Assembly: GCA_021157815.1 (NCBI GenBank)
Contig: JAGGVT010000042.1
Span: 1-36,086, forward strand
Reading direction: 5' to 3'
DNA from: a bacterium
Lineage (GTDB): Bacteria > JAJVIF01 > JAGGVT01
Length of the DNA: 36,086 nt
A model generated the notes under the pieces. The model did no database searches and was not told where the DNA came from. It was given only the letters and a program-made list of their open reading frames with translations. The translations under genes were made by a program, and so were the position numbers. Position 1 is the stretch's first letter. Each line of letters opens with the position of its first letter. Positions 1-36,086 of the stretch are shown here, in pieces.

Positions 1-102
1 AACATTCGCAAGCAGCTTATATGCAGGTTTGACAAGGTTGATTACGGTGAGGAAATTATGGCGTTGAATAAACCTCGCGCGCCGTTTAGGAAGAAGACGT
101 AG
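1..102 (+). CDS. 3' end of an unidentified protein (partial)
   Basis: Frame 1 is open from the first base to a TAG at 100-102 and encodes 33 residues ending in KPRAPFRKKT. The tail is basic and lysine/arginine rich, as at the C terminus of many nucleic-acid-binding or ribosome-associated proteins, but this is too short to identify. The rest of the gene lies outside the window. It points away from the rseP/dxr block, so it converges with rseP. A chance open frame cannot be excluded. Confidence 0.4.
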   Translation, partial: NIRKQLICRFDKVDYGEEIMALNKPRAPFRKKT

Positions 103-111
103 TTAATTGAA

Positions 112-142
112 AATTTAATTCGTACCGGGTACGAATTAAATT
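112..142. repeat. Perfect 15-1-15 palindrome
   Basis: AATTTAATTCGTACC (112-126), a single central G, then its exact reverse complement (128-142). It starts 10 bases after the stop of the partial gene, so as RNA it could act as a 3' hairpin, although there is no clean U-tract. A related copy lies at 244-282. It could equally be an operator or a dispersed palindromic repeat. Confidence 0.75.
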
Positions 143-243
143 AGTGTTGCTTGGACAGTTTGGCAGCCATCCGCGTTATCGTAGTGTTCATCATCCATTC
201 CATAGATTTCACAAAATCCATCAGGTGGGACAAATCTCCAAAA

Positions 244-282
244 TTAATTTGTACCGGGTACGAATTAAGGTACGAATTAAAT
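244..282. repeat. Second copy of the GTACCGGGTAC palindrome plus an extra half-site
   Basis: TTAATTTGTACC (244-255), central G, GGTACGAATTAA (257-268). This is the same palindrome as 112-142 with one mismatch, which would be a G-U pair in RNA. The right half is then repeated directly at 269-282, giving three half-sites. The spacing of about 130 bp from the first copy suggests a small dispersed or locally duplicated repeat. Confidence 0.65.
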
Positions 283-307
283 ACAAGTTTAACAGATAAC
301 CATAAAT

Positions 308-373
308 GTCATTCCGGGCTTGACCCGGAATCCACTCTCCCAAAGATGGATTCTGAATCAAGTTCAGAATGAC
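308..373. repeat. REPIN-like doublet of two hairpins
   Basis: Two inverted arms. The first folds as ATTCCGGG-CTTGA-CCCGGAAT and the second as ATTCTGAA-TCAAG-TTCAGAAT, bounded by GTCATTC and GAATGAC. The arms are reverse-complement relatives differing only by transitions, which occur as compensating pairs within each stem. A copy with the same two divergent arms lies at 12036-12110. The GC-rich arm alone also flanks the tandem repeat at 2152-2364. No RAYT transposase is in the window. Confidence 0.7.
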
Positions 374-394
374 AGATTTACGATCAGCAATTTT

Positions 395-415
395 CCCGGG
401 AAATGGATTCCCGGG
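395..415 (-). terminator. Hairpin downstream of rseP
   Basis: CCCGGGAA-ATGGA-TTCCCGGG is a perfect 8-bp stem about 30 bases past the rseP stop. On the minus strand it is followed by AAAATTGC rather than a T-run, so it is not a textbook intrinsic terminator. It could act as a processing or stability hairpin, or be another palindromic repeat. Confidence 0.35.
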
Positions 416-444
416 TTACAATTAGCAAAACACACCGGCTACAA

Positions 445-2085
445 TCACCGGAACATGCTGATTATGCGCCCGACATCGTTGAATGTTACGTAGATGATGA
501 AACCAAACAGAAGCATCATACCGACGAAGTGAATCACATTTTCAATCCGAGCTTTCATGATGGGCCGCCTTAATATCATTTCAACAACGAGGAACACAGC
601 CCGTCCGCCATCAAGGCCCGGAATCGGCATGAGATTGATTATTCCAAGGTTGACTGAAATCAGTGAGAAGAAAAAGACAAGGTTGATTAATCCCTCGCTT
701 GCCATGCGATAACCCATCTGCACGACTCCGATAGGGCCTGCAAGGTCCCCTACTCCGGCTTTCTTGGTGAAAAGCGAATTCAGGAAATCAAATATCATAA
801 GGCTGAACGCTTTTGTTTGAAGTGTAGCTTCATAGAAAGCCTGATACATTGGAACCTTTACATAATTCGCCTTGAACGAAATCCCCGGATACAGCATGAC
901 CCTGCTTAGCGGTACCTCGACAGGTGAAGATTCAATCCGGTTATCAATCACAGTTAACATGAAACTATTTGCTTTGGAATTAGCCTCGAAAATAGCCCAG
1001 TCGAAATCCTCCGTTATCGGGTTGCCGTCAACCGCCGTGATTCGCACACCACGAGCCAGCCCAAGATAAAACGCCGGTGTGTCCATGATGGCTTCTTTAA
1101 TGTTAAGCTCATATCCGTCACCGGCTTTCACGGTCTCAGCGACCAGGCCTGTCCTGTAAATCAGATGGTCCTTCAGAACCAATTTGCGTCGTTCGTCACC
1201 ACGCAGAATTTCCAGATTGGTTCCACTTATGTCCGAATCAAGAAGTGCTCTATATAAACTTGGCAGTGCTTCAGCCGGAACCCCGTTAATGCTGACAACC
1301 TCATCTCCAGCGACAAGCCCGGCTTTATGGTAGGGAGAATCATGCATAACACGCTCAATAACGCGTGAATAGTTGTCTTCGGTGCTGAATCGGATTCCAA
1401 TTCTTTTAACCGTTTCACCATTTTCATCGGTTGTCATTTCAGGATGCACTCTGATATTATGAGAACCGTCCTCGCGATCAACTCTGAAAAGAACACCTTT
1501 TGCGGTATTGGAATCAGCGACAGCGTTGATTATATGGCCTCTTTGCGAATTGTACGCAAACAGCCTGATTTTATCGCCGGGAAGCATTCCGGCTTTATCA
1601 GCCGGTGAACCTTTATCAACCTCATCAATAAGTGAAAAGTTGAATCCGACAGATGTTCCCATGACGCCGATTAGAAATACCGCCAGCAGGATATTCATCA
1701 GCGACCCCGCGATTATCACAATAAATCGCGCCCAGAGCGGTCTTCTGTTAAACGCCCGGCCAATCTCCTCGGGGCCCGGCTCGACAGTTTCCTCGCCATC
1801 GGCATCATTGGTGGATTCTTCATCCATTCCATAGATTTTGCAGTAGCCGCCAAGAGGAACGATTCTCCATGAATATTCAGTTTCGCCTTTTTTGAAACCT
1901 GCGATTCTTTTGCCAAAACCAATAGCGAATTCCTCAACTTTCATCCCGGTCAGCTTGGCGGATATGTAATGCCCGAATTCATGAACCGCCACAAGAATTC
2001 CAAACGCGACCACAACCTGAACAAGCCATAAGCTTTTTTGGAGCCACGGAAATATCGCATCAAATATATTTGCTGTCATTATCAT
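445..2085 (-). CDS. rseP: RIP zinc metalloprotease (site-2 protease, M50)
   Basis: Intramembrane zinc protease of the RseP/YaeL family. Family members cut membrane-bound anti-sigma factors after a first site-1 cleavage and clear remnant signal peptides. The zinc motif HEFGH is at residues 35-39 within the first membrane segment, and the second active-site motif GLDGG is near residue 490 within the C-terminal membrane segments. PDZ-like domains lie in the periplasmic region at about 150-220 and 230-300, and a third related stretch is at about 320-390. At 546 residues it is longer than the roughly 450 of E. coli RseP. I chose the ATG at 2085, with AAGGA about 12 bases upstream; ATGs at 2115 and 2079 are also in frame. 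dxr lies upstream on the same strand, separated by a 376-bp gap filled with repeats, so co-transcription is possible but would cross a structured region. No rseA/rpoE-like gene is nearby. Confidence 0.95.
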   Translation of the reverse strand: MIMTANIFDAIFPWLQKSLWLVQVVVAFGILVAVHEFGHYISAKLTGMKVEEFAIGFGKRIAGFKKGETEYSWRIVPLGGYCKIYGMDEESTNDADGEETVEPGPEEIGRAFNRRPLWARFIVIIAGSLMNILLAVFLIGVMGTSVGFNFSLIDEVDKGSPADKAGMLPGDKIRLFAYNSQRGHIINAVADSNTAKGVLFRVDREDGSHNIRVHPEMTTDENGETVKRIGIRFSTEDNYSRVIERVMHDSPYHKAGLVAGDEVVSINGVPAEALPSLYRALLDSDISGTNLEILRGDERRKLVLKDHLIYRTGLVAETVKAGDGYELNIKEAIMDTPAFYLGLARGVRITAVDGNPITEDFDWAIFEANSKANSFMLTVIDNRIESSPVEVPLSRVMLYPGISFKANYVKVPMYQAFYEATLQTKAFSLMIFDFLNSLFTKKAGVGDLAGPIGVVQMGYRMASEGLINLVFFFSLISVNLGIINLMPIPGLDGGRAVFLVVEMILRRPIMKARIENVIHFVGMMLLFGFIIYVTFNDVGRIISMFR

Positions 2086-2151
2086 GTTTAAACGGAGTCC
2101 TTCTTGAAATACCAAATTCAGTTAAATAATAAGAAACCTGTAAAAAAGAAT

Positions 2152-2364
2152 GGATTCCGGATCAAGCCCGGAATGACAAGACACTGTCATCGACAATCTA
2201 CTATCATTGTCATACTACGGTCATCGACAAGCTACTGTCATTGTCATACTACTGTCATCGACAAGCTACTATCATCGACAAGCTACTATCATTGACATGC
2301 TACTATCATTGTCATACTACTATCATCGACAAGCTACTGTCATTCCGGGCTTGATCCGGAATCC
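2152..2364. repeat. Nine 17-bp tandem units between perfect 26-bp inverted REP arms
   Basis: Positions 2152-2177 and 2339-2364 are exact 26-bp reverse complements containing the ATTCCGGG hairpin arm of the REPIN-like family (308-373). Between them are 8 bases and then exactly nine 17-bp units filling 2186-2338. Two unit types occur: A, RTCATCGACAAGCTACT, and B, RTCATTGTCATACTACT, with minor variants. The block lies between dxr and rseP, about 65 bp upstream of the rseP start, so any dxr-rseP transcript would carry it. There are no spacers, so it is not a CRISPR. The short open frames running through it are repeat artefacts. Confidence 0.85.
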
Positions 2365-2461
2365 ATTCTTTTTCGCTTATAAAAACCAGCATCATTTCTT
2401 CCTTTTTCAGAGGTCTCATCAGTTTATACTCATGGTACAGGTTTTATAGCCTGCCTCATAA

Positions 2462-3643
2462 TTACTTTTTGACAATTTCAAGCACCTTGTTTCTTGCTGA
2501 TTCATTTATTTTCAGTACGTTCCCGATATTAATATCCCCATTCAATCTGCTGGATTTCATAACGCCCTTAATTAACTGTGGAATTTCCCCGAAACTGATT
2601 TCCCGCTTAAGGAAAAGTTCCACAGCACCCTCATCGGAACCATTCAGGCATGCTGGAGCCAATCCGCCTTTTCTCGACGCTTCCCGCGCTATTTCAAGGC
2701 ACGGAAAACGCTTATCATCCGGTTTCTCAAATGTCAGGCGGTTAACCTCGGTCAAATCAAGTGGTTTCAGCGTTGTAGGAAACCTGTCGGGAAAACTCAT
2801 CGCAAGCTGGATTGGAATCTCCATATTGGGATGCCCCATCTGCGCGAGAATGCTTCCATCGGTGAATTCCACCATCGAATGAACAATGCTCTGGCGGTGA
2901 ATCACAACGTCAATCTGATCATCATCAAGTTCAAACAGGATTTTAGCCTCGATAATCTCAAGCCCCTTGTTCATTAACGATGCTGAATCGACAGTAACCT
3001 TTGGGCCCATATCCCAGTTTGGATGTTTTAAAACCTCATCGGGAGTCGCGTCCTGCATATCCTTCTTCTCTCGCTCCCAGAATGGGCCTCCTGATGCTGT
3101 CAGGATTATCCGGCGAACCTTTTTATGGTAGGGTTTGTCGATTGCCTGCAGGCATTGGAAAATCGCGGAATGTTCCGAGTCAATGGGCAGAATCGTCGCG
3201 CCATTTTCTCTGGCGGTTTCCATTACAAGTTTCCCGCCGATTACCAGTGTTTCCTTATTGGCAAGCGCGACATTCAGGCCTCGCTTAAGAGCGAAGATTG
3301 TCGGCGTTAATCCGATTGAACCGACAAGGCCATTTATCAGAAGGTCACCGCCATGAACAGACGCGACCTCAAGCATGCCCTCTTCACCAATGAGAATCGA
3401 GGGTGGTTTGTGGATTTCCTTCTGCGCCAGTATTTCCTTTAGATTCTCGCGTGCGTCATAATCCTTGACAGAAACCAACAACGGCTTGAATTTCTTAATC
3501 TGCTCCGCCATCACAAAAGCGTTGGTGCCGCATGCAAGAGCGAGCAAACGGAAATTGGCGGGATGGTTTTCCACGATACGGCATGCGGTCGTGCCTATTG
3601 AACCTGTACTGCCAAGAAGAACTATTTTAATCGGTTTGGTCAT
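2462..3643 (-). CDS. dxr: 1-deoxy-D-xylulose-5-phosphate reductoisomerase
   Basis: Second step of the MEP isoprenoid pathway: NADPH-dependent rearrangement and reduction of DXP to MEP, in the cytoplasm. The N-terminal dinucleotide-binding motif GSTGSIG is at residues 11-17. Family landmarks follow in order: LANKETLV, the metal/substrate region PIDSEHSAIFQ, the flexible-loop region TASGGPF, VDSASLMNKGLEIIEA, and HRQSIVHSMVEF. The length of 393 residues is normal for DXR and nothing is missing. The start at 3643 is preceded by only a weak GTGAG Shine-Dalgarno. rseP follows on the same strand, a common neighbour arrangement in bacteria; the other MEP gene in the window, ispG, lies about 19 kb away. 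Confidence 0.97.
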   Translation of the reverse strand: MTKPIKIVLLGSTGSIGTTACRIVENHPANFRLLALACGTNAFVMAEQIKKFKPLLVSVKDYDARENLKEILAQKEIHKPPSILIGEEGMLEVASVHGGDLLINGLVGSIGLTPTIFALKRGLNVALANKETLVIGGKLVMETARENGATILPIDSEHSAIFQCLQAIDKPYHKKVRRIILTASGGPFWEREKKDMQDATPDEVLKHPNWDMGPKVTVDSASLMNKGLEIIEAKILFELDDDQIDVVIHRQSIVHSMVEFTDGSILAQMGHPNMEIPIQLAMSFPDRFPTTLKPLDLTEVNRLTFEKPDDKRFPCLEIAREASRKGGLAPACLNGSDEGAVELFLKREISFGEIPQLIKGVMKSSRLNGDINIGNVLKINESARNKVLEIVKK

Positions 3644-3768
3644 TTCTCACTTATAGAACTGTTAGTATTACGCCAAAACATTTAATTATATCAAATATGG
3701 CAAAGCCTTAAAAGGTTTTCCAAACAAGTATTATAAGACCTTAATCCGGAACAGATGTTCAAACTTTC

Positions 3769-3797
3769 TTGACACTGAAAAACGCGCGTGTTACATT
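3769..3797 (+). promoter_or_regulatory. Candidate sigma-70 promoter of the TolB-like gene
   Basis: TTGACA at 3769-3774, a 17-bp spacer, then TACATT at 3792-3797 (4 of 6 to the -10 consensus). Transcription would start near 3804, about 34 bases before the ATG at 3838. This supports the downstream start, because an earlier in-frame start at 3769 would lie in the -35 box. Confidence 0.55.
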
Positions 3798-3837
3798 TTT
3801 TAGGCTTTTAACCGTTTTCCATCAAAGAGGTGCAGCT

Positions 3838-5037
3838 ATGACGCGAAAAAACGCGTTTTTGTTTGTTATATTCATTTGCGGCTTGTTGGTAACTTTTTTT
3901 ATTCCGGGACAAGCTGACGCGGCAAAGAACGACTACAAGGTTGTGTATCAAAGCATGGTGGATGAGGAATTCCAGATTTTTATCATCGATCTGAAAAATC
4001 CATCGACACATACAAAACTGACTCACGGTGAGTATGGTTCGAAACACCCATCGATTACAACCGATGGCAAACGAATCTATTACTATCACTGGACACCAAC
4101 CTCATGGGGCGATATGGAACTTCTTTATTATCAGAACCTGCCCGAATGTAAAGAGCACCTTGTTCAGCGGAACAAAATCCATGAGGAAAATGACCCATGT
4201 ATCAGCCGTGATGGCAGCGTGCTTGCCTACAGATCAAACCAGGCAATCCAGACGGAAACCGGCTCAATGCCAAACAGCAATAACTGGGAAATCCTGTGCG
4301 TTAAAACCGATTTCAGCGTCGCTAGCAGAATTACTCAAACCATGAATGACGAGACTGCCCCTTGCTTGAATGGAACAGGCGACGTTGTCTATTTCTCAAT
4401 CATTGTGGAAAAAGACTTCACGGAAGCTGAAAAGGAAGCCAAAAGAGAAGCCGCTGAAAATAATGAAGAGGAAAATGAAACGGAAGAATCTAAAGATGAA
4501 GCGACAGTTAAATTCATGCCGCTTGCGAAGCACTTCCCTCTTGCATCCATGATTGACCCCATGATGTATCCCAGCATGGGCGGTGGCAGTGGAGCAAATG
4601 CATCGACACAGAAACTGGATGACGACGATGATGACAACACCGAAATCGATGAAGAATCATGGGAATTCAACCACTACAACGTTTACTACATTTTTAGAAA
4701 CACATTCGATGGCGAAAACCTGGAAAGGATTACTCCACGAGATTACAACGCCTGGCATCCATCTGTTGACGCCGATGAGAAATGGATGGTTTTCGCATCC
4801 GACATGGACGGCAACGATGAAATTTACATCATGGACCTTGAATCATATGAGATAAAACGCCTTACCGAAGATGGCGGCTACGATGGCAATCCGATGATTT
4901 CCCATGATGGCCAGGTAATTGTTTTTGTGTCTGACCGCGACGGCGACAAGGAAATATTCCGCATGAACCGAAACGGCGGTGACCTGGTTCAACTGACATA
5001 CAACGAAGTCGAGGATGACAATCCTGCGATTACATAA
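3838..5037 (+). CDS. Secreted TolB-like (WD40/PD40) beta-propeller protein
   Basis: A 399-residue protein. A signal peptide (about 1-28) ends in QADAA. Repeated propeller blades follow, with typical TolB/PD40 phrases: HPSITTDGKRIYYYHW, DPCISRDGSVLAYRSN, WHPSVDADEKWMVFASDMDGNDEIYIMDLES, and NPMISHDGQVIVFVSDRDGDKEIFRMNRNG. Such propellers are protein-interaction platforms in the periplasm or at the surface. It lacks the N-terminal domain of true TolB and no tol/pal gene is nearby, so I do not call it tolB. A low-complexity acidic insert at about 193-275, including DDDDDD, interrupts the propeller. The start at 3838 has AGAGG seven bases upstream. It is a single gene, divergent from dxr and convergent with the lipoprotein gene that follows. 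Confidence 0.8.
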   Translation: MTRKNAFLFVIFICGLLVTFFIPGQADAAKNDYKVVYQSMVDEEFQIFIIDLKNPSTHTKLTHGEYGSKHPSITTDGKRIYYYHWTPTSWGDMELLYYQNLPECKEHLVQRNKIHEENDPCISRDGSVLAYRSNQAIQTETGSMPNSNNWEILCVKTDFSVASRITQTMNDETAPCLNGTGDVVYFSIIVEKDFTEAEKEAKREAAENNEEENETEESKDEATVKFMPLAKHFPLASMIDPMMYPSMGGGSGANASTQKLDDDDDDNTEIDEESWEFNHYNVYYIFRNTFDGENLERITPRDYNAWHPSVDADEKWMVFASDMDGNDEIYIMDLESYEIKRLTEDGGYDGNPMISHDGQVIVFVSDRDGDKEIFRMNRNGGDLVQLTYNEVEDDNPAIT

Positions 5038-5086
5038 AAGAAAACCCCATTGCAGGGGCAGATTCAAATCTGTAATCCGTCATGGC

Positions 5087-5118
5087 AAAAAATAAAAACC
5101 GGACAGATTTGCCCGGTT
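5087..5118 (-). terminator. Intrinsic terminator of the small lipoprotein gene
   Basis: On the minus strand, AACCGG (5118-5113), a 10-base loop and CCGGTT (5102-5097) are followed by a T-rich run, TTTTTATTTTTT (5098-5087). It lies about 70 bases past the stop at 5191. The convergent + strand gene has only a weak CCCC/GGGG hairpin of its own near 5045-5058. Confidence 0.6.
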
Positions 5119-5190
5119 GGAAAATGCTTCATTCTGAATTCAGTCTGATAATTAAATCAAACCTGATCTGAATTTTTATCCACCATGATT

Positions 5191-5967
5191 CTATCGAACG
5201 TGGATATTCAATTCATCACTCACCTGTCGATTCATCGCATCCACAACAATCACGCAGGGTGTATATGTTACTGGTATTTCGTAGAGATGGCTTACACTGA
5301 TTCCGCTTTCAGGATCGGAATCATCGCCAAACCACCAGATTATGGCATAAGGCGGTGAACCACCATCAACAAGGGCTTGCAGGTTAATCGATGCCGGCGC
5401 CTGTGCCGTGGTTCTACTCGCGGTAATTTCAACTGTCAGCGGCACGCTTTTGAAAACACCCCAGATGCCGAAACTGTTCGCTGAAAAAATTGCGTGTAAC
5501 CCGTCATCAGATATAACAGCTCGCTTTCCTGTCTTTTGCCACAGGCCATCAGACTGGTCATACCTGAAAACCGAGTAAATTGTCGATGGCTTGTATTTGT
5601 CCTCCAACGGGAAAGCAACCCTAATCTCATCCTGAAGATGAATATCCGGATCGCCCGCATTGAGCAACCCAACCCAGCCGATGCGATTGCAGATTGAATC
5701 GGAATATGCTCGTTGGGGTACATTCGGTGGAGCAACCTGAATTTGAAGCGGCACAATCTGCCCCTCCATGATTGCATCCTGGGGAATATCGATGACAACA
5801 CCAAGGTCGCTGACATCAAATGACGCCACATTGTGGTCAAATGTAATTGTAACAATGTCGCTTGGACCTGCCGGTGTCGTGCTGCCTCCCGAACATCCAA
5901 TCAACATAAACCCTAAAACAAGGATTAGAATTGGGACGGATTTCTGAACATAGGATATCTTTTTCAT
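5191..5967 (-). CDS. Lipoprotein with a ZU5-like region and a C-terminal PKD-like domain
   Basis: 258 residues. A type II signal peptide has lipobox LIGC with Cys25. Residues about 45-170 contain an IPQDAI phrase and a beta-rich segment ending in SFGIWGVF; this resembles prokaryotic ZU5-type domains, but only weakly. Residues about 175-258 look like a PKD/Ig domain (ASINLQALVDGGSPPYAIIWWFGDD ... VSHLYE). Such proteins are surface-anchored binding or scaffold proteins, and the ligand cannot be inferred. A strong GGAGG precedes the ATG. It is monocistronic: a terminator lies downstream and the 6125-6609 repeat element lies upstream. Confidence 0.8.
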   Translation of the reverse strand: MKKISYVQKSVPILILVLGFMLIGCSGGSTTPAGPSDIVTITFDHNVASFDVSDLGVVIDIPQDAIMEGQIVPLQIQVAPPNVPQRAYSDSICNRIGWVGLLNAGDPDIHLQDEIRVAFPLEDKYKPSTIYSVFRYDQSDGLWQKTGKRAVISDDGLHAIFSANSFGIWGVFKSVPLTVEITASRTTAQAPASINLQALVDGGSPPYAIIWWFGDDSDPESGISVSHLYEIPVTYTPCVIVVDAMNRQVSDELNIHVR

Positions 5968-6124
5968 GCTGGTATCCTCCGCATGCTTATCAATCGTTCG
6001 AAAATAATGTAATCGAACTGACCTAATCAGTTTTACATAATTAATATCGTAAGACAGAAGATTTTATTCACCTTATGATGGTACAAAGAGACAAAAAAAA
6101 TATTAATCTGAATAATAATGAGAA

Positions 6125-6609
6125 ATAGCAGAGGGTTTAAGAGGCTGTCGGGAAAGGTATCGCAAATATAATGCCCCCACCCCAGCCCTCCCCGCGAGCG
6201 GGGAGGGAGAATGTTATGTCTCCCTTCGCAAGTGTAAGGAGAATGTTATGTCTCCCTTCGCAAGTGTAAGGAGAATGTTATGTCTCCCTTCGCAAGTGTA
6301 GAGAGAATGTTATGTCTCCCTTCGCAAGTGCAGAGAGAATGTTGTCTTTTCCTTCGCAAGTGTAGAGAGAATGTTATGTCTCCCTTCGCAAGTGTAGAGA
6401 GAATGTTATGTCTCCCTTCGCAAGTGTAGAGAGAATGTTGTCTTTTCCTTCGCAAGTGTAGAGAGAATGTTATGTCTCCCTTCGCAAGTGTATAGACCGG
6501 GTATATCGTTTAAAAATGCAAAAATGTTTCCCCCCGCTCGCGGGGGGATTAAGGGGGGGATAATATATAAGAACAACCTTTCCCGACAAGCTCTTAATCC
6601 CTCTGTTAT
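6125..6609. repeat. MITE-like composite element with 34-bp terminal inverted repeats
   Basis: Positions 6125-6158 and 6576-6609 are inverted repeats matching at 30 of 34 bases; the shared core reads TGTCGGGAAAGGT. Inside them is a second, GC-rich inverted pair, CCCCGCGAGCGGGG (around 6190-6203) and CCCCGCTCGCGGGG (around 6533-6547). At the centre are nine 32-bp tandem units. No protein is encoded. It fills the 670-bp gap between two minus-strand genes. I could not find a target-site duplication. Confidence 0.75.
6207..6494. repeat. Nine 32-bp tandem repeats
   Basis: Nine contiguous units, each exactly 32 bp. The unit begins GAGAATGTTATGTCTCCC and continues TTCGCAAGTGTAGA. Units 5 and 8 share a variant middle (GTTGTCTTTTCC), and the first two units end in AAG rather than AGA. 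Each unit can form a short GAGA/TCTC hairpin. Adjacent open frames on the minus strand arise because three units equal 32 codons without a stop; I do not regard them as genes. Confidence 0.9.
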
Positions 6610-6637
6610 CCATCTATTCATTTGTAATATGCGGTGA

Positions 6638-7150
6638 TTACTGCGTCTTGATGAATTTTTGAATCAAACTAATCTCACGCATCGAGGCGCCTGTCTTTCT
6701 TGCAATGTCCGCGAGAGGCGCATTTTCGCCCAGCATGATGATAATCTCCCGATTCCGCTTTGCTATTAACGCGCGTTCCTGAGCATCCGGATCCATCGTT
6801 TCACCGTACGGTGAATTGTTGGATGGCACCTGCGCTTCGGAAACTGATTGAACTCCGATGTTATCGTCAATATTGCGCGTTTCAGCCAGTTGGACTGATC
6901 TGTCGATCTTTTTCAGCAGCGCTTCCATTCGACGGATTCTGTTATCCATCACTCGTTTCGCGGTGGCGATTGTTTTATCAGCTTCTTCCAATGTGGATTC
7001 AGTTACGCTTAGAAGGTCGCCAATATTTTCCACGTTGCTGATATCATCCTTTATCCTTTTGAGCTCGTCCATAAGCTGCTTGTTTTTTCCATAAAGGAAA
7101 GCGGCAAACAACAGAAGAAAAGTCGCGAGGATTAAAAATACAGTATCCAT
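6638..7150 (-). CDS. Membrane-anchored coiled-coil protein with C-terminal HTH-like segment
   Basis: 170 residues. A single N-terminal membrane segment (about 3-20) is followed by a long charged heptad region (about 25-90), a Pro/Ser/Asn-rich linker, and a C-terminal helical piece (about 130-170) reading MLGENAPLADIARKTGASMREISLIQKF, which looks like a helix-turn-helix. This layout resembles the DUF6115/YlxL-type proteins of Firmicutes, but that is an impression rather than a search result. The Shine-Dalgarno is weak. It is transcribed in the same direction as the glycosyltransferase upstream, but a strong terminator lies between them, so it probably has its own promoter. Function unknown. 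Confidence 0.7.
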   Translation of the reverse strand: MDTVFLILATFLLLFAAFLYGKNKQLMDELKRIKDDISNVENIGDLLSVTESTLEEADKTIATAKRVMDNRIRRMEALLKKIDRSVQLAETRNIDDNIGVQSVSEAQVPSNNSPYGETMDPDAQERALIAKRNREIIIMLGENAPLADIARKTGASMREISLIQKFIKTQ

Positions 7151-7297
7151 TTAATCAGTCCGAGCTTCAGAAAGCCTCCAGGATAATACTCGTATAATGA
7201 CCTGAATGATATCGGTTATATAAATGTCAATACGGCGCTATTATAACATAAACTCTTTATCAGTATTTGTTTTCCCCATTATTCTTATCTCTTTAAT

Positions 7298-7326
7298 GCA
7301 AAAACCGGAGCAATTATGCTCCGGTT
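7298..7326 (-). terminator. Intrinsic terminator of the glycosyltransferase gene
   Basis: AACCGGAGCA (7303-7312), loop ATTA, then TGCTCCGGTT (7317-7326): a perfect 10-bp stem. Read on the minus strand the stem ends in GGTTTTTGC, giving a short U-run. It lies about 30 bases past the stop at 7355. Confidence 0.8.
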
Positions 7327-7354
7327 GTGATTTTACATTTAGTTCAAACGAATA

Positions 7355-9763
7355 TCAGTTGATTTCGATTGTCTTCGGGTTGCTCTTTGGCGTTTTGGGT
7401 TTGGGCATTTTGATTTTCGTAACAATCTTGTCAACAGTCTTGCGTTTGAGATTCTCACGCATCGACTGCAAAGCCATGACAGCGGCAAGAGTGCTTTCAG
7501 CGCCCTGATTCAAACTTGCCTCACGCTCGCCAAGGCCATCCGCGCATGAACCTGACGCCGGGTCATAAAGCGGGACCCCAACAACATTTTGCCCCATGAA
7601 CCATGTCCATGCCCTGTGCGAGAGTTCTTCATATTTCTCGATTTGTTTTGTCGTTGCTGAAGGGCTTCTCGCGGCTGTCAGATAAACATCTATCATCGAA
7701 CTGCCCTCGATTGGCTGCTGGTCGAATCGCGCTTTCTTTTCGCCTTTTCTCATCCAGCCCTGCGTGCCAATCGGCACAAAAATGTCATCCTCGAATACGT
7801 GCTTTGTTAAAAACTCAAGCGACTCATCCGCGGCATTGTAATAATCCTTGTCGCGGAAAACCTCTCCCGCATGATAAAGCGCCTGTGGCAGTTTGCCGTT
7901 GTCGTAGGCGATAATCGGCTCGAACCATTTCCACTCATCGTTGGAAAACGCTTTATAAAGGCTCATCAGCCTGTCTGCGAAATCGCGCATTAACTCTCGA
8001 GCCTGACTATCGTCCTCAAATCGCCTGAGGTAATGATAGAGACCAATCATTGAATACGCCCATGCGCGCGGACTCACCATCGACTTTGCGTTTGGAAGAG
8101 CTTTTGTGAATATCTGGCGAGCCAGGCTGTCCATGCCGACATCATCCAGCAACGATGTGTGCTCAATTAGATATCCAAGCGCCCACATCGTGCGACCGAA
8201 TGAATCCTCGCTGCCTACCTCATCAAGAAAACGCCGCTCGAAGTGCATGAAATTATGGAACCTGCCATCCTCAAGCTGCGCATAGTGAATGAAACTTAGA
8301 TAGGTTTTCGCCAGGTTGACATTGACCTTCTCCGGGAAGAACTCCTGCGCCTTTACAGCCGAAATCAACGCCCGTGAGTTGTCATCAATGCAATAACCGG
8401 TCGTGCGGTCAGGCACTGAATATATTGCATGTTGAATTATTCCTGTATAATCAGTCAGTACCTGTATATGTCCCATGTTTTGCCGTGGCAATGAGCCGTT
8501 TTTCATATTTGGATATTCCTCTTTTCCATGCAAACCAAAACTGATTGGTTTCACTTTGGCGCTTGGGCGCATTTCCGAATACGCCACCGGCGCCTTAAAT
8601 ACTATCCTGTCACGCTGCGCCTCTTTGAAGTATTCTATATATCTTTGCGCGACTGATGACCATGTCATGCGCCTGCCGTACTTGAATGCTCTCTCGCGGA
8701 TTATCTCGCGCTCATCCGGATTATCAAGCAGATGCATCAAGGCATCGCCAATACCATTGTCCTCTCCGAACTCAACAAGTATACCACGACCATCATCCAA
8801 AAGTTCCTGCGCATACCAATACGGTGTCGAAACAATCGGTTTCCCGGCAGCCAGCGAGTACGCCAGCGTGCCGGATGTAATCTGCTCCTTGCCCTGATAT
8901 GGTGTAACATACATATCAACAGCCTGGAGGAATTTAACAAGATCTTTCAATGCAAGAAATTTTGAGATGAATTTGACATTTGAACCTATTCCAAGATCCT
9001 CCGCCATCTGAATCAAACTTTCACGATATTTTTCACCCTCATGCTTTATTACCTCCGGATGTGTTTCACCCAGAACGACATAAAGAAGGTCGGGATGTTT
9101 TTCAACCAAACTGGGAAGCGCTCTGATAACATGCTCAATTCCCTTGTTTCTGCTCAGAAGCCCGAATGTTCCAATCACGGTTCTGCCTTCAAAACCGAAC
9201 TGCGCCTTGAAGGGACCCGTATCCGTGAAACCGACAGATGGCACGCCGTGATGAATCATCCGTACTTTCTTTGCCGGGATGCCGTAGGAATCCTCAAGAT
9301 AACCGACCGCTCTTTCACTCATGACAACCAGCCCGTGAGCAAGCGATGCTATATCCTTTGTGATAGTTTTATACGGTTCAGGCGGGTCTTTAAAAATTGT
9401 GTGATGAGTAACAATACTCGGTTTTTTCAAGTGACGCATCAAATCGACAATGAACTCGCCGCCGTTGCCACCAAAAATACCGAACTCATGCTGGATGCAA
9501 ACAACATCCGCATCAGACTGGTTCAGAAACGCAGCAGCCTCGCGGTATTCATCAATCCTGGGCTGGAAAATCGTGCGTTTGACCTTGTCAGGATACGGAT
9601 ACCCCTCCACCGTGTTGTTCATCGCGACTACGAAAGTTGATTCATCGTTTCGCAGTTCGGTGTTCACAGCGGTTTCAAGATCGAACGTGAACGTGGCTAT
9701 GCCGCATTTTCTGGGAAGATAATTTCCCACAAATGCGATTTTAAAATTCCTTTTTGCTGCCAT
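7355..9763 (-). CDS. GT4-type glycosyltransferase fused to an alpha/alpha-barrel-like domain
   Basis: 802 residues. The N-terminal half (about 7-385) is a GT-B glycosyltransferase of the group 1 (GT4) type: Rossmann start KIAFVGNYLPRKCGIATFTFDLE, nucleotide-sugar-binding core FGLLSRNKGIEHVIRAL (about 200-216), and SGTLAYSLAAGKPIVSTPYW (297-316). The C-terminal half (about 430-770) is helical with repeated W/Y/F-rich motifs (CIDDNSRALISAVKA, ALYHAGEVF, YLTAARS, NQGAESTLAAVMALQSM) and resembles six-hairpin glycosidase-like domains. The protein is cytoplasmic, with no signal peptide. The natural inference is mannosyl- or glucosyl-transfer to a glycan, with a second carbohydrate-active or recognition domain. 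The basic tail after residue 775 is rich in Lys/Pro. The ATG at 9763 follows GAGAGG. No other glycan genes are adjacent. Confidence 0.85.
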   Translation of the reverse strand: MAAKRNFKIAFVGNYLPRKCGIATFTFDLETAVNTELRNDESTFVVAMNNTVEGYPYPDKVKRTIFQPRIDEYREAAAFLNQSDADVVCIQHEFGIFGGNGGEFIVDLMRHLKKPSIVTHHTIFKDPPEPYKTITKDIASLAHGLVVMSERAVGYLEDSYGIPAKKVRMIHHGVPSVGFTDTGPFKAQFGFEGRTVIGTFGLLSRNKGIEHVIRALPSLVEKHPDLLYVVLGETHPEVIKHEGEKYRESLIQMAEDLGIGSNVKFISKFLALKDLVKFLQAVDMYVTPYQGKEQITSGTLAYSLAAGKPIVSTPYWYAQELLDDGRGILVEFGEDNGIGDALMHLLDNPDEREIIRERAFKYGRRMTWSSVAQRYIEYFKEAQRDRIVFKAPVAYSEMRPSAKVKPISFGLHGKEEYPNMKNGSLPRQNMGHIQVLTDYTGIIQHAIYSVPDRTTGYCIDDNSRALISAVKAQEFFPEKVNVNLAKTYLSFIHYAQLEDGRFHNFMHFERRFLDEVGSEDSFGRTMWALGYLIEHTSLLDDVGMDSLARQIFTKALPNAKSMVSPRAWAYSMIGLYHYLRRFEDDSQARELMRDFADRLMSLYKAFSNDEWKWFEPIIAYDNGKLPQALYHAGEVFRDKDYYNAADESLEFLTKHVFEDDIFVPIGTQGWMRKGEKKARFDQQPIEGSSMIDVYLTAARSPSATTKQIEKYEELSHRAWTWFMGQNVVGVPLYDPASGSCADGLGEREASLNQGAESTLAAVMALQSMRENLKRKTVDKIVTKIKMPKPKTPKSNPKTIEIN

Positions 9764-9846
9764 TCAACAATACCTCTCATTTTTTTCTGTACTGCCTAAG
9801 TTATAAAAATCCCCCAAATTGACATCTAATCAAATTGTCATGCCTC

Positions 9847-9999
9847 CTAAATGAATTGTTTTTCTTCACTAATCCAGTGGTGAAAGTAGCCATAGATTCC
9901 TCTTCCGGTTTTGGCATATCGTCCTTGATTACTAATTACTTCTATCGACTCTTCCCCACTGGGATTTAGCGTTTTTTTTGATTCAACGGAAATAATCAT
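9847..9999 (-). CDS. Possible small 50-residue protein upstream of the glycosyltransferase
   Basis: An ATG at 9999 opens a 50-codon frame (MIISVESKKTLNPSGEESIE to ...HHWISEEKQFI) with a protein-like composition, ending in TAG at 9847. The frame continues open only nine codons upstream, to a TGA. There is no clear Shine-Dalgarno, and I recognise no family. Just past its stop lies AGGAGG followed by a three-codon ATG frame before the glycosyltransferase leader. It could be a real small gene, the remnant of a larger one, or chance. Confidence 0.3.
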   Translation of the reverse strand: MIISVESKKTLNPSGEESIEVISNQGRYAKTGRGIYGYFHHWISEEKQFI

Positions 10000-10440
10000 T
10001 CTAAAACCCGCATATTCAGACCCTCACAGCAACAATGCCCTGATTAAGACTCTTTAAGCGCGCGTCACCAAGCATAACCGCCGCGATTAAGCATGATTAA
10101 ATCCAATTGGACCCTTAAATGGCAAGCAGTGGATTCGCCTAAACTACAGGCAAACAATTTTTCCTCCCCGGGAAAAACTCATTTAGTTGAAACAAAATAG
10201 TTAGATATCGACGAAGAGTTACATCTGCCCCCCTGGCATAACCGAACGACAAATCCAACTGCCAGTAAAAACTCCTACGATAAATCTTAAAAATTTCATA
10301 TTCAACATAACACTAAGACTTAATATATGCAAGAGGGGTTCATAATTTAACTTAATATTATTTGTAGGCGCCTGGCAAGCGGCAAAGGAAAATGCGCAGC
10401 GGGGAAATTGTCTCAGTATCTTGATTTATACAGGATACAT
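10000..10440. other. Intergenic stretch without recognised genes
   Basis: About 440 bases between the small frame and the inverted-repeat element. I see no long frame, no tRNA T-arm, no convincing promoter and no strong hairpin beyond a short CCCCGGGG-type palindrome near 10165. AT-rich tracts around 10280-10370 could hold regulatory sites for either neighbour. Confidence 0.4.
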
Positions 10441-10549
10441 TGTCATTCTGAGCGCAGCGAAGAATCTATAAGTTGCTGTGTTAGTGATTATATCATAGAG
10501 ATATATTACCGTTATCGCAAATAGATTCTTCGCTGCACTCAGAATGACA
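10441..10549. repeat. Inverted-repeat element with TGTCATTCTGAGCGCAGCGA arms
   Basis: Positions 10441-10469 and 10521-10549 are 29-bp inverted repeats with one mismatch. They begin TGTCATTCTGAGCGCAGCGA and enclose about 50 bases containing AGTTGCTGTGTTA. A second member lies at 25679-25788 with the same arms, and its core carries the reverse complement of that inner motif. It is a dispersed non-coding repeat, 71 bases upstream of hutI. Confidence 0.8.
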
Positions 10550-10620
10550 GAATAAGAGAATTCATCTATTTCATTCTAAACCGTTTTTGGTTTATCATTT
10601 ACCTGAGACGGAGGTAATAA

Positions 10621-11856
10621 ATGACCAGCATACTGATTAAAAATATCTCGCAGCTTCTTACACTTTCCGGCGCTGATATTCCACGCATTGGAAACGGCAT
10701 GATGCATGTCGGTGAAATCCACAACGCCGCTGTGTTAATCGAAGATGACAAAATCATTTATGCCGGCGCTGAATCCGATGCTCCCGACAAAGCGGAATTA
10801 ACCATCGACGCCGATAACTGCTGCGTTACTCCCGGGCTGGTTGACCCTCACACTCATCCTGTGTTTGCCAAAACACGCGAGGCTGAATTTGTCATGCGCC
10901 TTGAGGGCAAGCCGTACATGGAAATCGCCGCCGAGGGCGGTGGAATTATGTCATCTGTCAAAAGCCTTCGCGATGTTGAAAAAAATCAGCTCAAGGAAAT
11001 GACTCGAAAGCGCCTTGATGGCTTTATTAATTATGGCACAACCACAATCGAAGCGAAAAGCGGGTACGGCCTGACAACCGAAGATGAAATAAAATCGCTG
11101 GAAATTATCAAAGAGCTCAACGAGGAGCATCCTCTGACAATGGTTCCGACATTCCTCGGAGCGCATTCCATTCCCACTGAATATAAAAACGACAGGGATG
11201 AATTCCTGAGAATTGTTATCGAGGAAATGCTCCCAAAAGTGGTTGAGAATAATCTTGCGAAATATTGCGACATCTTCTGCGAGAAAGGAGTTTTCGACGC
11301 CGAGGAATCCAGGCTGGTTCTGGCAAGAGCGATGGAACTTGGATTGAAAATACGAATCCATTCAGATGAGTTCGAACCAATCGGCGGAACTGAACTGGCA
11401 GGTGAATTGAAAGCGGCATCTGCAGACCACCTCACAGCGGTCACGGACAGTGGGATTCAGGCGATGAAAGACGGAGGAGTAACTCCGATTGTCCTTCCCG
11501 CCACGACATTTTTCCTCGGACACACTCACTATTCACCCGCGCGAAAAATGATAGAGCAGGGATTGCCGCTGGCAATCGCGACTGATTTCAACCCGGGCAG
11601 TTCAATGACGCACTCGCTTCCGATGGCAATGACAATCGCGTGCATCAACATGAAACTCCTTCCCCAGGAGGCGTTAAACGCGTGCACTGTCAACGCTGCA
11701 TATTCACTCGACCTTCAGGAACAAATCGGCACAATTGAAAAGGGGAAAAACGCTGACCTTGTAATCTGGGACACGGAAAATTTCAATCAGGTCGTATATC
11801 ACTTCGGAGTCAATCACGCAAAGACCGTTATTAAGAACGGTCGCGTTGTTAAATAG
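10621..11856 (+). CDS. hutI: Imidazolonepropionase
   Basis: Third step of histidine degradation: hydrolysis of 4-imidazolone-5-propionate to N-formimino-L-glutamate. It is a metal-dependent amidohydrolase with a TIM-barrel fold, cytoplasmic. Metal-site motifs are present: DPHTHP with His77 and His79, IHSDEF with His247, and ATDFNPGSS with Asp322. Other family signatures are EAKSGYGL, GAHSIP and NAAYSL. The length of 411 residues is typical and the ATG follows a good GGAGG. No hutH, hutU, hutG or ftcD gene is in the window, so it is an orphan here; the rest of the pathway may be elsewhere, or the enzyme may serve another cyclic amide. MITE-like repeats flank it on both sides. Confidence 0.95.
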   Translation: MTSILIKNISQLLTLSGADIPRIGNGMMHVGEIHNAAVLIEDDKIIYAGAESDAPDKAELTIDADNCCVTPGLVDPHTHPVFAKTREAEFVMRLEGKPYMEIAAEGGGIMSSVKSLRDVEKNQLKEMTRKRLDGFINYGTTTIEAKSGYGLTTEDEIKSLEIIKELNEEHPLTMVPTFLGAHSIPTEYKNDRDEFLRIVIEEMLPKVVENNLAKYCDIFCEKGVFDAEESRLVLARAMELGLKIRIHSDEFEPIGGTELAGELKAASADHLTAVTDSGIQAMKDGGVTPIVLPATTFFLGHTHYSPARKMIEQGLPLAIATDFNPGSSMTHSLPMAMTIACINMKLLPQEALNACTVNAAYSLDLQEQIGTIEKGKNADLVIWDTENFNQVVYHFGVNHAKTVIKNGRVVK

Positions 11857-11909
11857 CTATCCCCGAAATACCATATTTTAAGTTGTTACGTTTTATAAAT
11901 ATATCTTTT

Positions 11910-12301
11910 CCTGGGAGCGCTGGTCTCTGACCGGCACTTGGACAAGGTTAATAGAAATCAAGAGAGTATATCTAACAGACAATATACTAAAAGAAAAGAG
12001 TTGAGTTTATCCCAAAATCCGCGATTGAACTCGTTGTCATTCCGGGCTTGACCCGGAATCCATCTTGATAAGCGCTAAAAACATGGATTCTGAATCAAGT
12101 TCAGAATGACGATTTATCACCCAATTGGTGAATTCAATGTTAACAGGAAAAACGAGCGTTTCCCACACAACCTGTGAGCCGCAGGTGTTACGAAAATATC
12201 CTATTGCGGATTTAGGGTTTATCAACCATGTCCGAAAAATTCCCTTTTTTTCATTTCAAGTTAGCCTGCTCAGGTGCCGGTCAGAGACCAGCGCTCCCAG
12301 G
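11910..12301. mobile_element. MITE-like element with perfect 28-bp inverted ends
   Basis: Positions 11910-11937 and 12274-12301 are exact 28-bp reverse complements, starting CCTGGGAGCGCTGGTCTCTG. Similarity extends imperfectly on both sides (an ATAAAT outside both ends). The 336-bp interior holds a REPIN-like doublet (12036-12110) and no convincing gene. The size and terminal inverted repeats fit a non-autonomous miniature transposable element. No transposase is in the window and I could not define a target duplication. Confidence 0.6.
12036..12110. repeat. REPIN-like doublet, second copy
   Basis: Same structure as 308-373: ATTCCGGG-CTTGA-CCCGGAAT and ATTCTGAA-TCAAG-TTCAGAAT hairpins bounded by GTCATTC and GAATGAC, with a slightly longer and different spacer between the arms. 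It lies inside the 11910-12301 inverted-repeat element. Confidence 0.75.
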
Positions 12302-12381
12302 GAAAACATTTATTTCATACTTAAAAGAGAGTTTTCAAGGACGACTAATTATTACCGGAACGCGAACAGCCTTGCCCGCAC

Positions 12382-15300
12382 CTAAAACCTCTCCGCCAGA
12401 TACAAATACTCGCCGTAAATATGCGCTGTCGGGTACGATGCTATCCTGTAATCAATCCAGCTCATGAGCATTTCGATTCTATTCGGGTCAGACATGAAAA
12501 CACCAGTGCCGACAAGCTCACCAACTTCAGTCGCGCCGAATATGTGAGCGATATCATTATAAAAAGTAACGCCGTAATCATGGCTGTAATAATATCGATT
12601 CTGATAGTTGCCCAAAAGGTCATATGTCACAGGCACAATTACGGTTTTACCGCCGTTCATTCCGGTTGGTGAAACGAATATATCCACATCGTTCATCTCG
12701 CCGATATGAGTTATTTGTATTGAATCCTCCAGTGATGGCGATGTTGAGAATGTTGTCCTCCTAAAAGAAGTTCCATAGAAATCATCGGCATACACAAAAT
12801 ACGCGCTGCCATCATCCGTTGCGCACATCGCGCCTTTATTGACATACGAGCCATAGGAAATTCGGATGTCATCATGCCATGTTGCGCCGTTATCATCGCT
12901 CCAGTCGTAGTGGTAATGCGGCGCGGTGTCGTAAAAATCCTTCCAGAATGTGTGAACGATTCCTGCTGTTGCGGAAACCGCGATTGTCGGATCACTAACC
13001 AATTCTGAACATACATTGCTGCGGCACTGTCCGCCGTCGCCCCACGATTCGCCGCCATCCGTTGACCGATTGACAGTGCAGTTATAATTACCCGATTGCA
13101 TATACAAATAGAGAATATAAAATTCATCGGAACTTACGCCATCGCAAATGTCAACGTAGTTGATTGTATCTGGGGCGGTAAGCGTGAGAACATCCGTCTC
13201 ACCTGTCCATGACCTGCCGCCGTCGAAACTATTTATGGTTTTCAGAATATAAATATTGTTCGGTCCTGAATTGTCAGTTTCGGTCCACGCGACATTTATC
13301 GTCTGTTCATTCCCGGCAATTCTTGTATGTGATAACCAGCCATCCGCGAATCCGGGTGAGATTACCTGATGGCTGCTGAAATCATTCGGGGCGTTACGGT
13401 TGTTCGCGTAATGGATTTTGTAGTCATCCTCATCGAGCCAGACAACATGATAGACAGGATTGCCATCCTCGATAAGCGCCATGGCATCATGCAGCTGGTA
13501 ATTCGGATAATCCTCATCGGAGTCATCTATCTTGAAATCACCGCTGATACCTTCCTGAATCAGAATCCGCGAACAAGTTGTGCTTAACGGGTCGATTGTT
13601 CTATCCTCTGTCATTTTACACGCGACATTGTAGAATCCCTGATCCGCAAACGTATAATTGGAAATCAACGCGCCTGTTCTATCGACCTGGAAATTACCCG
13701 GGTCAAAATCCCAATCCATATCCCATTCGTAATCAAGGTCGTTGCCATCCGGATCAACCGCATTAATCCAGATATCCATGTTGCCGTATTTTCCAATGAT
13801 TCCATGGAACGGGTCTGTTTCAATAGCCACGCAAACCGGAGGCCGATTGTGTATGTTCACAAAGAAAGGAATTTCCTGAGAATCCTCGCCGTCGATATCC
13901 GTCACAGTCAGTTTAAGCGTGATTTCAACACCGGCGGGAGGAAGGTCGGCTCTTTGAGGCGCCTGCCATGATGCATTTTTCACTGTCGCGTCAATGAATC
14001 GCCCTTCAGGATTAGCCGGCGACACCTGCTCCCATAAGTAGGTTAATTCATCGCCATCCGCTTCCGTAATTCCGATTTCAAATTCGACAATATCGCCCTC
14101 GGTAACTCCGGATGGTGTGTTGTAACTGTCAATGACAGGCACGGAACCCGTTACGCGAATATCAAAAACCTGGTAAACAGAGTAATCGGTTATTTCCGGG
14201 CCTTCAAATGGAAAGCCGTTCGGATTTTCAGGAATACCCATCGGGCCCTGCTCGCCGTCAAGGTCATCCCGCACGGCCGCGATGCCGTAATAGATCCCAC
14301 CCGGCGCTGATTGAGTATTCGCAACTGTAATAAGATATTCGTAAGGATAATAAACACCGCCGTCTCCGGAGTCGGGAGTGTCAGATTCAATCAAACCGCA
14401 AACATTTGGAATCTCAACACTGACTGATTTAACATCGCTTTTCGCGCTGATCCATTCAAGGTGATCGATGTCAGGATATCCGGGATTGGCGTCCAGACCA
14501 GCCTGCCAGTCAGAGGCATGTATTCGCAACACCGCTTCGGATGATACATCCCCGGCTCGCAGGTTATCATCATAAGTCAGAGGATCATCGATTTTATACA
14601 CCTCAATCAGCCACGCCTCTTTGCGATTAAATTCAGGCATGAAATAATACGGCGTTGAACGATTCTGATAAGTCGCGGAGTGGCCGTAGGCGCAATCTGC
14701 AATAAACGCAAATTCCAAAACGCCGCCGCCGGGATCAAGATTGAAAACGTAATTCTGCGTATCCCAGTCGCTTCCGGTCGGCATTACATTATGCCCGGCC
14801 GGATTATGCGGGTCGAACGGGCCCGGCGTCGTGTCGTTAAAAAATCGCCTGAACGGATTGATATTAGCGCCATAACCGGTACGCGGCGGATCGAAATAAT
14901 TTGTATCCTCGACAATCTTGTCAAAATGATGCGTGTATCCATCGGGATTTGCGACCAGATTTACATTGGCGCAAGCATCCGCCGTCCCGCCTGAACTTAA
15001 ATGAACTGTCGTATTTGGGAAAGTGAAATCACCATCGGCAATTACAATTCCCCGAATATCGAAACCGTGCAAATCCGGCCTTATGGTGATATCATCAAAG
15101 GGATGCTTAATCGCGAATCCAACTCTCACCTGGCTGTCGCCGATAAAAGAGACGCCGTCAATCTGCAGGCAATTGTAACATGGGCTTAATGTCAGAAATT
15201 GCGTAAGGTCGGCATCGAATGTATCGCCGATTGCAGATGCTTTTCGCGATGGCACTATCTCACCTGTCAGCGTGGCGGGGTCAATTCTCACAAAATATAT

Positions 15301-15504
15301 TCCGAAAGCCTTGTAAGCGAAAGTATCTCGTGATGCCGATGAATAAAGCACATCGGATGCCTCAACCGGTTCGGGTTCATTTGTAACATTGTTAATTTCA
15401 TTATCGAATGAATTATCCAGCGATACAGGATTGCTTTTACCGGATGAACAGGCTGGAATAATCAGTGATGCAATTAAAACAAGCAGGAGAAATAGGCGTT
15501 TCAT
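12382..15504 (-). CDS. Large lipoprotein, copy A: conserved N-domain, Ig/PKD-like domains, sialidase-like propeller
   Basis: 1040 residues. The lipobox IPAC gives lipid-anchored Cys19. Residues about 50-450 form an N-terminal domain shared with the next two genes, containing CYNC (Cys109/112), DCAYGHSATY and GPMGIPENPNGFPFEGPEI. Two Ig/PKD-like segments follow (about 455-560 with EADGDELTYLWEQ, about 570-685 with DPDGNDLDYEWDMDWD). Residues about 690-1040 are a propeller with four Asp-box-like motifs (SFDGGRSW, STDGGESW, SDDNGATW, SHDYGVTF), ending YLYLAERF. No FRIP-type sialidase motif is visible, so enzymatic activity is doubtful. The ATG at 15504 (GGAG upstream) is chosen because the signal peptide starts there. 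A strong terminator separates it from copy B, so it probably has its own promoter. Likely a surface binding protein; target unknown. Confidence 0.85.
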   Translation of the reverse strand: MKRLFLLLVLIASLIIPACSSGKSNPVSLDNSFDNEINNVTNEPEPVEASDVLYSSASRDTFAYKAFGIYFVRIDPATLTGEIVPSRKASAIGDTFDADLTQFLTLSPCYNCLQIDGVSFIGDSQVRVGFAIKHPFDDITIRPDLHGFDIRGIVIADGDFTFPNTTVHLSSGGTADACANVNLVANPDGYTHHFDKIVEDTNYFDPPRTGYGANINPFRRFFNDTTPGPFDPHNPAGHNVMPTGSDWDTQNYVFNLDPGGGVLEFAFIADCAYGHSATYQNRSTPYYFMPEFNRKEAWLIEVYKIDDPLTYDDNLRAGDVSSEAVLRIHASDWQAGLDANPGYPDIDHLEWISAKSDVKSVSVEIPNVCGLIESDTPDSGDGGVYYPYEYLITVANTQSAPGGIYYGIAAVRDDLDGEQGPMGIPENPNGFPFEGPEITDYSVYQVFDIRVTGSVPVIDSYNTPSGVTEGDIVEFEIGITEADGDELTYLWEQVSPANPEGRFIDATVKNASWQAPQRADLPPAGVEITLKLTVTDIDGEDSQEIPFFVNIHNRPPVCVAIETDPFHGIIGKYGNMDIWINAVDPDGNDLDYEWDMDWDFDPGNFQVDRTGALISNYTFADQGFYNVACKMTEDRTIDPLSTTCSRILIQEGISGDFKIDDSDEDYPNYQLHDAMALIEDGNPVYHVVWLDEDDYKIHYANNRNAPNDFSSHQVISPGFADGWLSHTRIAGNEQTINVAWTETDNSGPNNIYILKTINSFDGGRSWTGETDVLTLTAPDTINYVDICDGVSSDEFYILYLYMQSGNYNCTVNRSTDGGESWGDGGQCRSNVCSELVSDPTIAVSATAGIVHTFWKDFYDTAPHYHYDWSDDNGATWHDDIRISYGSYVNKGAMCATDDGSAYFVYADDFYGTSFRRTTFSTSPSLEDSIQITHIGEMNDVDIFVSPTGMNGGKTVIVPVTYDLLGNYQNRYYYSHDYGVTFYNDIAHIFGATEVGELVGTGVFMSDPNRIEMLMSWIDYRIASYPTAHIYGEYLYLAERF

Positions 15505-15542
15505 TTCGACACTCCGTGGTATGTTATTTACACGCAGTGATA

Positions 15543-15551
15543 ATTTTAGCA
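15543..15551 (-). promoter_or_regulatory. Candidate extended -10 promoter of lipoprotein copy A
   Basis: TGC-TAAAAT on the minus strand, within TGTGCTAAAAT, about 39 bases upstream of the ATG at 15504. The same TGTGCTAAAAT string stands in front of copy C. No good -35 is present at 16-18 bp, which would fit an extended -10 promoter. An independent promoter is expected because a terminator lies just upstream. Confidence 0.35.
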
Positions 15552-15591
15552 CATTGAATACCGATGAGGATTGATTCATCTCACTTCATTA

Positions 15592-15616
15592 CACAAAAAA
15601 GCCCCGGGTGGGGCTT
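15592..15616 (-). terminator. Intrinsic terminator between lipoprotein copies B and A
   Basis: On the minus strand, AAGCCCC (15616-15610), loop ACCC, GGGGCTT (15605-15599), then a T-run TTTTTT. It lies about 32 bases past the stop of copy B at 15648 and upstream of copy A. Confidence 0.85.
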
Positions 15617-15647
15617 GAGTGAGTTTCATGTTAAGCGGTTCGACTCA

Positions 15648-18600
15648 TCAGAACCGTTCCGCGACATACAGATAACTGCCGTAGATATGCGAGCTGGGCG
15701 CCACGCCGGTGGTGTAATCAACCCTTGACGTAAACAGCTCGATTCTATTCGGGTCTTCATAGAAAGCGCAATCGCCAGCCGCGCCACCGATCTGAAGAGA
15801 GCCGAAGTTTTTCTGGTAAACATATGTGTACGAATAACCATAGTCGTTCGACACAAAAAACAGTTGCTGGTAATTGCTTAACTCTCTGCAAGTAATTGGC
15901 AGGATAACGGTTTTGCCAGATGGTGATACATGAATATTAACACTGTAATAATTTCCTGTGGCATCAGTACTATAAACAGGAATTGCATGTCCTAATGCAG
16001 GCAAACCGGCATATTGCGCCTTTCGAGTATATGTGAAATCATTGCTGTTATCAGTCCACGTGAAAACAGCGTCAGCGTTATCACAAACTGCCATTGCTCC
16101 ATATCGCACATTGGATGTTGTTGAAACCTGAATATCCGTATTCCATGTGACGCCGCCATCATCGCTCCAATCATAATAGAATGCTGTTGGCGAGGTACGT
16201 GTATCTCTCCAGAAAGTGTGAATCACACCATTGGCTGAGACAGCAATCTCACAATCTGATATCCATGTACTGTCCACTACATCTCTAAACTGCCCTGTTC
16301 CGGGATTAGGAACATCCCAGGCCTCGCCATCATTATTGGAAACGAGAAGATTGCAGCTGTAATTACTGCCTATTTTTGGCTGATAGACAACGTAAAACTG
16401 CTGTGCAACCGAACCGGCGCATATATCCAGATAAGTCATCGAATCAGGACTGTCATACGAAATGATAGTTCGCTCACCACCCATGCTGCCAAATGATAAT
16501 CCACCATTTATGCTGGTATTAATCTTTACACTATAAGTAATCGGTATAATGGACTGATCTGACTCAATCCAGGCGACATGAACCGTATTACCGTTTCCGG
16601 CAAGTTTCGGGTACATAGTGAAACCGGGATCTGGACCTTCCGAAATAACCTGGTAGTTTGAAAACACCATGGGATCATCAGCGTTGTTGCAATAGTAAAC
16701 CGAATCATCACTGACACATTCCCACACGACATGGTAAACCGGACGCCCCTCATCATTGCGAAGCATTAGAACATCCTGCTGGTAATATCCCGGATTGGCA
16801 GCAGGCGAATTATCCACCTTGATATCGCCCATTATTCCCTCTTGAATTATGGTTCGAGAGCAATATGTTTTCAATGGGTTGGTTCTGTTTTCTGTGATTT
16901 TACAGCCGACATCATAGAATCCATTATCCTCCCAGAAAAAATCCACAATACTCGAACCTGTGTAATTCTCCTGGAAATTGAGAGGATCACCATCCCAGTT
17001 CATATCCCACGCGTAGCTCAACTCATCGCCGTCAGGATCGTGAGCGTTAATTGAGAAATTGATATTATCCGGCGTTCTGAAAACCCCGTGGTAAGGGTCA
17101 GTCACTATGCCATCACAATCCGGTGGGGAATTGCTTTCGAAAACAGTAATATTCGGATAGATTACATCCGCACCATCCACATCTGTCGCACTGAATCTTA
17201 ATACAAACGGAACGCCTTCGATTGGGACATCGGTCAATGGCGGCGCCTGCCAGTTTGTATCGCATGCCGCGGCGTCATCAAAACTGCCAAGCGGACTCAC
17301 CGGTGAAATCTGATCCCATTGGTATGTAACATCATCGCCATCCGGTTCATTGACCGTGTTATCAAACGTAAGAACCTCGCCTTCGTCCATTTCAGTAATG
17401 TACATCAAAGGCATTATTTCAGGAGGGGAGCCGGCGACGCGAATCTGAAATACCTGATATGTTGAATAGTCTGTAATTTCAGGCCCTTCGAATGGAAATC
17501 CATTCGGATTCTCAGGAATCCCCATTGGACCCTGCTGTCCCTGAAGGTCATCACGAACAGCGATAATGCCGTAATAGTAACCCGCGGCAACGCCCTCATC
17601 ATTGGCTACTGTCAGGTTGAAAATATACGGATCCGCATCCGTTCCAGAACCTGAAGCCGGTAATGTTTCCTCGACCAGTCCGCTGACATTTGAAATCTCT
17701 GCGCTTACAGAAGCTACATCGCTGTCAGCGCTGATTCCCCCCATGTTATCAGGATTGGGATAATCCGGATCTGCAGTCAAACCTGCCTGCCAGTCGCAGA
17801 CCTGAACCTGAATCTGCGCGGATGATCCTGTGTCTCCCGATTGAAGATCGTTTGAAACAATCGTGTAATCCACTTTCCATGCCTCTTTACGGTTATACTC
17901 AGGCAGGAAGTAATACGGGTTCGGGCGATTCTTGTATGTCGCCGAATGGCCATACGCGCAATCAACAACAAACGCGAAATCCAAAACAGGTTCTGTGGGA
18001 TCAGAATTGAATATGTAATTCTTGTTGTTCCAAGTTGCGCCCGTGTGCATTACGTTGTACCCCGATGGGCTGTACGGATCGAAATCTCCTGTAGTGCCGT
18101 CCACAAAATAGCGCTTGTACGGATTGATATTCGCGTTGTAATCGCGCGGCGGGTCGAAATAATTTGTGTCAGCCGCGAGAGAATCAAAATGGCTTGTGTA
18201 ACCGTCAGGATTCGCAACAAGGCTGATATTCGCACGAGCTTTCAGCGTTTCGCCATCGCTCTGCTCGACCATCGTAAGCGGAAAGTTGTAGTTTCCGTTC
18301 GCGATTACAATCCCATGGACATCGAATCCGTGAAGGTCCGGGCGATCATTTATATTAGGAAATGGATGCTTTACGGAAAATCCAACCTGAATTTGGTTAT
18401 CGCCAAGAAAAGCGATGCCGTTGATTTTAAGGCAGTTGTAGCACGGACTGAGAATTAAAAACTGAGTTAAATCAGCATCGAAAGTATCACCGATTACCTG
18501 CGCGTTTCTGGCAGGAATTATCTCCGCGGTGAGATTTACAGTATCAATTCTCACATGATAGATTCCAAATGCTTTATAGGCGAATGTTTCTCTTGATGCG

Positions 18601-18755
18601 GATGAATAGAGAACATCGGATGAATCCTGCGGGACGAATTCATTCGCGGGGGCGATTGAATCTGGTGGTGATGTAACAGGATTGTCTGTGTGTCCTGAGC
18701 AGGCAGATATCGTAAACATAAATATTAATGCAATAAACAGATTCAGTTGTTTCAT
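15648..18755 (-). CDS. Large lipoprotein, copy B: conserved N-domain, Ig/PKD-like domains, sialidase-like propeller
   Basis: 1035 residues; lipobox ISAC with Cys19. The N-terminal domain is close to that of copy C (shared runs include MVEQSDG, LKARAN, YNANINPY and RRYFVD/KRYFVD) and somewhat less close to copy A; its CYNC pair is Cys105/108. Ig/PKD-like segments carry EPDGDDVTYQWDQ and DPDGDELSYAWDMNWD. The C-terminal propeller has four degenerate Asp-box motifs (SINGGLSF, SNNDGEAW, SDDGGVTW, SNDYGYSY) and ends HIYGSYLYVAERF. The start at 18755 follows AGGGG. It lies 93 bp after copy C, with an inverted repeat lacking a U-run between them, so read-through from copy C is plausible. Probably a surface adhesin or glycan-binding protein. 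Enzyme activity cannot be claimed. Confidence 0.85.
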   Translation of the reverse strand: MKQLNLFIALIFMFTISACSGHTDNPVTSPPDSIAPANEFVPQDSSDVLYSSASRETFAYKAFGIYHVRIDTVNLTAEIIPARNAQVIGDTFDADLTQFLILSPCYNCLKINGIAFLGDNQIQVGFSVKHPFPNINDRPDLHGFDVHGIVIANGNYNFPLTMVEQSDGETLKARANISLVANPDGYTSHFDSLAADTNYFDPPRDYNANINPYKRYFVDGTTGDFDPYSPSGYNVMHTGATWNNKNYIFNSDPTEPVLDFAFVVDCAYGHSATYKNRPNPYYFLPEYNRKEAWKVDYTIVSNDLQSGDTGSSAQIQVQVCDWQAGLTADPDYPNPDNMGGISADSDVASVSAEISNVSGLVEETLPASGSGTDADPYIFNLTVANDEGVAAGYYYGIIAVRDDLQGQQGPMGIPENPNGFPFEGPEITDYSTYQVFQIRVAGSPPEIMPLMYITEMDEGEVLTFDNTVNEPDGDDVTYQWDQISPVSPLGSFDDAAACDTNWQAPPLTDVPIEGVPFVLRFSATDVDGADVIYPNITVFESNSPPDCDGIVTDPYHGVFRTPDNINFSINAHDPDGDELSYAWDMNWDGDPLNFQENYTGSSIVDFFWEDNGFYDVGCKITENRTNPLKTYCSRTIIQEGIMGDIKVDNSPAANPGYYQQDVLMLRNDEGRPVYHVVWECVSDDSVYYCNNADDPMVFSNYQVISEGPDPGFTMYPKLAGNGNTVHVAWIESDQSIIPITYSVKINTSINGGLSFGSMGGERTIISYDSPDSMTYLDICAGSVAQQFYVVYQPKIGSNYSCNLLVSNNDGEAWDVPNPGTGQFRDVVDSTWISDCEIAVSANGVIHTFWRDTRTSPTAFYYDWSDDGGVTWNTDIQVSTTSNVRYGAMAVCDNADAVFTWTDNSNDFTYTRKAQYAGLPALGHAIPVYSTDATGNYYSVNIHVSPSGKTVILPITCRELSNYQQLFFVSNDYGYSYTYVYQKNFGSLQIGGAAGDCAFYEDPNRIELFTSRVDYTTGVAPSSHIYGSYLYVAERF

Positions 18756-18809
18756 TGTTTACCCCTGTAAAGAATTTATTTTTACTTGAGACTGTTTCTA
18801 TTATCGGTA

Positions 18810-18832
18810 GGGGCTGGTTTATAACCAGCCCC
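18810..18832. terminator. Perfect 10-bp inverted repeat between lipoprotein copies C and B
   Basis: GGGGCTGGTT (18810-18819), loop TAT, AACCAGCCCC (18823-18832), 17 bases past the stop of copy C. Neither strand has a T-run after it, so it may be a weak terminator, an mRNA stability hairpin or a read-through control element. Confidence 0.5.
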
Positions 18833-18848
18833 ATTTAACAACAATTAA

Positions 18849-21800
18849 CTAAAACCTCTCAGCCAGATAGAAGAAATCGCCTTTGATATGCCCTCTATCC
18901 GGCGGTGATGACTGCTTGTTAATACACGCTGACGCGACCTCTATCCTGTCCGGGTTGCTTAAAAAGCCCCCGTCTATTTTCGCTAACATCGCATTGTCAG
19001 TATCCAGGACTCGATAGTCAACATTAAAATACTCACCATAATTGATTGAATAACAATAATGATTAAAATAACCACTCATAAAAAAGTATCGATTTACAAA
19101 AATCACAACTGTTTTCCCGGATGGCGAGTTCCAAATATCAAGGCCAAGGTAGCTTCCAAGCGTGATGTCTCCATAGACACCCTTTGATGCTGTAACCCAC
19201 GGCGCACCGGCGTTGTAAACGGACCTTGAAAACAGCAAACCGTTATCTCCATACCATGCGAAGAAAGCATCGCCGTTATCGGCAACGCTCATAGCCGCAA
19301 AATCAGGATCGTCTCCCTCGCCTATTTCCACATTCCCATTCCATGATTCACCGTGGTCGGTGCTGAAATCATAGAAGTAACCATCTGGTGATAACCAGGT
19401 ATCTTCCCAGAAAACATGAATAACATCCACATCAGGGGAATACTCGATAGTGGGGTTTCTAATGAAAGCTGAACCTGGATGATCGCGAATCGAGTATGAC
19501 GAACCACTTGGATAAGACCAACTCAAACCGGCATCCAGTGTATAGTTTGGATACATGCCGAAAGTTCCAATGTTGGATAAAACCTGATATGTCATATAGA
19601 ACTCATTTGACGTGCTGCCGGAGCAAACATCCAGCCCCATAAACATCTCAGGATCAATAATTGTGTTGAAATTAATCTCAGCGCTAAAAGTCTCACCACC
19701 ATCCAAACTGGTTACGCATGATATAAATTGTATATCCGGATTCGGGTCTGCATCTTCTTCAAGCCACAAAACAACGACTGTGTCCCCAAATGCTGCGACT
19801 TGCGGATAACCTACAACATCGCTTCCAAGAGCCTCATCTATCACAATAGGAATCCCGTACGTATGAAGTTCCGTGTTGTTGTTTGTGTAATGGATTGTTT
19901 TATCATCCACATCATTCCAGACAACATGGCTGACAATCCCGCCATCTGAATTTATCGCAACATCAATATCCTGCTGCCAGTACTCAGGATCAACTTCACG
20001 GGAATTATCTATCTGACCGAAATGTTCGTTGTGCCCTTCCTGAATCAGAGTTCGTGAGCAGAATGTTTCCTTTTGGTTGTCGCGTCCATCCTCGAAAATC
20101 CTGCAGCCTGTTTCATAAAAACCGTTACTTGCCCATGACCAGCCGCTGACTGCCGAGCCTGTATTATCCACATCGAAATTCGTGGTGTCCAAATCCCAGT
20201 CCATATCCCACTCGAAACCAAGATCATCGCTGTCGGGGTCCATGGCATTGATGGAAATATCCATTGTGCTACCCCATGGCTCAATTGGAATTACACCATG
20301 AAACGGAATAGTCTCAATTCCCATGCAGACAGGTGGTGAATTATTTTCCTTGACCATGAAACTAATCGTGTCAGTATCGATACCATCAGCATCACTGGCT
20401 GTCAGTTGAAGAATAAATTCAATTCCCGCTTCCGGGACATCATAGAACCACGGCGCCTGCCACGTTGTGTCCTCCGCAGCAGGATTATCGAAAGTTCCAA
20501 TTCTGCCCGATGTCGGTGAAATCTGTTCCCAGAGGAAAGTAACATCATCGCCATCCGGTTCGGTTACAGTTGATGTAACCGTTGTACTCTGTCCCGCGTG
20601 TGGAGCAGTTCCATGACCGATGTTGTCAATACTCGGAGGCGCGCCTGAAACGCGAGTCGAGAAAACCATGTATGTTGTGTAGTCGGTTATTTCAGGTCCT
20701 TCATACGGAAATCCATTCGGATTTTCCGGAATCCCCATTGGTCCCTGCTCACCCTGAAGGTCATCACGAACCGCAACAATTCCGTAATATGTTCCAGCCG
20801 CGATTCCCGCCTGATTTGTCAGAGTCAGAGTGTAAACATACGGGTCAGCATCCGTACCTGAACCTGAATCCGGCGATGTTACCTCCACAAGCGCACTGAC
20901 ATTGGAAACTTCCGCAGTTACCGACGCTACATCGCTTTCAGCGCTGATTCCATCAAGATTGTCAGTGTTTGGATAATCAGGATCAGAAATTAAACCAGCC
21001 TGCCAGTCGCATACCTCAACCTGAATTTGAAGTTCCGAGCCTGTATCTCCCGCTCTCATGTTGTCCGCGAAAGTGCCCGGATTATCAAGAAGCGTAACAT
21101 CAACTTTCCACGCCTCTTTGCGATTATACTCAGGCAGGAAATAGTACGGGTTGGGGCGGTTCTGATATGTCGCCGAATGGCCATAGGCGCAATCGACAAC
21201 GAAAACGAAATCGAGCGGATTATTTCCTGTGAGTTTAAATATGTAATCCTGTGTTTCCGGTTCCGCTCCGGTTCCCATTACGTTATGCCCCACAGGGGCA
21301 TGAGGGTCAAACGCGTCGGTTGACGCATCCACAAAATAACGCCTGTACGGATTAATATTCGCGTTGTAATCAAGCGGCGGATAGAAATAATTTTCATCCG
21401 CAGCAAGACCGTCGAAGTGATGCGTATATCCGTGCGGATTCATCACAAGAGTGGTATTCGCACGAGCTTTCAGGGTTTGTCCGTCGCTTTGCTCGACCAT
21501 CGTATTCGGGAAATTGTAATTTCCGTTCGCGATTACAATTCCGCGGATATCGAATCCGTGAAGGTCAGGGCGCGCAACAATGTCATCGAACGGATGCCTT
21601 ACCGCGAATCCGACCACGACCATGTCAGGCTCGACAAATTGAATGCCATTAATCTGAAGGCAGTTCGGACACGGGCTTACAGTCAGAAACTGCGTTAAAT
21701 CAGCATCGAATGTATCGCCAATCGCCTCCGCTTTTCGTGTGGGAATTATTTCTCCGGTAAGTGTGGCAGGATTGATGATAACATGATAGATGCCAAACGC

Positions 21801-21992
21801 TTTATAGGCGCATGTATCTCTTGAGGATGCCGAGATAATGACATCGGATGCATCCTGCGGAACGAATTCATCCTGTGATGAAAAATCATTCTGCGAACCG
21901 TCGGGTGGCATTACAGGGTTATCCCTGCCGCCTGAGCATCCAGCAAAAATTAGCAGTAACATTAGAACAGTTAAATAATGTTGCGGTTTCAT
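18849..21992 (-). CDS. Large lipoprotein, copy C: conserved N-domain, Ig/PKD-like domains, sialidase-like propeller
   Basis: 1047 residues; lipobox FAGC with Cys19. The N-terminal domain has the cysteine pair as CPNC (Cys108/111), followed by DCAYGHSATY and GPMGIPENPNGFPYEGPEI. Ig/PKD-like parts contain EPDGDDVTFLWEQ and DPDSDDLGFEWDMDWD, then CSRTLIQEG before the propeller. Asp-box-like motifs are SLDGGETF, TLDAGLSW, STDHGESW and SINYGEYF, and the C terminus is FFYLAERF. The ATG at 21992 has GGAGGAGA upstream; an earlier in-frame ATG at 22031 falls on the -10 box and is unlikely. It is the first of the three tandem paralogues and the one with the clearest promoter. Expected to be exported and lipid-anchored; ligand unknown. 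Confidence 0.85.
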   Translation of the reverse strand: MKPQHYLTVLMLLLIFAGCSGGRDNPVMPPDGSQNDFSSQDEFVPQDASDVIISASSRDTCAYKAFGIYHVIINPATLTGEIIPTRKAEAIGDTFDADLTQFLTVSPCPNCLQINGIQFVEPDMVVVGFAVRHPFDDIVARPDLHGFDIRGIVIANGNYNFPNTMVEQSDGQTLKARANTTLVMNPHGYTHHFDGLAADENYFYPPLDYNANINPYRRYFVDASTDAFDPHAPVGHNVMGTGAEPETQDYIFKLTGNNPLDFVFVVDCAYGHSATYQNRPNPYYFLPEYNRKEAWKVDVTLLDNPGTFADNMRAGDTGSELQIQVEVCDWQAGLISDPDYPNTDNLDGISAESDVASVTAEVSNVSALVEVTSPDSGSGTDADPYVYTLTLTNQAGIAAGTYYGIVAVRDDLQGEQGPMGIPENPNGFPYEGPEITDYTTYMVFSTRVSGAPPSIDNIGHGTAPHAGQSTTVTSTVTEPDGDDVTFLWEQISPTSGRIGTFDNPAAEDTTWQAPWFYDVPEAGIEFILQLTASDADGIDTDTISFMVKENNSPPVCMGIETIPFHGVIPIEPWGSTMDISINAMDPDSDDLGFEWDMDWDLDTTNFDVDNTGSAVSGWSWASNGFYETGCRIFEDGRDNQKETFCSRTLIQEGHNEHFGQIDNSREVDPEYWQQDIDVAINSDGGIVSHVVWNDVDDKTIHYTNNNTELHTYGIPIVIDEALGSDVVGYPQVAAFGDTVVVLWLEEDADPNPDIQFISCVTSLDGGETFSAEINFNTIIDPEMFMGLDVCSGSTSNEFYMTYQVLSNIGTFGMYPNYTLDAGLSWSYPSGSSYSIRDHPGSAFIRNPTIEYSPDVDVIHVFWEDTWLSPDGYFYDFSTDHGESWNGNVEIGEGDDPDFAAMSVADNGDAFFAWYGDNGLLFSRSVYNAGAPWVTASKGVYGDITLGSYLGLDIWNSPSGKTVVIFVNRYFFMSGYFNHYCYSINYGEYFNVDYRVLDTDNAMLAKIDGGFLSNPDRIEVASACINKQSSPPDRGHIKGDFFYLAERF

Positions 21993-22029
21993 TGTTCTCC
22001 TCCGGAAACGAAGTTTTTTTAGTTTGTCC

Positions 22030-22058
22030 ATTTTAGCACAAGGTTTAAGGTATGTTAA
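22030..22058 (-). promoter_or_regulatory. Candidate sigma-70 promoter of lipoprotein copy C
   Basis: On the minus strand, TTAACA (22058-22053), a 17-bp spacer ending in TGTGC, then TAAAAT (22035-22030). Each box matches consensus at 5 of 6, and TGC before the -10 adds an extended -10. Transcription would start near 22023, giving a leader of about 30 bases with GGAGGAGA before the ATG at 21992. Confidence 0.65.
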
Positions 22059-22101
22059 CCGCGATTAATTCCCTGCAATTCAAATTCATATAAAAGGCAG
22101 C

Positions 22102-22129
22102 TTGCCGATGAAATGATTGTCCTTATAAT
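22102..22129 (+). promoter_or_regulatory. Candidate promoter of the TPM-domain gene
   Basis: TTGCCG at 22102-22107, a 16-bp spacer and a perfect TATAAT at 22124-22129. The predicted start of transcription is near 22136, only a few bases before the ATG at 22139, so the mRNA may be leaderless. No Shine-Dalgarno is visible upstream. Confidence 0.45.
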
Positions 22130-22138
22130 CTTATGCAG

Positions 22139-22810
22139 ATGAAAAGAGCGGCAATATATACAATCACACTTTGTATCCTGTTTCTTGGTTTGCCATCCAG
22201 CGCGACTGCCCAATCGGATGCTGAATCGCCAAACGCTCCGAGGCTGGAATTTCAAAAACAGTTTGATGACCGCTCTGGCATTCTGACAGATGATGATATA
22301 GCATCCATTCAGGCTGCCGCGGATAAACAGGAACAAGATATCGGACTGAAAGCGTATCTGCTTATCATGCCCAAAATCCCTGAATGGGATTTTGATGAAT
22401 ACGCTCGCGACCAGTTCGACCACTGGCGAATGAAAGGCGTACTCAACAGTAAATCCTATCTGATTCTTATATCCGTTGAAGATAAAAAATTCCAGGTTGT
22501 AAGGGGTTCCTACATTGACAAACGTGACAACGATTACAATGTCCTGCTTCTTAGAAACAGTTTTTATATCGACTTGAAAAGCGGCGATTACAGCAAAGCG
22601 ATTGTGAACTACATTAACGGCTTCAGCGAACTGCCATCGCTCAAAAAGAGCATCTCAGAGGAAAAGCGCCATGATGAAAAAGCCAGCTATTATATACTGA
22701 TTGGCATCCTGATTCTCATTATGGTTTTCCTGCGCATGGGATTCATCCGCAGACAACAGGAACAAAGGCGTAAAGAGATGAAGGAAAAATCGGGGCCTTT
22801 CATTGAGTAA
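22139..22810 (+). CDS. TPM-domain membrane protein (YgcG-type)
   Basis: 223 residues from the ATG at 22139; an ATG two codons earlier (22133) is also in frame but sits upstream of the predicted transcription start. A signal peptide ends near ATAQSDA. A TPM domain (about 40-165) shows the family flow: DRSGILTDDDIASIQAAADKQEQD, KAYLLIMPKIPEWDFDEYARDQFDHWRM, then SYLILISVEDKKFQVVRGSY. A C-terminal membrane segment lies at about 183-202 (YYILIGILILIMVFLRMGF), followed by a short basic cytoplasmic tail. TPM domains occur in envelope proteins of poorly defined role, and a phosphatase activity was reported for a plant member. It is divergent from the lipoprotein trio and convergent with ispG. Confidence 0.8.
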   Translation: MKRAAIYTITLCILFLGLPSSATAQSDAESPNAPRLEFQKQFDDRSGILTDDDIASIQAAADKQEQDIGLKAYLLIMPKIPEWDFDEYARDQFDHWRMKGVLNSKSYLILISVEDKKFQVVRGSYIDKRDNDYNVLLLRNSFYIDLKSGDYSKAIVNYINGFSELPSLKKSISEEKRHDEKASYYILIGILILIMVFLRMGFIRRQQEQRRKEMKEKSGPFIE

Positions 22811-22818
22811 GAAAACAT

Positions 22819-22894
22819 AACACAATGCTTTAGCATGGTGTTCATAGCGCTTCAGAATTGTGTTGGGCATGGTACCATGCTAAAGCATGGTGTT
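22819..22894. repeat. Inverted pair of 21-bp CCATGCTTTAGCATGG-type palindromes
   Basis: AACACAATGCTTTAGCATGG at 22819-22838 (arm ends at 22839) and its near-perfect reverse complement at 22874-22894 (one mismatch in 21). The right arm is also preceded by GCATGGTACCATGC, so several nested palindromes are possible. It lies between the convergent TPM gene and ispG and may serve as a two-way hairpin. Confidence 0.65.
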
Positions 22895-22927
22895 ATAAAG
22901 ATGTGCTAAAGCAGATTTCGGGTGCCG

Positions 22928-22959
22928 CCCACACATCACGTCTTTTTGTGATATGTGGG
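22928..22959 (-). terminator. Hairpin downstream of ispG
   Basis: CCCACACATCAC (22928-22939) pairs with GTGATATGTGGG (22948-22959) with one mismatch, across an 8-base loop. It begins 27 bases past the ispG stop on the minus strand. There is no U-run after it, so a stability hairpin or palindromic repeat is as likely as a terminator. Confidence 0.4.
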
Positions 22960-22985
22960 TGAAATGCGTAACTTCGCGGTAAACA

Positions 22986-24038
22986 CTACTCCCAATCCTC
23001 AACTTCCTTCAGAAGAGCATCAACCATCTCATCCTCCGATAAATCACGAACTTTCTCGCCTCTCCTGAAAAGCACACCTTTACCATCCCCGCCAGCGATT
23101 CCGATATCAGCGTGTTTCGCCTCGCCGGGCCCATTAACCACACAACCCATAACCGCAATCGTGATGTTCTTTTTTATCTTAACGCACTTTTCCTCAATCT
23201 CCTTCGCGATGCTCTGGACATCAATAAGCGTTCTAGCGCATGTTGGGCAGGCGATTACATGAATGCCTCCCGTACGAAGTCCCATCGATTTGAGTATCTC
23301 AATTCCCGTTATAATCTCTTCAATTGGGTCTGCGCTTAAACTAACCCGGATTGTGTCGCCAATGCCTTCATTAAGCAGAATGGATATCGCCACCGTGCTT
23401 CTGATTGTGCCGTACCGCTCAGTTCCCGCCTCAGTTACTCCAAGATGGAGAGGGTAGCTTGTCGCATCTGAAATAAGGCGATACGCCCTGATTGTTTCCA
23501 TCACGGAAGTAGATTTGGTGGCGATTACAATATCATCAAACCCGGCATCCTCAAGTATCTGCACGTGCCTGAGTGCGCCCTCCATCAACGCCATCGGAAT
23601 ATCATCACGATACCGCTCAAGCAAATCATGGGGAAGGCTTCCTGAATTCACGCCAACACGAATCGGAATCCCGCGCTGTTTCGCCTCTTTTGCGATTAGC
23701 GTAACCTCATCCGCTTTCCCAATGTTCCCCGGATTAATTCTGAGTTTGTCGATTCCTTTTTCGATTGCCTCAAGCGCGATTTTGAAATTGAAATGGATAT
23801 CCGCGACAAGCGGTATTTCAAGGTTCTTCTTAAGGCCGGGGATAATCGATGTTGAATCAATTGACGGAAAACTAATCCGGACAATATCGCAGCCGGCATC
23901 CGCAAGGCTTTGAGCCTGCGCCAGAGTTGCTTTCAAGTCACCTGCTGGAGTGTTGGTCATCGACTGGACAGTTACAGGCGCGCCTCCCCCTATCGCGACG
24001 TTTCCCACTTGTATCTGTTTTGTCATTTTTCGTGCCAT
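22986..24038 (-). CDS. ispG: 4-hydroxy-3-methylbut-2-enyl diphosphate synthase
   Basis: MEP pathway enzyme (GcpE): converts 2-C-methyl-erythritol 2,4-cyclodiphosphate to HMBPP using a [4Fe-4S] cluster and reduced flavodoxin or ferredoxin. The cluster ligands are visible as CPTC (Cys264, Cys267) and VMGCVVNGPGE (Cys299, Glu306). The barrel half has VQSMTNTP, DIVRISFP, VADIHFN and LRINPGNIG. The length of 350 residues fits the short bacterial form lacking the plant/Chlamydia insert. The start at 24038 has no strong Shine-Dalgarno; TATAAT lies about 24 bases upstream on the minus strand without a good -35. It is on the same strand as dxr and rseP but about 19 kb away. Confidence 0.97.
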   Translation of the reverse strand: MARKMTKQIQVGNVAIGGGAPVTVQSMTNTPAGDLKATLAQAQSLADAGCDIVRISFPSIDSTSIIPGLKKNLEIPLVADIHFNFKIALEAIEKGIDKLRINPGNIGKADEVTLIAKEAKQRGIPIRVGVNSGSLPHDLLERYRDDIPMALMEGALRHVQILEDAGFDDIVIATKSTSVMETIRAYRLISDATSYPLHLGVTEAGTERYGTIRSTVAISILLNEGIGDTIRVSLSADPIEEIITGIEILKSMGLRTGGIHVIACPTCARTLIDVQSIAKEIEEKCVKIKKNITIAVMGCVVNGPGEAKHADIGIAGGDGKGVLFRRGEKVRDLSEDEMVDALLKEVEDWE

Positions 24039-24132
24039 GTCATGTGTGAATTCCCGTATATATTATAATTCAGAATTTGATTTTACCGCGTGGATGCTGT
24101 GAATGAAAGCATTAGGAAGTTAAAATAGAAAC

Positions 24133-24158
24133 GACGGCCTTTCAAAAGAAAGGCCGTC
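24133..24158 (-). terminator. Terminator-like hairpin after the 407-residue lipoprotein gene
   Basis: GACGGCCTTTC (24133-24143), loop AAAA, GAAAGGCCGTC (24148-24158): a perfect 11-bp stem. On the minus strand it is followed by GTTTCTATTTT, a moderately U-rich tail. It lies about 105 bases past the stop at 24264 and before ispG, so the two genes are probably separate transcripts. Confidence 0.65.
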
Positions 24159-24263
24159 TCTCACCATTCTCCTACCTTTTAGAAGGTCCTCGCAGCGATT
24201 CTAAATAAGGCAGGTGGAAACCCTGTAAAACTCCGTGTTTCAATATAACGCCCTTAGGCAAGG

Positions 24264-25487
24264 TCAGTTGTTAAATTTAAAATCTCTCGATATGCCTCCT
24301 GGGTCAATGATTGTTTCAATATCTCCTGTGTTGACATGTGTTCGCGATGGTATGTAATGCGACCAGTATCCGACTCCATGCCCAAACACAATGTTCCCTC
24401 TGCCGTCAACATCCGCCCAGATATCCTGAATGGCGGAATCCCATGGCGTAACCTCAAATGCGACAACAGCTCCGTCAAACACGCACATTACAGCGTATCC
24501 GGCGTATTCATACGGGTCCTTGTTCGATGGAAAAACCTGGTATTTCCCCTCTGGTGAAATCGACATTCCCTCGCACCAGCGATACTCGCCGATGTCGATT
24601 TTGAAACTCACTCCGTTCTGCCATCGCCACGCCTCCTGATCATGCAGGCCGTCAGGCCCGTTAATCGCGACTGTAAATCCGGCGATTGAACCATCAGCTG
24701 AAAGACAGACATACTGCGACTCTTCATCCGATGAACATGTGTGAAGCTGCGTAAGAGCCGTTGTTTCAATATCCATGACAAAAGGATGCCGGCTTCCGAA
24801 CGACAGCGGGTTAGCTGAATAACACCATGCGGCGGTTGAGGCATCTGAACTAAGTGTCGGGAAAAGATATGAACCATAGTCGCTCCAGACAGTTTCACCG
24901 TTTTTAACAATGTGAATCGATCCCTGAAGCGGCGGGTCGAAACCGATTGCGGCGTAAATGTACGCGTTTCCGCCATCCGCCGGAACAAGATAATTACACG
25001 GAGGATCAACCATCGATGTATCCAGATATTCAACCGTTTCGCTTACTGTATTCCAGCGAGCCGGCCCCGGAGGCGATGCTCCCGGCGGTTGAATGAAATA
25101 CACCCAGTCACCTGATGGTGTCGGGCTGTGCCCATTCTCCCATATTACCTCAGGCAATATACTGCCTGAACTGTAATAAATTTTCCCGAACGCCGAGGTT
25201 GGACTGTTCGCTTTTACAAAAGCATACTGCACAAGTGGGCGAACAGGCGGAAGGAATGGATACGGTTTTTTCGGCAACACCGCGTCATTTGCCGGATTTG
25301 CCATCGGATTCCAATTAATCATGCGAAAACCTTCGCTGGGATAAACGGCAAAATCCGGAAACGCGCGATCGATTTCCTGGGTCCTCAAATCAAATTGTGA
25401 TGATTTTTCCGGAAGAACGCCATTCCTGCCGGAGGAACAGCCGCAAAGCAAAAAAACAAGTAGTACAGCGATATAAACAAATCTCAC
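24264..25487 (-). CDS. Lipoprotein with TolB-like propeller repeats
   Basis: 407 residues. It starts with GTG at 25487, preceded by AGGAGAG. The lipobox LCGC gives Cys17. The body has PD40/TolB-like blades: YSSGSILPEVIWENGHSPTPSGDWVYFI, LFPTLSSDASTAAWCYS, VCLSADGSIAGFTV and MSISPEGKYQVFPSN. No catalytic motif is visible. Likely an exported, lipid-anchored binding protein. It lies between the FN3 lipoprotein and ispG on the same strand, with a hairpin after it. I see no closer family assignment. Confidence 0.75.
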   Translation of the reverse strand: MRFVYIAVLLVFLLCGCSSGRNGVLPEKSSQFDLRTQEIDRAFPDFAVYPSEGFRMINWNPMANPANDAVLPKKPYPFLPPVRPLVQYAFVKANSPTSAFGKIYYSSGSILPEVIWENGHSPTPSGDWVYFIQPPGASPPGPARWNTVSETVEYLDTSMVDPPCNYLVPADGGNAYIYAAIGFDPPLQGSIHIVKNGETVWSDYGSYLFPTLSSDASTAAWCYSANPLSFGSRHPFVMDIETTALTQLHTCSSDEESQYVCLSADGSIAGFTVAINGPDGLHDQEAWRWQNGVSFKIDIGEYRWCEGMSISPEGKYQVFPSNKDPYEYAGYAVMCVFDGAVVAFEVTPWDSAIQDIWADVDGRGNIVFGHGVGYWSHYIPSRTHVNTGDIETIIDPGGISRDFKFNN

Positions 25488-25678
25488 GAATCTCTCTCCT
25501 TATTGCGAGATGATTTAATCACAGTCGTCAAATCGCCTGTTAATAAGGGGGAGATAGTGTTAGGTTGTTGTACAGATGCTATTATACAGCACTTTCGGGG
25601 GATATGCAATAGGTATACCAGTATTTATGCGCAAATGTAGGAGCTTCGCTTTGGAATCGTCTCAGTACCTGCATTTTC

Positions 25679-25788
25679 TGTCATCCTGAGCGCAGCGAAG
25701 GAACTCTTCTCGACAGCGTGGATTAATTTCGTCTGGTTTAATCATCAACACAGCAACTTATACATTCTTCGCTGCGCTCAGAATGACA
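25679..25788. repeat. Inverted-repeat element, second member of the 10441-10549 family
   Basis: TGTCATCCTGAGCGCAGCGA opens the left arm (25679-25700). The right arm (25767-25788) is its reverse complement with one mismatch. The core includes ACACAGCAACTTAT, the reverse complement of the core motif of the first copy. Sequence outside the arms is also similar in the two copies (TCTCAGTA before the left arm), so the full repeat may extend further. Confidence 0.75.
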
Positions 25789-25844
25789 ATGTTTCGTGCA
25801 TAATTCTATGTTTTGAGACGGTTTCCTTTCTGTGCCCCTACAAC

Positions 25845-25868
25845 AAAAAACGCCCCGCAAAGGGGGCG
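25845..25868 (-). terminator. Intrinsic terminator of the FN3 lipoprotein gene
   Basis: On the minus strand, CGCCCC (25868-25863), a 6-base loop and GGGGCG (25856-25851) are followed by TTTTTT (25850-25845). It lies 27 bases past the stop at 25896. Confidence 0.85.
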
Positions 25869-25895
25869 CTTGATAATTTCAGTTTTAATTTTGCA

Positions 25896-27140
25896 CTACT
25901 CCTCCGGAGGGGGTGGTTCTTCCCCGCCTGGAATTGTGATTGCCAGTATGTTTGAACCTGGTGAAGTCAACGCTGAATAATCCTGAGTTCGAATCTGGTA
26001 ATTATATGTACTGCCAGGAATAACAGTGTCATCCTGATAGGAAATACTCGCCATGGAAGGGTTATACGGGCTTTCAATGATAATGCCGAAAGTATCCGTA
26101 CCCTCGGTTCGACTCATAATGTAATTTCTGATATCCGAATTGTAAGGCGGAAGCGGTTGAGTCCATTCAAGATACACGCCAATACCATCACCTGATAATT
26201 TCGGTTTCAGGAACACACTCAGCAACACTGGCGCACTAGGCGGATAGTCACCGGGAACACAATTAATGGGCAAAGCATATGCTGAATAATCATACATCCA
26301 TGCCGCAAGTTTATATTCGTAATAAATATCGCCATTCGCAAGGCCAAACGGCAGATAATTAGGCGGCAATCCTACTGGATGAACACCCGAGTCAATGTAA
26401 TACGGGCCTGTCGGAAGTGTAAATCCGCTAAGCCGCGGATCATCATCAGTCATAGGATCAAATGCTGTGCCCAGAATAACTCTTTCTTCAAAAATTCTTT
26501 CAAAATCCTCAATCACAGCAGCTCTTTCACTCGGTGTATCACCGGGAACAGCAGCGTATGGACTGATGTGCATGTCTCTATCAATTGTGAAATGAGTAAC
26601 CAGATCAAAATTGGAATGATCCCATGTAATCATCAATTCGCGGTCACCGGGATACCAGCCTAAATTGGATGGCGGATCAGGAAAAATCGGGTCTGGTGAA
26701 GTTCCAGGTCTGACCTGAAATGCGGTTGGCGACCCGCCGATGTAAGCGATGCCACTTTCATTGGAACGCTCATCCACCGCGGTTACACCGAAATAATATA
26801 CTTCACCGTTAATCAGGTTGCGAATAATCGCGGTATTCTCGGTGAATTCCACACTGGAGGTCAATCGAATGAATGTAACTCCATCATCGGACTGATAAAT
26901 TCTATATCCTGTCGCAGAGAAAACCCTGTCCCAGGTTATTGTCGCCATCCTGTTACCAGCTATCCCTGCTACGTTGCGTGGTGGGTCAGGAATTTTGCCG
27001 TCATCAGGAAATGGAAGCGGTGTAGTCGGATTGTTATCTGATGGCTGACTAATATCACTTCCGCCGCCGCCACAGCTTATCGCGGCGACTGCCGTTATTC
27101 CCAGAAAGATTGTGAGCAATATTACAAGATGCAATCTCAT
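25896..27140 (-). CDS. Lipoprotein with fibronectin type III-like domains
   Basis: 414 residues from the ATG at 27140 (GGGAGGG upstream); the frame is open further upstream, but the signal peptide begins here. The lipobox is AISC with Cys23, followed by a GGGGSD linker. An FN3 domain is clear at about 50-145 (PDPPRNVAGIAGNRMATITW ... YRIYQSDDGVTF ... YYFGVTAVDERSNES). A second FN3-like start (PDPPSNLGWYPGDRELMITWD) and a third near the C terminus (VYLEWTQPLPPY ... YNYQIRTQDYSAL) follow. It ends in a Pro/Glu tail. Probably a surface protein for binding or display. Monocistronic, with a strong terminator. Confidence 0.85.
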   Translation of the reverse strand: MRLHLVILLTIFLGITAVAAISCGGGGSDISQPSDNNPTTPLPFPDDGKIPDPPRNVAGIAGNRMATITWDRVFSATGYRIYQSDDGVTFIRLTSSVEFTENTAIIRNLINGEVYYFGVTAVDERSNESGIAYIGGSPTAFQVRPGTSPDPIFPDPPSNLGWYPGDRELMITWDHSNFDLVTHFTIDRDMHISPYAAVPGDTPSERAAVIEDFERIFEERVILGTAFDPMTDDDPRLSGFTLPTGPYYIDSGVHPVGLPPNYLPFGLANGDIYYEYKLAAWMYDYSAYALPINCVPGDYPPSAPVLLSVFLKPKLSGDGIGVYLEWTQPLPPYNSDIRNYIMSRTEGTDTFGIIIESPYNPSMASISYQDDTVIPGSTYNYQIRTQDYSALTSPGSNILAITIPGGEEPPPPEE

Positions 27141-27346
27141 GCATACCCTCCCAGGTAAAGCATAGGTATTCGCTTTAATCCATTTAAATATACCACAAAC
27201 GAAAACTATCACACAACCATTTTATCCAAAAGGTTCTTTAAATGCAATTAAGATAGTTTACCTTACACTACTTATTTCGGTTTTACCCATTAATGCATTA
27301 ACCTCTTTTTACAAATTATTTCGACTCGTAAACCCCTTTTTCCAAA

Positions 27347-28492
27347 CTATGCACGCAAGCCTTCCGCTGCTCCCGTGCCAACGCCATGGCGTTTTCCAAT
27401 CAAATCTTTGATTCCGCTCTCGAATGGTGGATAAATAATTCCACCTTCGGTAAAAAACGCTTTGATATATTTCGCGGGTGTAATGTCAAAAGCCGGATTC
27501 GCTGTTTTAATTCGCGAGTAAAAATCGCATGATGGATATATCTCTTTCATTTCATCAGCGGAACGCTGCTCAATCGGAACAGAATCACCGGATTCAAGAT
27601 TAAGATCAAATGTCGAAAACGGCGCCGCAACATAAAACGGGATACCATGTTCTTTGCATAACACCGCGACACTATATGTTCCGATTTTATTCGCAGTGTC
27701 ACCGTTCGCGCAAATTCTATCCGCTCCGGTAACCGCTTTTTGAATCATCCCTTTCTTCATGAAATACGCCGCCTGATTGTCAGCAATCAGAGTGAAAGGA
27801 ATCGATTCGCGGTCAAGTTCCCAGGCAGTCAGTCGCGCTCCCTGAAGCCGTGGGCGAGTTTCATCCACAAAGACATGAATCCGTTTGCCCTGCCTGTGAG
27901 CGCTTCGAATAACTCCCAGCGCTGTGCCATATCCCCCCGTTGCCAGTCCGCCGGCGTTGCAGTGAGTCAGAACGCCATCGCCATCAACAAGCAAACTCGC
28001 GCCAAAATCCCCCATCGCCATGCACATTTTCAAATCCTCATCCGCGATTCTCTCGGTTTCCTTTCGCAACGACGCAACCAATTCAGGTTCGGAACTGCCG
28101 TTTATTTTAAAATAGCTGTCTTTTTCAAGAGCAGTCGCAAAAATGTTTCTCATCCTTTTCAATGCCCAGAACAGGTTAATCGCGGTCGGACGGCTCTTTC
28201 CCAGCGCCTCAAAAGCTGTTTCCATTTCACGCCGGAAATCGTCACGATTATCGGAAATATGCTTCCGCGCGGCAAGATACACTCCAGCTGCCGCGGATAT
28301 GCCAATCGCTGGCGCGCCCCTTACCCACATCTCGCTTATCGCTTTAACCATCATCCGCCAGTCGGTAATTTCCAGAATTTTCAATTCCATCGGTAGAAGA
28401 TTCTGGTCAATCATCATCACACTGCCGTTTTCGATATAAACAGGCCTAAGCTCATCAGCGGGATTCACTACTTTATTTTGATAGTCTGCCAT
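27347..28492 (-). CDS. mtnA: S-methyl-5-thioribose-1-phosphate isomerase
   Basis: Methionine salvage: converts the aldose methylthioribose-1-phosphate to the ketose methylthioribulose-1-phosphate, in the cytoplasm. It belongs to the aIF2B/MtnA family. RGAPAIG lies near residue 58; the catalytic Cys is in THCNAGGLATGGYGTALGVI (Cys178) and the catalytic Asp in GADRICANGD (Asp258). The spacing of 80 residues matches the Cys/Asp pair known in Bacillus MtnA. DETRPRLQGARLTAWEL is also typical. The length of 381 residues is slightly long for the family because of the N terminus and tail. The start has GAGGG upstream. No mtnB, mtnK or mtnP is in the window. Confidence 0.95.
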   Translation of the reverse strand: MADYQNKVVNPADELRPVYIENGSVMMIDQNLLPMELKILEITDWRMMVKAISEMWVRGAPAIGISAAAGVYLAARKHISDNRDDFRREMETAFEALGKSRPTAINLFWALKRMRNIFATALEKDSYFKINGSSEPELVASLRKETERIADEDLKMCMAMGDFGASLLVDGDGVLTHCNAGGLATGGYGTALGVIRSAHRQGKRIHVFVDETRPRLQGARLTAWELDRESIPFTLIADNQAAYFMKKGMIQKAVTGADRICANGDTANKIGTYSVAVLCKEHGIPFYVAAPFSTFDLNLESGDSVPIEQRSADEMKEIYPSCDFYSRIKTANPAFDITPAKYIKAFFTEGGIIYPPFESGIKDLIGKRHGVGTGAAEGLRA

Positions 28493-28590
28493 TTTCCCTC
28501 ATTGCTGCTGGATAACTGATTGCGAATCATCTGTTGCCTGATATACCCATTTTATCCATTTTAATGCCCGCTTGTCAAACCATTCGCGTA

Positions 28591-28606
28591 GGCACAGCGC
28601 TGTGCC
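28591..28606. repeat. GC-rich palindrome between mtnA and the exonuclease gene
   Basis: GGCACAGC-GCTGTGCC is a perfect 16-base palindrome, with GTA before and CTAC after giving a near-perfect longer repeat. It lies between divergent genes about 45 bases before the exonuclease start. It could be an operator for either gene or a short dispersed repeat. Confidence 0.45.
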
Positions 28607-28651
28607 CTACTTAAGCTTTCCTTTTTACCGGTTTTAGTATATATTTCTCCC

Positions 28652-29464
28652 ATGATTAAAATTCCTGATGCCGATACTCTCCTTGCGGCAATCGATATAG
28701 AAACCACCGGACTGCATCCCTTCTACTCTGAAATAGTGGAGGTCGCCGCTGTTACTTTCGACCTCAACGGCAATGTCCATGAGGAATACAGCCAGCTAAT
28801 CAATCCCCAGATGCTGATTCATCCAAGGGCGATTGAGATTCACGGCATTACGGATGCCATGGTTAAGAATGAACCTGCATGGAATGAAATCGCGCCGGAA
28901 TTCTATGGCATTATCAAAAACAAAATCCTTGTCGCTCACAATGCGCCTTTCGATTTGAGCTTTCTGGCATTCAAGGGAACTGTAATCTCACAGCCGTTCG
29001 TTGATACATACTTCACCGATACGCTGACAATCTCACGAGAGATTTACCCGGAATTCAAACGCCATACACTCGTCGATTTGTCGGAAAGCCTTGGAATCGA
29101 ACTTAACAACGCCCATCGCGCGCTCGCGGATACCAAAGCCTGCATGTACCTTCTGTTGCGCGAGATTAAGGATTTTGACAGTGAATGGGATAAATTCGCA
29201 TCGCAGTATGTTTTCCACACAGCCGCATGGCAGACAATGGAAAATGTCGATGAGAAAATGAAACCGCTGATTGAAGTCTGCAAGGAAGGCTGTGACATCA
29301 TTATTGAGTATATTGACTCGGGGAAAACAAAAACAACTCGACAGATTACTCCGCTGCAATTAAACCAAATCAGGCAAGTGCCATACTTGTTTGGGCACTG
29401 CCATCTTCGCGATGCCGGACGTAATTTCCGCCTCGACCGTATTCAGAGCTGGGAAAGGGTTTGA
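28652..29464 (+). CDS. DnaQ-like 3'-5' exonuclease with a C-terminal WYL-like domain
   Basis: 270 residues. The N-terminal DEDDh exonuclease domain (about 10-172) has all catalytic residues: Asp15 and Glu17 (IDIETTG), Asp101 (AHNAPFD), His155 and Asp160 (HRALADTKA), as in the DNA polymerase III epsilon family. After a helical linker, residues about 208-268 read IIIEYIDSGK ... RQITPLQL ... PYLFGHCHLRDAGRNFRLDRI, matching the pattern of a WYL domain (Y/L core, a conserved Arg, then RxFRLDRI). WYL domains bind ligands or nucleic acid and regulate defence and DNA-damage systems, so this may be a sensor-controlled nuclease. The WYL assignment is by eye. It converges with the PH-domain gene with a gap of only 2 bp. 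The Shine-Dalgarno is weak. Confidence 0.85.
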   Translation: MIKIPDADTLLAAIDIETTGLHPFYSEIVEVAAVTFDLNGNVHEEYSQLINPQMLIHPRAIEIHGITDAMVKNEPAWNEIAPEFYGIIKNKILVAHNAPFDLSFLAFKGTVISQPFVDTYFTDTLTISREIYPEFKRHTLVDLSESLGIELNNAHRALADTKACMYLLLREIKDFDSEWDKFASQYVFHTAAWQTMENVDEKMKPLIEVCKEGCDIIIEYIDSGKTKTTRQITPLQLNQIRQVPYLFGHCHLRDAGRNFRLDRIQSWERV

Positions 29465-29466
29465 TT

Positions 29467-29889
29467 TTATTTTGCATGTTTTCTCTTCTGGCGATAAATT
29501 ATATTTTTTAAACCAAGAGGATCTGGTATTCCATGAGCTTCCTCCTCATAGCCAGATGTTCCCGATGTCGCCAGGGCAATGTCGCCTATTCCGATAATAC
29601 GCTGCCAGAAACTCTGCCTGACATCAATCGTACGAACATCCGCGCAGAAAACCTCCTTGACATCCTTCGACAGCACACCCTTCTCAAATACAATCCGATC
29701 TGAATACACTTTGATTTTCAAACTGGCTCTCTGCCATAACGCGATTATCAGCGGGACAATCAGAAAGAAAAACACAAGGTGCCAGAAAAAATTCCACCAT
29801 GACGGCTGCACCTGCAGAATAATCTCATCCTCGTCCACGTGATTATATTCAATTTCATCCTGACTATCTTCAAATTCATTTGGCATCAT
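29467..29889 (-). CDS. PH-domain (bPH2/YdbS-type) membrane protein
   Basis: 140 residues. An acidic N terminus (DSQDEIEYNHVDEDE) is followed by a membrane segment at about 35-50 (FFWHLVFFFLIVPLIIAL), then a bacterial PH domain: LKIKVYSDRIVFEKGVLSKDVKEVFCADVRTIDVRQSFWQRIIGIGDIALAT, ending in IPDPLGLKNIIYRQ. These proteins are small membrane proteins of uncertain role. A single hydrophobic span is present, rather than the usual two. Its stop is 2 bp from that of the exonuclease gene on the other strand, so the two transcripts must overlap. Confidence 0.85.
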   Translation of the reverse strand: MMPNEFEDSQDEIEYNHVDEDEIILQVQPSWWNFFWHLVFFFLIVPLIIALWQRASLKIKVYSDRIVFEKGVLSKDVKEVFCADVRTIDVRQSFWQRIIGIGDIALATSGTSGYEEEAHGIPDPLGLKNIIYRQKRKHAK

Positions 29890-29943
29890 AATGTGTATTT
29901 TACATTGTGTTACCCATAATGTATAGTAATTACCAAGCTAGTA

Positions 29944-29972
29944 TTGACACACTACCGATCATATGGTATATA
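29944..29972 (+). promoter_or_regulatory. Strong sigma-70-type promoter of the hairpin leader and NYN gene
   Basis: Perfect TTGACA at 29944-29949, a 17-bp spacer, then TATATA at 29967-29972 (5 of 6 to consensus). Transcription would start at about 29979-29981, immediately before the first hairpin. This is among the best promoters in the window. Confidence 0.7.
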
Positions 29973-29984
29973 AAAAGTAATTCC

Positions 29985-30031
29985 CCCAGCGCCTTCGGGT
30001 TCTGGGCGCAAGGTCGCTTAATTGCGACCTT
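29985..30031 (+). ncRNA. Double-hairpin leader RNA upstream of the NYN gene
   Basis: Hairpin 1: CCCAGCGCC (29985-29993), a UUCG tetraloop closed by C-G, GGTTCTGGG (29998-30006); 8 of 9 positions pair, including one G-U. Hairpin 2: AAGGTCGC (30010-30017), loop TTAATT, GCGACCTT (30024-30031); a perfect 8-bp stem followed by TGCTATTATTT. The promoter places the RNA 5' end about five bases before hairpin 1, and the NYN start codon follows 17 bases after hairpin 2. It could be an attenuator, a small RNA of about 55 bases, or a binding site for the NYN protein. Family not recognised. Confidence 0.55.
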
Positions 30032-30048
30032 TGCTATTATTTAGTTTG

Positions 30049-30684
30049 ATGAAAATGAACATTTATATAGATGGATTCAATTTATATTATGGTTGTGTAA
30101 AAAACACTCCTCACAAATGGCTGGATTTATCAGCATTATGCCAAAGGATATTTCCTCGATATAACATAAACCAAATAAGGTATTTTACAGCCAGGGTGAA
30201 ACCTACAAAAAAAGACCCTCAGAAACCTCAACGACAACAAACATATATCCGTGCCCTAGAGACGATTCCAAATTTACAAATTCATTATGGACATTTTTTA
30301 TCTCAACCAAGATACAAAGTTCTAGCTAATCCTCCTTTCCCACCAAAAGATAAAATTGTCAAAGTCATTATTACTGAAGAAAAAGGTTCTGATGTCAATC
30401 TTGCCACATATCTTTTAGTTGATGGTTATGAAGGAAAGTATGATATTGCTGTAGTTATAAGCAATGATTCAGATTTGGTTGAACCTATCAGAATAGTAAA
30501 AGTAAACCTTGGCTTACCAGTTGGGGTTGTCAATCCTATTCTTGACAAAAAAATGACAAGTCATATACTAAAAGAAACAGCCAGTTTTTATTACAGGATT
30601 AAGCGCTATCAAATTTCTCATAGCCAGTTCCCAAAGACGATGCATGACCATAAAGGTTCTTTTCGTAAACCCGAAAGATGGTAA
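30049..30684 (+). CDS. NYN-domain (PIN-like, LabA/DUF88-type) putative ribonuclease
   Basis: 211 residues from the ATG at 30049; an ATG at 30055 and a TTG at 30022 are alternatives, but the TTG falls inside hairpin 2. NYN domains are metal-dependent PIN-like RNases. Acidic residues sit at the expected places: Asp8 (IYIDGFNLYYG), Asp115 (EEKGSDVNLATYLL) and Asp140/Asp142 (VVISNDSDLVEPIRI). The C-terminal motif SQFPKTMHDHKGSFRKPERW is typical of this subfamily. It is strikingly AT-rich: two 60-base lines I counted were 32% GC, against about 50% in the exonuclease gene, which suggests horizontal acquisition. No Shine-Dalgarno is visible; a two-hairpin leader occupies the 5' UTR. Substrate unknown. 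Confidence 0.85.
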   Translation: MKMNIYIDGFNLYYGCVKNTPHKWLDLSALCQRIFPRYNINQIRYFTARVKPTKKDPQKPQRQQTYIRALETIPNLQIHYGHFLSQPRYKVLANPPFPPKDKIVKVIITEEKGSDVNLATYLLVDGYEGKYDIAVVISNDSDLVEPIRIVKVNLGLPVGVVNPILDKKMTSHILKETASFYYRIKRYQISHSQFPKTMHDHKGSFRKPERW

Positions 30685-30736
30685 ATTCAAATTAGAACAC
30701 TACCAATTCCCCAAAATCGTTGCCATTTCAAACACG

Positions 30737-30765
30737 TTGACTTACAATAATATGGCTTATGTAAA
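30737..30765 (+). promoter_or_regulatory. Possible promoter of the subtilisin-like gene
   Basis: TTGACT at 30737-30742, a 17-bp spacer, TGTAAA at 30760-30765 (4 of 6). The transcription start would be near 30772, about 54 bases before the ATG. A moderate match, in an AT-rich gap where chance matches are common. Confidence 0.35.
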
Positions 30766-30825
30766 AAAAGGGGATTGTTTTGTTGTGCTCTTAGGTTATG
30801 ATCCTTTCCTCACGAGGGTTTTATT

Positions 30826-33800
30826 ATGTCTTTTAACCGTCTTTTAGTATCGCTATCTTTCCTTATAATAATTCTATTCCTGATGATCACCGGATGCTCA
30901 TCCAAGCATGACCCGGTAAGCGGGAACATCAAGGGAACAAGCCTTCACTCGATTATTCCCCTTCATCCTGTCCTTTCAAATGTGAATAATATTACGCTGG
31001 ATAACGAGCCGGCTTTGGGGCTGGGGTATTTTTACGGCTATGTCAAACCGGAAACACGACACACTTTCCATGCCGACTTTTCGCAGCCTCTGCATTGGAA
31101 ATGGCATTCAGATGATATCGATTTTATATCTCCATCCAGCGGAATCGGCGCTAACACTGAACTTGCTTTCATTGCGCCTGCCAATGAGGGTGAAATTTCA
31201 ATCAGCCTTGATTTGTCGCTTGATGGAACAAACGCAACAACGACACGGTGGCGGATTCATGTCGATGCCAATCCGATTGAAGTGGAATATATTCATCCCG
31301 TATATGAAAACTCAATTGAGATAGGCGACCCGTTCAAACCTGTAAAAACAGAGATTGCGGAAAATGAGATAATTGTATTCTTCATTCCTGAAGTTAACCG
31401 CGAAACCGCAATCAGAACCATATTCAACATGGAGTGCACAATTCTTGCCGAGATTCCTGATTTGAACATGTATCGCGTTTACAGTTTCGATGATGATACC
31501 AACACATCCCTCAAACTTGAGGCGTTCGACACAATAGATGAAGTGGTTGAAACCCATCCGAATTACATATATCGCGCCACAATCACTCCTGATGATACAT
31601 ACTGGTCCCAAAAATGGGATCTTAGAAAAATTCAAGCTGATGACGCATGGGATGTCGAGACCGGCGACAGTTCGCAAGTGCTCGCGATTATCGACACCGG
31701 AATAGACAGAGACCATCCTGACCTTGGGGCGAAAGTAATAGATGGCATGGATTTCATCACACCGCCAGGCGATGGCCTTGGCGGTGAAACTGACGGTGAC
31801 GGCGTTGACAACAACGGCAACGGCAGACGTGATGAGAATGTGGGGCATGGCACACACTGCGCCGGAATCGCAGCTGCGATTTCAAATAACAGCCTCGGTA
31901 CAACCGGAGTCTCATGGGATACAAAATTAATCCCTCTTAGAATATTCCCAATCAATGGCGATTCAGGCGCATCATGGGATGCAGTTATGGGCGCATACAA
32001 CTGGCTTAAGAACAATGCTGTCTCCAAAAATATTGTCGGCGCTAATATGTCCTATGGTGGTTTTGGTGGGTATTCATCAACAACTCAATCAGTTCTGACA
32101 CAGTGCTTTAACAACGGTGTAATACTCTGCGCGGCATGTGGAAATTCAGGCACACCTGATGCCGACTGGCATTATCCATCAGCATACGATAATGTTATAT
32201 CCGTTGCCGCAACCAATTCATCCGATGTTAAAGCATCGTTCAGTACTTACGGTACCTCAGTCGATGTCAGCGCGCCGGGTGTTGGCATTAGATCAACATA
32301 TTATAATGATACATACGCTGATGCCTCAGGTACATCCATGGCATCCCCTGAAGTTACCGGACTGGTCGGGCTTGTTAAATCCAGATGGCCTGCTTATACA
32401 CAGCAGGAATATATCAACCAGATAAAATTCACAGCTGATAACATAGACGCGTTAAATCCATCCTATGTCGGCAAACTCGGCTCAGGACGAATCAACGCTT
32501 TCAGAGCGGTAACTCAGGGATTGACTCCAGACCTTATATTGAAAAATCTAATTGTGGATGAGGATGAAATCGGATGGACTGATGGCAACCGCGACAGGCT
32601 TATCAATTCAGGCGAGGATGCTCTTATCCAGCTTAAGGTAAAAAATAACGGACTGACAGTAGCGCATAATGTCGAAGGCGTTTTAGTAACCGACAACCCG
32701 ATGGTACATGTTGTTGATGACACTATCACCTACGCGCTGATTAATATCGGCGAAACCGTTACAATTGACGATGCTTTTAAAATCGTTGTGGATAAACTCC
32801 TGCCTGACGGCACTGATGTGGAATTCACATTCACTCTTGATGATGGGGATAACAACGGGCCATGGGTATATAACGAAGTAATCAAAATCTACAAGAACAA
32901 CATGGTTGATGAAGTGCTGACTGTCAGCGGCGGTCCAATTGGCCCTGATTTCCTTGTAAAGGGACAGGAAAATGTTCCGCTAATCAGAATAGATTTCGAC
33001 GCGGCGAGCAATTATGTACTGATAAAAAATCTCATCCTTACATGCATCGGAACATCGCCCGGAACAGCGGTTGACGCTGTCCATCTATATCTTGACTCAA
33101 ACGGAAACGGTGTATATGACGGCATTGCATTCGAGCAGGAAATTGGACTATCCAGCTATTTCAGCCCAACCTTCTACGGCAATTTCGACCGTCTCGGCGA
33201 CCCGCACAACAACCCGGGACAGCAGCCGATTGATGAAATATTCCCCGGCCACCAGTTCGATGCCGCTAATCAAGTTACTTTTGAAGACGTGATTATTCCT
33301 GTTACGGAAGACAAAACCACAACCATTTTTGTTACCGTGGATATAAACATGACCCCTTGCCCCGATGACACACTGGGCGCAGGGATTGCGCATGCATATG
33401 ATATTGAACTAATGGATTCAGATACAGTAGAAGGAACATTTCCGCTTGGCGCGTTGGAACGTGAAATCATTCCAACATGGGAAGATGATGTACAGGTAAC
33501 ATTCAGAAATACTGATTATACATGGCGAGCGGAGTGTGCTGTTGACAACCTTGGCTATGTTCATCTGCTCTGGGATGAAATAAACACCGACGCATCACCT
33601 AATTTCGATATCGGATACCGCCGCTCGACAGACAAAGGTGAAACATGGGGAGTTGAGCAACTTATTGTTAGCGATAATCACAAATCGTTCTTCCCCGATA
33701 TCGCTGTAACCGACAACGACACGCTCCACGTGATGTTCTATGACACACCACAGGGTGTTGAAAATCGCGAGATATTCTACATGCGAAGTTTCGATAACGG

Positions 33801-34617
33801 CGACAGCTGGGAAGATCCTAGACAATTAACTGATACCACAGGGGAAAGCGTACGGCCCTGTATGTACGCTGAGGGCAGTATCCTTCACGCGGCGTTTAAT
33901 TCGACCCGTGACGGCACCGATGATATTTACTATTTCAGAAGCGATGATAACGGCGCAAATTTTACCGACCCGGTTCAGGTATGTAATTCCAGCCGGATTT
34001 CAGAGGAAGCTTGCCTTGCCGCACTGGATGGTGAAATACATATTGGCTGGCAGGATGTGGTAAAAGACCCGTATTATCATTATTACATCATCGACGCTTA
34101 CGCTATGTACGCCTATTCCAGCGACAACGGCGAAACATTCTCAAGCGCCGAAAACCTGTCAAATGCTGTCGGTGGAGATTACTGTTATCACACAAATCTC
34201 GATATCGATGACGAATCCAACTGCCATGTTGTATTCCATTCCGAGGGCGCTGGTTCATTCGATGTCTATATGTGTTCCGGCAGCGGTGGGACGCTTTCAA
34301 CCGCGGAACGTGTTACTTTCATTGACGATTGTGGAACTGGAATGCCGTATATTATCGTTGACGATGAGGGAAGAAAAGACCTGTTCTACGATAACACATG
34401 CGAGGGAATCACAAATATCTGGCATCAGTACATGGAATCCGACTCAACCGAATGGAGCGAACCTGTTCGACTATCAACCAATTTCACCGGCGACGCCCAG
34501 ATTCCCAACGCGGTCAAGGATGACGCCAAGAACCTGTACTGCTTCTGGCAGGACAACCGCATGTCCACAGGCCGCGATGAAATCTGGTTCAACAGAATGC
34601 TCTACGGCTGCGAATAA
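30826..34617 (+). CDS. Subtilisin-like (S8) lipoprotein protease with a C-terminal sialidase-like propeller
   Basis: 1263 residues. The lipobox ITGC gives Cys24. A beta-rich region and a prodomain (about 150-255) precede the S8 catalytic domain (about 260-575): Asp290 (AIIDTGIDRDHPDLG), His341 (GHGTHCAGIAA), oxyanion Asn440 (ACGNSG) and Ser504 (SGTSMASPEV), all present. Next come Ig-like segments (about 580-700 and 710-890), then a propeller (about 900-1260) with four Asp-box motifs: STDKGETW, SFDNGDSW, SDDNGANF and SSDNGETF. The domain type is the same as in the three 1040-residue lipoproteins. An aspartate-rich DGDGVDNNGNG insert after the catalytic Asp may bind calcium. Probably a surface protease targeted by its propeller. 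The start at 30826 follows GAGGG. Confidence 0.9.
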   Translation: MSFNRLLVSLSFLIIILFLMITGCSSKHDPVSGNIKGTSLHSIIPLHPVLSNVNNITLDNEPALGLGYFYGYVKPETRHTFHADFSQPLHWKWHSDDIDFISPSSGIGANTELAFIAPANEGEISISLDLSLDGTNATTTRWRIHVDANPIEVEYIHPVYENSIEIGDPFKPVKTEIAENEIIVFFIPEVNRETAIRTIFNMECTILAEIPDLNMYRVYSFDDDTNTSLKLEAFDTIDEVVETHPNYIYRATITPDDTYWSQKWDLRKIQADDAWDVETGDSSQVLAIIDTGIDRDHPDLGAKVIDGMDFITPPGDGLGGETDGDGVDNNGNGRRDENVGHGTHCAGIAAAISNNSLGTTGVSWDTKLIPLRIFPINGDSGASWDAVMGAYNWLKNNAVSKNIVGANMSYGGFGGYSSTTQSVLTQCFNNGVILCAACGNSGTPDADWHYPSAYDNVISVAATNSSDVKASFSTYGTSVDVSAPGVGIRSTYYNDTYADASGTSMASPEVTGLVGLVKSRWPAYTQQEYINQIKFTADNIDALNPSYVGKLGSGRINAFRAVTQGLTPDLILKNLIVDEDEIGWTDGNRDRLINSGEDALIQLKVKNNGLTVAHNVEGVLVTDNPMVHVVDDTITYALINIGETVTIDDAFKIVVDKLLPDGTDVEFTFTLDDGDNNGPWVYNEVIKIYKNNMVDEVLTVSGGPIGPDFLVKGQENVPLIRIDFDAASNYVLIKNLILTCIGTSPGTAVDAVHLYLDSNGNGVYDGIAFEQEIGLSSYFSPTFYGNFDRLGDPHNNPGQQPIDEIFPGHQFDAANQVTFEDVIIPVTEDKTTTIFVTVDINMTPCPDDTLGAGIAHAYDIELMDSDTVEGTFPLGALEREIIPTWEDDVQVTFRNTDYTWRAECAVDNLGYVHLLWDEINTDASPNFDIGYRRSTDKGETWGVEQLIVSDNHKSFFPDIAVTDNDTLHVMFYDTPQGVENREIFYMRSFDNGDSWEDPRQLTDTTGESVRPCMYAEGSILHAAFNSTRDGTDDIYYFRSDDNGANFTDPVQVCNSSRISEEACLAALDGEIHIGWQDVVKDPYYHYYIIDAYAMYAYSSDNGETFSSAENLSNAVGGDYCYHTNLDIDDESNCHVVFHSEGAGSFDVYMCSGSGGTLSTAERVTFIDDCGTGMPYIIVDDEGRKDLFYDNTCEGITNIWHQYMESDSTEWSEPVRLSTNFTGDAQIPNAVKDDAKNLYCFWQDNRMSTGRDEIWFNRMLYGCE

Positions 34618-34702
34618 AATTCGTAAAATAACACTACGTTTTTACGTTCTGTTTATAATAGAGCCCAATGAATAGTGATCCCTTTTTTACAGGAGAAAAA
34701 CC

Positions 34703-35947
34703 ATGATTCCACAGATTAGATCAGCTGATTCTCTTATTAGAATCTATTTATTCGTTTCTGTAATTGCAATTATTCTACTGGCATTTGCTTCCCCGTTATT
34801 CGGAGAGTCAATAAATGAGAAGCAGGCTCCGGAGATTATATCTACTCTTAACATTTCCGAATCCATAGATCTTCCCAAGTGCCTGGATATAAATGGTAAT
34901 TATGTATATATCATGGGAAGGCATATTCATTCAAAAAACAAAGGGATCGAGAAAGTAATCGTAGTCGTGGATATCAGCGATCCGGCTGAACCGGAAATTA
35001 TTGCAAGAACCAGTGTTGATAATCAGATCTGGGATATTAAAGCCAACGGGGATTATTTATATGTATTATACTGGGACTATGGAACCAAAACATCAGGATT
35101 GTACATTTTTGATATTTCTGATCCTGTTAACCTGAATATGATAAGTACGAAGGAACTGTTCCCTCATACCTGTACAAAAATGGTTTTGGATAAAAACGAT
35201 ATGTTTATTGCTGGTAATAGAAGAAGCCTTTTAACGGAAACTCGCATTTACAGATTAAGCCTTGACAATCCTGCCAATCCGGTGATTATCAGCAGACATT
35301 TCACTGATGAAAGAAGCAACAGAAAACATTATTATTTACCTGATTATGCCAGGAAGATGGTAATCCAGAATGATCGTCTGCTTATAGCCGGACAGGATGA
35401 CATATTCAAATTCGTTATCAGCGAAGATGATGTTGTCCTCGTTTCAATAACTGGAAACAGGTTGGATTATACAGATGATATGGCGGTTTCATTTTACGGT
35501 GATGGTGGGGATGATTACTGCACTTATATCAGCGGACGGAAAATTTACACTTTCGCCAATATGGAAATAGATGATGATGGCAAAACGCAACATCCAGGTG
35601 GAAAAGGTGTTTACCTGGCGTATTCCAATATAACTGATAAATTACCACTTGAAGACAAACTAAAATACCGATTTAAACCTTTCGGAACCACTTTCACACC
35701 CGGAGTAATCGAAGCGAGGCAGAATCTGGTATGCATACTTGGTCTGGATGACGATATGACAGGCAAAATCCTTTTTGTTGATTTCAAAGATCCCCGTGAA
35801 CCTGTCATGATCGGTAGTTGTGATCTGGATGGCAATCCACAAGCGGCAGAGATACGTGGCAATTATATATATGTTGCAGTTCCCATGGAGAACTTCTATA
35901 TCATCAAATTACCGGACATTGATATAGGGTTTACACAAATCATTTGA
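34703..35947 (+). CDS. Secreted LVIVD-repeat beta-propeller protein
   Basis: 414 residues. A hydrophobic signal segment (about 13-30) with a likely cleavage near PLFGES lacks a lipobox. Repeats of the LVIVD type follow: VVVDISDPAEPEIIARTSVD, LYIFDISDPVNLNMIST, RLSLDNPANPVIISRHF, FVDFKDPREPVMIGS; each ends a blade and is followed by NGDYLYVLY- or RGNYIYVAV-like strands. Such propellers occur in secreted or surface proteins with no fixed enzymatic function. AGGAG is correctly spaced before the ATG, and TATAAT lies at 34654-34659 without a clear -35. One line I counted was 33% GC, below most neighbours. It lies 85 bp after the protease gene and may share its transcript. Confidence 0.8.
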   Translation: MIPQIRSADSLIRIYLFVSVIAIILLAFASPLFGESINEKQAPEIISTLNISESIDLPKCLDINGNYVYIMGRHIHSKNKGIEKVIVVVDISDPAEPEIIARTSVDNQIWDIKANGDYLYVLYWDYGTKTSGLYIFDISDPVNLNMISTKELFPHTCTKMVLDKNDMFIAGNRRSLLTETRIYRLSLDNPANPVIISRHFTDERSNRKHYYLPDYARKMVIQNDRLLIAGQDDIFKFVISEDDVVLVSITGNRLDYTDDMAVSFYGDGGDDYCTYISGRKIYTFANMEIDDDGKTQHPGGKGVYLAYSNITDKLPLEDKLKYRFKPFGTTFTPGVIEARQNLVCILGLDDDMTGKILFVDFKDPREPVMIGSCDLDGNPQAAEIRGNYIYVAVPMENFYIIKLPDIDIGFTQII

Positions 35948-36086
35948 TTGCTTGTTCCCTCACTGGTGTCCGGTTAAGTTATTGACCAATTGCCGGATTG
36001 ATGATTAATAGAAGATATACCGGCTTATTGGGATTTTCAGACATGAACCGAAAGTGAACACCGAATCGTTCTATCCGTAAAAAGGG
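35948..36086. other. Terminal intergenic stretch
   Basis: 139 bases to the window edge with no frame I can support. It contains GGTGTCCGGTTAAGTTATTG near 35965, which has the look of an insertion-sequence terminus, but the other end and any transposase would be outside the window. Confidence 0.3.

Follow-up and report, generated by a model that had tools for sequence, protein, structure and literature searches.

A covarying two-hairpin RNA beside NYN ribonuclease genes of many bacterial phyla: a candidate type III-like toxin-antitoxin module

Type III toxin-antitoxin loci are defined by the succession of a promoter, repeats, a terminator and a toxin gene, and the type III antitoxins of known structure have pseudoknots (PMC5086642). 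In the C. difficile AbiF-RCd22 system, AbiF is controlled by the neighboring abiF-motif RNA through direct binding, both in cis and in trans (PMC12373285), and avcID combines a type III-like RNA antitoxin with a non-ToxN toxin, the deoxycytidylate deaminase AvcD (PMC10511110). Together, type III toxin-antitoxin systems, AbiF-RNA and avcID show that RNA antitoxins pair with several toxin folds.

The locus reported here lies in a window of 36,086 nucleotides of bacterial DNA (the whole stretch that was analyzed) and consists of a small structured RNA and an adjoining gene for an NYN-domain ribonuclease. As in ToxIN, CptIN and TenpIN, the RNA adjoins an RNase gene and the pair is found on plasmids and phages, and the type III order of promoter, repeats, terminator and toxin is complete in enterobacterial plasmids and represented by one unit in the window. 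In contrast to these systems, the putative toxin is NYN/PIN-like and not of the ToxN, CptN or TenpN fold (the ToxN Pfam family does not match the window protein), the RNA usually forms one unit of two nested hairpins with no predicted pseudoknot, and the RNA gene is also found in divergent or convergent orientation. Because the toxin fold differs, the module falls outside the three classical type III families. It shares with AbiF the combination of a nuclease-type protein with an adjoining structured RNA, as well as a prophage setting, whereas AbiF is a HEPN (Abi_2) protein and its RNA motif is unrelated, the window matching no Rfam family. The avcID system provides a precedent for an RNA antitoxin acting with another toxin fold, but its toxin is a deaminase and its RNA is a different one. 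The initial annotation of this DNA, made from the sequence alone, had not recognized the combination as a described system, and our literature search, with thin coverage of subscription papers and preprints, likewise returned neither an NYN-plus-RNA module nor this RNA family.

The RNA is preceded by a sigma-70-like promoter identified from the sequence (29944..29972, + strand), with a -35 box TTGACA at 29944-29949, a 17-nt spacer and a -10 box TATATA at 29967-29972. This promoter matches the consensus at 10/12 positions, and its -10 box lies ~6 nt ahead of the RNA 5' end, like those of other family members. The small RNA, which may serve the NYN nuclease as an antitoxin or other partner, was identified with covariance model R1 (29978..30038, + strand); its 5' end is predicted near 29978-29980 and its 3' end within the U-rich stretch past the second hairpin. 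Both hairpins are supported by covariation. Hairpin 1 (CCCAG-C-GCC UUCG GGU-U-CUGGG; 29985..30006, + strand) has arms at 29985-29993 and 29998-30006 around a UUCG loop, its nine positions comprising 8 pairs and one C/U mismatch. Hairpin 2 is terminator-like (GC-[8-bp stem AAGGUCGC/GCGACCUU]-bulged U-GC; 30008..30034, + strand), and at its core 30010-30017 pair perfectly with 30024-30031 over 8 bp. Relatives have a longer stem, to which G-C and C-G pairs enclosing a bulged nucleotide are added, and the window shares this extension (GC at 30008-30009, bulged U at 30032, GC at 30033-30034). The nuclease gene (30049..30684, + strand; 211 aa; PADLOC HEC-09, phrog_7929) starts with an ATG at 30049, 17 bases past the perfect 8-bp stem, and inspection of the sequence revealed no Shine-Dalgarno motif before it. 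The TTGACA-17-TATATA promoter, the 9-position UUCG stem, the perfect 8-bp hairpin at 30010-30031 and the NYN gene 17 bases downstream without a Shine-Dalgarno had all been described in the initial annotation and were found at these positions.

The genes around the locus are ordinary-looking (a DnaQ-like exonuclease with a WYL domain, a PH-domain protein and a subtilase), and no obvious mobile element or defense island was seen among the genes neighboring the window copy. Two genes upstream of NYN, at 28652-29464 (+ strand), the DnaQ-like exonuclease domain (RNase_T) is fused to the WYL domain; WYL domains are frequent in defense regulators.

The folding z-score of the window RNA is -3.46, with 1/200 shuffles folding equally well, which by itself is suggestive of an RNA and short of decisive. 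What decides that the hairpins are not a chance occurrence is conservation, covariation and the match to R1. The ~60-nt RNA has two hairpins, and both stems covary across many phyla, following the pattern AUAUCCCCCC-stem-UUCG-stem-GGG, a short GC-containing linker, a second stem-loop below which GC/GC pairs enclose one bulged base, and then Us; the C-G pair and the single bulged base beneath the hairpin 2 stem are near-invariant. In a sequence-only alignment of 24 rows, 94.0% of cells are paired, 16/20 pairs show changes on both sides (8.2 in shuffles) and the covariation score is 0.494 (0.204 ± 0.018 when shuffled, ≤0.121 in slid controls). An alignment of 86 rows gave a score of 0.585 against 0.197, a figure that leans towards the model because the alignment was fitted to it. 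Hairpin 1 covaries at 9/9 pairs in the 86-row alignment and at 7/9 in the sequence-only seed alignment, and hairpin 2 at 10/11 pairs in the former. R1 was built from 24 seed sequences, the window included, so the 64.9 bits (E 3.6e-16) of the window are partly due to construction. Conservation and covariation of the hairpins upstream of homologs, which the initial annotation had made the test of its proposal, were thus both found. No Rfam family matched the window or 10 relatives at gathering score, and a relaxed threshold returned only chance-level matches in the window. Covariation backs two nested hairpins and no pseudoknot is predicted, although tertiary pairing may occur in a complex. In four loci (L037, L039, L047 and L056) hairpin 1 is a variant carrying a GGAGC-UUCG-GCGAA internal loop that resembles a kink-turn or tandem G.A.

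NYN and PIN domains are RNases, NYN domains being metal-dependent and PIN-like, and PIN-like NYN nucleases are among the commonest RNase folds. The only Pfam match of the window protein is PF01936 (NYN), at 46.6 bits for a cut-off of 24.2. The protein also matches phrog_7929 (E 1e-66) and the PADLOC profile PDLC04163 (HEC-09) at E 7.4e-43 over positions 4-202 of 203, making it a full-length member. HEC-09 is a candidate named for its embedding in Hma defense loci; it is known as a protein profile, and no publication that we found assigns it an RNA component. The AlphaFold model (pLDDT 96.9) resembles VPA0982 (PDB 2QIP) and the MARF1 NYN domain, the nearest solved folds, at 9-14% identity, and we know of no RNA linked to either. 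The C-terminal SQFP...KPxRW motif pointed out in the initial annotation is conserved among homologs, and D8, D115, D140 and D142 are invariant among 57 of them, the window included. Since these four aspartates are invariant, the window protein is predicted to be a catalytically competent RNase.

Within the clade B of NYN proteins, which carry a zinc-ribbon insert (L252, L253, L265 and L011), a divergent two-hairpin RNA was recognized by eye; the sequence of its hairpin 1 differs, R1 missed it, and it may be a second RNA family or a subtype. Inspection of L253 and L265 showed that the next gene resembles DUF1156 and is apparently an Hma gene, a neighbor that the window lacks. In two gammaproteobacterial-class genomes (L282 and L290) the zinc-ribbon NYN is fused in frame to a D-alanine-D-alanine ligase-like part, forming ORFs of ~497 aa.

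Searching genome and viral contigs with a single sequence returned no relatives, whereas an alignment query recovered them. NYN homologs come from many phyla and include copies carried by plasmids and prophages; the module itself is present in small plasmids, Leptospira plasmids, prophages and bacteria of more than 12 phyla. With R1, the RNA was found adjoining NYN in 77/80 of the best genome homologs, and at the other three (L079, L080 and L088) a diverged two-hairpin RNA is visible by eye just downstream on the opposite strand. Among viral loci, 28/54 carry the RNA at E<0.001 with R1. RNA and protein distances are correlated, also between phyla (Mantel r 0.19; 5/999 permutations as high). 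The observation made on this DNA is therefore far more general than one window could reveal.

Further RNA copies are present within a few kilobases at four loci (L065:667-726, L094:3251-3321, L069:4745-4798 and L068:1627-1694), some apparently without NYN, which may be solo antidotes or remnants. The genome of the window itself has a weak second match (G000:C98:4636-4695, L165; 21.3 bits) with no NYN nearby.

In the window and most relatives, the structured RNA lies beside NYN with a single upstream promoter and a terminator in between, and 22/100 loci present another orientation. On the protein tree, the RNA is upstream and co-directional in 78/100 loci, upstream and divergent in 7/100 (Acidobacteria and one viral contig) and downstream and convergent in 15/100, mostly Actinobacteria and mycobacterial prophages. 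Parsimony on the NYN tree indicates that gene order switched at least four times, two of these switches being forced by well-supported branches. Whichever of the three orders is present, a sigma-70-like promoter sits at a fixed distance from the RNA 5' end, and at least 9/12 consensus letters are present at 61/83 RNAs, against 6.4% of shuffles. Because the RNA has its own promoter in every order, it is by prediction an independent transcription unit, that is, a separate small RNA and more than a leader.

These arrangements bear directly on whether the hairpins could be a cis-acting leader, serving as an attenuator or autoregulatory pair for the downstream NYN gene alone. The co-directional position immediately upstream in most loci, including the window, and the terminator-like hairpin 2 fit such a leader, but RNAs with their own promoter in divergent or convergent position occupy places impossible for one, and RNAs persist without NYN. 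We accordingly consider a leader highly improbable, and its general role as an attenuator or cis autoregulator, both among the interpretations offered in the initial annotation, is ruled out by the divergent and convergent RNAs of two other clades. Another part of that interpretation, in which NYN and a small RNA that stops at hairpin 2 make up an antitoxin-like pair, is well supported by the conserved, covarying hairpins. The NYN protein may also bind or cut the RNA directly, as that annotation suggested.

The same positions are relevant to a type I-like mechanism, in which an antisense RNA would pair with the NYN mRNA and block its translation. A convergent RNA is antisense to the last part of the NYN transcript, and the C-rich 5' end of the RNA could pair with G-rich ribosome sites; co-directional and divergent RNAs, however, are not antisense, and the window gene has no Shine-Dalgarno to be masked. 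Pairing of the RNA with its own start region was no stronger than with those of other loci (own better in 36/66 and 3/6), and at convergent loci its own was better in 9/11, by 1.2 kcal/mol. Pairing to the NYN start region is not supported by this comparison, and we regard antisense control as the least probable of the readings considered.

The layout of several plasmid loci is closer still to that of type III systems. In ColE-like plasmids of E. coli and Klebsiella (L026, L255, L256 and L264), four tandem hairpin-1 units with a 33-nt period are followed by the terminator and then by the NYN gene, and one of these units differs from the others by compensated changes in its stem. By its anatomy, this enterobacterial layout matches that of a type III toxin-antitoxin locus. 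Serratia L027 apparently has two units, whereas the window has one RNA unit and most chromosomal loci are likewise single, with no tandem array. At L095:3792-3987 and L128:3249-3375, two complete two-hairpin units stand in tandem upstream of NYN.

We also performed searches starting from the RNA in the class to which L059 belongs (Anaerolineae, 396 genomes) and in a second class (369 genomes); the same search in the window's own small phylum (4 genomes) and around G032 and G098 was uninformative. In the Anaerolineae, the RNA was found at 51 places in 44/396 genomes, and all full-length NYN genes of the clade (24/24, at ≥259 bits) were accompanied by it. Fifty of the RNA places comprise 25 with an intact NYN, 6 with a disrupted remnant, 13 with none and 6 at contig ends, an asymmetry whose size is approximate because some broken NYN frames in these metagenome genomes may be assembly errors, at least three lone RNAs (L221, L223 and L224) are probable false positives and the RNA search favors well-kept RNAs. 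In the second class, 7/7 RNAs, in 7/369 genomes, lie beside an NYN gene or remnant. L177 has kept its promoter and a 71.8-bit RNA next to the final ~27 codons of NYN, and at L211 NYN carries an internal deletion. Such one-sided loss is the pattern expected if NYN protein without its RNA were harmful.

One-sided loss also weighs on the proposal of a positive role for the RNA, as cofactor or sensor; it would then form with NYN an active ribonucleoprotein, as scaffold or trigger, and would not inhibit. Strict linkage and covariation fit this proposal just as well, as does the membership of the protein in the candidate defense family HEC-09, and RNA copies outlasting NYN have also been counted in its favor; identical linkage would be expected if the RNA activated or guided the nuclease. 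However, many RNA copies with promoter-like sequences outlive the disruption or loss of NYN, and intact NYN of the clade is never without RNA. This speaks against a cofactor: loss of the enzyme would leave a cofactor with no purpose, whereas an inhibitor has to be retained for as long as there is active toxin. The order promoter-RNA-terminator-nuclease and the tandem units are, moreover, typical of RNA antitoxins, and on balance a cofactor role appears unlikely. The RNA could alternatively be a conserved substrate that NYN processes and that separately acts as a trans regulator in its host, with no part in toxin control. The RNase nature of NYN/PIN domains agrees with this, and NYN might recognize or cut the RNA at the near-invariant linker and the bulged base of hairpin 2, but the pair is patchily distributed, present in 44/396 and 7/369 genomes of the two classes and scattered over many phyla, plasmids and prophages, which is not what one expects of a housekeeping sRNA, leaving this role very improbable.

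The best supported reading is that the module works like type III systems, and we think it fairly probable that the locus is a type III-like module of an NYN RNase and an inhibitory RNA. Behind this reading stand a covarying RNA, its strict linkage to the NYN clade, the three gene orders, the promoter signature, the tandem hairpins of plasmids, the one-sided loss of NYN and the conserved catalytic residues; the mostly single RNA units, the lack of a predicted pseudoknot and the ordinary neighborhood of the window copy count against it. The proposed module would have two components, an RNase of NYN fold and, adjoining it, a ~60-nt RNA that has a promoter and a terminator of its own. For the window arrangement, we infer that transcription from the promoter would yield abundant RNA, stopping mostly at hairpin 2, and that occasional read-through would produce the NYN mRNA. 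The RNA would then inhibit the NYN protein by binding it directly, holding a toxic RNase inactive as a type III-like antitoxin does. Loss of the RNA, upon takeover of the host by a phage or loss of the plasmid, would free the RNase, and its activity would be directed at cellular or phage RNA.

These results point, with somewhat better than even confidence, to a widespread class of RNA-controlled nucleases, in which a compact RNA of two hairpins would keep NYN RNases in check, its gene having changed position relative to that of the nuclease (upstream, divergent or convergent) and multiplied in tandem, the pair being kept together in more than 12 phyla; this would be a new class of RNA antitoxins with a PIN-like toxin, serving phage defense or plasmid maintenance. 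HEC-09, already in use in genome annotation, appears to be half of a system, the RNA partner having been overlooked because it is 60 nt long and not in Rfam, and assays of the HEC-09 protein alone would mislead. The small natural plasmids that carry the system make testing in E. coli direct. If the reading is true, RNA antitoxins extend to PIN-like NYN nucleases.
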